Source: Limnobacter alexandrii
GTDB taxonomy: Bacteria; Pseudomonadota; Gammaproteobacteria; Burkholderiales; Burkholderiaceae_B
Direction of reading: 5' to 3'
DNA: 64,000 nt
Assembly: GCF_005871185.1 (NCBI RefSeq)
Contig: NZ_SWKN01000009.1
Coordinates: forward strand, 62,001-126,000
Shown here: in pieces, positions 1 to 64,000 of the stretch
How the letters are laid out: each line of letters opens with the position of its first letter
How positions within the stretch are numbered: the stretch's first letter is position 1
The notes under the pieces: generated by a model
Seen by the model: only the letters and a program-made list of their open reading frames with translations
What the model was told of the DNA's origin: nothing
The model's database searches: none
Translations under genes and position numbers: made by a program

Positions 1-586
1 CAGACATTTCCTTTTGCAAGGTGAGGCGCTTTTCAAGCACGCATTCCACTTCATTGAGATCAGCAAAGGCTGCACGCACTTCGTCCAGCGTTTTCACGCG
101 GACTTGCCCCTTGCCGTCGTAGCCCAGGCGGGCTGTTTTCACAATGCCGGGCAGCAAATTCTCGAGATCGTCGGTGATGTCGGTCATGTTGCGAATGGCA
201 GCATGGGGGGCCACTGGCACGCCGCAACCCGTGATGTAGGCTTTTTCTTCAATGCGGTTTTGCGCCACACCCACCGAGAAAGCCGATGGGCTGACTGGAA
301 TGCTTTTGGAGAGCGTGTCCAAGGCCAGTGCCGGTACGTTTTCAAATTCAGTGGTGACACCCACGCAACGCTGTGCCAGTTTGGCCAAACCCTGGTCGTC
401 CATGTAATCGGCCAATACTTGATCATCCGCCACTGATCCCGCAGGGCCGTTGGCCACGGGGTCGAGCACCAGCACGCGATACCCCATGCTTTGCGCTGCC
501 ATGCAGAACATGCGGCCCAACTGGCCTCCACCCAACAGGCCCAGCCACTGGCCGGGTTTGGCTGTTTTGAATTCGATCTTGCTCAT
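1..586 (-). CDS. purK: N5-carboxyaminoimidazole ribonucleotide synthase, partial (C-terminus beyond window)
   Basis: PurK makes N5-CAIR from AIR, ATP and bicarbonate in purine synthesis. The gene runs off the left edge of the window, so only about 195 N-terminal codons are present. The protein begins MSKIEFKTAKPGQWLGLLGG and continues with a GGGQLGRM nucleotide-binding loop, then VLDPVANGPAGSVADDQ, the usual PurK/ATP-grasp N-terminal preATP fold. The start is ATG at 586, 17 bases after the purE stop, so it is the last gene seen of a purC-purE-purK unit. The identification is secure; the truncation is only due to the window edge. Confidence 0.93.
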   Translation of the reverse strand, partial: MSKIEFKTAKPGQWLGLLGGGQLGRMFCMAAQSMGYRVLVLDPVANGPAGSVADDQVLADYMDDQGLAKLAQRCVGVTTEFENVPALALDTLSKSIPVSPSAFSVGVAQNRIEEKAYITGCGVPVAPHAAIRNMTDITDDLENLLPGIVKTARLGYDGKGQVRVKTLDEVRAAFADLNEVECVLEKRLTLQKEMS

Positions 587-603
587 GTATCTGGTTTAAA
601 AAA

Positions 604-1137
604 TCAACGCAAAGGGGGCAGTTCCATTTCACGGGCCACGTTGGACTGGCTCACGCGAAAATCCTGCAATTTCAAGTTCAGGGCTGTGTCGGTCAAGGCC
701 AAAATTGCCACCGCCCCCAAAGCCGCATTGGCCGCACCGGCTTCGCCAATGGCAAAGGTGTGCACCGGAATGCCCTTGGGCATTTGCACAATCGACAACA
801 GGGAGTCTTCTCCACGCAAGTACTTGGACGGCACAGGCACACCCATAACAGGAACAATGGTTTTGGCGGCCAACATACCCGGCAAGTGCGCAGCACCACC
901 AGCACCAGCAATAATCACTTGTATGCCGCGGGTGGCCGCTGTTTCGGCGTAAGCAAACATTTCATCGGGCATGCGGTGGGCTGACACCACACGGGCCTCG
1001 TAGTCCACGCCAAAGTCGCGCAACACTTGCACGGCGTTTTTCATGACTTCCCAATCGGAAGACGAACCCATGACCACACCCACTTTGGGATGGTCGGAGG
1101 TGTGCAGGTGTGTGGCTTCTATCATGTTCTTATCCAA
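604..1137 (-). CDS. purE: N5-carboxyaminoimidazole ribonucleotide mutase
   Basis: PurE converts N5-CAIR to CAIR, directly after PurK in purine synthesis. The 177-residue protein has the class I PurE signatures: the phosphate loop GSSSDW (about residues 24-29), SAHRMP with the catalytic His at about 54, and the glycine-rich [13 protein letters not shown] segment (about 76-88). Length fits the bacterial family (about 160-180). There is a short N-terminal extension before the [11 protein letters not shown] strand; an internal ATG at codon 5 is an alternative start. It overlaps purC by 8 bases, which suggests coupled translation. Confidence 0.96.
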
Positions 1138-2026
1138 TCCAAAGGCGACCAGTCAAAATTTCATAGGCTTGACGGTATTTGGCCGCTGTTTTGTCGATGA
1201 TGTCTTGTGGCAGTGTAGGCGCTGGTGCCTTTTTGTTCCAGCCCGGCACACTTTCCAGGTAATCGCGAACAAACTGTTTGTCGTAAGAAGGTGGAGAAAT
1301 GCCCACCTGGTATTGATCGGCTGGCCAAAAACGTGATGAATCGGCAGTCAGTACCTCATCCATCAAGGTCAGGGTGCCGTTTTCATCCAGCCCGAATTCA
1401 AACTTGGTGTCGGCAATAATGATGCCCTGTCGCGCCGCGTAGTCGCTGGCTTTTGTGTACAAGGCAATCGAGACCTCTCGAATTTGCTTGGCCAGGTCGC
1501 GGCCCACCACATCGCTCATGGTGTCGAAATCAATGTTCTCGTCGTGCTCGCCCATGGCGGCCTTGGTGGCTGGCGTGAAAATAGGCTCGTCCAGCTTGGC
1601 TGCCATTTGCATGCCTGATGGCAATTTAATGCCGCACACCGCACCTGTGGACTGGTAGTCTTTCCAGCCAGAACCGATCAGGTAACCGCGCACCACAGCC
1701 TCAATGGGCAGGGCCTTCAGCTTCTTGACCACCATGGAGCGACCCTTGATTTGAGGTGCCTCTTCAGCTGACACCACTGTTTCGGGGGCAATGCCGGTGA
1801 GGTGATTGGGCACCACGTCGGCCAGAATGTCGAACCAGAACTGGGCCATCTGGGTAAGCACCATGCCTTTTTCAGGAATGGGCTGATCCAGAATGACATC
1901 GAATGCAGACAGGCGGTCGCTGGCCACAATCAACATTTTGTCGTCGCCAACGGAAAAATTTTCCCGAACCTTGCCACGGTGCAGCAATGGCAAGGAAGTC
2001 AGCTTGGTTTCAAACACAGTACTCAT
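1130..2026 (-). CDS. purC: Phosphoribosylaminoimidazole-succinocarboxamide synthase (SAICAR synthase)
   Basis: PurC joins aspartate to CAIR with ATP to give SAICAR. The 298-residue protein starts [20 protein letters not shown], with the family segments [30 protein letters not shown] (about residues 110-123) and a C-terminal [11 protein letters not shown]. It is of the longer (about 300 residue) type found in many proteobacteria and yeast rather than the 237-residue E. coli form. It is first in purC-purE-purK; a strong terminator lies between it and fba upstream, so it probably has its own promoter in the short gap around 2027-2050. Confidence 0.96.
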
Positions 2027-2049
2027 TCAAATGGCCTCTTGGGATTCAG

Positions 2050-2086
2050 GCTTTAAAAATAAAACACGCGGGGCACAGCCCGCGTG
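2050..2086 (-). terminator. Rho-independent terminator after fba
   Basis: A perfect 8-bp stem (CACGCGGG at 2065-2072 with CCCGCGTG at 2079-2086, 6-base loop) is followed, reading on the minus strand, by TTTTATTTTTAAA. This sits between the fba stop (2113) and the purC start (2026), so it should end the pgk-pyk-fba message and separate it from the purine genes. Confidence 0.85.
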
Positions 2087-2112
2087 AGCTTCTACAGGCG
2101 TTGACAAGTCGT

Positions 2113-3177
2113 TTATTGAACGATTTGTGCAAGTTCACCTTTGGCGTATTTCTGTGCAATTTCGCTCATGGGGATCGGCTTGATTTTTGCACCCTGCCCC
2201 TCACAGCCAAACTCCATGTAACGCTGTTTGCAAATTTGCTTGGCCGCTTCACGTGCTGGCTTGAGCCATTCGCGAGCATCGAACTTGTCGGGGTTTTCAA
2301 ACAGGAACTTGCGCACTGCACCGGTCATGGCCAAGCGAATGTCGGTGTCAATGTTGATTTTGCGCACGCCGTACTTGATGGCTTCCTGAATTTCTTCCAC
2401 GGGCACACCATAGGTTTCTTTCATCTTGCCGCCGTACTGGTTGATGATGGCCAGCAATTCTGCAGGCACGGACGATGAACCGTGCATCACCAAGTGAGTG
2501 TTGGGAATGCGGGCATGAATTTCCTTCACGCGCGAAATGGCCAGAATATCGCCAGTGGGCTTGCGGCTGAACTTGTATGCACCATGGCTGGTGCCAATCG
2601 CGATGGCCAGTGCATCCAGTTGGGTGCCTTTTACGAACACGGCAGCCTCTTCTGGGTCAGTCAGCATTTGGCTGTGGTCCAGCTTGCCTTCCGCGCCAAT
2701 GCCGTCTTCCTCGCCAGCTTCACCCGTTTCCAGATTGCCCAGGCAACCCAGCTCACCTTCTACGGTTACACCGACCTTGTGGGCCATGTCCACTACTTTG
2801 CGGGTCACTTCAAGGTTGTAATCGAAAGACGCCGGAGTTTTACCGTCTTCCATCAATGAACCGTCCATCATGACCGAGCCAAAGCCCAAATCAATCGCGC
2901 CCTGACACACCTTGGGGCTGGTACCGTGGTCTTGGTGCATCACCAAAGGAATGTGCGGAAATGCTTCGACCGCGGCTTGGATCAGGTGCTTGATGAATGG
3001 CTCGCCTGCGTACTTGCGGGCACCAGCGCTGGCTTGCAAAATCACAGGCGCGCCCACTTCATCGGCGGCAGCCATCACGGCTTGAACCTGTTCCAGGTTG
3101 TTTACATTGAACGCGGGGATGCCATAGCCGTTTTCAGCAGCATGGTCCAGCAGTTGGCGCATGGATACGAGAGGCAT
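2113..3177 (-). CDS. fba: Class II fructose-1,6-bisphosphate aldolase
   Basis: Zinc-dependent aldolase that interconverts fructose-1,6-bisphosphate with DHAP and glyceraldehyde-3-phosphate. The 354 residues match the CbbA/Fba class IIB group. The zinc site HQDHG is visible at about residues 81-85 (His81, Asp83, His84), then GSVMMDGS, the glycine loop region and the C-terminal NIDTDIR motif (about 273-279) that binds the phosphate end. It follows pyk by 35 bases and is last in a pgk-pyk-fba unit, consistent with a co-transcribed lower-glycolysis/gluconeogenesis set. Confidence 0.97.
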
Positions 3178-3212
3178 TTCAAAGTCTCCGAAAAATAAAA
3201 TTAATTAATTGG

Positions 3213-4694
3213 TCAATTCAGCAGGCCAATGTGTTCGCCCACGCGAACAATTTTCATGGTGTTGGTTCCACCCGACTTGCCAATTGGCTCACCAATGGTG
3301 ATCACAATCAAATCACCCAACTCAACCACTTTGGCATCCAGCAAAGCCTGCTCCGATTTCGCCAGCAAAACCTCGCGGTCCTCCGTTTCGTACTGCATCA
3401 TCACAGTGCGCACATCGCGGTACATCGACAGGCGACGACGTGTTTTTTCCTCAGGTGTCAGCGCGAATATTGGCACGCCACTGTTCAAACGCGACATCCA
3501 CAAGGCTGTTGAACCAGACTGGGTCAGCGCAGCAATCGCTTTCACCTCCAGATGGTGCGCAGTGAACAAGGCCGCCATGGCGATCGATTGATCCACGCGC
3601 TTGAACTTGCGATTCAGGAAATCCGCGTCCAGACTGATGGTGGCAGATTTCTCAGCCTCAACGCACACGCGTGCCATGGCCACAATTGTTTCTACCGGAA
3701 ACTTGCCTGCCGCAGTTTCAGCGGACAACATGACAGCATCCGTGCCATCGAGCACGGCATTGGCCACATCAGAAACTTCAGCACGGGTGGGCACTGGGCT
3801 TTCAATCATGCTTTCCATCATCTGGGTAGCAGTAATGGTTAGCTTGTTGGCCTCCCGGGCGGCGCGAATGAGGCGCTTTTGGGCGGCAGGCACTGCCGCA
3901 TCCCCAATTTCAACAGCCAGATCGCCACGGGCCACCATCAGACCGTCGCAAGAACGGATCAGATCATCCAGATTCTCGAGTGCCTCGCAGCGCTCAATTT
4001 TCGCGATCATCATGGCGTGCCCACCAGCCGCACGAGTCAGCTCACGAGCCATGTACATGTCGGCACCACTTTTGGGAAAGCTGACAGCAATGTAGTCCGC
4101 TTCGAAAGCCACAGCGGTGCGAATGTCTTCCATGTCTTTGGAGGTCAGCGCTGGCGCAGACAAGCCACCGCCCAATTTGTTAATGCCCTTGCGGTTTTTA
4201 AGCACACCGCCCACTTCAGTTTCGCAGTGAATTTGGCTGGGGGTTACTTTCTTGACCTTCAACACGATTTTGCCATCGTCTAGCAACAAGGTGTCGCCAG
4301 CTTTTACATCATTGACCAGCTCGGGATAGTCCAAACCAACCCGCTCATCGTCACCCGAATCGCACTTGGCTTCCAGCACAAAGGGCTGACCATTCACGAG
4401 GTTCGTGGAACCGTTGGCAAACACACCAATCCGGATTTTTGGTCCTTGCAAATCAGCCATTACGGCGATGTCACGCTTCAAGCGAGCCGCAATTTCACGC
4501 ACGGTTTTAACCCGGTCAATGTGCTCTTGCGCGGTGCCATGCGAGAAATTGACCCGCACCACATTCATGCCAGCCGCGATCATCCGCTCAAGCACGGCGG
4601 GGTCGGTGGATGCTGGCCCCAAAGTCGCGACGATTTTGGTTTGACGGGGTACGTAGGCGTTGGGCACTGATTTGCTCCCTGAGTTGGCCATCAA
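3213..4694 (-). CDS. pyk: Pyruvate kinase
   Basis: Transfers phosphate from phosphoenolpyruvate to ADP. The 493-residue protein has the N-terminal [13 protein letters not shown] barrel start, the ADLQGPKIR segment, the catalytic-lysine stretch [11 protein letters not shown] (about 229-239), [12 protein letters not shown], and the TQMMESMI motif, followed by the C-terminal allosteric domain. The start codon overlaps the last bases of pgk (ATGA arrangement), showing tight coupling; the second codon is also ATG, so the start is uncertain by one residue. Confidence 0.97.
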
Positions 4695-5872
4695 ACGGCT
4701 CTTTGTTGAAGAATTTCAACAGCCGGCAGCGTTTTGCCTTCCAGAAATTCAAGGAATGCGCCGCCGCCAGTGGAAATATAACTAACCTGCTCGCCAATGT
4801 TGTATTTGGATATGGCGGCCAGGGTGTCACCACCGCCCGCAATCGAGAAGGCCTTGGAATTTGCAATGGCCATGGCCAGGCGCTCGGTGCCTTTGCCAAA
4901 CTGGTCGAATTCGAATACACCCACTGGGCCGTTCCAGACAATGGTGCCGGCTTTGTCCAAAATTGCAGCCAGTTCCTCAGCCGTGTTCGGCCCAATGTCG
5001 AAAATCATGTCATCGGCAGCCACATCGCCCACTTTCTTGGTGGTCGCGTAGGCTGTTGGAGAGAACTCTTTGCCCACCACCACATCGGTAGGAATGGGCA
5101 CAGCAGCACCGCGTGCTTTCATGTTGTCGATGATGGTTTTGGCCTCATTGACCAAATCGTGTTCAGCCAGTGATTTGCCAATTGGCAAGCCCAGGGCTGC
5201 CATGAAGGTGTTGGCAATACCGCCGCCCACGATCAGCTGATCGACTTTGTCGGCCAGGCTGTTCAAGATCGTCAGTTTGGTCGATACCTTTGAACCCGCC
5301 ACAATGGCCACCATGGGGCGCTTGGGGGCAGAAAGCGCTGCACCCAGGGCATCCAGCTCGGCGGCCAGCAAAGGGCCAGCACACGCCACTGGTGCGTATT
5401 GTGCCGCACCGTGAGTGGTGGCTTCGGCCCGGTGGGCAGTGCCAAATGCGTCGTTCACGTAAATGTCGCAAAGTGCAGCAATTTGTTGCGCCAGTTCCGG
5501 CTTGTTCTTCTTCTCGCCTTTGTTAAATCGGCAATTCTCGAGCAGCAACACTTCTCCAGCCTTCACCTCAACGCCATTAACCCAGTCTTTCACCAGGCGA
5601 ACGGGGCGCCCCAACAATTCGCCAAGGCGAACTGCCACAGGAGCCAAGCTCAGCTTTTCATCGTACTCACCTTCGGTGGGACGGCCAAAGTGGCTGGTCA
5701 ACAACAAGGCTGCGTTGTTGTTCAAGCAATATTCAATGCCAGGCAAAGAGGCACGAATGCGGGTGTCTTCCGTGATGTTGCCATTTGCATCCACTGGCAC
5801 GTTAAAATCGACGCGGATCAACACGCGTTTGTTGGATACGTTTTGGTCGGTCAGGCGCAGGAAACGCAACAT
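4691..5872 (-). CDS. pgk: Phosphoglycerate kinase
   Basis: Reversible transfer of phosphate from 1,3-bisphosphoglycerate to ADP. The 393 residues are the normal bacterial length. Visible motifs are RVDFNVPVD near residues 21-29, [12 protein letters not shown] (about 58-69), [13 protein letters not shown] (about 139-151), the [11 protein letters not shown] strand of the hinge, and the C-terminal [18 protein letters not shown] nucleotide site. First gene of the pgk-pyk-fba unit. Its start codon lies directly against the start region of the divergent rhombosortase gene, so their promoters must overlap coding sequence. Confidence 0.97.
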
Positions 5873-6516
5873 TGCTTTTCAACTCTCAAGGAAGGTTATT
5901 GGAAACAATCCGGAATTATAACGCCCCCAGCCCACTTTTCCTCGGGTTCGCCTCCTCCTTTGTCATCGGAATCTTGGCAATGTCAGGGCAAGTTTTTGCA
6001 CCCGACTTTGCTCAGCAAGGGCTTGATTTAATTGACTCATTCTTTATTTATGTTTTGCTGGCACAGTTTACCCACCTGGGCTGGGTTCATCTGGGCTTGA
6101 ACCTCGCTGGGCTGGCGATTGTGACCTGGGGCTTTTCCGGGCAGCGCAGCGCCGCTGAATGGCTGTGGATACAGCTGGTTTCCCTGTTGTGGCTGGCGTG
6201 CTACTTAAGCTGGATTGAACCTGTTCAATGGTATTGCGGGCTGAGCGGTGCCCTGCATTTTCAATTCACCGCCTGCTTGCTGATTGCCCTTTACAGAAGC
6301 CCAAGCAGGCTTGCGCAAAGCTGGCCTTTGTGGGTGCTTGCCGCCGGGCTTGCTGTGAAACTGACACTTGAATGGCATTCGGGCCCCACCACCGATTCAC
6401 TGGTGGGCGGCCCGATTGCATTTGAGGCACACAGGGGGGGCGCTTTGGGTGGTGGTTTACTTGGACTCGCTATGATTGGGTGCTCACTGCGATGGAAGTC
6501 GAACCGTACTTCCTGA
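5872..6516 (+). CDS. rrtA: Rhombosortase (rhomboid-type intramembrane serine protease)
   Basis: Rhombosortases are rhomboid-family membrane proteases that process proteins bearing a C-terminal GlyGly-CTERM tail. This 214-residue, multi-pass protein has the rhomboid helix [15 protein letters not shown] (about 67-81), the active-site serine in CGLSGALH (Ser125) and a histidine in [12 protein letters not shown] (His187), the Ser-His dyad spacing of the family. It converges on, and overlaps by 47 bases, a subtilase that carries such a tail. The start is uncertain: TTG at 5872 is the most upstream choice and would overlap the pgk start codon; another TTG lies at 5899. No ATG occurs before the first membrane segment. 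Confidence 0.82.
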
Positions 6517-8464
6517 ATACCCATATCAAAACAGACATCAAGAACAAACCGGGCAAGGTGGTGGCACCACCGCCACCGCCGCCCCCACCACCTGTGGAAA
6601 CTGACGAACTGGAGCCTGAGCTGTTGTCGGTTGTGGGTGTGGTAGTGCCGCCCGAGCTGGCATTGGCCACCGAGGAAGGCGAACTGCCATCGTCTCCGCT
6701 GGCGACCACACGCAGCGCAGTAAAGCTGCTGTGGGCTTCACCAACCGAGTCAGTCACAGTGAGTTGAAACACCAAATCTGTACTTGAGCCCGGTGCTGGT
6801 AAATCAACGTCAGCGGAGGTTTGGGTTCCGCTCATCAACTGCTCACCTGAAACCTGGGTCCAAGCATAGGAGGCGATGCTGCGCCCTGCGGCCACGCTGC
6901 TTGCAGAACCACGCAGGCGAACCGGATTCAAACCAGTGGCGCTTTCCTGAAACCCACTGGTGCCAAGGCCGTTGGCCGATGCAGACGCATTGGCCACGGG
7001 GCGCGTGCCTTTCACGGCAGACACCGCGGCAAATGCATCTAGCATGCCAGTACCACATACTGCGGTGGTGCAATTGCAACTGCCCGAACCCTGATTGGCC
7101 GTGCAGGTACTGCTTCTGGGACTTAAAAAACTTGAAGTGCTGCTGAGGATTTGGCTGCGCAACTGGGCTGGCGTGAGTGCAGGGTTGATTGCACGCATAA
7201 GCCCCGCGGTTGCCGCCACCAGTGGGGCAGCAAACGAAGTACCGGTTTTGCTGACCAAACTGGCCGAGGACGGTGTGGTTGTGCCCGAGTTACCCAAACC
7301 CACCAGGCCATTGCTGAAACCGCCGGGTGCCATCAGGCTGACTGCGCTGCCAATGGCACTGTAGCTGGCACGGCTACCATCTCGATCCAAGGCACCCACT
7401 GCAAGCACATTGCTGCAGTTCGCAGGGGAATCGACCGAACCGCCGCTGTTGCCCGCGGCAGCCACCACCAGAGTACCTGCTGCATTCACACGGTCTACCA
7501 CTGTTTGCTCAAATGAACTGCAGGTGGTGGGGCTACCCAAACTCAGGTTGATTACATCGGCCGGATTGGGATTGCGTGGAATACCGGGCACGTCAAGGCC
7601 GGCAGACCACAACATGGCGTCCAGCACATCCGACAACAAACCGCCGCATTTGCCAAGCACACGTACGGGCAACACCTTCACATTCCAGTCAGCACCAGCC
7701 ACATCGGAATCGCTGTGGGTATTTGCGGCAATTTGTCCTGCCACGAATGTGCCGTGCCAGCTTGAATTCTTGACACTGCAACCTGAAAACGCAGATGTTT
7801 GCGTGTCTGCGCTGCTAATCCAGTTTCCAGGGTCTGCTGCATTGGCATCGCGGCCGTTGCCATCATTGGCCGTGGGCACATCCGACACGAAGTCATAGCC
7901 GCTGAGGAGGCGACCCATCAAATCCGGGGTTTCGAAAACCACGCCAGTGTCCAGCACAGCCACGATCACGTCGGCACTGCCACGCACCACATCCCAAGCT
8001 TGGTCAAACTTGGCACCTGCGGTATTGAATGTCGAACGCAAGGCCCACTGATTTGAAAAGGTGGGATCATTGGGCGTTGCAAAGGCACGCATGGGGCGGT
8101 CTTCAATAGCGAATTCCACCTCGGGGTCGCTGGCCAAGCGATTCAGCATGGATTGTTGATCACTTGCACGCACACTGCTACCCCAACGCATCACATGAGT
8201 ACCCACCGAACCGGCACGCAACCAGGTCGCATCCACATTGTTTCGGCTCATGACCTCTGCAAGAAACTCGCCTTCTTTTTCGAGGCGGCGAAGAGACGGT
8301 GCACTGCTTAACTCGACCGAGTTTTTCAGTTTGATGATGAACTGGGCGCCGCCGCTTTGCGCGTGGGCAGGCGCGACCAAGAGAATCCAAAGCATGAGCA
8401 AAACGCTGGTGACCAGCACACGCAATGGCGTCACTTTTTGCTTTTTTGGACGAAAGGTCAACAT
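6470..8464 (-). CDS. Secreted S8 subtilisin-like protease with GlyGly-CTERM tail
   Basis: A 664-residue exported serine protease. Residues 1-35 form a signal peptide (basic start, VLLMLWILLV core, cleavage after APAHA). The catalytic triad is Asp172 in VAVLDTGV, His237 in SSWHGTFVAG and Ser410 in KTGTSFAAP, with the oxyanion Asn in AAAGNSGG (about 336-343). Paired cysteines suggest disulfides. A PKD-like beta domain follows (about 500-600), then a Ser/Thr-rich linker, nine glycines (625-633), a hydrophobic helix and Arg-Lys: a GlyGly-CTERM sorting signal. Unusually, ten more residues follow the basic cluster. Family knowledge implies export and release or anchoring with help from the adjacent rhombosortase; the type II secretion system usually involved is not in this window. 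Confidence 0.9.
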   Translation of the reverse strand: MLTFRPKKQKVTPLRVLVTSVLLMLWILLVAPAHAQSGGAQFIIKLKNSVELSSAPSLRRLEKEGEFLAEVMSRNNVDATWLRAGSVGTHVMRWGSSVRASDQQSMLNRLASDPEVEFAIEDRPMRAFATPNDPTFSNQWALRSTFNTAGAKFDQAWDVVRGSADVIVAVLDTGVVFETPDLMGRLLSGYDFVSDVPTANDGNGRDANAADPGNWISSADTQTSAFSGCSVKNSSWHGTFVAGQIAANTHSDSDVAGADWNVKVLPVRVLGKCGGLLSDVLDAMLWSAGLDVPGIPRNPNPADVINLSLGSPTTCSSFEQTVVDRVNAAGTLVVAAAGNSGGSVDSPANCSNVLAVGALDRDGSRASYSAIGSAVSLMAPGGFSNGLVGLGNSGTTTPSSASLVSKTGTSFAAPLVAATAGLMRAINPALTPAQLRSQILSSTSSFLSPRSSTCTANQGSGSCNCTTAVCGTGMLDAFAAVSAVKGTRPVANASASANGLGTSGFQESATGLNPVRLRGSASSVAAGRSIASYAWTQVSGEQLMSGTQTSADVDLPAPGSSTDLVFQLTVTDSVGEAHSSFTALRVVASGDDGSSPSSVANASSGGTTTPTTDNSSGSSSSVSTGGGGGGGGGATTLPGLFLMSVLIWVFRKYGSTSIAVSTQS

Positions 8465-8724
8465 GGCAGTACTCGCTTATCACAATGGGTTTTAGCTTAC
8501 CCAGCGAGGTGCACAATCAATTTGTTGAATAGAAAGCAGAACGGAGTCTACTTCTCAGCTACCTCGCCAAAGCCAGACGAATACCGTTTTAACGGCGCCA
8601 AACAAGGCTTTGTGCATAACCATTAGGGGTAGGGGAGCCCACAAAGGAGGAAGGTTTTTTGAGGAATTGTGGGCACAAAAAAACCGGGCGCAAGGCCCGG
8701 TTTTTCATGAGAACACTTTTGGAA
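8465..8724. other. Intergenic region between gap and the subtilase
   Basis: About 260 bases with no convincing gene. The end nearest gap holds that gene's terminator; the remainder must contain the promoter of the minus-strand subtilase, but I see no strong -35/-10 pair. Confidence 0.5.
8677..8705 (-). terminator. Rho-independent terminator of gap
   Basis: CCGGGC (8684-8689) pairs with GCCCGG (8695-8700) around a 5-base loop, flanked by an A run on one side and T run on the other. On the minus strand this gives a GC stem followed by at least six T, just past the gap stop at 8725. The symmetrical flanks could also let it act on the plus strand. Confidence 0.85.
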
Positions 8725-9756
<1,032 letters not shown>

Positions 9757-9760
9757 TCAA

Positions 9761-11782
9761 TTATTTCTGTACCAAAGCCAATGCGGCTTCGGTGAGTTTT
9801 TCAGTCGTCAGTCCAAAATGCTTGAACAAAGCACCTGCCGGGGCAGATTCACCAAAGGTGCTCATGCCCAACACGGTGCCTTTCACGCCAGCCTGTGCAA
9901 TGTATTTGTACCAGCCATCGGTCATGCCAGCTTCAATCACGGCGATCGGCGCTGTGCCCAGCACTTCTGCTTTGTAAGCTGCACTTTGGCGATCAAACAC
10001 ATTGGTTGAAGGCATGGACACCACACGCGCCGCCACGCCTTTTTCCGCCAAAGCCTTCTGCGTGTTCATCGCAATCTCGATTTCCGAACCTGTGGCGATC
10101 AAGGTGACCTTGGCACCGGCTGCATCAGCCAGCACATAGCCACCTTTGGCGATTGAATTCAATACCGATTCAGAGCGCGCCAGGAATGGCAGGTTTTGGC
10201 GACTGAACAACAAGCTGCTTGGTCCGTCTTTGCGCATCACCGCGCTGTTCCAGGCCGCCATAGATTCCACGGAATCGGCCGGGCGCCACACGTCCATATT
10301 GGGCAGCAAGCGCAGGGTTGCAGCATGCTCTACTGGCTGGTGGGTGGGGCCGTCTTCACCCAAACCGATTGAGTCGTGGGTGAATACAAAAATATTGCGC
10401 TTCTTCATGAGTGCCGCCATGCGCAGGGCATTGCGGCTGTAATCGGAGAAGGTCAAGAAGGTGGCGCCAAATGGAATGTAACCACCGTGCAGCGCCACTC
10501 CGTTGAGTGCGGCGCTCATCCCGAATTCACGCACACCCCAGTTGATGTGGTTACCGGCAGTAAAGCCATCGGCGTTGCGACGAACCGCCACACACTTGGG
10601 CCAATTGGTCAGGTTTGAACCTGTCAGGTCGGCAGAGCCGCCCAGCAGTTCGGGCAATTCGGCAGCCAGCAGCGTAATTGCGTTTTGGCTGGCTTTGCGG
10701 GTGGCGATGGTTTCACCCTTGGCAGCCACTTCAGCCAGCAAACGGGCAGCAGTCTGTTCAAACTGCGCAGGCAAATCACCCGCCATGCGGCGCTTGAATT
10801 CTGAAGCCTTGGCCGGGAATTTCGCGCTGTAAGCGTCGAACAACTTGTCCCAGGCGGATTGGCGTGCAGCACCTTCAACCTGCGCGTCCCAGGCGTTGTA
10901 CACCTCGGCAGGAATTTCGAAGGGAGCATGGTCCCAACCAATTGCAGCGCGGGTAGCGGCAATTTCAGCATCGCCCAGCGGTGCACCGTGTACTTTGTCG
11001 GTACCCGCCAGATTAGGCGAACCCTCGCCGATATTGGTTTTGCAGCAAATCAGGGTTGGGCCTTTGTCCAGCGCAGCGTTTTGCTTGGCCTGAGCAATGG
11101 CGGCATCCACCGCGTCTACATCGTGGCCATTCACGCTTGGAATCACGTTCCAGCCATAAGCCTCAAAGCGCTTTGGCGTGTTGTCGGCAAACCAGTGCTC
11201 AACTTCGCCATCGATGGAAATGCCATTGTCGTCGTACATCACGATCAGCTTGGACAAGCCCAAGGTGCCCGCCAAGGAACAAGCCTCGTGGGAAATGCCT
11301 TCCATCAGGCAACCGTCACCCAAAAACACATAGGTGTTGTGGTCGACGATCGGGAAACCCGCTTCATTGAACTCTGCTGCCAGCAGCTTTTCAGCCAAGG
11401 CCAAACCGACGGCATTGGCAATGCCCTGCCCCAATGGGCCCGTGGTGGTCTCAACTCCGGGGGTGATGTCCACTTCAGGGTGGCCTGGTGTTTTAGAATG
11501 CAACTGGCGGAAATTTTTCAATTCCTCAATCGGCAAATCGTAGCCAGTCAGGTGCAGCAGCGCGTAAATCAACATGGAACCGTGGCCGTTGGACAATACG
11601 AAGCGGTCGCGATCAGCCCACAGGGGGTTTTGCGGATTGTGCTTCAAGTGACGGGCCCACAAGGCCACTGCGATTTCGGCCATGCCCATAGGCATGCCGG
11701 GATGCCCGGATTTGGCGGCTTGAACTGCATCCATGGCGAGCGCGCGAATTGCGTTGGCCATGTTCTTTGACGAAGAGGACAT
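9761..11782 (-). CDS. tkt: Transketolase
   Basis: Thiamine-diphosphate enzyme of the pentose phosphate pathway that moves two-carbon units between sugar phosphates. The 673 residues fit the family. Visible are [14 protein letters not shown] (about 26-39), the TPP motif [13 protein letters not shown] (about 155-167) with the later NN element, the pyrimidine-domain stretch [19 protein letters not shown] (about 470-488), and the C-terminal domain. It precedes gap by 25 bases. The divergent gene rsmE starts 116 bases upstream, so the promoter lies in 11783-11898. Confidence 0.97.
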
Positions 11783-11898
11783 AGGTATGGGGATTGAGGG
11801 TTATGCCTGTGGCAAAGTTGGAAAAAAATGAATTTTATCAAAGCTATTCCAATAAAGCGCCCCCTCGCGGACAAACGACTGAATAAAGACAGGGAAAC

Positions 11899-12675
11899 AT
11901 GAAACACGACAAAGGCAAGCGCTTACCCCGCTTCCTGCTAGAACACTGCAACAGCGTGGGCCAAGTGCTTGATCTGTCTGACGACTTGATGCATTACGCC
12001 TCCAGGGTTTTGCGCCTGCGCGAGGGCGAGGCACTGAGGGTATGGAATGGAAAGGGCTGTGAGTACCACGCCACAGTTCATTACGTGTCCAAAAAACTGG
12101 CTCAAATTCATGTTGGTGAACAACTTGCTTTGCGAAACACCGAACTGAATCGCCCCCTGCACGTTCTCCAGGCCCTGCCGGAGGGCGACAAAATGGATTG
12201 GGTGCTTGAAAAATGCACAGAATTGGGCGTCGCTGGCTTTCACCCGGTTCAAGCCCAACGCAGCGTGGTTAAACTGGACGGTGAACGGGCTACCAAGCGG
12301 CAAGCCCACTGGGAACGAGTTGTGTTGGCGGCGAGCCTGCAAAGCGAACGGGGCCAACTGGCCATGGTTGAACCAGTCAGGTCTCTTTCCGATGCACTTG
12401 GACACTTGGCGCAAACCTGGCCCCGCGCGCAGGTGCTCTGGTTTACGCCTCAGGCCGAACAGTCACTGAGAAACTGGACGCCCAATGCAACACCTGGGGA
12501 ACCATTGATCATTTGCGTGGGCCCGGAGGGTGGTTGGTCTTCTGATGAAACCGACACCGCAACACGACTGGGTGCCCTGCCCCTGAATTTTTCGCAACGT
12601 GTGTTGCGAACTGAAACATTTGCAGTGGCCTGTACAGCGCAGCTGACAGCCCTGCTCAACCTTGAAGCACACTGA
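11899..12675 (+). CDS. rsmE: 16S rRNA m3U1498 methyltransferase
   Basis: SAM-dependent SPOUT methyltransferase that methylates U1498 of 16S rRNA. The 258-residue protein has an N-terminal PUA-like domain (MHYASRVLRLREGE about 30-43), the LQALPEGDKMDWVLEKCTELGV segment around residues 90-111, and the C-terminal knot with ICVGPEGGWSSDE (about 209-221) and LRTETFAV. All are family hallmarks. It is divergent from tkt and followed by an aldehyde dehydrogenase after 18 bases, so they may share a message. Confidence 0.93.
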   Translation: MKHDKGKRLPRFLLEHCNSVGQVLDLSDDLMHYASRVLRLREGEALRVWNGKGCEYHATVHYVSKKLAQIHVGEQLALRNTELNRPLHVLQALPEGDKMDWVLEKCTELGVAGFHPVQAQRSVVKLDGERATKRQAHWERVVLAASLQSERGQLAMVEPVRSLSDALGHLAQTWPRAQVLWFTPQAEQSLRNWTPNATPGEPLIICVGPEGGWSSDETDTATRLGALPLNFSQRVLRTETFAVACTAQLTALLNLEAH

Positions 12676-12693
12676 ACAACGAGAGAGACGGAC

Positions 12694-14172
12694 ATGAGCA
12701 GTACCACAAACCATGGGTTTCAATTCAAAAACCCCAGCCTGTTGCAAACCAATCCTTTTGTGTATGGCAGTTTTCATGAATGCGAGAAGGACTTCCCGGT
12801 GGACAATCCTTCCACAGGAGAAACCATCGCCCAAGTTGGCAACACTTCCGTGGCCTTGGCGCACGATGCCATTTTGTGTGCCGAAAAAGCCCTGACCAGC
12901 TGGCGCAACACCACCGCCAAAAGCCGCGCCCAAATGCTGCGCAAATGGTTTGACCTGATCATTGACAACGCTGACGACCTGGCCTTTTTAATGACACTGG
13001 AACAAGGCAAACCCCTGGCTGAAGCCAAAGGGGAAGTGATTTACGGCGCAAGCTTCGTGGAGTGGTTTGCCGAGCAGGCCAAACGCATTGAAGGCAGCGT
13101 GCTGGAATCGCCCCAATTGGGTCGTGAATTGCTGGTGCTAAAACAGGGTATTGGCGTGTGTGCAGCCATTACGCCGTGGAATTTTCCAATTGCCATGATT
13201 ACCCGCAAGGTGGCGCCTGCGCTGGCTGCGGGCTGCACAGTGGTGATCAAGCCAGCCGAACAAACCCCCCTTAGCGCCCTGGCGTTGGCCGAGTTGTCCC
13301 GCCAGGCAGGCATCCCGGCCGGGGTTTTGAATGTCATTACTGGCGACGCCGACCGTTCCATCGAGATTGGCAAGGTACTTTGCGAAAGCGAAGTAGTCCG
13401 GAAGCTGACCTTCACGGGCAGCACCGAAGTGGGCCGCATTCTGATGCAGCAATGTGCCCCCACCATCAAGAAACTAAGCCTGGAACTGGGTGGTCATGCG
13501 CCATTCATCGTGTTTGAAGACGCGGATTTGGACAAAGCAGTGGATGGCTTGATTGCCTCCAAATTCCGCAACGCAGGCCAAACCTGCGTATGCACAAACC
13601 GAATCTATGTTCAACGCAGTGTGCAACAGGCGTTTGCCGAGAAACTGCAAGCCAAGGTGGCCAGGCTGGAAGTGGGCGACGGCCTGAAGACCAAAGCCAG
13701 CATTGGCCCAATGATTGATGACAACGCTGTTGCCAAGGTTCAAAAACATGTGGATGACGCGCTCGCGAAAGGCGCCAAACTGCTGCATGGCGGCAAACCC
13801 CATGATTTGGGCGGTCGCTTTTTCCAGCCAACCCTGATTGACAATGCAGACCACCGCATGTTGGTGGCCCAAGAAGAAACCTTTGGCCCGCTGGCTGCCA
13901 TTTTCCCCTTCGACACTGAAGAACAGGCCATCAACTACGCCAATAACACACCATACGGCCTGGCCGCCTACTTCTACACCGAGAATTCGGCGCGCACTTT
14001 CCGCGTAAGCCGCGCCCTGGAATATGGCATGGTGGGTATTAATGTGGGCGTTTTCTCCAATGAGGTGGGCCCGTTTGGCGGCGTGAAGCAATCGGGTTTG
14101 GGTCGGGAAGGCTCGGTGTGGGGCATCGAGGAGTTCCTGGAAATGAAGTACCTGTGCATTGGCACGCTTTAA
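12694..14172 (+). CDS. gabD: NAD(P)-dependent succinate-semialdehyde dehydrogenase
   Basis: Aldehyde dehydrogenase superfamily, 492 residues. The general-base glutamate is in LSLELGGHAP (about 264-273) and the nucleophile in NAGQTCVCTNRIYVQ (Cys about 300), the two-cysteine arrangement typical of GabD-type enzymes. AITPWNFPIAMITRK (about 156-170) and FTGSTEVGR are cofactor-binding. The C-terminal GMVGINVGVFSNEVGPFGGVKQSG segment also matches SSADH. Substrate choice is inferred from overall resemblance; a related semialdehyde (for example glutarate semialdehyde) is possible. No gabT neighbour is present. A GAGAGAGACGG stretch precedes the ATG as ribosome-binding site. Confidence 0.88.
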   Translation: MSSTTNHGFQFKNPSLLQTNPFVYGSFHECEKDFPVDNPSTGETIAQVGNTSVALAHDAILCAEKALTSWRNTTAKSRAQMLRKWFDLIIDNADDLAFLMTLEQGKPLAEAKGEVIYGASFVEWFAEQAKRIEGSVLESPQLGRELLVLKQGIGVCAAITPWNFPIAMITRKVAPALAAGCTVVIKPAEQTPLSALALAELSRQAGIPAGVLNVITGDADRSIEIGKVLCESEVVRKLTFTGSTEVGRILMQQCAPTIKKLSLELGGHAPFIVFEDADLDKAVDGLIASKFRNAGQTCVCTNRIYVQRSVQQAFAEKLQAKVARLEVGDGLKTKASIGPMIDDNAVAKVQKHVDDALAKGAKLLHGGKPHDLGGRFFQPTLIDNADHRMLVAQEETFGPLAAIFPFDTEEQAINYANNTPYGLAAYFYTENSARTFRVSRALEYGMVGINVGVFSNEVGPFGGVKQSGLGREGSVWGIEEFLEMKYLCIGTL

Positions 14173-14250
14173 GTTTGAAAGCCCCTGCAACCATTACAAT
14201 ACGGGGCAATCGATGTACAAAAAATTGAATCACGAAGGACACCGGCGCAC

Positions 14251-15177
14251 ATGCACAAGAAACCGCTGACGTTTCAACAGGCCATTCTGACCCTGCAAAA
14301 CTACTGGGACCAACAAGGTTGCGCCCTGCTGCAGCCATTCGACATGGAAGTGGGCGCTGGCACCAGCCACACCGCCACATTTTTGCGCGCACTCGGCCCC
14401 GAACCGTGGAATGCGGCCTATGTGCAGCCCTCGCGCCGCCCCAAAGACGGCCGCTACGGTGAAAACCCCAACCGCATGCAGCACTACTATCAGTTTCAGG
14501 TGGTGTTGAAACCCTCGCCAGAAAACATCATCGACCTTTACCTGGGCAGCCTGGAAGCACTGGGCATTGACACCAAACAGAATGACATCCGCTTCGTGGA
14601 AGACAACTGGGAAAACCCGACACTGGGTGCCTGGGGTCTGGGCTGGGAAGTGTGGCTCAACGGCATGGAAGTGACTCAGTTCACATACTTCCAGCAAGTG
14701 GGCGGCTTGGACTGTTCTCCAATTCTGGGCGAAATCACCTACGGTATTGAACGCCTGACCATGTACTTGCAAGGGAAGGAAAATGTGTATGACCTGGTGT
14801 GGACCGAGCGCGAAGAAAAAGGCGTGATGAAAACCCTCACCTACGGCGATGTGTTTCACCAAAACGAAGTGGAACAATCCACCTACAACTTCGAGCACAG
14901 CAATGCCGACATGTTGTTCCGTCATTTCGGAGAGTATGAAGCCGAGGCCAAGCATCTGATTGAAGTTGGTCTGGCCCTGCCCGCCTATGAAATGATTTTG
15001 AAAGCTGCGCACACCTTCAATTTGCTGGATGCACGCGGTGCAATTTCCGTGACCGAACGCGCTGCCTACATTGGCCGAATCCGCAATTTGTCGCGCGCCG
15101 TGGCGCAGGCGTATTTTGATTCCCGCGAAAAGCTGGGCTTCCCCATGTGCAACACCCCCAATACACAAGCGGCCTGA
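14251..15177 (+). CDS. glyQ: Glycyl-tRNA synthetase alpha chain
   Basis: Catalytic subunit of the bacterial alpha2-beta2 glycyl-tRNA synthetase. The 308 residues start [19 protein letters not shown] and contain the motifs [40 protein letters not shown] and [20 protein letters not shown] that define the class II active site of GlyQ. It is followed by glyS with only five bases between stop and the preferred glyS start, the usual operon arrangement. Confidence 0.97.
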
Positions 15178-15182
15178 TATTC

Positions 15183-17267
15183 ATGAATCCAACATTACTG
15201 GTTGAGCTGTTTACCGAAGAGCTCCCACCCAAAGCTTTACAAACACTGGGCACTGCCTTTGCAGAACTGCTGAGCAAAACGCTGCGCGATGAAGGTCACC
15301 TTTCTGATTCCAGCACGGTTGAAAGCTTTGCAAGCCCACGCCGCTTGGCATGCCGAATTAGCAACGTGGCCGCAATCAGCCCTGAGAAAAAAATTCAGGA
15401 ACGCTTGCTACCCGTAAAAATCGGCCTGGACGCCAACGGCCAACCCACACCACCCTTGCAGAAAAAGCTGGACTCGCTGGGCCTGGGTGCAATTGGCGTG
15501 GATCAACTTGAAACCATCAACGATGGCAAACAGGATGTGCTGCACATTTCACGTACCCAAGCTGGCAAGGCACTCGAAGAATCGCTGAGCAAAGCGCTTG
15601 ACGTGGCCACCACCAAATTGCCCATTCCAAAAGTGATGAGCTACCAGCGCCCCGATGGCAGCACCGTGCATTTTGTGCGCCCCGCCCATCGCCTAACCTG
15701 CCTGCATGGCGACAAGGTTATTCCCGCACAAGTGCTGGGGCTGGAAAGCAACCGCATCACCTTGGGCCACCGCTTCTTGAGCACTGGCGTTGTCAATATT
15801 GCCAGCGCCGACAGCTACGAAACACAGCTTGAAACCGAAGGCAAAGTGATCGCCAGTTTCGAGAAACGCAAGGCCGCCATTGTGAAAGCCTTGGCTGAAC
15901 AAGCCGCTGGCGACAAGGTGGTACAACCCGACGACTTGATCGACGAGGTGTGTGCGCTGGTTGAATGGCCCGTGGTGTACGAGGCAGGCTTCGAAAAAGA
16001 GTTTCTGGAAGTGCCTCAGGAATGCCTGATTTTGACCATGCAGGCCAACCAGAAATACTTTGCGATCACAGACCAGAACGGCAAGATGAAAAACCGCTTC
16101 TTGCTGGTTTCGAACCTGTTGACCCCCACTCCTGAATTGATCACCACCGGCAATGAACGTGTGCTGCGCGCACGCTTGGCCGATGCAAAATTCTTCTTTG
16201 ATCAAGACCGCAAGAAAACTCTGGAAAGCCGCTTGCCCGGTCTGGCCAATGTGGTGTACCACAACAAACTGGGCACACAGAAAGACCGCAATGGTCGCTT
16301 GGTTGAACTGGCGGCCGCATTGGCCCCGGTGTGTGGTGCCGACATTGAGCAAGCCAAGCGCGCAGCGCTGCTGTGCAAGGCCGACCTGCTCACTGACATG
16401 GTGGGCGAATTCCCCGAACTACAAGGCAATATGGGCGAACACTACGCTCGCCACGACGGCGAACATGCCGACGTAGCCCAAGCCATTGCAGACCACTACA
16501 GCCCCCGTTTTGCAGGCGACCACTTGCCCCGCAACCCAGTGGGTGTGGCTGCAGCGTTGGCCGACAAACTTGAAACCCTGGTGGGCATTTACAGCATCGG
16601 CCTGATCCCCACCGGCGACAAAGATCCCTTCGCATTGCGCCGCCATGCACTGGGCGTGATCCGCATGGTGATTGAGAAAAACCTGAAGCTGGATTTGATC
16701 GACGCCCTGAACAAAGCAAGTACCTTGTTCACAGCATTCCCCGACTTCAAACACAGCGTGGAAGGCATTGCTGGCTTCATTCAAGACCGCCTTCGCGGTT
16801 ACCTGAAAGACCAAGGTTACTCCACCGCCGAAGTTGAATCGGTGCTGAGCCAAAACCCGAGCCAGTTTGCAGACCTGCCCAAACGTCTTGAGGCGGTGCG
16901 CGCATTCTCGCAATTGCCAGAATCCCAAGCGCTGGCAGCGGCCAACAAGCGCATTACCAATATTTTGAAGAAAACCGAAGTGGGTTCCGCCGAAGTAGAC
17001 GCAAGCCTGTTGCAAGTCGATGCTGAGAAAGCCCTGGCCGCACAAGTCAAAGAAGTGGAACCACATGCCACCCGTGCATTCGACCAAGGCGATTACCAGC
17101 AAGCCTTATTGGTACTGGCCCCGCTGAAAGCCAATGTGGATGCGTTTTTTGAGAACGTGATGGTGATGGACAACAACGAAGCTTTGAAAAACAACCGCCT
17201 TGCCTTGTTGAAACACATGCATGGTTTGATGAACCGTGTAGCCGACATTTCACAGTTGGCGGCATAA
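15183..17267 (+). CDS. glyS: Glycyl-tRNA synthetase beta chain
   Basis: Large tRNA-binding subunit of the alpha2-beta2 glycyl-tRNA synthetase, about 694 residues from the ATG at 15183. I prefer this start because family members begin with LLVELFTEELPPKAL; the reading frame is open further upstream but that part overlaps glyQ and has no similarity. Visible motifs include FASPRRLA near the N-terminus, DLLTDMVGEFPELQGNMG and GDKDPFALRRHALGVIRM in the HD-like domain, and a C-terminal anticodon-binding helical region ending FFENVMVM. Forms an operon with glyQ and probably gmhB and plsC. Confidence 0.97.
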   Translation: MNPTLLVELFTEELPPKALQTLGTAFAELLSKTLRDEGHLSDSSTVESFASPRRLACRISNVAAISPEKKIQERLLPVKIGLDANGQPTPPLQKKLDSLGLGAIGVDQLETINDGKQDVLHISRTQAGKALEESLSKALDVATTKLPIPKVMSYQRPDGSTVHFVRPAHRLTCLHGDKVIPAQVLGLESNRITLGHRFLSTGVVNIASADSYETQLETEGKVIASFEKRKAAIVKALAEQAAGDKVVQPDDLIDEVCALVEWPVVYEAGFEKEFLEVPQECLILTMQANQKYFAITDQNGKMKNRFLLVSNLLTPTPELITTGNERVLRARLADAKFFFDQDRKKTLESRLPGLANVVYHNKLGTQKDRNGRLVELAAALAPVCGADIEQAKRAALLCKADLLTDMVGEFPELQGNMGEHYARHDGEHADVAQAIADHYSPRFAGDHLPRNPVGVAAALADKLETLVGIYSIGLIPTGDKDPFALRRHALGVIRMVIEKNLKLDLIDALNKASTLFTAFPDFKHSVEGIAGFIQDRLRGYLKDQGYSTAEVESVLSQNPSQFADLPKRLEAVRAFSQLPESQALAAANKRITNILKKTEVGSAEVDASLLQVDAEKALAAQVKEVEPHATRAFDQGDYQQALLVLAPLKANVDAFFENVMVMDNNEALKNNRLALLKHMHGLMNRVADISQLAA

Positions 17268-17282
17268 GCCAAAGGACAAGCC

Positions 17283-17846
17283 ATGAAACTCATCGTGCTG
17301 GACAGGGATGGCGTCATTAACGAAGACTCGGACGAGTACATCAAGTCCGTGGATGAATGGATTCCGATTCCCGGCAGCATGGAGGCGATTGCGCGCCTGA
17401 ACCGAGGGGGTTTTCGCGTGGTGGTGGCCACCAACCAAAGCGGCATTTCCCGCGGCATGTTCGATCTTGAAACGCTTTCGGCCATGCACAAAAAAATGCA
17501 TGAACTGGCGGGTGTAGCAGGTGGGCACATTGAAGGTATTTTCTTCTGCCCACATGGCCCTGACGACAAATGCAATTGCCGCAAGCCCAAACCTGGCCTG
17601 TTTCAGGAAATTCAAGCACGAACCGGCTTCAACCTTGAGGGCGTGCCCTGCGTGGGCGATTCGCTTCGCGACTTGCAGGCCGGGGCCAGCATGGGTTGCA
17701 CCACATTCTTGGTTAAAACCGGCAAAGGCAAAAAAACACTGGAAAAAAGCAAAGACGAATTGCCCAAAGGCACCTTGGTGTTCGACAATCTGACTGCGGT
17801 CGCCGAACATTTGGTGCCCGATGATCCTTTCGCAAACAATCGATAA
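17283..17846 (+). CDS. gmhB: D-glycero-beta-D-manno-heptose-1,7-bisphosphate 7-phosphatase
   Basis: HAD-superfamily phosphatase that removes the 7-phosphate in ADP-heptose synthesis for LPS inner core. 187 residues. The nucleophile motif is LDRDGVINED (Asp7, Asp9), followed by VVVATNQSGISRG and the GmhB zinc loop FFCPHGPDDKCNCRKPKPGL (about 84-103) with three cysteines and a histidine. GDSLRDLQAG is the C-terminal acidic motif. Begins 15 bases after glyS and precedes plsC, so envelope genes appear appended to the glyQS operon. Confidence 0.93.
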   Translation: MKLIVLDRDGVINEDSDEYIKSVDEWIPIPGSMEAIARLNRGGFRVVVATNQSGISRGMFDLETLSAMHKKMHELAGVAGGHIEGIFFCPHGPDDKCNCRKPKPGLFQEIQARTGFNLEGVPCVGDSLRDLQAGASMGCTTFLVKTGKGKKTLEKSKDELPKGTLVFDNLTAVAEHLVPDDPFANNR

Positions 17847-17870
17847 CAACTAAAACAAACTCGGAGGCCC

Positions 17871-18638
17871 GTGGTGAGATCCTTCATTGGTTCTATCCTG
17901 TTTTTCATTTACGTGGTGGTGTACACACCCATTCACGCAACGCTTTTGCTCTTGGTTTCTCCCTTTATTTCGATTCGCAACCGCTATGTATTTGCCTGTT
18001 GGTGGAACGCCATCAACATTCGCATGCTTCGCCTGCTGTGCAACATTCAATACAACATTGAAGGCATGGAGCACCTGCCCAACACAGGCGCCATCATTTT
18101 GGCGAAGCATCAATCTGCCTGGGAAACCTTCGCCATTCCCGCCAACCTGTTGCCTCGCCAGCTTTGCCTGGTGTACAAAAAAGAACTTCAATACGTGCCA
18201 TTTTTTGGCTGGGCCTTGTGGGTGCTGCGCATGGTTCCAATTGACCGCAAGAATGGTGTTGAAGCATTCGAGCAGGTCAAAACCATGGCGGGCAAGCGCA
18301 TGAAAGAAGGTGCGTGGATGATGTTTTTCCCAGAAGGCACACGCGTGCCCGTGGGCTACAAACGCCGTTACAAAACCGGTGGAACCCGCCTGGCTGTTGC
18401 AACCGGTACACCGGTGGTGCCCGTCGCCCACGATGCGGGAGAATACTGGAAGCGCAAGGGTTTTTTCAAAAAAGCCGGCACAGTCACCTTGCGGTTTGGT
18501 CCCCCCATTTCCCCGGAAGGACACGACGCCGACAGCTTGATGAAAGTGGTTGAAGAATGGATCGAGGGCGAAATGCACAAGATCAGCCCACACCGCTACA
18601 CCAGCGCCGAGACACCCTTGGTGGGCAAAGGCGAGTAA
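17871..18638 (+). CDS. plsC: 1-acyl-sn-glycerol-3-phosphate acyltransferase
   Basis: LPLAT-family membrane enzyme that makes phosphatidic acid from lysophosphatidic acid. 255 residues with an N-terminal membrane segment (FIGSILFFIYVVVYTP), the acyltransferase motif KHQSAWETF (His-X4-acidic form with Glu, common in betaproteobacteria), and FFPEGTRVPVG (about 150-160). The start is GTG at 17871, three bases before a second GTG; a clear GGAGG at 17863-17867 supports either. Sits between gmhB and a YgjP-type protease gene with a six-base gap to the next gene. Confidence 0.92.
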   Translation: MVRSFIGSILFFIYVVVYTPIHATLLLLVSPFISIRNRYVFACWWNAINIRMLRLLCNIQYNIEGMEHLPNTGAIILAKHQSAWETFAIPANLLPRQLCLVYKKELQYVPFFGWALWVLRMVPIDRKNGVEAFEQVKTMAGKRMKEGAWMMFFPEGTRVPVGYKRRYKTGGTRLAVATGTPVVPVAHDAGEYWKRKGFFKKAGTVTLRFGPPISPEGHDADSLMKVVEEWIEGEMHKISPHRYTSAETPLVGKGE

Positions 18639-18644
18639 CAGACC

Positions 18645-19400
18645 ATGCAGTTAACAGCAGCACCCAACCCCACCGAAGTTCGCAGCATTGAACTGCCTTG
18701 GGGGGTGTGCAGCTATATTCTGAAACGCAGCAAACGCAGATCGGTCGGTTTTTTGATCGGCGACCAGGGCTTGCAAATTTCAGCGCCTTTGCGCCTCTCC
18801 CTCACAGAACTACACAGCATCATCGCGACGAAAGCGTCGTGGATTGAACAGCGCCTGAAACAATGGGAAACGCGCAGCAAGCAAACCGTTTCCCTGTCCA
18901 GTCTGCTTGATGCAGGCAAGCCAGTTCCGGTGCGTGGCGAGGCATACCACCTGGACACACTGCCCCCACGCTGCAAACCCATGCTGAACCCGTGGACAAA
19001 AAGCATTGCCCTACCCGCATGTGAAAGTGCTGTGCAGCGCGACAAAGCCATTGAAAAAGTGTTGAGAGCCCACGCCAAGGAAGTGTTCACACACATGGCC
19101 GCCAAGCTTCTTGAACGTCAGCCAGCAGCGCAAAGGCTGCCGAACTTTTCCATTCACTTGAGCAGCCCAAGTTCACGCTGGGGCAGTTGCAACAGCAAGC
19201 GAGAGGTCCGCCTGAACTGGCGCCTGGTGCACTACCCACCGCAATTGATTGAATACGTGATTGCGCACGAACTGGCACACCTTGTGGAAATGAATCACAG
19301 TGCGCGCTTTTGGGCCGTGCTTGAAAGCCTGATGCCCGGCTATCAGGAACCGCACAAATTATTGTCAAAAATGAATCCCGCAGAGGTACCCGTATTATGA
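18645..19400 (+). CDS. YgjP-type zinc metallopeptidase-like protein (DUF45)
   Basis: A 251-residue cytoplasmic protein with the C-terminal YgjP/WLM fold: [20 protein letters not shown] (about 171-190), then [20 protein letters not shown] (about 203-222) with the HExxH zinc motif and third ligand His downstream. Family members are predicted metal-dependent hydrolases; the physiological substrate is unknown. The last four bases overlap the start of gloA (ATGA), showing translational coupling. Confidence 0.85.
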
Positions 19401-19789
19401 GAATTCTTCACACCATGCTGCGCGTTGGCGATCTCCAACGCTCCATCCATTTTTACACCCAAGTCATGGGCATGAAACTGATTCGCACCACAGAGCGCGC
19501 GGATCAAGGTTACTCCCTGGCCTTCGTGGGATATGGCGGTGAGCAGGACGGTGCCGTGCTTGAGTTGACCTACAACCATGGCGTGAGCAAGTATGAGTTG
19601 GGCACTGCGTATGGACATATTGCAATCGCAGTGGAGGACGCTTATGCCCAATGCGAGCGCATCACTGAAGCGGGCGGAAAAGTAACTCGCGCAGCCGGGC
19701 CCGTCAAAGGTGGCAGCACAGTAATTGCGTTTGTTGAAGACCCGGATGGATACAAAATTGAATTAATACAAGTATCGCAATCACATTGA
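19397..19789 (+). CDS. gloA: Lactoylglutathione lyase (glyoxalase I)
   Basis: Converts the methylglyoxal-glutathione hemithioacetal to S-lactoylglutathione. The 130-residue single-domain protein begins [20 protein letters not shown], with metal ligands at His5, a Glu in [10 protein letters not shown] (about 57), His in [10 protein letters not shown] (about 75), and Glu in GYKIELIQ (about 121), the usual pattern of Ni-type bacterial GloA. ATG overlaps the end of the preceding YgjP-type gene. Confidence 0.96.
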
Positions 19790-19815
19790 TTTCAATGCGC
19801 ATAAGGCCATGTGAT

Positions 19816-19842
19816 TCCGCAGGGCACGCAAGGCCTTGCGGA
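19816..19842. other. 10-bp inverted repeat after gloA
   Basis: TCCGCAGGGC (19816-19825) pairs over all ten positions (one G-T wobble) with GCCTTGCGGA (19833-19842) around a 7-base loop. It lies 27 bases past the gloA stop, which fits an end-of-operon terminator, but only CCACTTTG follows rather than a T run, so termination would be weak or Rho-assisted. Moderate evidence for structure, weak for function. Confidence 0.45.
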
Positions 19843-19952
19843 CCACTTTGACAAACAGAAGTCAAGTAAAAAATTTCCGTTTTTTTCCAGATTTAGGGTC
19901 GAATAAATTCGCCCTGCCCGTTACAATGGGCTGCTCGAAATTTGCTTAAATT

Positions 19953-21011
19953 TTGTGCAACGTGCGCATCGCTCATTTAACACTTCCAAACAATCTGTTC
20001 CTTGCCCCAATGGCAGGCGTGACAGATCGCCCCTTCCGCCAGTTGTGCAAAAAACTGGGCGCGGGGCATGCTGTGTCGGAAATGGCAGCGAGTAACCCTG
20101 CATTGTGGAAAACTGACAAAAGCACACGCCGCTTAAACCACTACGGCGAAACCAAACCCATCGCTGTTCAAATTGCCGGAGCAGACCCGGAAATGATGGC
20201 GCATGCCGCCGCCTACAACATTGAACGCGGCGCACAAATCATTGACATCAACATGGGCTGCCCCGCAAAAAAAGTGTGTGCGGTTGCAGCAGGTTCAGCC
20301 CTGTTGCAAAACGAAAGTTTGGTTGAGCAAATTTTAAAAGCCGTGCATGCCGAATGTGAACAGCGAGGCGTACCACTTACCCTGAAATACCGCACCGGCT
20401 GGTCACCCGAACACAAGAATGCAATACACATTGCGCAAATGGCAGAATCAATCGGTGTATCGCTACTCACCCTTCATGGTCGCACTCGCGCCTGTGGTTA
20501 CACAGGAGATGCCGAGTACGACACAATCAAGGCCGTAAAGCGGGCCGTCAACATTCCAGTGATTGCGAACGGTGACATCACCAGCCCGGAAAAAGCGAAA
20601 CACGTGTTGGACTACACCGGTGCAGACGGCCTGATGATCGGCCGGGCGGCACAAGGCAATCCCTGGATTTTTAGAGAAGTACTGCATTACCTGAAAACGG
20701 GTGAACACCTAGACCCACCCACTTTGGAAGAAGCCCATGAAGTCATGTTGCATCACCTGCGTGATCACCATGAATTTTATGGAGAAAAAACGGGCATGCT
20801 CACCGCCCGAAAGCATTTGCAATGGTATCTTTGCGGCCCAGCCGGAAAAAACAACACCGTGGTCGACCAACTGATGTTGGCGCAAACCACACGCGAACAA
20901 TTGCGCATTGTTGATGAATTTTTTCTGAACTGGTTATCAAGCGGCCAGCAGTACTTCGCCGCTGCAAACGATTCACTCCAACCAACACCAACAAGAAGAT
21001 TGGCAGCATGA
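19953..21011 (+). CDS. dusB: tRNA-dihydrouridine synthase B
   Basis: Flavin enzyme that reduces specific uridines in the tRNA D-loop. About 350 residues, with LFLAPMAGVTDRPFRQL near the N-terminus, EMAASNPAL, DINMGCPAKKVC containing the catalytic cysteine (about residue 105), LLTLHGRTRACGYTGDAEYD and IANGDITSPEKA of the TIM barrel, and GADGLMIGRAAQGNPW. No ATG exists before the conserved start; TTG 19953 or GTG 19962 are the candidates. Upstream of and overlapping fis by four bases, the classic dusB-fis order. Confidence 0.93.
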   Translation: MCNVRIAHLTLPNNLFLAPMAGVTDRPFRQLCKKLGAGHAVSEMAASNPALWKTDKSTRRLNHYGETKPIAVQIAGADPEMMAHAAAYNIERGAQIIDINMGCPAKKVCAVAAGSALLQNESLVEQILKAVHAECEQRGVPLTLKYRTGWSPEHKNAIHIAQMAESIGVSLLTLHGRTRACGYTGDAEYDTIKAVKRAVNIPVIANGDITSPEKAKHVLDYTGADGLMIGRAAQGNPWIFREVLHYLKTGEHLDPPTLEEAHEVMLHHLRDHHEFYGEKTGMLTARKHLQWYLCGPAGKNNTVVDQLMLAQTTREQLRIVDEFFLNWLSSGQQYFAAANDSLQPTPTRRLAA

Positions 21012-21262
21012 AACCCAATGACAGTGATCTAAGCCCGATTACGATTTCCGAGTGCATCCGCAGCAACCTCGACAAGTTCTTCGATGACCTTGAAGGTGAA
21101 TGTGCCAAGTCGGTTTACGACATGGTGCTGTCTGCCGTCGAGCGTCCCATGCTCGAAGTGGTCATGGAAAAAGCCAACATGAACCAAACAATTGCCAGCC
21201 AAATGTTGGGAATCAATCGCAACACCTTGCGCAAGAAACTGCAACAGCACGGCCTCATCTGA
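21008..21262 (+). CDS. fis: Fis-family DNA-binding protein
   Basis: Small nucleoid-associated protein of 84 residues. The C-terminal helix-turn-helix is visible as NQTIASQMLGINRNTLRKKLQQHGL (about 59-83), the most conserved part of Fis. The N-terminal half is shorter than in E. coli Fis (98 residues), as is usual in betaproteobacteria. It overlaps dusB by four bases and precedes purH by 43 bases, so dusB-fis (and perhaps purH-ruvCAB) form one transcription unit. Confidence 0.93.
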   Translation: MKPNDSDLSPITISECIRSNLDKFFDDLEGECAKSVYDMVLSAVERPMLEVVMEKANMNQTIASQMLGINRNTLRKKLQQHGLI

Positions 21263-21305
21263 TTTTTAATTTTTACTGGCCGCTTTATAACCGGCCCCTG
21301 AAACC

Positions 21306-22898
21306 ATGACATCAAATCCAACCATCAAACGCGCGCTGCTGAGCGTGTCCGACAAAACCGGCATTCTTGAATTGGCCAAAGCTTTGGCTGATCATGGCGT
21401 GGAAATTTTATCCACCGGCGGCACTGCCAAGTTGCTTACTGAAAAAGGCCTGGTTGTGAAGGAAGTAAGCAGCCACACAGGATTCCCGGAAATTATGGAT
21501 GGCCGTGTGAAAACACTGCATCCAAAAATTCACGGCGGTATTCTCGCGCGTCGGGATTTGCAAAGCCACCAAGATGCCATGGAAGAGCACGGCATTGGTG
21601 CAATCGATTTGGTGGCAGTGAACCTGTACCCATTCGACAAAGCCACTGCTGGCGAGAATGTAAAACTGGAAGACGCGATTGAGAATATCGACATCGGCGG
21701 CCCAGCCATGGTTCGTGCTTCAGCGAAAAACTACACTGGCGTCACCATCATTGTTGACCCGGCCGATTACGGCAAAGTCATCGACGAAATTAAGGGCAAC
21801 GATGGCGCAACCACGCTGAAAACACGCAGTGGTTTGGCCGCGAAGGCCTACGCACACACTGCCCGCTATGATGGTGCAATTGCTGCGTTTCTTACAAGCC
21901 TGCAGGGCACTGAAGGTGCACTGGAAGACACGCCCGCACGCATTGAATACCCCGAAGTACTTTCAATGCAATTCCACAAAGTACAAGACATGCGCTACGG
22001 GGAAAACCCACACCAAAGTGCAGCCTTCTACCGCGAAGCCAAAGCACCGGTTGGCTTGTTGGCCAACTACCGCCAGTTGCAAGGCAAAGAACTCAGCTTC
22101 AATAACATCGCCGATTCGGATGCTGCTTGGGAATGCGTCAAAACTTTTGAGGCACCCGCTTGCGTCATCATCAAGCATGCCAACCCCTGTGGCGTGGCTG
22201 TGGCCGAAGGCACATTGAATGCTTACCACAAGGCGTTCAAAACAGACCCTACTTCAGCCTTTGGTGGCATCATTGCTTTCAACCGCCCAGTCGATGAAGC
22301 GACCGCTCAGGCCGTGGCCAAGCAATTTGTGGAAGTGGTTATTGCACCCTCGTTTGACGAAGCCGCGCGCGCCGTATTTTTCGCCAAGCAGAACGTTCGC
22401 CTGCTGGAAATTCCCGTAGAAGCTGGCATGCACAAGTTTGATTACAAACGCGTGGGTGGCGGCTTGCTGGTGCAAAGCCCTGATGAACGCAATGTGCAAC
22501 AAAGTGAAATCAAAGTGGTCAGCAAGCGCCAGCCCACCGAGCAACAATGGTCCGATTTGATGTTCGCCTGGCGCTGTGCCAAGTTCGTGAAAAGCAATGC
22601 CATCGTGTTTTGCAAAGACGGCATGACCATGGGTGTGGGCGCAGGCCAAATGAGCCGGGTTGATTCTGCTCGCATCGCATCAATCAAAGCGCAAAACGCC
22701 GGCCTGACACTGGCTGACAGTGCTGTCGCATCCGATGCATTCTTCCCCTTCCGTGATGGTCTGGATGTGGTGGTGGATGCCGGTGCAAGCTGTGTGATTC
22801 AACCAGGCGGTTCCATGCGAGACGAAGAAGTGATCGCAGCGGCCAACGAACGCGACATTGTCATGGTGCTGACTGGTGTGCGCCATTTCCGCCATTAA
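21306..22898 (+). CDS. purH: Bifunctional AICAR formyltransferase / IMP cyclohydrolase
   Basis: Catalyses the last two steps of IMP synthesis. The 530 residues include the N-terminal MGS-like cyclohydrolase domain ([46 protein letters not shown]) and the formyltransferase domain with [12 protein letters not shown] (about 284-295) carrying the catalytic Lys-His, and the C-terminal [17 protein letters not shown] motif. Follows fis, and is followed by ruvC after 27 bases. Confidence 0.97.
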
Positions 22899-22925
22899 TC
22901 ACTACAGCTTGTACGCCCAGCCGTG

Positions 22926-23474
22926 ATGCGCATTCTTGGAATTGACCCTGGTCTGCGCATCACCGGTTACGGTGTGGTCGACATCATTGAAAGCCAGCAA
23001 GTTTATGTGGCCAGTGGTGTGATCCGTTCGAATTCCGATGCATCCCTGCCCGACCGTTTGCACACCCTGTTTTCCGGGCTTTGCGAACTGGCCGAACTCT
23101 ACAAACCGACTGTGGCCGTGGTTGAAAAAGTGTTCGTCAACGTGAACCCGCAATCCACCTTGCTACTAGGGCAAGCGCGTGGCGCAGTGCTTACCGCACT
23201 CACCCACAGTGGCCTGGCCGTGACCGAATACACTGCGCTGCAAATTAAACAAGCGATTGTGGGGCACGGCAAAGCCAACAAGGAACAGGTGCAGGAAATG
23301 GTGAAGCGTTTGCTGAAATTGCCAGCCCACCCATCCGCAGACGCGGCCGATGCTTTGGCCGCTGCGCTAACCCATGCACAAAGCAGCAAACTGCTGGGCG
23401 CGCTGGCCAACAAAGACTTGCCCACCAGTATTTTCAAAACCCGCACCCGAAAGGGCCGCACCAGCTGGAAATGA
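22926..23474 (+). CDS. ruvC: Crossover junction endodeoxyribonuclease RuvC
   Basis: Holliday-junction resolvase of about 182 residues. The first catalytic Asp is in [16 protein letters not shown], the Glu in [15 protein letters not shown] (about 66), and the C-terminal acidic pair in [17 protein letters not shown] (about 137-153). ATG 22926 is chosen over the adjacent GTG at 22923. First gene of ruvC-ruvA-ruvB. Confidence 0.96.
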
Positions 23475-23536
23475 ATTCGCTTGGCGTATAATCAATTTCA
23501 GTTTACTGTGATTATGAACAGTGTGGAGAAACTGCA

Positions 23537-24127
23537 ATGATTGGTCGCCTGAAAGGCACTTTGCTGGAAAAAAATGCGCCGTGGATTCTGCTTGATGTAC
23601 AAGGCGTGGGCTATGAATTACAGGTGCCCATGAGCACCCTGTTCAATCTGCCTGAAATCAATGGCAGTTGCACACTGCTCACACACCTTGTTGTGCGTGA
23701 GGATGCGCACACCCTGTATGGCTTTCAAAACATTGCCGAAAAAAACCTGTTCAAAACGCTGATTAAGGTATCTGGTATTGGCCCGCGCACCGCACTGGCC
23801 ATTTTATCGTCCATTTCCACCAACGACTTTTTGCTTGCTGTGCAAAGCCAGGAAACCGCGCGTTTGGTAAAAATCCCCGGCATTGGCAAAAAAACAGCGG
23901 AACGTTTGTTGCTTGAATTGAAGGGGCAAATTGTGGCGCTAGGTGGCACCGCCAGTATTGCGGAAGGCATGCCCTTGCCTGTTGGAAATCAAAGTGAAAT
24001 TGTTCAGGCCCTGTGCGCCTTGGGTTATTCTGACAAAGAAGCAGCCCTCGCCTGCAAAGGCCTGCCCGAGGGCACCAGTGTTACCGACGGCTTGAAGCTG
24101 GCCCTGCGCAATTTGTCCAAAGGCTAA
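23537..24127 (+). CDS. ruvA: Holliday junction DNA helicase subunit RuvA
   Basis: Junction-recognition subunit of the branch-migration complex. 196 residues: [30 protein letters not shown]-fold domain, two helix-hairpin-helix motifs ([13 protein letters not shown] about 76-88; [17 protein letters not shown] about 111-127) and a C-terminal UBA-like domain that contacts RuvB. Preceded by a 62-base gap with a GTGGAGAAA ribosome-binding stretch, followed by ruvB after 16 bases. Confidence 0.97.
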
Positions 24128-24143
24128 ACCGAGATAACCCACG

Positions 24144-25199
24144 ATGATTGAACCCGATCGCCTGATCAGCCCCGCCAAAACCACACCCGCCGAGGAAGCT
24201 TTCGAGCGTGCTTTGCGCCCAAAGCATTTGGATGAGTATGTGGGTCAGCAGAAAATTCGGGATCAGCTGGATATTTTTATTGCGGCCGCGCGTGCGCGCA
24301 AGGAGGCACTGGATCACGTACTGTTGTTTGGCCCGCCGGGCTTGGGCAAAACAACCCTGGCCCACATTCTGGCCCGGGAAATGGGTGTGAACTTGCGCCA
24401 AACATCTGGCCCCGTGCTTGAACGGCCCGGCGATTTGGCTGCCTTGTTGACCAACCTTGAAGCCAACGACGTGCTGTTCATCGACGAAATTCACAGGCTC
24501 TCGCCTGTGGTCGAAGAAATTTTGTACCCCGCGCTCGAAGACTATCAAATCGACATCATGATTGGCGAAGGCCCAGCCGCACGCAGCGTGAAACTTGATT
24601 TACAGCCCTTTACCTTGGTGGGTGCCACCACTCGTGCAGGCATGTTGACCAACCCTTTGCGCGATCGCTTTGGCATTGTCTCGCGGCTTGAGTTTTATAC
24701 GCCGGAAGAACTGTCGCGCATTGTCGCGCGTTCAGCCAATTTGCTGGACACCCCAGCAGAAGCTTCGGGCTGCCTGGAAATTGCACGCCGTTCTCGCGGC
24801 ACACCCCGAATCGCCAACCGACTGTTGCGCCGCGTACGAGACTACGCCCAAGTGAAAGCCGATGGTGTTATTACCGCTGAGGTGGCCGATGCAGCACTCA
24901 CCATGCTGGATGTCGACAAAGTGGGCCTGGACCCCATGGACCGGCGATTGCTGGAAACCATCATTCACAAATTTGGTGGTGGACCCGTTGGGCTTGAAAG
25001 TGTGGCTGCCGCCATTGGTGAGGAAAAAGACACCATTGAAGATGTGCTGGAACCCTACCTGATTCAGCAAGGCTACATTCAACGCACACCCCGTGGGCGA
25101 ATTGCCACGCTGAATACTTATGCACACTTCGGGCTGACAGCACCGGCCAGTTTGGCGGGTACGCATGCGGCGAATTTGCAGCAAGGCGATTTGCTGTAG
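24144..25199 (+). CDS. ruvB: Holliday junction DNA helicase motor RuvB
   Basis: AAA+ ATPase that drives branch migration. 351 residues with [14 protein letters not shown], Walker [14 protein letters not shown] (about 57-69), Walker [12 protein letters not shown] (about 111-121), the sensor GATTRAG and the arginine-finger region, and the C-terminal winged helix with [14 protein letters not shown] and IQRTPRGR. Usual RuvB length. Ends the dusB-to-ruvB run; a repeat-bearing intergenic region follows. Confidence 0.98.
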
Positions 25200-25209
25200 A
25201 AACGGGATT

Positions 25210-25229
25210 GCCAACTCGTCGGGGTTGCC
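25210..25229 (-). repeat. 20-base direct repeat, copy 1
   Basis: GCCAACTCGTCGGGGTTGCC, identical to the copy at 25261-25280. On the minus strand both read GGC AAC CCC GAC GAG TTG GC, that is Gly-Asn-Pro-Asp-Glu-Leu-Ala. Confidence 0.9.
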
Positions 25230-25232
25230 GGT

Positions 25233-25322
25233 TTATTTGACCGTGCCGTCGGTTTTCTTCGCCAACTCGTCGGGGTTGCCTGATTCCGCACTGAAAACCG
25301 CTTGATCCCTTTTTGAATTCAT
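25233..25322 (-). CDS. Possible 29-residue small protein (unrecognised)
   Basis: An ATG at 25322 opens 29 codons ending TAA at 25233: it starts MNSKRDQAVF and ends KKTDGTVK. GGTGAG lies five bases before the ATG, a fair ribosome-binding site. The middle contains the repeat-encoded Gly-Asn-Pro-Asp-Glu-Leu-Ala-Lys-Lys. No known family is recognised. The coding potential is weak evidence at this length, and the alternative is that the repeats are non-coding or gene debris. Confidence 0.3.
   Translation of the reverse strand: MNSKRDQAVFSAESGNPDELAKKTDGTVK
25261..25280 (-). repeat. 20-base direct repeat, copy 2
   Basis: Identical to 25210-25229, 51 bases apart. The similarity continues on the minus strand into GAAGAAAACCGACGGC. 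That extended form resembles the plus-strand segment at 25431-25469 (GAGTTGGCGAAAGAAACTGG), so a third, diverged, inverted copy exists. Confidence 0.9.
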
Positions 25323-25605
25323 TCTTGCTCACCGAGCTCGGCAAAAAACATGGCTGAGTCTCGGTGTTGGCAACTCGCCAAACGCATCGAATGAATCCAA
25401 ACCGGGGCGGTTTTCTTGAAGTTTGGAACAGGCAAACCCACTGCCGAGTTGGCGAAAGAAACTGGCCGCTGCAGGTCACCTGTCACTACCAGCAGAATCA
25501 ACGAGCGTTGGGTGTTCTTGGTTCAACGCCGTCCAGTTAATCAGTCACCGTCTTATCGCGCGACGACTAAGCAATCATGTACCCGACAAACGCTCAACGA
25601 CCCAA

Positions 25606-27159
25606 TCAATCCTCAGCCGCTTTCACCGGCTTCCCCGCACCAACCTTGGCCGTGGCAGGCTTTCGCGCGACGGGCTTTTTGACTGCTGCTGGCCGCTTTT
25701 CGGTTGCTGTTTTAACAGCAGGCTTGTTGGTAGCCACTGGCTCCGCCTTCTTGCTCTCCCACTTCACACCCAAGGCAGCTTCCAGTTCTTCCAAAGCTTC
25801 ACCGGTATAAACCGACAAACGCTGCATAGAAGGCAGTGCATCGTGGTCGCCCGTAAACGCCACATTGAATTGCCCCGAATAACTGACCACTGTGATGTTC
25901 AGTGCCTGCCCGTGGGGAATCAGGGAAATCGGATAGAACTGCTCCAGGCGGCAACCTGAAAAATACAAATCACGTGAAGGGCCTGGCACATTGGAAATAA
26001 CTGTGTTGAAAATCGGGCGGGTCAAACCACCCAAGCCCGACACCAATTGCAGCATCATCGGCGCCATCAGCATGATGGTGTAATTGTTGATCGCCTCCTT
26101 CGGCATTGCTTGCAAATTGGCTTTGGCCAATTGCGTAGAGCGGCGAATTTCCTTCAGGCGCGTCAGCGGATCGCTTTCGGTGGTGTACAGGTTGGCGATG
26201 ATGAAGCTGATCGCATTGCCACCATCCAGGTCATCAGCCGGCCGAACAGAAACAGGCAGACCCGCAGTCAAAGACTCGGACGGCAAAGCGTCGCGCTCCA
26301 GCAAATAACGACGAATCGAGCTTGAACAAATCGCCAGAAAAATATCATTCACACTCACCTTGGCAGCTTCGGCCACGGCGCGAATACGCTCCAGCGGGTA
26401 AGTTTGCGTGGCCAAGCGGCGGGCTCCGCCCACGCGTTTGTTCACAATCGACTTGGGGCCAGAGAACGGCGTCGCCAAGGCTGGGTCAGTGGGCTTCACG
26501 GCTTCACGCATCAAGTCCATCAATGCACGGCCAGCCGCAGGCAGGGACTGCCCGCTCAGCTTGGCAGCCTCCCAAGCTTCACGGGCCTGGTCGGCGAAAT
26601 GCTGTTGCTCGTTACTCTTCTTTTTGCGACTGATAGTACCCACAGACCATGGCGCGGGCAACGTCATGCTTTCTTTCGCAGACTTGCCGAAAATACGTTC
26701 CATCAAGCGCATACCACCTACCCCGTCCATCAAGGAGTGATGCATTTTGGTGTACAAGGCAAATCGGTTACCATACAACCCCTCGATCAAATGCATTTCC
26801 CAGAGTGGTTTGCGAAAATCGAGCGGATGAGAATGCAAACGGGAAATGAGCGTACCCAGTTCGCGCTCGCCACCGGGTGCCGGCAAAGCGCTGTGACGGA
26901 AGTGATAATCCAGATCAATTTTGTCAGCCTCAATCCACTTGGGCATCAAAGTCAGCAGTCGGGGGCTGGACAACCTGTAGTTGAAAGGCGGTGCGAATTC
27001 CACTGAATTTCTAAGCAATTGCACAATGCGACCGATTGCCTGCTGCGTGGTTTCTCCCTCGGGCACGGCAAAAATAGCCATGCTGCCCACATGCATGGGT
27101 GCTTCTTTCGATTCAACGTATAACCAGGATGCATCCAGCAAAGGGATATTTCGTGCCAT
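25606..27159 (-). CDS. Wax ester synthase / diacylglycerol acyltransferase (WS/DGAT family)
   Basis: Acyl-CoA-dependent acyltransferase that makes wax esters or triacylglycerol storage lipid. About 517 residues. The catalytic HHSLMDG motif is at about 140-146 (condensation-domain HHxxxDG), with the family PLWEMHLIEGL before it and the C-terminal SNVPGPSRDLYFSGCRLEQFYPIS block. I choose ATG 27159, because GTGGAG immediately upstream fits a ribosome-binding site; GTG 27174 is the alternative. The last 55 residues are a Lys/Ala/Pro/Val-rich tail of repeated AVKKPVARKPATAK type, unusual for the family and reminiscent of histone-H1-like or PhaF-like DNA-binding tails. Confidence 0.92.
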   Translation of the reverse strand: MARNIPLLDASWLYVESKEAPMHVGSMAIFAVPEGETTQQAIGRIVQLLRNSVEFAPPFNYRLSSPRLLTLMPKWIEADKIDLDYHFRHSALPAPGGERELGTLISRLHSHPLDFRKPLWEMHLIEGLYGNRFALYTKMHHSLMDGVGGMRLMERIFGKSAKESMTLPAPWSVGTISRKKKSNEQQHFADQAREAWEAAKLSGQSLPAAGRALMDLMREAVKPTDPALATPFSGPKSIVNKRVGGARRLATQTYPLERIRAVAEAAKVSVNDIFLAICSSSIRRYLLERDALPSESLTAGLPVSVRPADDLDGGNAISFIIANLYTTESDPLTRLKEIRRSTQLAKANLQAMPKEAINNYTIMLMAPMMLQLVSGLGGLTRPIFNTVISNVPGPSRDLYFSGCRLEQFYPISLIPHGQALNITVVSYSGQFNVAFTGDHDALPSMQRLSVYTGEALEELEAALGVKWESKKAEPVATNKPAVKTATEKRPAAVKKPVARKPATAKVGAGKPVKAAED

Positions 27160-27295
27160 GTCAGCGGTCTCCACTTCTCGTTGTTATTTGAATATGAATA
27201 TTTAATTAATTTAATACCGGCAGGATCCCACAACCCCGAGAGGCAGCCCTTCTCCTGCTTACAATATCGTTAGCATACTAGAGACGGGCCATTTC
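27160..27295. promoter_or_regulatory. Divergent promoter region, WS/DGAT and ybgC-tol
   Basis: 136 bases between two divergent genes. It contains a strongly AT-rich block (27187-27216, with ATTTAATTAATTTAATA) that probably holds the minus-strand promoter, and CTTACAATATCGTTAGCATACTAG (27259-27282) that could serve the tol operon. Exact hexamers are not clear. Confidence 0.45.
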
Positions 27296-27700
27296 ATGAC
27301 ATTCAAGTATTCACTGCGCGTTTATTTTGAAGACACCGATGCTGGCGGCATCGTCTATTACGGCAATTATCTGAAGTTCATGGAACGGGCCAGAAGTGAA
27401 TGGTTTCTTCAACAAAGTATTGGCATGAAATCACTCATGGAAGACCATCAATTGGTCTTCGTTGTCAGTCGCACCGAACTGAACTACCTGCGGTCTGCTA
27501 AACTTGAGGACATACTTGAAATATCAACGGAACTTACTGAACTTAAGCGGGTTTCTGCAGTCTTCAAGCAAACGGTAACGCGCAACGGCGAGGTACTTTG
27601 CGAGGGTAAAACCAAAGTGGGCTGTGTCAACACTGAATCTTTGCGGCCCAGTGCAATTCCCCCCGCCGTTTACGCGCAACTCAACCAATTGATGCCCTAG
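27296..27700 (+). CDS. ybgC: Tol-Pal-associated acyl-CoA thioesterase
   Basis: Hotdog-fold thioesterase of 134 residues that starts the tol-pal operon. The 4HBT active-site segment FEDTDAGGIVYYGNYLKFMERARSEW (about 10-35) is plain, with the catalytic Asp in DTDAGG. In other proteobacteria YbgC acts on acyl-CoA or acyl-ACP near the membrane. TolQ begins 43 bases downstream. Confidence 0.94.
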   Translation: MTFKYSLRVYFEDTDAGGIVYYGNYLKFMERARSEWFLQQSIGMKSLMEDHQLVFVVSRTELNYLRSAKLEDILEISTELTELKRVSAVFKQTVTRNGEVLCEGKTKVGCVNTESLRPSAIPPAVYAQLNQLMP

Positions 27701-27743
27701 TGCGTTACAACAACCAAATCATTTTCCTTACTGCGGATTGTTA

Positions 27744-28421
27744 ATGGATATCTCTACCGACATGTCATTCATTTCCCTGATCGCACAGGCCAGTCTGGTT
27801 GTACAGCTGGTCATGTTGATTCTGGTCATGATTTCCCTCATTTCATGGGCCACCATTTTCAAGAAATGGGCAGTACTGAAGCGCACCAAACAACAGGCCG
27901 ACAAGTTTGAGGAAGAATTCTGGTCGGGTGGTGACTTGAACACGCTGTTTCAGCGAGCCGGCATGCGCCGAAACGAAGCTGGCCCTCTCGAACGTATTTT
28001 CGAAGCCGGCATGAGCGAGTTTCTTCGCGCCCGCGACAAAAAAGGCCTGACCGACTACTCCCTGATTATTGATGGTGCCCGCCGTGCGATGAAAGCAGCC
28101 TTTCAGCGCGAAAATGAAATCCTTGAACGCAACCTGCCCTTCCTGGCATCGGCTGGTTCAGTCAGCCCTTACATCGGCCTGTTCGGCACGGTGTGGGGCA
28201 TCATGCACGCGTTTGTGGGCCTGGCCAACGTACAGCAGGCCACACTTGCCTCAGTGGCACCCGGCATTGCCGAAGCGCTGATCGCGACTGCCATTGGTCT
28301 GTTCGCGGCCATTCCGGCCGTGGTGGCCTACAACCGCTATGCCAACGACATCGACCGTTTGTCCACCCAGTTTGAGTCTTTTGTCGAAGAATTCCTGAAC
28401 ATTCTTCAACGTCAGCACTAA
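27744..28421 (+). CDS. tolQ: Tol-Pal system proton-channel subunit TolQ
   Basis: Inner-membrane subunit that, with TolR, uses the proton motive force to energise TolA. About 225 residues with three membrane helices: LIAQASLVVQLVMLILVMISLISWATIF near the N-terminus, and the MotA/ExbB domain with ASAGSVSPYIGLFGTVWGIMHAF and EALIATAIGLFAAIPAVVAYN. ATG 27744 is preferred to an in-frame TTG six bases earlier. Confidence 0.96.
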   Translation: MDISTDMSFISLIAQASLVVQLVMLILVMISLISWATIFKKWAVLKRTKQQADKFEEEFWSGGDLNTLFQRAGMRRNEAGPLERIFEAGMSEFLRARDKKGLTDYSLIIDGARRAMKAAFQRENEILERNLPFLASAGSVSPYIGLFGTVWGIMHAFVGLANVQQATLASVAPGIAEALIATAIGLFAAIPAVVAYNRYANDIDRLSTQFESFVEEFLNILQRQH

Positions 28422-28470
28422 CGAAGGTAATGAGGCCCGCAATCGCAAACAGTAACAGGACATTCAAGCC

Positions 28471-28899
28471 ATGAAAGCCGAACTCGGACGAAAATCCAGA
28501 CGCGCGATGAACGAGATCAATGTGGTGCCCTACATCGATGTGATGCTGGTACTGCTCATTATTTTCATGGTCACGGCGCCAATGATTACCCCGTCGGTGA
28601 TTGACCTGCCATCCATGGCCAACACCAACCCGCCCAAACAAATGCGCCCAATCGAAGTCACTGTGCGCCAGGTGGGCAACTTGGTGGTGAAAGACATGAA
28701 AACCAACAAAAGCACGGAAGTAAGCCTGGATCAACTCGCCGCTGAAGTGAAGAAACTTCAGGCCGACGAGCCAGATCGCCCCGTGGTGATTTCTGCCGAA
28801 AAAGCCATTCAATACCAGGCTGTGGTCGATGCAATGGACGCCCTGCAAAACGCGCAAATCCAGAAAGTGGGCCTGTTGGTGAAGCCAAAAAGTAAATGA
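28471..28899 (+). CDS. tolR: Tol-Pal system protein TolR
   Basis: 142-residue ExbD-family protein with one N-terminal membrane helix. NEINVVPYIDVMLVLLIIFMVT (about 14-35) contains the membrane Asp essential for proton conduction in the family. The periplasmic domain has VISAEKAIQYQAVVDAMDAL. Overlaps tolA by four bases. Confidence 0.96.
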   Translation: MKAELGRKSRRAMNEINVVPYIDVMLVLLIIFMVTAPMITPSVIDLPSMANTNPPKQMRPIEVTVRQVGNLVVKDMKTNKSTEVSLDQLAAEVKKLQADEPDRPVVISAEKAIQYQAVVDAMDALQNAQIQKVGLLVKPKSK

Positions 28900-29813
28900 G
28901 CATCGATTTAACCCGTCCACGCAACGGCTGGGAATTTACACCAGCCCACCAAGCACTGCTTTCCAAGATGAGCAAGGAAAGCGGGCTAGAGGCACGCCTT
29001 GAACCACCAGTGGATCACACAGGTGAAAAAGCGGGCCTGACGGTGTCTGTGTTCGCGCACTTGGCGCTGGTTGCATTTTTTGTAGTGGGACTGAACTGGA
29101 ATACCGAAGAACCCGCAGCTTTTGAGGCGGTGTTGTGGTCAGAAATGCCGGCCAATGAACCAGTTGCAGTTCAACAACCCAAACCGGAGCCTGTGCCCGA
29201 ACCACCCAAACCCGAGCCAGTGGTTGAAACTCCGCCACCGCCCAAGCCCGTGGAACCGCCAAAAGCGGATATCGAGTTGCCCAAGCCCGAGCCGAAGAAA
29301 AAGCCAGAACCCAAGCCTGAACCCAAGCCCGAGCCGAAGAAGCCCGAGCCTAAACCAGAGCCCAAGAAACCGGAGCCGAAAAAACCTGAGCCCAAACCAG
29401 AACCCAAGAAGCCCGAGCCAAAGCCCGAGCCAAAAATCGATCCAGAGCTGGCCAAGAAACTTCGGCAAGAAGAGCTGGCCCGAATCATGGGTGGTTCGCC
29501 AAACACAGGCAGCACCTCAGCGGGCACCAGTCGAAACAAGGCACTTTACAGTGATCGAATTCGGCAGTACGTGCGCAGCAAACTGGTTTTCCCGGGGGCC
29601 GACTCTGTGGACGGAAACCCCGAGGCTGTATTCGAAGTCAGGCAACTTCCCAACGGGGAAATTGTCTCTATCACACAGAAGAAAAGCAGTGGATTGCCAG
29701 CGTGGGACAGCGCTGTAGAGCGGGCGTTACAACGCTCTAGTCCACTACCCAGGGCCGAAGACGGTTCAGTTGAACCGGTGCTTGTCCTCTCATTTCGTCC
29801 AAAAGACGTTTAA
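28896..29813 (+). CDS. tolA: Cell-envelope integrity protein TolA
   Basis: Spans the periplasm between TolQR and Pal/TolB. 305 residues: a single membrane helix at about 44-66, a long Pro/Lys/Glu-rich domain (about 90-185) made of near-perfect KPEPK, KKPEPKPEP units, then a TonB-like C-terminal domain (RIRQYVRSKLVFPG to VLSFRPKDV). In gammaproteobacteria the middle domain is an Ala/Lys-rich helix, so here it is a PK-type stalk as in TonB. The corresponding DNA (about 29180-29450) is highly repetitive. Confidence 0.94.
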   Translation: MSIDLTRPRNGWEFTPAHQALLSKMSKESGLEARLEPPVDHTGEKAGLTVSVFAHLALVAFFVVGLNWNTEEPAAFEAVLWSEMPANEPVAVQQPKPEPVPEPPKPEPVVETPPPPKPVEPPKADIELPKPEPKKKPEPKPEPKPEPKKPEPKPEPKKPEPKKPEPKPEPKKPEPKPEPKIDPELAKKLRQEELARIMGGSPNTGSTSAGTSRNKALYSDRIRQYVRSKLVFPGADSVDGNPEAVFEVRQLPNGEIVSITQKKSSGLPAWDSAVERALQRSSPLPRAEDGSVEPVLVLSFRPKDV

Positions 29814-29827
29814 TTCATAGTGAAACA

Positions 29828-31165
29828 ATGAACTACGCCAACCAAGCCATGTATTTACAACCGTCAATTGCACTGTGGACCCGTTTTCGGCGCGCTGCAT
29901 GCTCCCTCTTTGCCGCGGCCACTTTGCTGGCCACTGCCACTGCTGCACAAGCACAACTGAAAATCGACATTACCGGTGTGGGAGCGAATCAAATCGCCTT
30001 CTCGGCCGCACCGTTTCAGGGCAATCAAGGCTTGCCCGAGGACATTAAAAAGGTAATCGAGGACGATCTGGTCCGCAGTGGTTTCTTTCGCTCGATCAAT
30101 ACCACCAGCAATGTGGAGTTGAATGAATCCACCCTGATTGATCCCACGGCCTGGAAATCAATTGGCGTTGATGCGTTGATCGTGGGATCGGTCAAAAAAC
30201 TGCCTGATGGAAGGCTGGATTTGCGCTTTAACCTGCACGACACAGCCCAGCAAAAGTCACTGGGCAAGTTCAGCTACGTGATCGCGCCCTCCGCCTTGCG
30301 CCTGCACGCCCACAAAATCGCTGATTTTGTATACGAAAAAATGCTGGGGGAGAAAGGGGTATTTTCCACGCGCTTGGCTTATGTTGAGAAAGCACCGGGC
30401 CGTTATCGCCTGATTATTGCCGATGCCGATGGTGCCAACCCTCAGGTTGCGCTGGCGTCCAAGGAGCCCATCATCTCTCCCGCCTGGTCCCCTGACGGCA
30501 CGCAACTTGCATATGTTTCCTTCGAAACTCGCAAACCTGTTGTATTTGTTCACACCCTTGCAACAGGTCGCCGCAAGGCACTGGCGAATTTCAGAGGCAG
30601 CAACAGTGCCCCTGCCTGGTCCCACAATGGCCAGCAGCTGGCAGTGGTGTTGACCAAAGATGGTGGATCGCAAATCTTCTCGATGAGTGCAGATGGTTCT
30701 GGCCTGAACCGACTGACCAGCACGGGTGGAATCAACACCGAGCCTGCGTACAGTCACGACGGCCGAAGCATTTATTTCACGTCTGATCGTGGAGGTGGCC
30801 CACAAATTTATCGAATGGGTACAAATGGTGGTGATGCATCACGCGTGACATTCGAAGGTGGATACAATATCTCGCCTCGAATTAGTCCCGATGACAAAAC
30901 ATTGACATATGTCACTCGTCGAGACGGGCAGTTTCGAATTGCCGCGCTGGATTTGGCGAATGGCACCGAGATGCTGCTGACCAATACGGGGCGAGACGAA
31001 AGCCCGAGTTTCGCACCGAATGGCCGCTACATTTTGTACGCGACCAAGCTGGGCGGCAAAGGGACCCTTGCCGTGGTGTCAAAAGACGGACGAATCAGGT
31101 ACACCTTGAGCAGTTCTGGCGCTGACATTTCGGAACCCACCTGGGGCCCGTTCATAAATGATTGA
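29828..31165 (+). CDS. tolB: Tol-Pal system beta-propeller protein TolB
   Basis: Periplasmic protein that binds Pal and TolA. 445 residues with a signal peptide (cleavage after AAQAQA, about residue 43, longer than usual; a second ATG at codon 8 may be the real start), an N-terminal D1 domain (LKIDITGVGANQIAFSAAPF), and a six-bladed WD40-like propeller with repeated SPAWSPDGTQLAYVSF, APAWSHNGQQLAVVLTKDG and EPAYSHDGRSIYFTSDRGGGPQIY blades. Confidence 0.96.
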   Translation: MNYANQAMYLQPSIALWTRFRRAACSLFAAATLLATATAAQAQLKIDITGVGANQIAFSAAPFQGNQGLPEDIKKVIEDDLVRSGFFRSINTTSNVELNESTLIDPTAWKSIGVDALIVGSVKKLPDGRLDLRFNLHDTAQQKSLGKFSYVIAPSALRLHAHKIADFVYEKMLGEKGVFSTRLAYVEKAPGRYRLIIADADGANPQVALASKEPIISPAWSPDGTQLAYVSFETRKPVVFVHTLATGRRKALANFRGSNSAPAWSHNGQQLAVVLTKDGGSQIFSMSADGSGLNRLTSTGGINTEPAYSHDGRSIYFTSDRGGGPQIYRMGTNGGDASRVTFEGGYNISPRISPDDKTLTYVTRRDGQFRIAALDLANGTEMLLTNTGRDESPSFAPNGRYILYATKLGGKGTLAVVSKDGRIRYTLSSSGADISEPTWGPFIND

Positions 31166-31167
31166 TT

Positions 31168-31195
31168 TTGAATTTGTTTTAACTGGTTTTACACT
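31168..31195 (+). promoter_or_regulatory. Possible promoter for pal
   Basis: TTGAAT (31168-31173), 16-base spacer, TACACT (31190-31195), directly between tolB and pal. Each hexamer matches the sigma-70 consensus at four of six positions. An internal promoter here would allow the extra Pal needed over the other Tol proteins. Confidence 0.4.
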
Positions 31196-31222
31196 AAACA
31201 TTCTTTAGGTCTGGAGAAAAAA

Positions 31223-31747
31223 ATGAAACACTCAATGGTCAAGTACTTGGCGATTTCAGCAATGGTGGCCGTTTTGGCCGCTTGTAGCTCTGCCGTTCCC
31301 TTGAACGACAAGCCCACAGTCGAATCCAAAACCGGCACAGCGCCTGGTTCTGACGGCCGCGCCGTACCCACAGTCACCCCTGGCGATGCTGACCCGCTGA
31401 ACGACCCACAAGGCGTACTGGCCAAGCGCAGCGTGTACTTCGACTACGACAGCTACAGTGTCAAGTCAGAGTACCGTGAGCTGGTTCAGAACCACGCCAA
31501 ATACCTGGTTGCCAACCCCAACCGCAAAGTTGTTGTTCAAGGCAACACCGACGAACGCGGTGGCGCTGAATACAACCTGGCATTGGGTCAACGTCGTGCT
31601 GACGCAGTGAAAACACTGATGCTGGCTTTGGGCGTGAAAGAAGGTCAAGTTGAAACTGTAAGCTTCGGCAAAGAAAAGCCAAAAGCAACTGGCAGCAACG
31701 AAGCAGCCTGGGCTGAAAACCGTCGTTCCGACATCGTTTATCAGTAA
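31223..31747 (+). CDS. pal: Peptidoglycan-associated lipoprotein
   Basis: Outer-membrane lipoprotein that binds peptidoglycan. 174 residues. The lipobox VLAACS puts the lipidated cysteine at residue 21. The OmpA-like domain has SVYFDYDSYSVKSEYR and the diaminopimelate-binding NTDERGGAEYNLALGQRRADAV (about 112-133). GGAGAA precedes the ATG. Followed by cpoB after 18 bases. Confidence 0.97.
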   Translation: MKHSMVKYLAISAMVAVLAACSSAVPLNDKPTVESKTGTAPGSDGRAVPTVTPGDADPLNDPQGVLAKRSVYFDYDSYSVKSEYRELVQNHAKYLVANPNRKVVVQGNTDERGGAEYNLALGQRRADAVKTLMLALGVKEGQVETVSFGKEKPKATGSNEAAWAENRRSDIVYQ

Positions 31748-31765
31748 TCAAGGAGCCCTTTCGAG

Positions 31766-32512
31766 ATGACCGTCAACTTCAAGCGACAAGCCTGGGCAGT
31801 TGCCCTCTTCTGCGCCTTTGCATCCAACTCCGCGTTTGCGATTTTTGATGATACCGAGGCACGCAAGGCAATTCTGGACTTGCGCCAGCAGGTGAAAGCG
31901 CTTGAAGACCGCGTGGCTCGAATGGAAGCCTCCAATCAGGGGCAGCTGTCACTGGCCCAGTCCCTGAGTGACAAAGACCGAGAGATCGCCCGCTTGCGCG
32001 GCGATCTCGAAGTTGCCAACAACAACATTCGCAAACTTCAGGAAGACAATCGCCTGCTGTATACAAACCTGGACGATCGTCTCAAGAAACTTGAGCCGAG
32101 AGCGCTTCAGCTCGATGGCGAAGAACTCACTGTTCCCCCGGAACAGTTCAATGATTACCAAGCTGGTCTTGATCATTTCAAGGCTGGTAACTACAAAGAC
32201 GCAGCCCTGCAATTTCAGGATTTCCTCGGCAAATACAAACAAAGCAAGCTTGAACCGCAGGTTCGCTACTTTTTGGGCAGCACCCAATTTGCGCAAGGTG
32301 AATACAAAACAGCGCTGGTCACTCAACGCGACCTGGCCAAAGACTTTCCGGACAGCCCGCGCGCACCAGATGCCTTGTTGAGCATGGCCAGTTCGCAATT
32401 GGAGTTAAAAAGTATTCCTGGTGCCAAGAAAACCCTTGGTGAACTGATCACCAAATACCCGGGCAGCCCAGCTGCCGAGAGCGCAAAGGCACGGTTGGAA
32501 GCGTTGAAATAA
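31766..32512 (+). CDS. cpoB: Cell division coordinator CpoB (YbgF)
   Basis: Periplasmic protein that couples Tol function to septal wall synthesis. 248 residues: signal peptide cleaved after SAFA (about 25), an N-terminal coiled coil (ILDLRQQVKALEDRVARMEAS, and further heptads to about 115) that trimerises, and a TPR domain (YQAGLDHFKAGNYKDAALQF onward). Last gene of the tol-pal cluster. Confidence 0.94.
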   Translation: MTVNFKRQAWAVALFCAFASNSAFAIFDDTEARKAILDLRQQVKALEDRVARMEASNQGQLSLAQSLSDKDREIARLRGDLEVANNNIRKLQEDNRLLYTNLDDRLKKLEPRALQLDGEELTVPPEQFNDYQAGLDHFKAGNYKDAALQFQDFLGKYKQSKLEPQVRYFLGSTQFAQGEYKTALVTQRDLAKDFPDSPRAPDALLSMASSQLELKSIPGAKKTLGELITKYPGSPAAESAKARLEALK

Positions 32513-32567
32513 TCGCTCGAAAGTAATCACCCCCCAACGCCCGCAAACGGGCAGACACGGTTAAAAT

Positions 32568-32595
32568 ACCGGCACTTCAATACAAAGGTGCCGGT
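32568..32595 (+). promoter_or_regulatory. Hairpin overlapping the ribosome-binding site of the YeeE/TsuA gene
   Basis: ACCGGCAC (32568-32575) pairs perfectly with GTGCCGGT (32588-32595) around a 12-base loop. The 3' arm includes the likely Shine-Dalgarno AAGGTG, and ends two bases before the ATG at 32598. This could hide the ribosome-binding site. A TAAAAT at 32562-32567 could be a -10 box, in which case the transcript might start inside the hairpin. Confidence 0.5.
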
Positions 32596-32597
32596 TC

Positions 32598-33713
32598 ATG
32601 GAAGAGATCAACCTCAGCAGCATCCAAAGCACTGTGCTTTGGGCCACATTTGCAGTGGGCCTGGCCTTTGGCGCCATATCTCATCGCAGTCACTTTTGCA
32701 CCATGGGTGCCATTGCCGACGCCTTCAATTTCGGTGACTGGAACCGCATGCGCATGTGGTTGCTCGCAATCGCTGTCGCGGCACTTGGCCTTCAAGGCTT
32801 GAGCATTACAGGTCAAGCCAACCTCAACGACACCATTTTCCTGAACAATCAATGGTCTTGGTTATCGGGTATTGTCGGTGGCTTGCTGTTTGGCGCTGGC
32901 ATGGTGCTGGCATCAGGCTGTGGCAGCAAAACACTGATTCGCCTGGGTGCCGGTAATTTGAAAGCCCTGATGGTGTTTGTGATCATGGGAATTACTGCCT
33001 ACATGACCCTCAAAGGGGTGTTTGGTGTATTTCGCGCCAACTACCTGGATCCAATACGCTTTGAATTCAGCAACAGCCCCTATTTGCCCGAACTTTTGGC
33101 CAATGCCTTTGGTGCGGAACCAGCCGCGATGACTCAAGTTTTGGCCATTGTCTTGCCCTTAATCCTCTTGATCGTGGCTTTGGGCAGCAAATCGGCCTGG
33201 AACAAAGAAGTGATTGTGGGTGGTGCAGGCGTGGGCCTAACCATCGTGGCAGCCTGGTGGGTTGTGTTTCAAGTGGCCTACATTCCTGAACACCCAGACA
33301 CCCTTGAAGCGGCGTATTTGGGCACCTATGCCAACAGGGCCGAAGGCTTTAGCTTTGTCGCGCCTTATGCTTACACACTGGAATGGCTGATGTTTTTCTC
33401 AGATGTGACTCGCGTACTCACTGTGGGCGTAGTCGCTTGCTTCGGTGTCATTCTGGGTGCCACCGCCAGTGCCTTGCTGGAAAAATCATTCCGCTGGGAG
33501 ACATTCCAGGGGGTTGAAGACACCGCCAATCACACCGTAGGCGCGGTGTTGATGGGCGTGGGTGGCGTGCTGGCACTCGGCTGCACGGTTGGACAAGGTC
33601 TAAGTGGCGTAAGCACCCTCTCGCTTTCCTCGTTTGTGGCCTTGGGCAGCATTGTTGCTGGGGCCATGGCTGCCTTGAAATATCAAATGTGGCGCGTTGA
33701 GCGCATGGTTTAA
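32598..33713 (+). CDS. YeeE/YedE-family (TsuA-like) transporter
   Basis: Multi-pass inner-membrane protein, 371 residues, of the sulphur-transport family that includes thiosulfate importer TsuA. The conserved cysteine-containing motifs are visible: SHRSHFCTMGAI (about 27-38), ASGCGSKTLIRLGAGN (about 103-118) and ALGCTVGQGLSGVSTLSLSS (about 327-346). In TsuA such cysteines relay thiosulfate through the membrane; substrate here is inferred. It is not linked to a TusA-like gene. Flanked by the tol cluster and a tRNA, so probably transcribed alone. Confidence 0.85.
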   Translation: MEEINLSSIQSTVLWATFAVGLAFGAISHRSHFCTMGAIADAFNFGDWNRMRMWLLAIAVAALGLQGLSITGQANLNDTIFLNNQWSWLSGIVGGLLFGAGMVLASGCGSKTLIRLGAGNLKALMVFVIMGITAYMTLKGVFGVFRANYLDPIRFEFSNSPYLPELLANAFGAEPAAMTQVLAIVLPLILLIVALGSKSAWNKEVIVGGAGVGLTIVAAWWVVFQVAYIPEHPDTLEAAYLGTYANRAEGFSFVAPYAYTLEWLMFFSDVTRVLTVGVVACFGVILGATASALLEKSFRWETFQGVEDTANHTVGAVLMGVGGVLALGCTVGQGLSGVSTLSLSSFVALGSIVAGAMAALKYQMWRVERMV

Positions 33714-33723
33714 CTTTGATGAC

Positions 33724-33751
33724 AAAGAAGTAATGAAGCTCTTCTTTTTTT
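33724..33751 (+). terminator. Weak AT-rich terminator-like hairpin
   Basis: AAAGAAG (33724-33730) pairs with CTTCTTT (33741-33747), followed by further T. It lies just after the transporter stop. The stem is weak and overlaps the -35 region proposed for the tRNA. Confidence 0.4.
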
Positions 33752-33770
33752 AAGAAAGCTCGGTTATACT
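33742..33770 (+). promoter_or_regulatory. Likely promoter of the tRNA gene
   Basis: TATACT at 33765-33770 is a good -10 box placed 10 bases before the tRNA. The matching -35 (TTCTTT, 33742-33747, 17-base spacer) is poor. Confidence 0.45.
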
Positions 33771-33780
33771 CTCGGTCTTC

Positions 33781-33857
<77 letters not shown>

Positions 33858-33863
33858 AACAAG

Positions 33864-33899
33864 AAACCCCTCAGTGAAAGCTGAGGGGTTTTTTCTTTT
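33864..33899 (+). terminator. Rho-independent terminator of the tRNA gene
   Basis: AAACCCCTCAG (33864-33874) and CTGAGGGGTTT (33881-33891) form an 11-bp stem with a 6-base loop, followed by TTTCTTTT. Confidence 0.93.
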
Positions 33900-34084
33900 C
33901 CGCTCAACTGTCTACTTTGCTCACAAATCTTTCTCATCTCGCACACAAGCATCGCGTCTGTATAGGTTGCATTACTATTTTTTATTGGTATAGCGACGAT
34001 TGTTCAAAACCATAATCACGGTTATTATTTTTAGAAAGATGCATCTAAAAATGCACTTCAACAGTAACAACTGTTAACACAGGC

Positions 34085-34131
34085 AAGAAGGAATAATCGC
34101 AGTACCTTGATTGCTGCGCCGACTCCTTCTT
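34085..34131 (+). promoter_or_regulatory. Two-tier hairpin in the oxidase 5' leader
   Basis: Outer stem AAGAAGGA (34085-34092) with TCCTTCTT (34124-34131), a symmetrical 5x5 internal loop, and inner stem CGCAG (34098-34102) with CTGCG (34114-34118) around an 11-base loop. It ends about 20 bases before the Shine-Dalgarno. No T run follows, so it is not a simple terminator. An outer strand rich in AAGAAGGA could mimic or compete with the ribosome-binding site. Confidence 0.5.
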
Positions 34132-34164
34132 CTACAAAAACAGCTTGCTAGGAGGAGATGACAC

Positions 34165-36453
34165 GTGTTCAAGCTGAATAAACTATCTGCAGTAATCGCC
34201 ATTGGATTGGGAACTGCATTACCCGTACAAGCCGGTCTGCTCGACGACCTGATCGGCGCCAAGTTCAACCCAGTTAGCACCAGCAAAGGAGTTGCGCCTG
34301 AAGGCCAGAAAGGCACGTTCAGCCAACCTTTCGCAGAGCCGTTTGTGTATGAACGCTCTGTGGCCGACGACAACAATCCCGACTTGCAAGGAATTCGCAC
34401 CGACAACAAGTGTGAGGGCATTGGCGCGAACGGCAAGCTGCGCTGCAAACCAGCAGCAGGCACAATCTCGATGTTGCCCAATGGAGACTTCCTGTATTTC
34501 AACGCGCTTGAAGGCACGGAAGATTTTGAGTTCAGCATTCTGGTGGATTTTGGTCAAAAAGCCATCAATGACCAGACCCGCGTGATGCAGATCCCCAAAG
34601 ATGCAAACGCAGCAAACCTGTGGACACGTCCAACCGATGTTGATTCTGGCGCCAATCCGGACGGCTATGAGATCACCGAACTGATCCCGGGCTTGACCAA
34701 CAAGGAGACCAACAGCGCCGACGGTGCCCTCTTCTGTGCGGACGTGGCCATGCTGGCCGATGGCCGCATCATGGCGGTGGGCGGAACTGCTTACTACAGC
34801 GAGCCCGGCAGCAACTTGATCGGCTATGGCCTAACCGAACTGGAAGGCCTGAAAAACAGCCGCGCGTACAACGCCAATACCAATACATGGAGCCAGCTGG
34901 CAGACATGAACTTTGGTCGCTGGTACCCAGCGCTGATTACCCTGCCCGACAGCAAGATGTTTGTTGCAAGTGGCGTAACCAAACTGCTTAAGCCTATTTA
35001 TCCACAGGCTCCCGAGCAGAGCGGCCGTAACGTTCCACAAACCGAGACCTATGACCCGGCAACAAACAAGTGGACAGTGAATGCAGAAACAGCACAGCGC
35101 TCTCTGCCGCTTTACCCACGCTTGCATCTGTTGCCCAACGGTCACGTTTACTACAATGCGGGCGGCCAAGCCTTCAACCCGTTTGGTCAGGCTTATGACC
35201 AGCCATTGTGGAATATTGCGGCCACTTACAATCCAGCCAACCAAACCTGGTCTGATCTGGCCTATGCAGGTTTCCCTTTGAAATTCAGCGATGCTGGCCT
35301 TGAGTCCCTGACCCAAATCCTGAATCCGTTGACTGCTCCCAACGCCGCCATGAGCGCACTCACCAAAACCTTGATGAGCGCACCCATGAAGAGCCCACAG
35401 GCCCTTCAAAAACTGCTGAGCACAGTGAGCACAGGCAACCCAGAGCAAATGGTTCAGAAGGTTGTAGGTTCTGGCATGCGCGGATCTACATTTTCAGTCA
35501 TGATGCCTCTGCGCCCCAACGCTCAGGGCCAGTACAAGGAAGCGAGCTTCCTGACAGCTGGTGGTGTTCTGCCACTGGTGGGCTTGACCTCTCCAGGCGG
35601 ATACGTGGCCGTGGCTGCATCACGCATTGACACAGTGAAAACCGAAGGTGACAACATTGTCGATTACCAGAGTGAAGTGACTGGTTCCCTCAATGAAACC
35701 CGTTGGTACGGTTCAGGCGTGTTGATGCCCGATGACTCCGTGATGGTGTTCAGTGGCGGTGACCGCGACGGTGTGGCAGCACCCGGCGTGGAATTCCCTC
35801 GCAAAACAGCAGAGCGTTTTGACCCTGTTACCAAGAAGTGGACTCAAATGGCTGTGGCCAACAACCCCCGTACTTATCACAACACCGCCTTGTTGATGCA
35901 AGACGGTCGCGTGCTGATCGGTGGTCACGCGCCAATTTCCACGCTGTACCTGAAAAACATCAATCTGGCAGCATTCGGTTTTTCACCCAACGACGGTCGT
36001 GACCCATCTTTCGAGATCTACTCACCACCTTACGTGGGTAACCCGAATCGCCCCAACCTGATTGGTTTTGCAGGCGGCAATGCAACTCCCGCGGGCAATG
36101 GCAAAACAATGATGCGCGAATTCCGCAAAGGTCAACAAGTGACTCTGGAAATGGCACCAGGTACAGACATGAGCAAGATTGACTCTATCACCCTGGTACG
36201 CCATACAGTGACAACCCACTTGACCGATGCTGACCAACGCACCGTTGTCATTCCCAAAAATCAACTAACCATGACAGGTCAAAGCATTCGTTTTAATATT
36301 CCGGACCAAGCCGCTGTGGTTCCACAGGGTGCCTACATGACCTTCGTACGCGCCAAGCAAGCGGATGGTTCACTGTTGCCATCCAAAGCTGTCAGCTTCA
36401 TGTTGAAGCATGGCAATGGACAAGGAGTGATGACTGCCAATGCCCGTCGTTAA
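34165..36453 (+). CDS. Secreted AA5-family copper-radical oxidase (glyoxal/galactose oxidase type)
   Basis: 762 residues with a signal peptide cleaved after PVQA (about 23). Kelch-like propeller repeats (ETYDPATNKWT, RFDPVTKKWTQ) are followed by the DUF1929 C-terminal beta domain. All metal-site residues of the family can be aligned by motif: Cys191 (LFCADVAML) and Tyr254 (FGRWYPALI) for the Cys-Tyr radical cofactor, Tyr571-His572 (NPRTYHNTALL) and His685 (RHTVTTHLTDADQR) as copper ligands. The enzyme would oxidise an aldehyde or primary alcohol and release hydrogen peroxide outside the cytoplasm; the substrate is unknown. An insert at about 370-450, rich in Ala/Leu/Met, is not part of the minimal fold. 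Start is GTG with a strong GGAGGAG. The 3' end overlaps the next gene by 14 bases. Confidence 0.88.
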   Translation: MFKLNKLSAVIAIGLGTALPVQAGLLDDLIGAKFNPVSTSKGVAPEGQKGTFSQPFAEPFVYERSVADDNNPDLQGIRTDNKCEGIGANGKLRCKPAAGTISMLPNGDFLYFNALEGTEDFEFSILVDFGQKAINDQTRVMQIPKDANAANLWTRPTDVDSGANPDGYEITELIPGLTNKETNSADGALFCADVAMLADGRIMAVGGTAYYSEPGSNLIGYGLTELEGLKNSRAYNANTNTWSQLADMNFGRWYPALITLPDSKMFVASGVTKLLKPIYPQAPEQSGRNVPQTETYDPATNKWTVNAETAQRSLPLYPRLHLLPNGHVYYNAGGQAFNPFGQAYDQPLWNIAATYNPANQTWSDLAYAGFPLKFSDAGLESLTQILNPLTAPNAAMSALTKTLMSAPMKSPQALQKLLSTVSTGNPEQMVQKVVGSGMRGSTFSVMMPLRPNAQGQYKEASFLTAGGVLPLVGLTSPGGYVAVAASRIDTVKTEGDNIVDYQSEVTGSLNETRWYGSGVLMPDDSVMVFSGGDRDGVAAPGVEFPRKTAERFDPVTKKWTQMAVANNPRTYHNTALLMQDGRVLIGGHAPISTLYLKNINLAAFGFSPNDGRDPSFEIYSPPYVGNPNRPNLIGFAGGNATPAGNGKTMMREFRKGQQVTLEMAPGTDMSKIDSITLVRHTVTTHLTDADQRTVVIPKNQLTMTGQSIRFNIPDQAAVVPQGAYMTFVRAKQADGSLLPSKAVSFMLKHGNGQGVMTANARR

Positions 36454-37411
36454 ATCGAACTGGGTGAAGAAAACGCTGGGCGCCTGCCTGGCGTTTTCTT
36501 TTTCTACCCTCATAATTTCAAGCCCCTTTGTTGGCAACACAGCTTTCGCACATGCTGAACACGGCTCGGAAGGTGGCGTACCCACCGTAAGCCCGAAAGC
36601 CAAGTTGCCCAAAGGAATTTCATTGCAAGTGGTTAAAACCAATGCCTATCAATTTGCGCTGGCCACGGACGGACAACAGCGAATTGAAATACTGGGCGAA
36701 GACAAACGGGCGTTTTTGCGTTTCGACCAAGACAAACTGTATGCTGACCTGAACGCAAGCGGCTGGCACCGTTCCAGACAACCCGGCGGCGGCCCGATAC
36801 CCGACCGAATCAAAGACAACCCGAAGTTGGAACCCAATTGGGTACTCTTGGACAAACAGCCGGGTTATGGCTGGTACGACCCCCGTTTGATCAAAGAAGA
36901 TCTCGCGCATTTCAATCTGGGCATGGTGCGCAATGGCAAACCACTCAACGTCAGAATTGAACGTATCGAGCCCGAACCCATGACCGGCTACTGGCGACCT
37001 CTTCTGGTAAATGAGCCTGAATTTGCAGGATTGAACGCCATGGTGCCAGGCCTGAGCGGCAATGCTTTCATGCTCAGCCGCATGGGTACTGCACAAGGTG
37101 AGTTTCAGGTGCTGGATGACCAGGGTTTACCGTTCATCGAACTTCGCAAAGACGGAGTTTGGCTGAACAGCCAGCACGCCTGGGCAAACTCGGTGGAGTT
37201 GTTTCACAACCCCGGCACCGAACAGGCGCCATGGGTGAAGGTGTCAGAAACCGGAACGGTGACCTACGCTGACCCAAGACTGGATCAAAAACCGGCAAAG
37301 ACATCGGAAACTGGCAATTGGCAGATACCGGTCAAATTGAAAGAAAGTGAGCAACAAAACCTGCTGAAAGGCGAGCTCAAATGGCAAACCATTGTTGAGA
37401 ACACCAATTAA
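36440..37411 (+). CDS. Unrecognised secreted protein coupled to the AA5 oxidase
   Basis: 323 residues that I cannot place in a family. The N-terminus is a signal peptide (basic KSNWVKK, hydrophobic core, AFA cleavage at 35-37), so the mature protein would begin HAEHGSEGG with histidine at position 1. The rest is beta-rich with repeated short aromatic/Gly-Pro stretches (QPGYGWYDPRL, MTGYWRPLL, FVE-free) and contains no cysteine after the signal peptide and no membrane segment. The ATG lies 14 bases inside the oxidase gene, with AAGGAG 12 bases upstream, so the two are translationally coupled. A role as periplasmic partner, copper donor or product-handling protein for the oxidase is inference from this coupling. 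Confidence 0.75.
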   Translation: MPVVKSNWVKKTLGACLAFSFSTLIISSPFVGNTAFAHAEHGSEGGVPTVSPKAKLPKGISLQVVKTNAYQFALATDGQQRIEILGEDKRAFLRFDQDKLYADLNASGWHRSRQPGGGPIPDRIKDNPKLEPNWVLLDKQPGYGWYDPRLIKEDLAHFNLGMVRNGKPLNVRIERIEPEPMTGYWRPLLVNEPEFAGLNAMVPGLSGNAFMLSRMGTAQGEFQVLDDQGLPFIELRKDGVWLNSQHAWANSVELFHNPGTEQAPWVKVSETGTVTYADPRLDQKPAKTSETGNWQIPVKLKESEQQNLLKGELKWQTIVENTN

Positions 37412-38976
37412 TTGTTAACCGCCTGGGGCACCAGGCGGCATTCTTCCTCAAATCCGTATTTGCGCGCAAACGGACAATCCAGAACTGGCAAAGCACGTGG
37501 AATTTGATAGTACTTTTCCACAGCCTCACGCAGCACCACATCCCTGAATCGTTGGTAATTGAAATTGCTGCCATCCACAATCGTGAAGGGCACACCCCCA
37601 ATAGTTTGGGTTGTCACTGAAACATCACTGAGATAATCCGTGTAAAGCGCCGGGTCAATCGGCTTGGCTTTGGCGACGATGCGAATGGGTTTACCCTCCA
37701 TTTCACGCCAATCCACAAATGTATCGTCGTTGCGTGCATGGTATTTTCCTGGGCCAAACACGGGAACCACCTTGCCATAATGGTAGGTCATCAAAGCGGC
37801 GGGCGAGTAGGCGATGGTAGTGAGCACCCCATCAGCGGGCATGTCGCGGCGAAGCTCGGCAAGAATTTCAGGCATATGCCGGTGAAAAAGCACATCCTCC
37901 TGGAAATCCTTTTTGGGCCAAACCGACACATCGGCGTGCATCAACAGGCCAAACAACACCAGGTGTGGAATCGACAACACGGCGTTAAAACCGACGTAAC
38001 GCTTCATCCAGACGCCTTGAGTGCACAGCGCCAAAAGTACAAATGCAATGGGCAAAAAACCCAGCACCCAGTGCAGACCCACTGTTTTCTCAAGGGAAAT
38101 TAGCAGAAACAAACCCAGCGGAACCAACAAAGCAAACGCCAGCGCACCATGGCGCAACCACACCCGGCTGCCCTTGAGCAAACTCCACAAAGCCCATGGC
38201 GTAATCAGGTAAAGCATCATACCCAGGTAGGTGAGCACAGTGCCCCAACCCAGCTGGGCGTCGTCGTGCCGGTTCACCAGATTGAACATGATGTTGTTCC
38301 AGCAGTTGTGCAGGTTGTAAGCAATGTTCACGCTGGCAAATGGCAGGACACCAGCAAGCAATAGAAAAAGGTACTTGAAACGCTGTCGCTGAAACAGCAA
38401 ATGAAATCCAAATGCAAAGCCCAACAACACCGCAAAGTATTTCGACAAAAAAGCCAGACCCAAAAAGCAACCAGCGAGAAACATGCCTGCACCAGACTCG
38501 GCACGAATCGCTTTCACATAGGTATAAATGGCAAGCCCCATGAAAAATATCAAGGGCGTATCAGTTGTTACGAACACCGCAAACCAGGACACTGGCATGG
38601 ACAAATAAACCGCACCGGCCAACCAGGCTCTGGATTCCTGATCGCGTGGCAATAATTCGCGCGCAAGAAGCACCACACCGAAAGCAACAACCGTAGTCAA
38701 CAGCATCGTCAAGCTGCGAATAACGATGGGCTCGTTGCCCACATGGCTCAGCGCCCACAGCCACCAACCCACCATGGGCGGATGGTCGTAGTAGCCCCAA
38801 TTCAGGTCGGTCGACCACAAGTGGAAAAAAGCCTCATCACCGGTCATTGGAAAAAACCAGGCCAGCCAAATCTTGATAAAAGCCGTGATCACTACAACCC
38901 AGATAAAAAGGCTTTTTGCAGACTTGAGTGTCAGTTCAGGTGCTCGCTGATTCGACAATGAAAAATGACTAGACAT
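37408..38976 (-). CDS. GT39/ArnT-like membrane glycosyltransferase
   Basis: 522-residue integral membrane protein of the family that uses polyprenyl-phosphate sugars as donors on the periplasmic side (ArnT, protein O-mannosyltransferases). The first periplasmic loop has TGDEAFF (Asp47-Glu48, the catalytic acidic pair of the family) and WGYYDHPPMVGWW (about 60-72). About ten to twelve membrane helices follow and then a soluble C-terminal domain. Acceptor and sugar are unknown. It is last in a unit with the HAD-UbiA gene 14 bases upstream. Its stop overlaps the end of the plus-strand neighbour by four bases. Confidence 0.87.
   Translation of the reverse strand: MSSHFSLSNQRAPELTLKSAKSLFIWVVVITAFIKIWLAWFFPMTGDEAFFHLWSTDLNWGYYDHPPMVGWWLWALSHVGNEPIVIRSLTMLLTTVVAFGVVLLARELLPRDQESRAWLAGAVYLSMPVSWFAVFVTTDTPLIFFMGLAIYTYVKAIRAESGAGMFLAGCFLGLAFLSKYFAVLLGFAFGFHLLFQRQRFKYLFLLLAGVLPFASVNIAYNLHNCWNNIMFNLVNRHDDAQLGWGTVLTYLGMMLYLITPWALWSLLKGSRVWLRHGALAFALLVPLGLFLLISLEKTVGLHWVLGFLPIAFVLLALCTQGVWMKRYVGFNAVLSIPHLVLFGLLMHADVSVWPKKDFQEDVLFHRHMPEILAELRRDMPADGVLTTIAYSPAALMTYHYGKVVPVFGPGKYHARNDDTFVDWREMEGKPIRIVAKAKPIDPALYTDYLSDVSVTTQTIGGVPFTIVDGSNFNYQRFRDVVLREAVEKYYQIPRALPVLDCPFARKYGFEEECRLVPQAVNN
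37419..37438. terminator. Perfect 8-bp stem at a convergent gene end
   Basis: CCGCCTGG (37419-37426), GGCA loop, CCAGGCGG (37431-37438). It lies inside the last codons of the glycosyltransferase gene, just after the stop of the plus-strand gene. Neither side has a proper T run, so it may only slow or partly terminate transcription from either direction. Confidence 0.35.
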
Positions 38977-38990
38977 GTATGTTGGGTAAC

Positions 38991-40403
38991 TCAGGAAGCC
39001 AAATACACGAGCACACCGACTGAGAACAGAAAGCCCCAGCTGATGCGATCATGAATGGCGAAATGCACGGGATCATCAATCATTTCCTTGCGGGAAGTCA
39101 TGATCCAGATTCGCATCAACCAATACAAAAACAAAGGGCAAATACCCCACAAGAACTCGGGTGTGCGGTAAAGCATGGTGCCGTTTTGACTGTCGACGTA
39201 CAAGGCCAACACCAACACAGCGACAAACCCACTGGAAATGCCCATGGACACGAGGTAACTCAGATCGCTCATGCGGTAACCGCGTCCCTGTGGCTGGGTG
39301 CCTTCAAGCTGCAAGAACTCAAGCTCAGCGCAACGCTTCACCAAAGCCAGGCTTAAGAACACGAACAGGGAAATCGCCAACAACCAGCTAGACAAATCAA
39401 GATCTGCTCCCACGCCACCTGCAATCACCCGAACCGTGTAGAGCATGGCCAAAAGCAGAACATCAACGAACGCCGTTCTTTTGAATACAAAGGTATATAG
39501 CAGGGTAACAAGGGTGTAAATGACCAACACCAGCGTGAACTGCCAGCCCACGGCGAACCAGGACACCGCAAAACCGCCAATGCCCAGCAGTTTCATAAAG
39601 AGGAAAGCTTTGCTGATCCCAAGCGCTCCGCTGGCCATGGGGCGATGACGTTTGCGGGGGTGTTGCCGGTCCGCATTCAGATCCATCAGGTCGTTCCAGA
39701 TGTAGGTGGCCGATGCCACCAAACCGAAGGCCAGAAATCCCCACAACATGGTTACCCACAACACCGGGTCTGCCTCGTGCGAGGCTATCAATGGCAAAAA
39801 CAGCAAACCATTTTTTGCCCACTGCTGCAAGCGTATGGCTTTCAACCACACTTTCAGCCCGGTTTGCCGGGTATCAAGTCGGTTAAGCTCAACCCCAGCG
39901 GCAGTTGCCAAACTGCGCGTACGCAAAGAGGTATTGACCCCAAAGGCCACCGCCGCCTGTTTCCAGACTGGTATATCCACAGTGGAATCGCCAAAGTACA
40001 TGAATGGTTTGCCCTGGCTGTCAGTTTCAATGGCTTTCAGCTTTTGCAAACCTTTCAAGTTGGAATCGTCACTTGCAATCACTCGGTCAAACAAGCCAAG
40101 CCGCACAGCAACCTTTTGAACGTCACGCCTCACAGACGCGCTGGCCAAGACCAGTTCATGCCCAGCCGATTTCAATTGGTTCAAACGCTCAAGAACCATG
40201 GCATCGATCGGCAGGTGGTCCAGCATGGGGTCTATTCGCCTGGCGACCTCGGTTTTAAATACCCATGCACCCTGAATGGCCCACAACAACATCGGAAACA
40301 CATAAAAAACGTTCTGCTTGAGCAGCAACAAACAGCTCTCAAGCAGTACGTCCGACGGGCTTAATGTGCCATCCAGATCGACATAAACAATGGGCTTGCT
40401 CAT
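38991..40403 (-). CDS. HAD phosphatase-UbiA prenyltransferase fusion (DPPR-synthase-like)
   Basis: 470 residues. The N-terminal half is a HAD phosphatase (VYVDLDGTLSP, Asp9/Asp11; SASVRRDV; YFGDSTVDIPVW at about 135-146). The C-terminal half is a UbiA-type membrane domain with NDLMDLNADRQHPRKRHRP (236-254). The HPxKxxRP extension after the Asp motif resembles decaprenyl-phosphate phosphoribosyltransferase. By analogy, the UbiA domain would attach phosphoribose to polyprenyl phosphate and the HAD domain would remove the 5-phosphate, giving a polyprenyl-phosphoryl-pentose donor. The downstream GT39 enzyme uses such donors. The start overlaps the TetR gene by four bases. Confidence 0.85.
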   Translation of the reverse strand: MSKPIVYVDLDGTLSPSDVLLESCLLLLKQNVFYVFPMLLWAIQGAWVFKTEVARRIDPMLDHLPIDAMVLERLNQLKSAGHELVLASASVRRDVQKVAVRLGLFDRVIASDDSNLKGLQKLKAIETDSQGKPFMYFGDSTVDIPVWKQAAVAFGVNTSLRTRSLATAAGVELNRLDTRQTGLKVWLKAIRLQQWAKNGLLFLPLIASHEADPVLWVTMLWGFLAFGLVASATYIWNDLMDLNADRQHPRKRHRPMASGALGISKAFLFMKLLGIGGFAVSWFAVGWQFTLVLVIYTLVTLLYTFVFKRTAFVDVLLLAMLYTVRVIAGGVGADLDLSSWLLAISLFVFLSLALVKRCAELEFLQLEGTQPQGRGYRMSDLSYLVSMGISSGFVAVLVLALYVDSQNGTMLYRTPEFLWGICPLFLYWLMRIWIMTSRKEMIDDPVHFAIHDRISWGFLFSVGVLVYLAS

Positions 40404-41101
40404 TTCGGTTTGGACAAACCACTCAACAAAGACTGAGTGGGCTCCTCTTCCCAGTGGGCAGCACCCAGAAACACCATCACAATTTGCTTCACAAAATTGT
40501 CGAGCATTTCTTTCTCAATTTGAGGCTGATCTGCCCTTGCGTCCAGGAAATCCGTGGCCGAGTTCATCATCAAGGTGACCACCAAACTGCAAATCAGGGT
40601 CAGTGTGTGCGTGGACAGTCCAGGAAAGATATTCAGCAAGCGAAGGTCGCTGGCCATTTCATTGGTGAAATGCGCGATTTCATTTCGAATGGCGTTGCGC
40701 AGCGATTGCGAACCACCTGATCTTTCCGAACTGATAAAACGCCATTCAAGGTGATGCTGTTTCAAATAGGTGACAAACACACTCACCGAATGCCGGATCA
40801 TGTCCTCACCGGGCAAACTGGCCTGACGAGCCTCTCGCAACAAACGCCTCAGTGTAATACCGCCCTCTTCGACCAAGGCCAGTCCTAATTCATCGGTGGT
40901 TTTGAAGTGACGATAAAAGGCGGTCGGCACCACACCGGCCTCCCGGGTAATTTCCCGAATGCCCAGTGCCGTAAAACTGCTGCCGTTGCCAACAAGGGTG
41001 AGCGCAGCCTGCATCAAATTTTGACGCGTTTGTTCTTTGCGTCGAACCCGGGCCTGTGTTTCATCAACCGGCTTGGTCGCGGCGCTTGATCTTGTTCTCA
41101 T
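40400..41101 (-). CDS. TetR-family regulator, FabR-like
   Basis: 233 residues with an N-terminal basic tail and the TetR helix-turn-helix LGIREITREAGVVPTAFYRHFKTTDELGLALV (about 46-77). The sequence after the HTH (DELGLALVEEGG, LLREAR) resembles FabR/DesT-type regulators of unsaturated fatty acid synthesis. Overlap with the HAD-UbiA gene (ATGA) puts it first in a three-gene unit, so autoregulation and control of the glycosylation genes is likely. Whether the ligand is an acyl-CoA, as in FabR, is unknown. Confidence 0.87.
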   Translation of the reverse strand: MRTRSSAATKPVDETQARVRRKEQTRQNLMQAALTLVGNGSSFTALGIREITREAGVVPTAFYRHFKTTDELGLALVEEGGITLRRLLREARQASLPGEDMIRHSVSVFVTYLKQHHLEWRFISSERSGGSQSLRNAIRNEIAHFTNEMASDLRLLNIFPGLSTHTLTLICSLVVTLMMNSATDFLDARADQPQIEKEMLDNFVKQIVMVFLGAAHWEEEPTQSLLSGLSKPK

Positions 41102-41419
41102 GGTTTTTGCTCGAGCCTAGTCTGGATTAGTCAACTTCCTGACCTACCCATATATTGTAATGAAAAGCAGGCCTTTCACGACCAAACAAGCCGCAAGCCA
41201 GTGAAATAGGACTTACCGACGGTGAAAAGAACCAACAGAGCCGAAGCATTTCGGGAATTATTACTGCAATTACGGGTTTTGCGTATTGACTGCATGAACC
41301 CGAGAAGATTTACTCCCCCTAAAGAGGGTTGGAAAAAGGTGTTAATCCATTAAAGATGTTTACATGCTCACATTTAGTGACACCTTTTCAACTAGCTTTT
41401 CCTCGGGAGGAGACATTCA
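41102..41419. promoter_or_regulatory. Divergent intergenic region, tetR-like gene and response regulator
   Basis: 318 bases. The plus-strand end has a strong GGGAGGAG (41405-41412) before the response-regulator ATG. TATATTGTAA (41151-41160) near the tetR start could be a promoter element. No convincing small gene, repeat or tRNA is seen in the remainder. Confidence 0.5.
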
Positions 41420-42037
41420 ATGCCATCGAACCAAATTCTGGTCATCGAAGATCATCCACTGTTCGCAACAGGCATCAAAGACCTGGTCGAGTTCGTGGCA
41501 ACCAATGCAGACATTCTCTGCGCGTCCAGTATCGCGCATGCCAAAGAGCTGTGTACCAACAACTCACCTGCGCTTATCATCACCGACCTGCGCCTGCCCG
41601 ACTGCCAGGGACAGGAGGTAATTGACACACTGGCCTTGATCAGTGCAAACTTGCCAATGCTGATCATGAGTGGCGACGATGCTCTGCTTTACTCGGTCAT
41701 ACCGAACCAACACTCCCCATCCTGGAAACTGTCCAAATCAGAGGGATTCGAGCAAACCTCCGCGGTCTTGCTAGAGGCACTCACCCGCGCGGGCGTTCAA
41801 GTTCAGTGGCGCCCCAACGCCCTTTCCAACCGTCAAACCAACGGGGAACACATCACTGGGCGACTCGGTCAAAACAACGGCATTCAACTGACGCATAAGC
41901 AGCAACAAGTGATGCACTTTTTGGCGTCAGGTCTTTCCAACAAGGAAATTGCCCGCAAATTAGACTTGTCTCCTGAAACCATCAAGACACATTTGCGCGA
42001 AATTTTCACTCGCATGAATGTTAAAAACCGAACCTAG
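41420..42037 (+). CDS. LuxR/NarL-type response regulator, ending at an in-frame TAG
   Basis: 205 residues. The receiver domain has the acidic pocket IEDH (10-12), phospho-acceptor Asp56 in IITDLRLPD, LIMSGDD, and a conserved Lys in SWKLSKSEGF. The C-terminal LuxR HTH is LTHKQQQVMHFLASGLSNKE IARKLDLSPETIKTHLREIF followed by TRMNVKNRT, then TAG. In this family NRT is followed by Gln-Ala-Val. The bases after the TAG read in the same frame as AVSLYRKIPRLNASAIA up to TAA at 42089-42091. The gene thus looks like a 223-codon gene with one CAG-to-TAG change that removes the last dimerisation helix. The sensor kinase follows. Confidence 0.88.
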   Translation: MPSNQILVIEDHPLFATGIKDLVEFVATNADILCASSIAHAKELCTNNSPALIITDLRLPDCQGQEVIDTLALISANLPMLIMSGDDALLYSVIPNQHSPSWKLSKSEGFEQTSAVLLEALTRAGVQVQWRPNALSNRQTNGEHITGRLGQNNGIQLTHKQQQVMHFLASGLSNKEIARKLDLSPETIKTHLREIFTRMNVKNRT

Positions 42038-42091
42038 GCCGTTAGTCTTTATCGTAAGATTCCTCGACTTAACGCGTCGGCCATCGCATAA
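42038..42091 (+). pseudogene. Detached 3' end of the response-regulator gene beyond the TAG
   Basis: Seventeen sense codons plus TAA in the same frame as the response regulator, giving the expected final helix (AVSLYRKI...). Restoring Gln at the TAG would reconnect it. Translation would need amber readthrough, or the TAG may be a recent mutation or sequencing error. Confidence 0.6.
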
Positions 42092-42134
42092 AACCAAGCG
42101 CTGGCGAAATGCTGGCGAGCAGCATAATTATAAA

Positions 42135-43940
42135 ATGACAGACAGTTCACTCTCAGGGCTCGCAATATTGCTGGGTATCGCCTTATACCCGTTTTTTGCA
42201 AATCACCTTCCCAATCAACGGCAAAATGCAGCTGCCGTGATTGGCGTGGTGGTGTTGGGCTTCCTGGTTCTCGGACACGAAACTTTTCCGGAATTGAGTC
42301 ACGGATCCGCCTCACACACCGGCTTACAATTTATTTCATTTCTCTTTTTCGGTTGTGCTTTTCTAGGGAGAAAACGGGGCGTTGTCGCAGCAGAACGATC
42401 GGCCCTGGTGCCTTTTGCCATCGCTTGTATCTGCGCAATCGCCGACATGTTCATCGAATCCGGCTTGGCATACACCCTATTTATAGGCGTTCAAGCTGCG
42501 TGCTTGATGGCCATTACCAAAACATACAGTAATCTGCCCAAAGTAACCTTGATCAAAGCCGTTTATTTTGGGCTGTTGTACTGCACAGTCAATGGCCTTT
42601 ATCATGCCGCAACCGCGGGTGACATGACACCGATAGTCGAGCTATCCACAGTTAAAGCTTTGTTCTACATCCTGCTCGGAACCTGTGTTTTTCACATGGT
42701 ATTTCAGGATTTTTCACGAACCCGGACCAGAAAAGGTTTGGATGGACAAACCAAACTTGACCAAGACATCATGAAACTGGCGTTTCGAGGCCGAAGAATC
42801 TTGAAAGATTTCCGTCACGATTTACGCCAACCGATCAGCACCTTGGGAATACTCGCCAGCGTGGGCAAGGCCATCTCCAAAGATCCCGAAGTAACGGCAC
42901 GCTACCAGCACATTCAGACTGCTCAGAAAGCCCTGAAAAACATGCTCGAGGATTTTTTCGATCAACTGGGCAATGCGATCAGGTACCCTCAAGACGATCA
43001 CTCGATGCCCCTGGCTCCAGTTGCAGTGCATGATATTCTCGGCCCGCTTGTTGACGAATATCGAATGCTGGCGGACGGAAAAAAGCTTCAAATCCGTTAT
43101 TTACCCAGTGAAATCAGTGTAATGAGTAACCGGGAAGCATTGTCAAAGATACTTCGCAATGGACTGGACAATGCCATCAAATACACCAACAAAGGTGGTG
43201 TAGTCGTTGGTTTACGCAAACGAAAGGGTCGCGTGTGCATTCAAATTGCAGACACCGGCTCTGGTGTTGAAAATGACAAGGTAGCCAGCCACAACAAGGG
43301 TTGGGGGCACGGCTCCAACATCGTGCGAGACTTGAGCGAACAGATCCTCGCAAAAACTGAGTGTCGCAATCGATATTACAACGGCAAACTGGCAGGCTCC
43401 GTATTTGAGGTTGTATTGCCGGAAGAGACGGAAATCAGCCATCGCAGCAAACGACCAGCTTTCACCAGTCAAATGACATTTGAGGCACAAGTGATGGCCA
43501 TGAACAATGATCACTTGCTCGAAATTCAGCGCAAGTTGCCAGTTCAGGGTTTTGACAAAGTGGGGTTCACACTCAGTGGCGCCTACCGGGCCTACCTCAA
43601 CGCGCTGCGCAAAGGCATGGCCTCGGTCTATATTCTTTATGCCGGAGATCCCTCACAAAAAACGCCTGCCATTGAACAGTTGAAACTGCTTGGCTCTTTG
43701 CTGGACTACGAACCTTGCTGCATTCTGATTTACGAGGCGAGCCAAGAAAGCAATCCTCACATCGAATTTGCTCGTGAAATGATACGAATTCCATTAATTT
43801 CAGGGCAGACAGAGGCGAGCCTGAGTGTCATTTCTGAACTTTTCCCACCAAGGGAAAAAACATTGATTCCAACCACCGACGCCGATTTGAACACCCAAAA
43901 CAAAAACGAAAATATCAGCAAGTCAATGTTGACCAACTAA
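42135..43940 (+). CDS. Multi-pass hybrid sensor histidine kinase with degenerate receiver-like tail
   Basis: 601 residues from ATG 42135; the frame is open further upstream but overlaps the response-regulator end. About seven N-terminal membrane helices (1-190) form the sensor. The kinase core has the H-box FRHDLRQPIS (His228), N-box ILRNGLDNAIKY (about 340-351), and ADTGSG G1 box (about 372-377). The G2 region GWGHGSNIV is short. Residues 441-601 look like a receiver fold (VMAMNNDHLLEIQRKL, then VYILYAGDP), but the acidic pocket is Asn-Asn-Asp and the usual phospho-acceptor position lacks a clear Asp, so it may be a pseudo-receiver. Partner of the response regulator just upstream. Stimulus unknown. 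Confidence 0.87.
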   Translation: MTDSSLSGLAILLGIALYPFFANHLPNQRQNAAAVIGVVVLGFLVLGHETFPELSHGSASHTGLQFISFLFFGCAFLGRKRGVVAAERSALVPFAIACICAIADMFIESGLAYTLFIGVQAACLMAITKTYSNLPKVTLIKAVYFGLLYCTVNGLYHAATAGDMTPIVELSTVKALFYILLGTCVFHMVFQDFSRTRTRKGLDGQTKLDQDIMKLAFRGRRILKDFRHDLRQPISTLGILASVGKAISKDPEVTARYQHIQTAQKALKNMLEDFFDQLGNAIRYPQDDHSMPLAPVAVHDILGPLVDEYRMLADGKKLQIRYLPSEISVMSNREALSKILRNGLDNAIKYTNKGGVVVGLRKRKGRVCIQIADTGSGVENDKVASHNKGWGHGSNIVRDLSEQILAKTECRNRYYNGKLAGSVFEVVLPEETEISHRSKRPAFTSQMTFEAQVMAMNNDHLLEIQRKLPVQGFDKVGFTLSGAYRAYLNALRKGMASVYILYAGDPSQKTPAIEQLKLLGSLLDYEPCCILIYEASQESNPHIEFAREMIRIPLISGQTEASLSVISELFPPREKTLIPTTDADLNTQNKNENISKSMLTN

Positions 43941-43952
43941 GCAACGCTTGTT

Positions 43953-45071
43953 TCACAACGCCCGGTGTAATGCACCCAATATTGCAGGCCTGCCCGCGCC
44001 AGTCACCGATGGACTATTACCCGCCACACCAAGCAGATATTGAGCAGCCAGCCAAGAAAATGCAGCGGCCTCCACGGCCTGCGCAGGCAGCCCGAGATTT
44101 TCGATCGGCAGAATGTCGGCAGGCGAGCATTCGCAGCGTAGCTGATTGATCAATGTGCTGTTTTTTGCACCACCACCGCATACATAAACCTGCTCAACCA
44201 ACACCGGCAAACACGATTTGACAGCCCTGACAGCCAAGGCAAGCAGGGTTGCCATGACGTCTTCTGAAGAAAGATTGTCTGAGTCCGCGAGGCATTGATC
44301 AAACCACTGCACATTAAAATCATCACGGCCGGTGCTCTTTGGCCATGGTTGATGAAAGAAAGGATGCGTCCAAAAACGTTCGAGCAGGGTATCGTCGGGG
44401 CTACCCATGGCAGCGATTTCGCCATCACTGTCCATCGACAAACCGAAAGCACGCTGGGCCCACAAATCCATCAAGCAGTTGGCTGGCCCGCAGTCACCCC
44501 CGGCCAAAGGCTGCCCCTGCCCATTAAGCACCGTCAGGTTTGAAAAACCGCCCAGGTTCAATACTGCGGTTTGATCGTAAACGCCCTTGCCGTTCAACCA
44601 CGCCTGATGAAAAGCAGGAACCAAGGGAGCGCCCTGCCCGCCCAAAGCGATATCTTTGGAGCGAAAATCATTGACCACATCAATACCGGTTCGGGTGGCG
44701 AGCAAAGCGCCATCCAGCATTTGATAGGTATAGCCCAGGTCGGGCCTGTGCCTGAGCGTTTGACCATGCGCGCCCAGTACCTGAACATCAGTCGACTCAA
44801 GCCCCAAGAAAGACAGCAGGTCACCGACTGTGCTGGCATAGACTTCAGTCAACCCTTTTCGGGCCTCTAACAAAATGGCGATCGGGTCAGCACCAAGGGG
44901 AAAACGGGGTGGAATTTCTTGCAGGGACAGCAAAGTTTGCTTCAGATCAGGCGGAAACTCAGTGCTTCGAACACCAAGAAACCGCATTTCCTGAGTTTTT
45001 GCATCAATTTGAACCGCGGCCACGTCGACACCATCTGTGCTGGTACCCGACATGGCCCCCAAAGCAATCAT
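43953..45071 (-). CDS. anmK: Anhydro-N-acetylmuramic acid kinase
   Basis: Cytoplasmic kinase of peptidoglycan recycling that converts 1,6-anhydro-MurNAc to MurNAc-6-phosphate. 372 residues with the family start MIALGAMSGTSTDGVDVAAV, LGAHGQTLRHRP (about 110-121), LNLGGFSNLTVL (about 171-182), GDCGPANCLMDLWAQ and YVCGGGAKN. Separated by three bases from the M23 peptidase gene upstream, so co-transcribed; both act on the cell wall. Confidence 0.96.
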   Translation of the reverse strand: MIALGAMSGTSTDGVDVAAVQIDAKTQEMRFLGVRSTEFPPDLKQTLLSLQEIPPRFPLGADPIAILLEARKGLTEVYASTVGDLLSFLGLESTDVQVLGAHGQTLRHRPDLGYTYQMLDGALLATRTGIDVVNDFRSKDIALGGQGAPLVPAFHQAWLNGKGVYDQTAVLNLGGFSNLTVLNGQGQPLAGGDCGPANCLMDLWAQRAFGLSMDSDGEIAAMGSPDDTLLERFWTHPFFHQPWPKSTGRDDFNVQWFDQCLADSDNLSSEDVMATLLALAVRAVKSCLPVLVEQVYVCGGGAKNSTLINQLRCECSPADILPIENLGLPAQAVEAAAFSWLAAQYLLGVAGNSPSVTGAGRPAILGALHRAL

Positions 45072-45074
45072 GGA

Positions 45075-46484
45075 TTACTGGGCACGGGCCAAACGTTGGG
45101 CTGTAGCCAGCTCCATGCGGCGATCCAGCGCCAGTTGAACGCGTTTGAATTCGCTAAATGAACTGCGATCCAGTGGTTCAGCTTGGGCCACAGTAATGCT
45201 GAGGGGATTTTTCGGCACGCGATTTACACGGAACTCGTAGTGCAAGTGCGGTCCAGTCGCCCATCCGGTTGCGCCAACGTAACCAATAACGTCACCCTGC
45301 TCAACCTTCTGCCCCACTTTTACACCTTTGCCAAAACGGGAAAGGTGGGCGTATGCAGTGCTGTAACCACTGTGGTGTTGAATTTCAACGAAATTGCCAT
45401 AGCCGTTTTGCCAGCCAGAGAATTTGACCGTGCCACTGGCTGTCGCCATGATCGGAGTACCAGTGGGCGCTGCGTAATCTACGCCGTTGTGCGCTTTCCA
45501 GCGCTTTTGGATGGGGTGAAAACGGCGAGGCGTAAAGCCAGACGAAATTCGGGAGAAAGCCAAGGGTGAGCGGAGAAAAGACTTCTTCAGGCTGCGGCCT
45601 TCTTCGTTGTAATAACCTGCGTTGCGGTTGCCACTTGGCGCAAACCAATACGCCTTGAACGGCTTGTTGTTGTTCACAAACTCAACGGCCAGCACGCGCC
45701 CGGAGCGCGCAGAGCGACCTTCAAGGGTCAGGTCTTCGTATACCACTTTGAACTCATCGCCCTTGCGCAGCTCACGGTGGAAATCGATGTCGGAGCCAAA
45801 AATTTCAGTGAGCTGAATTGCCACTGAATCGGGCATTCCGGCCTTGTCCGCCGCAGCAAACAATGACGACTCAATACGCCCGGAACGAAACACGATTTGT
45901 TTTTCGAAATTAACGGATTCCAGACTTGCCGAGAATTGACCATTCACCTTCCGGATCAGGATTGATTCCTGGCTGTCTTCATCAATACCGCTTTTGTAGC
46001 GGAGCCATTGCAAATCACCATCCGCAGTTTGCTGAACCGTCAACACCCGACCCGCGCGCAAATTAACCAGATTACGCGCTGTTTTGTCCTGTGCCATGAA
46101 AGAAGCCAGACCAGTTGTACTGACACCCATGCGTTCCAGCAAGCCAACGAGGGTATCGCCACGGCGAATTCGCTCTTCGGCCACCAAAGGATCGAAGGTA
46201 TACACGCCCTGATCGGCCAAATTCAACTCGACCGCCTCAACAACCACTTCGGAGTTCAACAGGGCGGAATCAACCGGAGAATTTTGAACAGAGCCTGCGA
46301 TTGCAACCACTGCACCAAGAACAGGGAATGAAAAAAACCCTACAATGACCCACTTTCTGTGATTGTGAGATTGGGGAAGCGCGGCGTCGGCATACTGCCA
46401 CCCCGACTGAATAAAGCGCTTGGTAAGAGAAAAGCCCTGTCCCCACGCGGCGATTGCTCGCTCTAAGAAATTCTGAAGCATCAT
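45075..46484 (-). CDS. M23-family murein endopeptidase (MepM-like)
   Basis: 469 residues: an N-terminal membrane anchor ([20 protein letters not shown], about 44-63), an OapA/LysM-like domain ([19 protein letters not shown], about 106-124), a second beta domain, and the LytM zinc peptidase with [14 protein letters not shown] (His and Asp of HxxxD), and GPHLHYEFR (HxH) at about 405-413. It would cut peptide crosslinks in the periplasm. Coupled to anmK. Upstream, the divergent tyrS gene starts about 110 bases away. Confidence 0.92.
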
Positions 46485-46591
46485 GTTTTAGTTTTAGAGG
46501 TGTGAAAGTTCACGAGCCGATCGCCCACAATCAGCTTTATTTTCAAAAATACAACACTGAAGTTTGCCAGAGTGTAACAAAGGATTGCCAA

Positions 46592-47863
46592 ATGAACCAG
46601 TCACCTGATAGAAGCCCCCCAAAAAATACGGAAACTACTGAGAATTTGTCTGCTTCCGTTCGGCACGCCCTTGAAGTGACCAAGCGCGCCTGTGAAGAAC
46701 TGTTGATTGAATCCGAATGGATTCAAAAACTGGTTCAGAGCGAAAAAACAGGCAAACCCCTGCGCATCAAACTGGGACTGGACCCCACAGCACCCGACAT
46801 TCATTTGGGCCACACAGTGGTACTCAACAAGCTTCGTCAATTGCAAGATTTAGGCCATCAGATCATCTTTCTGATTGGTGACTTCACATCCATGATTGGC
46901 GATCCGTCTGGCCGCAACAGCACCCGCCCACCGTTGACCAAGGAACAGGTTCTGGACAACGCCAAAACCTACCACGAGCAGGCTGTTAAAATTCTGGATC
47001 CCCAACGCACAGCAATTGAGTTCAACAGCAAGTGGCTGATGCCCCTGGGCGCAGACGGCATGATCCGCCTGGCCAGCAGCTACACCGTGGCCCGCATGCT
47101 GGAGCGGGACGATTTCACCAAACGTTATCAATCGGGCACGCCGATTGCCGTGCACGAATTTTTGTATCCTCTTTTGCAGGGCTATGACTCGGTTGCACTG
47201 GAAAGCGATTTGGAGCTGGGCGGTACCGACCAGAAATTCAACTTGCTCATGGGCCGCGAACTACAAAAACAAAACGGCCAAAGCGCCCAGTGTATTTTGA
47301 CCATGCCACTGTTGGTAGGCACCGATGGCGTGGACAAAATGTCAAAGTCCAAAAACAACTACATCGGTGTGACCGAGACGCCGTCCAATATGTTTGGCAA
47401 GGTGATGTCAATTTCCGACGAATTGATGTGGAACTGGTACACCCTCCTCAGTTTCAAATCCCTGGCCGACATTGAGGCCTTGAAACAGGCCTGTGCCAAT
47501 GGTGAGAACCCGCGCAACGCCAAGGTGGCTCTTGCTCAGGAATTGGTGGCTCGTTTTCACAACCAGCAGGCTGCAGTGGATGCACTTTCAGAATTTGAAG
47601 CACGCTTCAAGCAAGGGGTGCTGCCCGAGGACATGCCCGAGGTAAACCTGAATATGCCAGAAGGTGAGACGGATGCGGGTTTGGCTTGGGTACTGAAGGC
47701 AGCCAGCCTGTGTGAAAGCAGCAGCGATGCCAACCGCAACATTCAACAAGGCGGCGTCAAAATTGATGGCGAAAAGGTCTCGGACAAGGCCACTCGACTG
47801 CTTACTGGCAGCTATGTCATTCAAGTGGGCAAACGCCGCTTCGCCAAGGTGCACCTGAATTGA
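46592..47863 (+). CDS. tyrS: Tyrosyl-tRNA synthetase
   Basis: Class I synthetase of 423 residues. HIGH motif appears as HLGHTVVL (about 74-81), the KMSKS loop as [12 protein letters not shown] (about 249-260), and an S4-like RNA-binding domain ends the protein ([14 protein letters not shown]). I choose ATG 46592 because upstream sequence overlaps the divergent peptidase gene and shows no family similarity. The following gene begins at or over the stop codon. Confidence 0.95.
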
Positions 47864-48588
47864 GCAGCCAAGCCATTGATTTTGGTGCAATTGTCCGCAA
47901 AAAACCGACAGGTACGCGCTTCATTCTGGTGCGCCATGGCGAAACCGACTGGAACAAGGAAAAGCGATTTCAGGGTCATACCGACATTGCCCTGAATGCG
48001 CATGGCCTGTTACAGGCACAATTGCTTGGTAAGCACTTTGGCTCGCTAAAGGCGCAGGGGATTGAACTTTACACGCACTGCGTCAGCAGCGATCTGAGCC
48101 GGGCTTACTCTACAGCCACTATCATTCATGGGTCGAAAACACCTGCGATCGAGTTGAATGCGGGTCTACGCGAGCGTCACTACGGCCATTTGTCTGGCCT
48201 GACGGGTGATGAAATGCAGGCAAAAAGCCCACAAGAATTCGACAGTCTGAAAAACCGCGAGCCCGACGCCCCATTACAAGGCGGGGAAAGTCTGAACCAG
48301 TTTTACACCAGGGTTGTGTCCGCCTTCGAGCAAATCAGGCAACACGCTAGCCCCGGCGACACCATTTTGCTGGTGGCCCATGGCGGTGTACTCGATTGTA
48401 TTTACCGCCACTGTACAGGTGAGCCCATCGAGAAGCAGCGCGAGTGGCAGTTGCCCAACTGCGCACTCAATGTGGTGGAGATTGACCCGGGTGGCCAAAA
48501 ACAGGTGCGTTTGTGGGCCTGGGTGGAACATTTGAACAACGACGAACCGGGCCAAAACATGGACGAAGTCGATGGTCGAATCGCTTGA
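47860..48588 (+). CDS. Histidine phosphatase family protein (GpmB/phosphoglycerate-mutase-like)
   Basis: 242 residues with the phospho-histidine motif [11 protein letters not shown] (about 25-35), [11 protein letters not shown], the catalytic Glu in [11 protein letters not shown] and the second His in [11 protein letters not shown] (about 168-178). Broad-specificity phosphatases and cofactor-dependent mutases share these features, so the substrate is open. The start is a TTG at 47860 overlapping the tyrS stop, with no better codon before the conserved strand. Confidence 0.88.
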
Positions 48589-48641
48589 AATCATTTAGAA
48601 TGTTGGGCTTGTCTTGAACCCTCTCGTCTTCGGAAATTGTT

Positions 48642-49886
<1,245 letters not shown>

Positions 49887-49904
49887 GCAAAGGGCAGCGG
49901 CGTT

Positions 49905-50417
49905 ATGAAATGCCCTTTTTGTGGCAACGCCGACACCCAGGTAGTCGACTCGCGTACGTCTGAAGAAGGCGACGCGATTCGTCGCCGCCGCCAGTGCAGC
50001 GGTTGCGGCAAACGCTTCACCACTTACGAGCGGGCCGAACTGTTTCTGCCCGCCATCGTTAAAAAAGACGGTTCACGCGTCGAATTTTCCCGAGACAAAC
50101 TTCGTGGCAGTTTAATGCTCGCTTTGCGCAAGCGCCCTGTTCGTGCAGAGGCCATCGACGAGGCCATTTCAAGCATTGAAGAAAAATTGCTGGTCAGCGC
50201 CGCACGCGAAGTGGACACCAAGTTTTTGGGTGAGTTGGTGATGCAACAACTCAAGCAACTGGACACAGTGGCCTACATTCGGTTTGCGTCGGTTTACAAA
50301 AGCTTTGAAGACCTGCAAAGTTTCTCTGAAGAAATTGCACACTTGACCGCCCCAGCGGAAAACAACGCAAATTCCAGCAAACCCAAAACTCGAAACACCG
50401 CCAAAAAAGGCGTTTAA
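49905..50417 (+). CDS. nrdR: Transcriptional repressor NrdR
   Basis: Repressor of ribonucleotide reductase genes that senses ATP/dATP. 170 residues with the zinc ribbon MKCPFCGN...[12 protein letters not shown] and the ATP-cone ([20 protein letters not shown], about 50-69). A short Ser/Lys-rich tail follows position 150. In a glyA-nrdR-ribD-ribE run. Confidence 0.96.
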
Positions 50418-50442
50418 AAGCAACTGAGAAGTCACTGAGGCC

Positions 50443-51576
50443 ATGGCGACCACCCACCCTGCCGACGAACACTGGATGCAGCATGCGCTGAACCTGGCCT
50501 GGAAGGGGCAGTACAGCACCACGCCCAATCCGCGGGTCGGCTGCGTTTTTGTGCGTGACGGGGTTGCAATTGCTGAGGGCTTTCACGCCAAAGCCGGCGA
50601 AGGCCACGCAGAAGTACAAGCGATTGCCGACGCCAAGGCACGAGGTATTTCCCTTGCTGGCAGCACCGCCTATGTCACCCTTGAACCGTGTGCCCACCAT
50701 GGCCGCACCGGCCCCTGTGCAGAAGCACTGGTGACCACTGGCGTTCATCGAGTGGTGGTTGCGGTTCTCGACCCCAACCCGCTGGTGGCAGGCAAGGGCA
50801 TGGCAATATTGCGAGCGGCTGGTATTGAAACCAACGATGGCGTTTTGATTGAAGAAGCACGCTGGATCAACCGTGGTTTCTTCAGCCGAATGGAGCGCAA
50901 GCGCCCCTGGGTGCGCCTGAAGGTGGCCAGTAGTGCAGACGGTGTAAGTGCCTTGAACAACGGTGTTAGCCAGTGGATTACCGGCGAGGAAGCCCGGCTG
51001 GACGGGCACCACCTGCGCGCCCAGGCCTGTGCCGTGCTCAGCGGCATTGGCACAGTGAAAGCGGACAACCCACAATTGAATGTGCGCGGTATTGACACTG
51101 AGCGCCAACCCTTGAAAGTGGTGGTGGACAGCAAGCTGGAAATTTCGCCAGATGCACGCCTGTTACAAACCGGCCGCGTACTGCTTGCACACACCGAGCC
51201 ACAAACGCCAAACTGGCTGATCACACACCCCAATGCTGCGAACATTGAGGCCTTGAACGTGGCGCCAGTGGCGGCAGGTTTGCATGCAGGCAAAGTAAAA
51301 ACAGATTTACTGCGTCTGTTGCAGGAACTGGCACAACGGGGCATTAATGAATTGCACCTTGAGGCAGGGTATGGGCTCAACGGTTCATTCCTGCAAGCCG
51401 GGTTGGTCGATGAAATTGTACAGTACATCGCACCGCGTTTTTTGGGACCGGGCCAAGGCCTCTTTCGCCTACCCGAACTTGACGCCCTTCCAGCCTATGT
51501 GGAATGGACAATCCATTCATTTGAACAAAAAGGACAAGACCTGCGAGTTACGTGGGTTCGAACCAAGCAGGAGTAG
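50443..51576 (+). CDS. ribD: Bifunctional diaminohydroxyphosphoribosylaminopyrimidine deaminase / 5-amino-6-(5-phosphoribosylamino)uracil reductase
   Basis: Second and third steps of riboflavin synthesis. 377 residues: zinc deaminase domain with GEGHAEVQAI (His-Ala-Glu, about 49-52) and LEPCAHHGRTGPC (about 83-95), and a C-terminal dihydrofolate-reductase-like domain (RPWVRLKVASSADG to FLGPGQGLF). The next gene, riboflavin synthase, starts nine bases past its stop at 51576, and a GGAG at 51571-51574 in the end of ribD serves it. Confidence 0.96.
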   Translation: MATTHPADEHWMQHALNLAWKGQYSTTPNPRVGCVFVRDGVAIAEGFHAKAGEGHAEVQAIADAKARGISLAGSTAYVTLEPCAHHGRTGPCAEALVTTGVHRVVVAVLDPNPLVAGKGMAILRAAGIETNDGVLIEEARWINRGFFSRMERKRPWVRLKVASSADGVSALNNGVSQWITGEEARLDGHHLRAQACAVLSGIGTVKADNPQLNVRGIDTERQPLKVVVDSKLEISPDARLLQTGRVLLAHTEPQTPNWLITHPNAANIEALNVAPVAAGLHAGKVKTDLLRLLQELAQRGINELHLEAGYGLNGSFLQAGLVDEIVQYIAPRFLGPGQGLFRLPELDALPAYVEWTIHSFEQKGQDLRVTWVRTKQE

Positions 51577-51584
51577 TAGCAAAC

Positions 51585-52214
51585 ATGTTCACTGGAATTA
51601 TTGAATCAATTGGTCAAATCAAAACTGTAGAACCGCTTCAAAACTCTGCTTACGCTGGGGTTCGATTGGCCGTGCATGCGCCCTCACTTGATTTTTCAGA
51701 TGTGAAACTGGGCGACAGCATTGCCATTCAAGGCGCTTGCATGACCGTGGTGGCCATGGAGGCGCAAACCTTTCACGTCGATGTGTCACAGGAAAGTTTG
51801 TCAAAAACCGTGGGCCTAAGCACGTCAGGTGAAGTGAATCTGGAGAAGGCCATGCGTTTGTCAGATCGCGTGGGTGGGCATTTGGTGAGCGGCCATGTGG
51901 ATGGCTTGGGCAGCGTGGTGGATTTTTCACCCGTGGGTGAAAGCTGGCACTTGCAAATTCGTGCGCCGAAAACTTTGGCTCCTTTCTTTGCCTACAAAGG
52001 CTCGGTTACCGTGAATGGCGTCAGCCTGACCGTGAACCAGGTGGACGATCATGCAAGCGGCGAATGCGATATTCACATCAACCTGATTCCGCACACCGTT
52101 CAAATGACCACTTTGAAACATTTGAACGCAGGCAGCCCGGTTAACTTGGAGATTGACCAGATCGCCAGGTACTGCGAGCGAATTGTGAAGACCATGAATT
52201 TGAATCAGGGCTGA
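51585..52214 (+). CDS. ribE: Riboflavin synthase alpha chain
   Basis: Joins two lumazine molecules to make riboflavin. 209 residues from ATG 51585, chosen because the family begins MFTGIIE. Two lumazine-binding repeats are seen: the first with IAIQGACMTVV and VGGHLVSGHVDG, the second with GSVTVNGVSLTV and IPHTVQMTTL. Called ribC in some species. It overlaps the convergent DUF3047 gene by ten bases. Confidence 0.95.
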   Translation: MFTGIIESIGQIKTVEPLQNSAYAGVRLAVHAPSLDFSDVKLGDSIAIQGACMTVVAMEAQTFHVDVSQESLSKTVGLSTSGEVNLEKAMRLSDRVGGHLVSGHVDGLGSVVDFSPVGESWHLQIRAPKTLAPFFAYKGSVTVNGVSLTVNQVDDHASGECDIHINLIPHTVQMTTLKHLNAGSPVNLEIDQIARYCERIVKTMNLNQG

Positions 52215-52957
52215 GCTTGCACACGACCAAACAAGGCCTTGGCCTTCGATTTGGTGTTGTCTGAATCAGCCCCCAGCGCGATGCCAGTGAACATCACAGG
52301 GCCCTCTGGCAATTCCTTGCCAAAGGCTTTGCGCGCATCGGCCTGCAAATCCCTGTTCTCCGAAATCAATTCCGTGCCGCTAGCTGAATCACGAACCACA
52401 ATATTTCTCACACGGTCGGTGTAAGGGTTGTCAAATACTTGGCCCACCTTTTCGCCGGGCGTTCCCCACACATAGCACAAGGTTGCTGCTGGCAGGCGTT
52501 CACCAGAAAGCGTACGCGCAGCTGCCAAGGCCAAGCGTGTACCGAGGCCAAGCTTGCCTTCATCAATCTGAATGAATGCACAAAGCTTCGCCCCTGCATC
52601 GTCACCCGCCTTGGTTTGCAAATTGGCTTTGGTGGGCTGAGTCAACACCTGCCAATCCCAGGTCAAAGTAGTCAGCGCCAAAGGCTTTGCGAACGGATGC
52701 ACCAGCGTACCGTAAGCCATCTCAGCCTCGGCCTGCAACACAGTTTGATTGCCTTGCCTCAACAGCTTGAATTGCGTGTGTGCTGCAATATCCGGGTGAT
52801 ACTGCGCCTTCCACGGCACAGGAAGTCCGGCTGCGGGATCTGAAGGCCAGGGTGCCAATACTTGAGCCCCTTGAGCCAGAACGCCGCTTGAAATACCAGT
52901 AATGGCAAACAGCAAAGCCACTTTAAAAGCGCCAGCCTTCAACACAAAAGTGCGCAT
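52205..52957 (-). CDS. DUF3047-domain secreted protein
   Basis: About 250 residues. The signal peptide (MRTFVLKAGAFKVALLFAIT, cleavage near VLAQG, about 27-30) indicates export. The rest matches the DUF3047 pattern: TLTWDWQV (about 91-98), DDAGAKLCAFIQID, LCYVWG, VRNIVVRD, and a final GIALGADSDNTKSKA. Function unknown. ATG 52957 is preferred to ATG 52978 because AAGGGG lies six to seven bases upstream. Last in the minus-strand run after the transferase fusion gene. Confidence 0.8.
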   Translation of the reverse strand: MRTFVLKAGAFKVALLFAITGISSGVLAQGAQVLAPWPSDPAAGLPVPWKAQYHPDIAAHTQFKLLRQGNQTVLQAEAEMAYGTLVHPFAKPLALTTLTWDWQVLTQPTKANLQTKAGDDAGAKLCAFIQIDEGKLGLGTRLALAAARTLSGERLPAATLCYVWGTPGEKVGQVFDNPYTDRVRNIVVRDSASGTELISENRDLQADARKAFGKELPEGPVMFTGIALGADSDNTKSKAKALFGRVQAQP

Positions 52958-52982
52958 ACAAAACCCCTTGGTTCTCATTTGT

Positions 52983-54335
52983 TCAGTCAGCCATTGCATA
53001 ACGCAAGGGCCAATCAGCAGGCACACAACCCGACCGAATCGCCAGCTCAAGATCATCAGGCTCATCAATGTCCAATTGCGGCGGCAACCACACAGCCTGC
53101 AAGCCACGCTGTTGCAAAGCATCCCGGGTTTGCTCGGCCACCGCGGCTGTACCCCATTGTATTGCACTGGAAAATATCTCTGGCACAAGGCGATTGCAGG
53201 CCACGGCCACATAACCGCCATCGTGTGCAGGCACAAAGGCCAATCCGCCCTGTCTTGCGGCCACTTGTAATTCATGCAAATCAGCAACAGAAAACCCAAC
53301 CGCATCAGGCCCAAGAAGCACCACCAGTTCACTGTCAATCAGGTGGGCTTCAACCGCGGTTTGCATTCGCACGCCCAAGTGCCCCTCTGGTTGAATGTGG
53401 CGCTGAATGGCCCGACCGTCCAGCAACCTGGTCCATTGCTCGGTACTACCACCATCGGTCCAAAGCACAACATTCACACCCTGTAATTTGTCCAAAGTAC
53501 TTAACAGCAAATAACGTGCAAACGCAGCACATTGCTCGGCCCCCAGCACGGGCATCAACCTTGTTTTTACCCGCCCGGCCTCTGGATACTTGGCAAACAC
53601 CGCGACAGTCACAGGCAGTTTGTGTCGGGTGTCTGCATAAAGCCTCGCCAACTCGTCGGCAGACACTCCCCGCCAATACAAAAAACGAAAGCGCCACATC
53701 AATACAATGGTTGCCCAAGCGCCGTTGACATCCCATCGACGCCCCGATGTAGTCACTGGGGAAGCAACAGCCACAAATTCTCTTGGCGCAGCCTGCTTTA
53801 AACGTCTGCACAGCTCGATGTCTTCCATCAAGGGCTGGTTTGGAAACCCGCCTACCCGCTTGAACAGGGAGCAGCTGACAAACAAAGCCTGGTCACCTGT
53901 ACCAATTTTAGTCAGCCTTGAGCGATGATTCATGAACCAGGCCACCACAGGAAGCCATGCACTTTTACCCTCAATCTGCACATTGAACCGGCCCCAAAGG
54001 CACGCCTTCAAGCTGGATAAAAAAGCCTGCCAAGCCAGCGGGGTCAACACCGTGTCTGCATGCAAAAAAAGAAATACATCCCCTCGGGCTTTCTCGGCAC
54101 CGGCATTCATTTGTTGTGCCCGCCCCTTGCCACATTGAAGCGCGTTCACTTGGGAATGTTTGGCCAAAGTTTGCAATACAGGCCAACTGTGGTCAGTCGA
54201 ACCGCCGTCGACCAGCAACAACTCGTCACCTTGCCTGAGCAACTGAACAAGTGCCTGAACCCGAACCAACAAAGAATTGTCGCCTTGCGCCGGCACTTCG
54301 TTGTACACCGGCATGACGATGGAGACGGTGGGCAT
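52983..54335 (-). CDS. Fusion of two rSAM-associated (arsenosugar-type) transferases: GT2 domain plus DUF2064 domain
   Basis: 450 residues made of two proteins that are usually encoded by neighbouring genes. Residues 1-225 are a GT2 glycosyltransferase of the TIGR04283 type (VSIVMPVYNE, LLVDGGSTDHSW, RAQQMNAGAEKARGDVFLFLHADT, GGFPNQPLMEDIELCRRL). Residues about 243-450 are the TIGR04282/DUF2064 type (VAVFAKYPEAGRVKTRL, then LGPDAVGFS, and HDGGYVAVAC). The usual DUF2064 motif near GxDxP is altered to GPDAVG. Such proteins occur with arsenosugar or selenium-linked radical SAM genes, none of which is seen here. Lies 14 bases after mgtE. Confidence 0.85.
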   Translation of the reverse strand: MPTVSIVMPVYNEVPAQGDNSLLVRVQALVQLLRQGDELLLVDGGSTDHSWPVLQTLAKHSQVNALQCGKGRAQQMNAGAEKARGDVFLFLHADTVLTPLAWQAFLSSLKACLWGRFNVQIEGKSAWLPVVAWFMNHRSRLTKIGTGDQALFVSCSLFKRVGGFPNQPLMEDIELCRRLKQAAPREFVAVASPVTTSGRRWDVNGAWATIVLMWRFRFLYWRGVSADELARLYADTRHKLPVTVAVFAKYPEAGRVKTRLMPVLGAEQCAAFARYLLLSTLDKLQGVNVVLWTDGGSTEQWTRLLDGRAIQRHIQPEGHLGVRMQTAVEAHLIDSELVVLLGPDAVGFSVADLHELQVAARQGGLAFVPAHDGGYVAVACNRLVPEIFSSAIQWGTAAVAEQTRDALQQRGLQAVWLPPQLDIDEPDDLELAIRSGCVPADWPLRYAMAD

Positions 54336-54349
54336 GTGCTGCCGCCGCC

Positions 54350-55846
54350 TTAAAAGAACAGGGAGGCCAGCCCCAGGAAAATGAAGAAGCCCATGCTGTC
54401 AGTGGTAAAAGTGAGCAGCACTGAGGAGCCCATGGCGGGATCCCGACCCATTTTCTCAAGCCCCAGCGGAACCATGACCCCAATAAGCGAGCCCACCAAC
54501 AGGTTGAGCATCACCGCCAGGGTCATCAACAAGCCCAGCATGACTGCATTGGGCGATCCAAAATAAAGCCCCCAAGCCGCAAGGCCTGCCACACTACCCC
54601 ACACCAACCCATTCAAACCAGCAATGGCCAGTTCTTTTTTCAGCAACACCTTGAAGTTCGCCGCAGTCACCTGCCCCAGGGCCAGGGAGCGGATCATCAG
54701 GGTCATGGTTTGATTACCAGAGTTGCCAGCAATGCCGGCAACAATTGGCATGAGTGTGGCCAAGGCAACCACTTTGGCAATCGTGCCCTCAAAGGTGTCA
54801 ATCACCCGACTCGCAAAAAATGCAGTGCACAGGTTCAAACCCAGCCACAACCAACGGTTTTTAGCTGACTCCCACACCGAAGCAAACAAGTCTTCTTCTT
54901 CACGCAAACCCGCGCTGGAAAGTAGGTCCGCCTCGCTTTCTTCGCGAATTACATCCACCACTTCATTCACGGTAAGGCGACCAATCAGCTTGCCAGACGG
55001 ATCGAGAACCGGGGCAGACACCAGGTCATAACGCTCGAACGCTTGCGCAGCCTCGTAGGCATCATCCAGTGCCGACAACATCAACACCTCGCGGCTCATC
55101 ACCTCGCTCACCAGTGTCTCTGGTTCATTCACCAGCAGGCGGTCCAGGGGCAAACTGCCCTTGAAATGATCCACACGATCCACCACAAACACCTGGTCTG
55201 TTTGATCAGGCAATTCATCAAATCTGCGCAGGTAACGCAGCACCACTTCAAGCGTCACATCGTCGCGAATGGTCACCATGTCGAAGTCCATGCGCGCACC
55301 CACGGTATCCTCCGGGTAGCTCATGGCAGCGCGCAGCTGCTCGCGCTCTTCAAGGCTCAAACTGCTGGCCAGCTTCTCCACCACATCGCGCGGCAGGTCT
55401 GGGGCCAATTCGGCAATTTCATCAGCGTCCAGCGATTCTGTGGCAGCAAACAATTCTTCGCTGTCCATGGACTTGATCAACGTTTCCCGAACTGCATCAC
55501 TCAACTCGAGAAGAATGTCACCGTCGCGGTCAGAACGAACCAAACCCCACACCAACATACGGTCTTCTTGCGGCAGGCTTTCAAGCACATAGGCCACATC
55601 GGCCGGGTGCAGCAGGTAAAGCTTGTTGCCAAGTTCGGTCAGGTGCTGGCGATGTACCAACTCTTCAACCAGGCTTTGACGCTCGGGATTGACTGTGGTT
55701 TGCTGGTTGTGAACAACGCTCTCGATGACTTTTTGTTTGCGCAACAAGGCCTGCACTTCGGCCAATGCCCGCTGTGCATCATCGAGATCATGAGGCAGCT
55801 CAACAGCTGGTTCTTGATCGTGATAATCGATGTTTTGTTCGCTCAA
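54350..55846 (-). CDS. mgtE: Magnesium transporter MgtE
   Basis: Magnesium channel of 498 residues. N-terminal MgtE_N helical domain (LYLLHPADVAYVLESLPQEDRM, ESLDADEIAELAPDLPRDVV), a CBS pair (about 185-315, VSEVMSREVLML, LIGRLTVNEVVDVI) that senses magnesium, and a five-helix membrane domain with PIVAGIAGNSGNQTMTLMIRSLALG (about 368-392) and GRDPAMGSSVLLTFTTDSMGFF, the selectivity-filter region. Confidence 0.95.
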   Translation of the reverse strand: MSEQNIDYHDQEPAVELPHDLDDAQRALAEVQALLRKQKVIESVVHNQQTTVNPERQSLVEELVHRQHLTELGNKLYLLHPADVAYVLESLPQEDRMLVWGLVRSDRDGDILLELSDAVRETLIKSMDSEELFAATESLDADEIAELAPDLPRDVVEKLASSLSLEEREQLRAAMSYPEDTVGARMDFDMVTIRDDVTLEVVLRYLRRFDELPDQTDQVFVVDRVDHFKGSLPLDRLLVNEPETLVSEVMSREVLMLSALDDAYEAAQAFERYDLVSAPVLDPSGKLIGRLTVNEVVDVIREESEADLLSSAGLREEEDLFASVWESAKNRWLWLGLNLCTAFFASRVIDTFEGTIAKVVALATLMPIVAGIAGNSGNQTMTLMIRSLALGQVTAANFKVLLKKELAIAGLNGLVWGSVAGLAAWGLYFGSPNAVMLGLLMTLAVMLNLLVGSLIGVMVPLGLEKMGRDPAMGSSVLLTFTTDSMGFFIFLGLASLFF

Positions 55847-55867
55847 ACCTATCGCCTTGAAAGCAGA

Positions 55868-57127
55868 TTACAAAAACTGAAAAGCCACCACGGCCACCAG
55901 CGTGGGCCCGAGTGCTGCCAACAACAGCTTGACAGGATTGATGGCGCCGTCGTTGAAATACTTTTGCAAAATGGCAAAACCGGCCGGGTTTGGCGCATTT
56001 GCAATTACAGTCAAACCACCGCCAGTCACAGCCCCTGCCACCAAAGCATACTTGAATTGGTCATCTACACCCTCCACAAGCGAGCCAAGGTAAGTCAGCG
56101 CGGCATTGTCAGTAATTGCAGTTAGGGCAGTGGCACCATAGTAGAGTGCCGTCGGACTCATGCCTTTCAAAGTGTCTTGCAACCACCAAGCCTGCATGCC
56201 GCCCAATACCACCAAACCTGCCAGGAAAAATGCAACCATCAGCCCCTCTTTCAAAATCAGGCGGTCTTGATAACGGCTGTAAGCGGATGTGTATCCAAGA
56301 AAGAAAAGAAACAAACCCATGAACATGGCCGCATGGTGGGCAAACACCACCACACCCACCAAGAACAGCAGGTGAGTTGCAATGACCCAGACTGGCATGT
56401 CTTCCTTGGGCCCATTTTCAGCAGGCTTTTTCATGGCAGTCAATTCTTTGGCAAACAGAAAGGTAAGCACTGTGGCATTCACAAACACGGCAATCGCCGC
56501 CTTCCAGCCAAACATGGTCAGCATGTACTGCATGTCAAAACCCCACTTGGCCGCCACCATCAACACAGGTGGTGCTGCAAACGGGGTCAAGGTACCACCA
56601 ATGGAAATATTCACAAACAACACACCGAGTGTGCCGTACATCAATTTGTTACTGATGCCCTGCGTGTAAAAGCGGTCGCGCAGCAGAAAGGCAGCCAGCG
56701 TCATGGCAGCTGGCTCGGTGATGAACGAGCCCAACAAAGGCACAATGGACAAGGTGGTAAAAAAGTAAGCCACCTGCCTGTCGATGGGAATGACCGAGGC
56801 CACCACCCGCACAATGCGGCCAGCCAGTACCAGGATTGGTTTGCTCGCGGCAATCACCATGATGGCAAACACAAACAAGGGTTCAGTGTAATTGCGCGTG
56901 TCTACATACTCAATGGCACCGGTTTGTCCAATGATGAAAAACATGAAGACCACCAGTACCATGGCCCAAAAACCAAATACAGCCTCGACTTCACCCAGCA
57001 AATGCCAAAGCCCTGCGTGGTTGGGCTGGGTGTGCGCAAGGCGCTCAAAGTATTTGGTGGAGAAAGTGTGAATGACGGCAATGGCGAAAAGAATGGCGCC
57101 AATCAGTTCAATCGTGGTCGGGTTCAT
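55868..57127 (-). CDS. Putative Na+/H+ antiporter (PF07399-like membrane protein)
   Basis: 419 residues with about eleven membrane helices. The conserved core is visible in PLLGSFITEPAAMTLAAFLLRDRF (about 136-159), NISIGGTLTPFAAPPVLMVA (about 173-192), and TALTAITDNAALTYLGSLVEG (about 343-363), the last with Asp in the middle of a helix. The family is annotated as sodium/proton antiporter by homology only. Sits 21 bases before mgtE, suggesting cation-homeostasis grouping. Confidence 0.8.
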   Translation of the reverse strand: MNPTTIELIGAILFAIAVIHTFSTKYFERLAHTQPNHAGLWHLLGEVEAVFGFWAMVLVVFMFFIIGQTGAIEYVDTRNYTEPLFVFAIMVIAASKPILVLAGRIVRVVASVIPIDRQVAYFFTTLSIVPLLGSFITEPAAMTLAAFLLRDRFYTQGISNKLMYGTLGVLFVNISIGGTLTPFAAPPVLMVAAKWGFDMQYMLTMFGWKAAIAVFVNATVLTFLFAKELTAMKKPAENGPKEDMPVWVIATHLLFLVGVVVFAHHAAMFMGLFLFFLGYTSAYSRYQDRLILKEGLMVAFFLAGLVVLGGMQAWWLQDTLKGMSPTALYYGATALTAITDNAALTYLGSLVEGVDDQFKYALVAGAVTGGGLTVIANAPNPAGFAILQKYFNDGAINPVKLLLAALGPTLVAVVAFQFL

Positions 57128-57157
57128 GTCACATCCCTTCTTGTTTATTGTTTGTTT

Positions 57158-58951
57158 TTAGTTGGCAGAAAAAAGCACCATGTCGTGTGCATCAACCACT
57201 TTCGCCACGGGCACCCAGCCTCGCAAACTGTTGATCAACCACACTTCTTCGGCGCGCTGCAAGTCTTGCACATTCAGTGTAGTTTGCCGAATCGTATTTT
57301 CCCTTAAAAGGCGGGCACGCAACACCCCGGGTAGCAAATAAGTACTGGCACGCTCACAAATTTGTGGTGTTAACCACTCGCCATCAATTTTTAACACCAC
57401 ATTGCAACGGCAGGTTTCAAGCAACAAACCTTGCGCGTTAAAAAGCAAAACATCAAAAGCACCGTTGGCCTGGCGCTGGAAACTTTCATACTCCGGTCGA
57501 TAGGTGGTTTTGTGAAGTACAAATTCAGGCTTGCCCCGCATGGCTGAATCTGCCAAACGCAGTAGCACCGGGCTTTCATCCAACTTCATTTCATGCAGCT
57601 CAACTTGCAATTCACCGCACGCATCCAGCAAACAGCGCGCGCGGAAAGTTCCATTCGGGTTTTTGTTTGCAACGGTGCTTAAGTGAAGGCGTACATCTTG
57701 CTCGTCAAACAGATAAGAAAACTGCCTGGCCGACCTGTCCATCCGCTTCAAATGATCGTCCAGATGAAGCCACTGCCCATGCTCCAGACGCAAAGTTTCA
57801 AGCACCTTGAAGTCGCAAGTGGCTTCACGTAAAAAAGCAGTTTTTTGCCACCACTCTTTTTTTTCATCATTGACCGTGGAGTACCAAGTAATACCACTAC
57901 CAACGCCGTACTCCAGTTCATCGGCCTGTTCAATGACAGTGCGAATAGGAACATTGAACTGCACTTGTCCACCAGGGCTCAATACACCAAGAGCACCACA
58001 ATAGAATTTCCGAGGGGCTTGCTCCCATTGGGCGATTCGCAACATGGCCTGTGATTTCGGTGCTCCGGTCACACTGCCACATGGGAAAAGGGCTGCAAAG
58101 AGATCTGCCAAGGCAATACCCGGCAAAGTTCGCCCCGAAATACTGGAGGTCATTTGGTCCACTGTGGGCAAATGCATGACATCAAACAAGGAGCGCACCT
58201 GCACCGACTTGGCCTGGCACACCTTCGCCATGTCATTGCGCAACAAATCAACAATCATGACATTCTCAGCTCGATCTTTTTCGCTGTCACTGAGTACATC
58301 CACACTGCCGGCAACAGGTCGGCGGGTGCCTTTCATCGGTGCTGTTTGTAACTCATTGCCATCCCAACGAAAAAACAATTCGGGCGACAAGCTGATTGCA
58401 TTGAACACGCTACCGCGCAAAAACAAACTTTGTGGTGCAGGCTGGCTTGCGTAGAGATGCTGGAATAAGGCCCAGGCATCCAGCCGTGGATTGGCTGCTT
58501 TAAGCCGAGTGGTCAGGTTGATTTGATAAAACTCGCCAGCCTCAATGGCCTGCTGAACCTGCTGGTAAGTTTCTTGATAATGTTGCCCGGTTTGCTGATC
58601 CAGCCAAGGCATGAATTTCGATTCAATCGGCAAGCGTTGCAATTGCGATTGGCGCAGCACACTCACCTGCTTCGGTTCAAATGCATGAAACTCAAGCAAA
58701 GGGAAATGATTGGAAGCACGCACAGGCAAGGCAGAATCGAAAACCGGTGCAGCTTCATAACTTAAACCGCCCACGACATACAAGCCCTGTTTGGACAAAT
58801 CATGCGCGTGTGCAATCATCGCCTTCACTTCACTTGAATTGAAGGTACTGAGCACCTGGGCAGGTTCGCCGTGCGCAACACACAGACCATCTGCGACCTC
58901 TGCATGGGTCATGCTTGCATGCCAAGCAGCAGAAACCAAAGGTGAATGCAT
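57158..58951 (-). CDS. pabB-pabC: Fused aminodeoxychorismate synthase component I / aminodeoxychorismate lyase
   Basis: Makes 4-aminobenzoate for folate. 597 residues in two parts. Residues about 1-375 are a chorismate-binding PabB domain (EFYQINLTTRL, MKGTRRP, RAENVMIVDLLRNDMAKVC, FPCGSVTGAPKSQAM, GVGSGITWYS). Residues about 385-597 are a class IV PLP aminotransferase-type PabC (LHKTTYRPEY with the PLP lysine, LLETCRCNVVLKI, YLLPGVLRARLL). A separate PabA glutaminase must be elsewhere. First in a run with the antiporter 30 bases downstream. Confidence 0.92.
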   Translation of the reverse strand: MHSPLVSAAWHASMTHAEVADGLCVAHGEPAQVLSTFNSSEVKAMIAHAHDLSKQGLYVVGGLSYEAAPVFDSALPVRASNHFPLLEFHAFEPKQVSVLRQSQLQRLPIESKFMPWLDQQTGQHYQETYQQVQQAIEAGEFYQINLTTRLKAANPRLDAWALFQHLYASQPAPQSLFLRGSVFNAISLSPELFFRWDGNELQTAPMKGTRRPVAGSVDVLSDSEKDRAENVMIVDLLRNDMAKVCQAKSVQVRSLFDVMHLPTVDQMTSSISGRTLPGIALADLFAALFPCGSVTGAPKSQAMLRIAQWEQAPRKFYCGALGVLSPGGQVQFNVPIRTVIEQADELEYGVGSGITWYSTVNDEKKEWWQKTAFLREATCDFKVLETLRLEHGQWLHLDDHLKRMDRSARQFSYLFDEQDVRLHLSTVANKNPNGTFRARCLLDACGELQVELHEMKLDESPVLLRLADSAMRGKPEFVLHKTTYRPEYESFQRQANGAFDVLLFNAQGLLLETCRCNVVLKIDGEWLTPQICERASTYLLPGVLRARLLRENTIRQTTLNVQDLQRAEEVWLINSLRGWVPVAKVVDAHDMVLFSAN

Positions 58952-59009
58952 CGCAAGAAACGCCTGAACTGCCTCGAAGCGCCAATTGTAACGCGGCTTA
59001 GCCTAGAAC

Positions 59010-60212
59010 TTAGCGGCCTGACTGACCCAGGTGGAAGAACTCGTACACGGCCTCGCGCTTGGCGATGGTGTCGGCAATACCCATGCGTATCAATTCACGC
59101 GTGTAGTTTGCTTCAAACAACAGATAGCTGGCCAATGAAGAACCGCTGGCTTCGGTCGCGCCCAAGGCCGACAGCAAGGTGCGCACCGGGCGGGGCAAGT
59201 CTTGAGTGTGGCGCGCAGCAATTTCATCAATTCGCTCAGACGGCGAAATCACCAACAACTCAATCGGTTTCAATGTGGTTTTGGTCGCCATCTCGGGTGG
59301 CAACAAACCCAGGGTTTTGTTCACCCTGCTTAAGCGTTCAATGTCGATGGACAAACTGTCCAGAAAAATGGAGGCCATGGCATGGCCCGCAATTTGAGCC
59401 AAACTGGGGTAGGCATTTTGAACTTCAACGCGCTGGGTATGATCGTGGTCTGATTGACTGGAACCAATCACCATCACGCGGTTGGCACCCAGATGAATTG
59501 CCGGGCTGATCGGGGCCAGTTGCCGAATTGAACCATCGCCAAAATGCTCCATCTGCCCTTCAATATTCAGCTTCACCGCAGGGAACACAAATGGAATTGC
59601 TGCGGAGGCCAGCAAATGCTCGACTGTAATTCGGTCGGGCAATGCGACGCGCTGGGTTCTGGCCCAACTTTCAATCGCCTTTTGAGTCTGAAAAAATGTC
59701 ACGCTGCGACCAGAACTGTAGCTGGAGGCAGTCACTGCCAACGCATGAATGGTGCCGTTCTCCAGCGCTTCGTCCAGCCTGCGAAAATGCAGCAACTGAT
59801 GCATCAAATGCGACAGGGGAGAATTGTCGAGCAAACACTTCGGGCGCTTGCGCAGCATCCAGCCAATTGAAAGCGCAGACAGCCAGCGCGCGCCGGTGCG
59901 AATAATGCCCAGAGAATCCGAGCGGAACACTTGGTCTGAGCTGAAGTTTTCCCAAACTTTCAGCATGCGGTCCGTAGACTGATAAAAATTGCGCCCTGCG
60001 CAGGCCAGGGCAGCGGCGTTGATTGCGCCAGCAGAGGTACCACACAAAATCTTGAATGGAAAATCAAACTCTCGCTTGTTCTCCTGTTCAAACCACTTGG
60101 CAAGTTGATGGAGCACGCCAACCTGGTAAGCAGCGCGGGCACCACCACCCGACAGCACCAGTCCGGTGATGTCATCGTGATCGTCAGTGTGAAATGTGTC
60201 GTGTTCGCTCAT
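59010..60212 (-). CDS. Patatin-like phospholipase
   Basis: About 400 residues of the RssA/patatin family of Ser-Asp acyl hydrolases. The oxyanion loop LVLSGGGARAAYQVGVL, the nucleophile in CGTSAGAINAA (Ser about 60) and the catalytic Asp in HFGDGSIRQLAP are all visible. The C-terminal 150 residues carry no recognisable domain. There is no signal peptide. ATG 60212 is preferred; GTG 60230 is an alternative. Confidence 0.87.
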   Translation of the reverse strand: MSEHDTFHTDDHDDITGLVLSGGGARAAYQVGVLHQLAKWFEQENKREFDFPFKILCGTSAGAINAAALACAGRNFYQSTDRMLKVWENFSSDQVFRSDSLGIIRTGARWLSALSIGWMLRKRPKCLLDNSPLSHLMHQLLHFRRLDEALENGTIHALAVTASSYSSGRSVTFFQTQKAIESWARTQRVALPDRITVEHLLASAAIPFVFPAVKLNIEGQMEHFGDGSIRQLAPISPAIHLGANRVMVIGSSQSDHDHTQRVEVQNAYPSLAQIAGHAMASIFLDSLSIDIERLSRVNKTLGLLPPEMATKTTLKPIELLVISPSERIDEIAARHTQDLPRPVRTLLSALGATEASGSSLASYLLFEANYTRELIRMGIADTIAKREAVYEFFHLGQSGR

Positions 60213-60243
60213 GAAACCATTGTGCGACACATTTTGATTGAGT

Positions 60244-60283
60244 TAAAACAAAAACAGGCATGCCTTGCATGCCCATTTGTTGT
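60244..60283 (-). terminator. Rho-independent terminator of maeB
   Basis: GGCATGC (60257-60263), CTT loop, GCATGCC (60267-60273), a perfect 7-bp stem extended by AAAACAA/TTGTTTT flanks. On the minus strand it is followed by TGTTTTTGTTTT. It ends the maeB message before the patatin gene. Confidence 0.75.
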
Positions 60284-60297
60284 TTTAAAATGCAAAC

Positions 60298-62613
60298 TCA
60301 GATCGAGCTGACGCGTTCCGAATTGGCGTCCAGTACAGCCAAGGCTGTCATGTTCACAATGCGACGCACCGTGGCAGACGCGGTCAGGATGTGTACAGGT
60401 TTGTCCGACCCCAACAAAATTGGACCCACCGCAATGCCGTTGCCAGCCGCTGATTTCAACAGGTTGTACGAAATATTGGCGGCGTCAATATTTGGGCACA
60501 CCAGCAAATTGGCCTCGCCCGTTAAGGTTGAACCCGAGAAGATGGTGTTACGAACCTGTTCATCAATGGCGCAATCACCGTGCATTTCACCGTCTACTTC
60601 CAGCCACGGTGCAATGTTGCGAAGAATTTGAAGCGCTTCGCGCATTTTCACAGCTGAGGGCTGGTTGCTCGAACCAAAGTTGGAATGCGACAACAAGGCT
60701 GCCTTGGGCTGTACGCCCAGGCGCAGCATTTCCTCAGCAGCCATCAAGGTGATTTCTGCAATTTGCTCGGCAGTGGGGTCGTAGTTCACATGGGTGTCGA
60801 CCAAAAACACCTGGCGGTTGGTCAACATCAATCCATTCATGGCACCGTAAGTGTTGCAACCGGCGCGACGGCCCAGCACTTGATCCACATAGTGCAAGTG
60901 CAGTGAATGGGTACCAAAGGTTCCGCAAATCATGCCATCTGCGTTGCCTTTGTGAATCATCATCGATCCAATCAAGGTATTGCGGCGACGCATTTCAATT
61001 TTGGCGTAGGCCTCGGTAACACCCTTGCGCTTGGTCAAATCATGGTACATGCGCCAGTAATCTTTGTAGCGCTCGTCGTATTCGGGGTTGATCAGTTCAA
61101 AATCAACACCAGGTTTAATACGCAAGCCAAAACGCTCCAGGCGGCGCTCGATCACAGCTGGGCGACCAATCATGATTGGCTTTGCAATGGCTTCGTCGAC
61201 CACCACCTGTACCGCACGCATTACTCGCTCGTCTTCACCTTCAGCAAACACAATGCGGGAGGTTTCCGGTGTTTCAGCCACACAACGTTTGGCCACCGCG
61301 AAAATCGGCTTCATGAATGTGCCTGAGTGGTACACAAACTGCTGCAACTGGTCTTTGTAAGCTTCCAGGTCTGCGATTGGGCGAGTAGCCACACCGCTTT
61401 CCATGGCTGCCTTCGCCACGGCAGGCGCGATGTGTACGATGAGGCGGGGATCGAAAGGTTTGGGAATCAGGTACTCAGGGCCAAAACTGAGGTTTTGGGT
61501 GCGGTAGGCTGACGCCACCACATCGGATTGCTCTTTGCGTGCCAGTTCCGCCACAGCGCGTACAGCCGCAATTTCCATTTCTTTGGTGATGGTAGTGGCC
61601 CCCACATCCAGCGCACCCCTGAAAATAAAGGGGAAGCACAGCACGTTGTTCACCTGGTTTGGATAGTCGGTACGGCCGGTGCACATAATTGCATCGTCAC
61701 GCACCTCCTTCACCTGCTCTGGCAAAATTTCCGGTGTGGGGTTGGCCAGAGCCAAAATCAGAGGCTTTGCGGCCATGGCACGTACCATGTCTTGCTTTAA
61801 CACACCGCCTGCTGACAAGCCCAAAAATACATCCGCGTCTTTGATGACATCAGCCAAAGTACGGGCGGGTGTGTCTTGCGCAAACAGGTCTTTGTCCGGG
61901 TCCATATTCGTAGGACGGCCTTTGTAAACCACCCCATCAATGTCGGTGACCCACACATTTTTGCGGGGTAAGCCCAGCTCGACCAGCAGCTCGAGGCAAG
62001 CCAATGCGGCGGCACCCGCACCAGACACCACAAATTTCACTTCATCCAGTTTCTTCCCGATCACTTCAAGACCATTCAGGATGGCCGCACCCACGACAAT
62101 GGCTGTGCCGTGCTGATCATCGTGAAATACAGGAATGTTCATGCGCCCACGCAAGGCACGCTCAACCTTGAAGCAGTCAGGTGCCTTGATGTCTTCCAGA
62201 TTGATGCCGCCAAATGTCGGCTCAAGCGATGCAATAATCTCAATCAGCTTGTCGGGGTCGTTCTCGTTGATTTCAATGTCGAACACATCAATGCCGGCAA
62301 ACTTTTTGAACAGCACTGCCTTGCCTTCCATCACGGGTTTGGCGGCCAGTGGGCCGATATTGCCCAAACCGAGTACCGCTGTGCCATTGGTGACAACACC
62401 CACCAGGTTTGCCTTGGCGGTGTAACGTACCGCAGTAGATGGGTCTGCTTCGATTTCTTCACAGGCCGCGGCAACACCGGGAGAATAGGCCAAGGCAAGG
62501 TCGCGCTGGTTAACCAGGCTTTTGGTCGCTGAAATCTGCAATTTCCCGGGTTTGGGGAACTCGTGATATTCCAGGGCTGCTTGCCGGAAGCGCTGATCCA
62601 TAGGTTGAGCCAT
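60298..62613 (-). CDS. maeB: NADP-dependent malic enzyme with phosphotransacetylase-like domain
   Basis: Decarboxylates malate to pyruvate with NADPH formation. About 771 residues: malic enzyme domain ([76 protein letters not shown]) up to about 430, then a PTA-like domain ([16 protein letters not shown] to [18 protein letters not shown]) that is thought to be regulatory and binds acetyl-CoA. ATG 62613 is chosen over an in-frame ATG ten codons upstream, as [13 protein letters not shown] is the usual start. Confidence 0.95.
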
Positions 62614-62741
62614 ATAATCGTCTCTTTGAGGTGAAGTGAACAACAGAACCGAAAATTATAGGCGCAGCCAGAGATGCTGTCCCTAGGGGTTTCCACAAAT
62701 CGCGCAACTTGTTCGCGCCTCTCCCTAACAATGGTGAAGAA

Positions 62742-63908
62742 TTGAAGCAGTCCAGTCTCAGCAATATTGTTCAACCCTTTCATGTCATGGAACTGGTCAA
62801 GCAGGCCGATGCGCTCGAAGCCGAAGGCAAGCCTGTGATCCACCTGTCGATCGGCGAACCTGACTTCCCAATGCCCCAACCCGTTCAAGACGCCCTCTTG
62901 CAAGCCGTTTCAGCGCAAAAAAGCCGTTATACGGCAGCCTTGGGTTTAACGGAATTGCGCGAAGCCGTCAGCAATTACTACCAAACAGCATTTCAAGTGG
63001 ATGTGCCTGCGCGGCAAATCGTGATCACATCCGGTGCATCTGCTGCGCTGATGTATGCCTGCCTTGCCTTGATCAACCGCGACCAGTCAGTTCTTCTGGC
63101 CGATCCGGGGTACCCCTGCAACAAGACTTTCGTGCAAATGGCGGGCGGATTGCCTGAATTTGTACAAACTCAGGAAGAACAGAACTTTCAACCCAGCTGG
63201 GAGGACTTGGCCAATCAGTGGACCCAAAACACCGCGGGCGTGCTGCTGGCCTCTCCCAACAATCCGACTGGCACACAGCTTAGGTTTGATGCCATGCGAG
63301 AAATTGCAAATGGAGTCAGGGAGAAAGGCGGATTCTTGATTGTTGACGAGATTTATCAATCCCTGTGTTATGACCAGGCCGCGCAAAGCATTCTTCAGCT
63401 AAGCGGCGCACCTGGACCTGACACACCGCTTGTGGTGATCAACAGTTTCTCGAAGTACTTCGGCATGACCGGGTTGCGTCTGGGCTGGATGGTCGTGCCC
63501 GATGCATTGCTTCCAGCCATTGAGCGGTTTGCACAAAACCTGAGCATTTGCCCCAACACGCCAGCCCAGTGGGCCGCGCTGGCCTGCTTCACACCGGAAA
63601 CACTGGCCATTTGTGAACAACGTCGACAGATATTCAAAGCCCGAAGAGACTTCTTGGTGAGGGAGCTGCCAAACGCTGGGATCGAATTGCACTCGACACC
63701 GAATTCGGCTTTCTATATCTACGCCAAGGCGCCCTACAACAGCGAAAACTATTGCAGGGATTTGCTGGAAAAAAATTGGGTATGTGCAGTACCCGGAAAA
63801 GATTTCTCTCAATACCGGGGGGATGAAATGCTGCGTTTGTCGTATGCCAATTCGATGGAAAACCTTGAGCTTGCCATCGAACGGATACATCAATTCAATT
63901 GCGGTTAG
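62742..63908 (+). CDS. Class I/II pyridoxal-phosphate aminotransferase
   Basis: About 389 residues. The N-terminal VQPFHVMELVKQADALE and HLSIGEPDFPMP, the ASPNNPTG stretch (about 175-182), and the PLP lysine in INSFSKYFGMTGLRLGWM (about 232-249) fit an aspartate/alanine-type transaminase. The exact substrate cannot be read. The start is unclear, because no ATG precedes the conserved region: TTG 62742 (after GGTGAAGAA) or TTG 62709 are candidates. Divergent from maeB. Its stop overlaps the stop of the next, minus-strand gene. Confidence 0.88.
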   Translation: MKQSSLSNIVQPFHVMELVKQADALEAEGKPVIHLSIGEPDFPMPQPVQDALLQAVSAQKSRYTAALGLTELREAVSNYYQTAFQVDVPARQIVITSGASAALMYACLALINRDQSVLLADPGYPCNKTFVQMAGGLPEFVQTQEEQNFQPSWEDLANQWTQNTAGVLLASPNNPTGTQLRFDAMREIANGVREKGGFLIVDEIYQSLCYDQAAQSILQLSGAPGPDTPLVVINSFSKYFGMTGLRLGWMVVPDALLPAIERFAQNLSICPNTPAQWAALACFTPETLAICEQRRQIFKARRDFLVRELPNAGIELHSTPNSAFYIYAKAPYNSENYCRDLLEKNWVCAVPGKDFSQYRGDEMLRLSYANSMENLELAIERIHQFNCG

Positions 63909-64000
63909 CCTTCTGAGCCAGCAACAGTCACAGCAGAAACCTTCTCGGCTTTCTCACGTGATGCCACCAAATGGCCCTGCTGGTAAGCGGAGTCGATTCG
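63905..64000 (-). CDS. C-terminal fragment of an unknown gene (cut by window edge)
   Basis: The minus strand is open from the right edge to a TAA at 63905-63907. It encodes 31 residues, ending QQGHLVASREKAEKVSAVTV and then AGSEG. The stop overlaps the aminotransferase stop (convergent), which is common here between real genes. Too short to identify. Confidence 0.5.
   Translation of the reverse strand, partial: RIDSAYQQGHLVASREKAEKVSAVTVAGSEG

Follow-up and report, generated by a model that had tools for sequence, protein, structure and literature searches.

A partner gene overlapping that of an AA5 copper-radical oxidase in Limnobacter, and its possible role in copper handling

Copper helps to form the radical cofactor of AA5 enzymes, which are characterised by a Tyr-Cys crosslink, one copper and the oxidation of alcohols or aldehydes with H2O2. 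A dedicated supply of the metal is known from the Streptomyces tyrosinase and its caddie, whose two-gene operon melC1-melC2 encodes a secreted copper enzyme together with a small dedicated copper-delivery partner. LPMOs, in turn, begin with a histidine. For AA5, one copper-delivery route was found in the literature searched, i. e. Sco, ECuC and DtpA acting on Streptomyces GlxA; according to this source, maturation of the Tyr-Cys cofactor under copper limitation requires Sco and DtpA, and some Burkholderia carry Gox-type genes together with sco (PMC4736821). The same source describes that added copper can bring GlxA to maturity in the absence of Sco; hence, an AA5 enzyme need not have a loader (PMC4736821). 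Proteins with an N-terminal His have been described to bind metals, among them the "signal strapping" proteins DUF4198, DUF6702, Ang-1 and Ang-2, which carry a conserved His metal ligand right after the signal peptide (sections of PMC12537917). A description of an AA5 enzyme paired with a partner such as the one discussed below was not found in the open literature searched.

In a 64,000-nucleotide stretch of DNA from Limnobacter alexandrii (referred to as the window), an AA5 gene (ORF1) and the gene of a partner protein (ORF2) overlap by 14 nt (Table 1), in agreement with an earlier note on this DNA that had the second gene start within the first. The pair resembles melC1-melC2 in being a two-gene unit around a secreted copper enzyme, with the gene order reversed and another class of enzyme. 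With GlxA and its helpers it shares an AA5-type enzyme, whose Tyr-Cys cofactor in Streptomyces depends on copper handlers under scarcity, yet the helpers of S. lividans GlxA are encoded away from glxA in the account available, whereas the partner gene here overlaps the oxidase gene (PMC4736821). Also unlike Sco, ECuC and DtpA, the partner lacks a Pfam match.

The oxidase assignment rests on several lines of evidence. ORF1 scores above the Pfam cut-offs for GO-like_E_set, Glyoxal_oxid_N and Kelch (Kelch_6), which corresponds to a kelch propeller followed by a C-terminal early-set domain. Cys191, Tyr254, Tyr571, His572 and His685, claimed before as the full set of AA5 cofactor and copper residues, are all present at these positions and invariant in 10 of 10 aligned sequences, that of the window included. 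In the solved structure 4UNM, they line up with the motifs LFC, RWY, YH and TH.TD; this record is labelled just "secreted protein", and we take it to be Streptomyces GlxA. ORF1 as an orthologue of GlxA was rejected at 149.9 bits against a curated cut-off of 800 (NCBIfam NF052501). Both ORF1 and ORF2 begin with stretches that read as signal peptides, consistent with the export previously proposed for the two proteins, and ORF1 is, judged by its sequence, an exported AA5 copper-radical oxidase. In some lineages, the AA5 enzyme reads as a lipoprotein.

Table 1. Positions of the features within the window.
Feature	Position	Strand	Basis or remark
Shine-Dalgarno-like aggaggag upstream of the ORF1 GTG	34150..34157	+	sequence reading
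ORF1, AA5 copper-radical oxidase, 762 aa, GTG start	34165..36453	+	profiles, alignment, residues
AAGGAG, Shine-Dalgarno-like for the partner, within the oxidase gene	36422..36427	+	sequence reading
ORF2, partner protein, 323 aa, ATG start	36440..37411	+	beta-rich domains in tandem, spanning roughly residues 57-177 and 191-318
Partner signal peptide, residues 1-37, predicted cut between AFA and HAEH	36440..36550	+	comparison of relatives
Terminator-like hairpin with T-tract (core of 16 bp) within the opening codons of ORF2	36466..36504	+	hairpin search
His38 codon, predicted mature residue 1	36551..36553	+	15/15 own family, 43/43 AA5-linked relatives
Asp147 codon, GW[YFVL]DxRL motif	36878..36880	+	23/23 single-domain, 20/20 double-domain
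Terminator-like hairpin 3' of the pair	37419..37438	+	hairpin search

The partner was found directly downstream of an AA5 of one particular clade in 45 of 45 sampled genomes and in three plasmids seen with such an AA5, and in none of 22 sampled genomes that hold only other AA5-like genes. In the AA5 tree, the paired enzymes fall into a single clade (38 of 63 rows, SH-aLRT 99), for which the partner would serve as a marker separating it from other galactose-oxidase-like genes. The genomes and plasmids with the pair belong to the Pseudomonadota and Actinomycetota, the latter represented solely by two near-identical Pseudonocardia plasmids. Within the genus Limnobacter, 14 of 16 genomes carry both genes, while completeness is 85% and 65% in the two genomes with neither. 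Each of the 15 partners from the window's own family adjoins an AA5. The genes are also inherited together in a second family, where the same 26 of 101 genomes hold both and each of 29 AA5 loci has an adjacent partner (29), including one tandem duplication of the whole pair. Partners from four further genera and the three plasmids likewise all adjoin an AA5, the exceptions to adjacency being a distant paralogue and a single degenerate remnant of an AA5-partner pair. A partner occurring mostly without AA5 neighbours, which would have spoken against the proposed pairing, is therefore not what the genomes hold, and two genome samples, 369 and 329 in size, yielded the partner solely where the clade AA5 or its remnant was found as well. 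As the partner adjoins the clade AA5 in every sampled genome found with one, the linkage is beyond chance, and the case for the pair is greatly strengthened by these searches. The pairwise distances among the enzymes are correlated with those among the partners (r 0.90 and 0.88), partly as a result of shared ancestry.

Smaller surveys delimit the distribution further. Among 79 genomes sampled from the phylum of G945, the one match was G945 itself and is probably contamination, since the contig in question, L032 with the title Nostoc, resembles Limnobacter DNA. In the small family to which G290 belongs, one of four genomes has the partner, with the AA5 search confined to that one. A contig scan with two strict peptide patterns, by which distant relatives would be missed, returned 14 loci, i. 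e. eight titled Limnobacter, five metagenome-assembled ones titled just Burkholderiales or Gammaproteobacteria bacterium, and one titled Nostoc; a viral scan with one pattern confirmed no relative among 11 stretches.

The pair stays together across different gene neighbourhoods. Across lineages, the 21 neighbourhoods compared share no recurrent third gene, nor does another copper gene recur beside the pair. An apparent UvrD/Rep helicase gene (c2) occurs in 10 of 16 neighbourhoods of one family and a small gene (c7) in 6 of them; both also lie near the pair in G702 and were taken as shared chromosomal context. Solely in G432, a Cu/Zn superoxide dismutase gene (SodC) directly follows the pair, and in G290 a Met/His-rich C-terminal extension was found with the partner.

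The view of the earlier note that the partner fits no recognised family holds in profile searches: ORF2 has no match in Pfam at E<=0.1 or in NCBIfam, and no meaningful match in the PDB by sequence. When 14 members (the window protein and 13 relatives) were compared with Pfam at E<=1, just LEA_3a (two members) and RRM (one) appeared, with a best E of 0.033. Chaperone profiles of the Sco, PCuAC and ECuC type matched neither ORF2 in Pfam and NCBIfam nor the 14 members in Pfam, and the same applies to the LPMO and CopC Pfam profiles for ORF2 (E<=0.1) and the 14 members (E<=1). These members likewise lack DUF4198 and DUF6702 at E<=1, taking the library to hold both models, as well as a Pfam match to the HupE/UreJ membrane domain. 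If tied one-to-one to this AA5 clade, the partner would define a new protein family. Its relatives come in single-domain and two-domain forms that diverge to 26% and 18% identity, respectively; a C-terminal membrane segment is apparent in the sequence of the Pseudonocardia partner. Structure models reached a pLDDT of 82 for the full-length protein and 90 for mature domain 1, and Foldseek searches with both gave nothing useful. The best VIA hits (Z = 4.6 and 4.5, respectively) were to unrelated proteins, where a fold missing from the list is not thereby excluded. The fold is therefore left unassigned and not called new.

Each of 43 AA5-linked, non-identical relatives has a His immediately behind the Ala, Gly or Ser that closes the predicted signal peptide, in a set that has the window's partner outside, omits the unlinked paralogue on purpose and leaves no other sequence over; in the window's own family the His is found in 15 of 15 sequences, window included. 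The conservation on which the earlier note had made its proposal depend is thus borne out. Both this count and a preceding one of 40/40 come from patterns that seek His; in the preceding one, three Limnobacter sequences were overlooked and the site was wrongly placed in three more. With a crude blind cleavage rule, the best-ranked site had H at +1 in 25 of 42 AA5-linked partners, and one of the three best-ranked sites did so in 33 of 42 (partner L104 got no call). Among 151 controls, the corresponding figures were 15 and 18, where the 18 include two partners as well as a membrane protein present in seven copies. For ORF2, cuts between AFA and HAEH or between AHA and EHGS are both possible. The first is favoured because outside Limnobacter the His comes after A/G/S whereas the following residues vary, so that the mature start His-Ala-Glu-His put forward previously agrees with the relatives and less uniformly with the blind rule. 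The related Pseudonocardia paralogue away from AA5 is without the His. Compared with the AA5-linked partner, the signal-strapping families conserve their His less strictly, at 79% or 65% (PMC12537917). In Ang-1 and Ang-2, the Ang domain is fused to HupE/UreJ; the comparison with the partner covers this membrane domain, for which the 14 members gave no match.

Besides His38, Asp147 is the sole invariant potential ligand across 23 single-domain and 20 double-domain sequences; neither a second conserved His nor a conserved Met or Cys was found in them, and W, G, R and P make up most of the other conserved positions. The analogy to CopC and LPMO drawn in the earlier note therefore stands in part: a predicted N-terminal His heads a beta-rich protein, but the brace of those proteins needs a second His, and the one further invariant candidate ligand is an Asp. 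As none is conserved in the 43 relatives, a canonical histidine brace is excluded. In the models, residues 1-42 (full length) and 1-6 (mature domain) have a pLDDT <50; with the N-terminus unplaced, copper draws no support from site geometry.

Given the pairing with one AA5 group and the predicted metal-gripping His, the partner is probably a helper that supplies or manages the copper of the enzyme, and the likeliest reading, to which we give an even chance, is that it binds copper and is devoted to the maturation or loading of this distinct AA5 clade. The two genes would then form a unit encoding an exported AA5 oxidase and its own exported helper. Once the signal peptide is cut off, a His would head the helper and could bind a single copper ion through its amino group and imidazole, possibly with Asp147 as a further ligand. 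Copper bound outside the cytoplasm would be handed to the apo-oxidase, enabling formation of the Tyr254-Cys191 crosslink or maintaining the copper load of the enzyme; the exact cleavage site, copper as the metal, the physical interaction, the direction of transfer and the activity are what we infer from the locus. The copper-related features found with the partner in G432 and G290 were counted in favour of such a helper, and the lack of a second conserved His, of a conserved Met or Cys and of a recurrent neighbouring copper gene against a loader. If the one-to-one partnership is true, AA5 maturation would become testable in ordinary laboratory bacteria, and the partner could aid recombinant production of fully active oxidases.

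The abundance of the partner may be regulated as well. From its sequence, the strong hairpin in the first codons of the Limnobacter partner may keep it scarcer than the enzyme. Such a hairpin is not universal: a search of enzyme-partner junctions gave no hit in 32 of 43, among them the whole single-domain lineage and three two-domain G757-type relatives (L086, L093, L094); a second survey covered 60 junctions with the same loci repeated among them. Tentatively, and at somewhat less than an even chance, this AA5 clade could depend on a co-encoded undescribed family that holds one copper on a free N-terminal His and the invariant Asp without a brace, builds the Tyr-Cys cofactor by direct transfer and, in some lineages, has its ratio to the enzyme set by a terminator within its own signal-peptide codons.

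Alternatively, the partner could be a stoichiometric subunit that anchors or stabilises the oxidase or presents a substrate such as a glycan, its N-terminal His being structural or inserted into the active-site region of the enzyme. One-to-one linkage and correlated divergence fit this as well as they fit a loader, and a modelled beta-rich fold, common among binding modules, the two domain forms, and the apparent lipoprotein and membrane-segment features noted above would all suit it. Yet, the intrinsic-terminator-like hairpin would lower the partner below the enzyme in some lineages, and a strict His at +1 is hard to account for by scaffolding alone, which makes this reading unlikely.

The copper-loading reading also competes with a cascade in which the partner, either a metalloenzyme in its own right with an N-terminal His or a quencher of peroxide or copper, uses or removes the H2O2 of the oxidase and has no role in maturation. 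N-terminal-His copper sites show oxygenase and peroxygenase chemistry in the text available (PMC10952591), and, similar to the present pair, the copper-dependent Streptomyces LPMO LpmP is encoded close to the AA5 enzyme of cslA-glxA-cslZ, although it belongs to another family and, as far as that source goes, is not directly coupled to glxA (PMC9040799). The SodC gene in G432 would fit such a cascade, but with no second conserved His for a brace and no Pfam enzyme family matched, we consider it improbable.

Very improbably, the AA5 linkage is real but the function is not metal handling, the His serving a different metal or being kept for reasons of export or folding: the W, G, R and P among the conserved residues could fit, but the linked gene encodes a copper enzyme, and we know of no need of signal peptidase for His at +1, which counts against export as the reason. 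In its favour, the DUF4198 and DUF6702 N-terminal-His proteins that were assayed by thermal shift gained most stability from nickel, according to PMC12537917. Lastly, in a paper that often names Limnobacter, "Galactose oxidase (NOG69967)" appears in a table of genes recruiting transcript reads (PMC4557100).

In every genome seen with this AA5 clade (45/45 when pooled), the gene for the AA5-type copper-radical oxidase (ORF1) has the partner gene (ORF2) alongside: 14 genomes of the genus, G213, G290, G432, G702, G798 and 26 from the family of genome G757. The partner was not found in 22 distinct genomes having only other AA5-like genes, a count in which weak copies may be missed because the searches score only few candidates per genome. 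The co-occurrence of the 323-residue family with AA5, proposed as a check in an earlier note made from the sequence alone, is thus borne out. Within the window's family, the partner is present in 15/268 genomes (14/16 of the genus, plus G213), each time with an AA5 gene directly upstream (15/15). An AA5 search confined to the 16 genus genomes, the window's own among them, recovered this clade in the same 14; the two genus genomes with neither gene are 85% and 65% complete. In a class sample of 369 genomes, a partner profile built from Limnobacter-type sequences matched 4 genomes and the AA5 profile 13, three of which scored above 1100 bits with the partner adjacent and one of which was G598; in nine, with AA5 at 144 bits or less, no partner was found. 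A broader partner profile placed the partner in 5 and AA5 in 11 of 329 genomes of a phylum sample, the latter comprising four above 900 bits with an adjacent partner, G598, and six at 105 bits or less in which no partner was found. Both samples include the window's genome and G598. In the G757 family, partner and strong AA5 occur in the same 26 of 101 genomes, with 29 AA5 loci (one split) and 29 adjacent partners; in 8 further genomes, whose AA5-like genes are weak matches of 124 bits or less, no partner was found.

The pair's neighbourhood in genomes G154 and G213 differs from that of the window, so the two genes stay together when their place changes. Plasmids also carry AA5 with an adjacent partner, namely Marinobacter adhaerens pHP-187 and two Pseudonocardia plasmids, adjacency on the second of the latter resting on coordinates only. 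No partner appears in the annotated neighbourhoods of the partial AA5 matches from Streptomyces and Gloeothece. Gloeothece verrucosa has a different AA5-like gene that is followed by two other genes and a DyP-type peroxidase gene, an arrangement that recalls the GlxA–DtpA link of Streptomyces. In G598, an in-frame remnant fuses the N-terminal part of AA5 to most of the partner, as though the pair's middle had been lost, and no signal peptide is evident. A contig filed as Nostoc sp. CHAB 5844 (L032), whose partner gene shares 84% identity with that of the window, is probably Limnobacter contamination.

Coordinates of the oxidase–partner locus and of loci in relatives
Feature	Contig	Position	Strand	Remark
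AA5-type copper-radical oxidase, ORF1	window	34165-36453	+	N-terminus reads as signal peptide
Partner, ORF2	window	36440-37411	+	
Terminator-like hairpin and T-tract	window	36466-36504		partner's first (signal-peptide) codons
Terminator-like site	window	3' of ORF2		
Partner of G290	L041	985-2481		
Remnant of G598	L042 / L050	9489-10586		
Region of His-less second family member near pair, pBCI1-2	L045	4868-8698		
Superoxide dismutase locus of G432	L049	7976-8548 and 8512-9531		
AA5-like gene, Gloeothece verrucosa	L052	4602-6560		
DyP-type peroxidase gene, Gloeothece verrucosa	L052	8398-9813		

The five active-site residues that the note had assigned to ORF1 are correctly positioned and invariant in 10 sequences. 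Among PDB sequences, ORF1 comes closest to 4UNM (E 2.2e-25), a Streptomyces GlxA structure, and its GlxA model score is 149.9 bits against a cut-off of 800. A quick maximum-likelihood tree of 63 rows joins the 38 paired AA5 rows in a single group (SH-aLRT 99) versus 25 unpaired rows, many of which are long branches, so that the order among them is unsure. The window AA5 belongs to a known family and, among the sequences compared, to a clade of its own. Enzyme and partner distances are correlated (r 0.90 for 20 two-domain and 0.88 for 21 single-domain pairs), part of which is a product of shared ancestry alone; the partner diverges much faster, with mean identities of 33% versus 56% and 39% versus 74%, respectively.

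The predicted N-terminal His of the partner, whose conservation the earlier reading depended on, is kept throughout: Ala-His stands at the predicted site in 15/15 own-family partners (AHAEH in 14), and 43/43 non-identical AA5-linked relatives have A, G or S and then His where the hydrophobic segment ends. The surrounding residues vary, as in AFA/HAEH (window), SGA/HESS, LMA/HGAG, VLA/HEPP, AWS/HGAH, AHS/HGSD, AYG/HGES, AIG/HGAP and SASA/HGAA, where the slash marks predicted cleavage; an alternative, AHA/EHG, is possible in the window alone. A crude blind cleavage rule put H at +1 of the top site in 25/42 partners and within the top three in 33/42, compared with 15/151 and 18/151 controls. To our knowledge, signal peptidase does not require His at +1, and such a residue would be unlikely to stay conserved in a signal peptide that is discarded; hence, the most straightforward interpretation is that mature partners would begin with His. 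The sole family member found unlinked to AA5, on a Pseudonocardia plasmid (profile match E 6.4e-9), is without the corresponding His. On that plasmid, pBCI1-2, this second family member adjoins a weakly cupredoxin-like gene amid genes of unknown function.

Apart from the N-terminal His, only the Asp of GW[YFVL]DxRL is invariant among potential ligands (23/23 and 20/20 sequences). No second conserved His was found in the partner sequences, which rules out a canonical histidine brace as defined in PMC10952591. Two tandem domains with a similar pattern make up the partner; one sub-lineage, to which the Marinobacter plasmid belongs, has just one domain, with predicted mature lengths of 141 to 194 residues. 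The domains are modelled with confidence and the N-terminus is not, and the structure comparison found no solved structure clearly like the partner. The G290 partner has an additional Met- and His-rich C-terminal region without a Pfam match.

Most likely, the partner is a copper-binding maturation or loading factor for the AA5 oxidase; in this reading, the metal would be copper, the two proteins would be in contact and the metal would be handed to the oxidase. That secreted proteins can chelate metal through an N-terminal His is established (PMC12537917). A precedent for a copper helper of an AA5-type enzyme is Streptomyces GlxA with Sco and DtpA: GlxA maturation is perturbed without either under copper limitation and is rescued by added copper (PMC4736821). 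Copper helpers dedicated to one enzyme are already known as a kind. None of the family libraries searched has a model for the partner, and the searches of open-access literature showed no account of the pair.

The main rival is that the partner serves as a stoichiometric subunit of the oxidase. As the note had claimed, the second gene starts inside the first, ORF2 overlapping ORF1 by 14 nt. At most Limnobacter loci, possible partner starts overlap the AA5 stop by 14 or 11 nt; the overlap is 4 or 1 nt in Pseudonocardia (where the annotated start lies further in than the one giving overlap), G290, G432, G702 and G757-type loci, and a gap is found instead at L022, L023, L024, L087 and most single-domain loci. 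The window hairpin folds at -29.3 versus -13.4 for shuffles (z -6.5), is conserved across nine aligned Limnobacter-type sequences including the window's, and gives z of -4.7 to -6.5 in the five folded. Hairpins with a different sequence are found at almost the same position in L018, L085 and the L095-L097 group, as well as in the intergenic gap at L022; none was found at 32/43 junctions. Scores of at least 9 occur in 14/60 junction windows, not all independent, versus 29/3321 random windows, and in 1/1605 windows inside the two genes. Read-through into the partner may thus be limited at the hairpin or depend on ribosomes arriving from the oxidase gene; either would fit a helper needed in smaller amounts.

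In G432, a Cu/Zn superoxide dismutase gene lies directly 3' of the partner gene, which its longest frame overlaps. Most neighbourhoods of the single-domain lineage have, next to the pair, a gene reading as a UvrD/Rep helicase (c2); the loci concerned, taking this lineage and G702 together, are L144, L147-L151, L153, L154, L156, L157 and L085. A small gene, c7, is also present in six of that lineage's neighbourhoods, and in G702 c2 and c7 are immediate neighbours, some 3 kb away from the pair.
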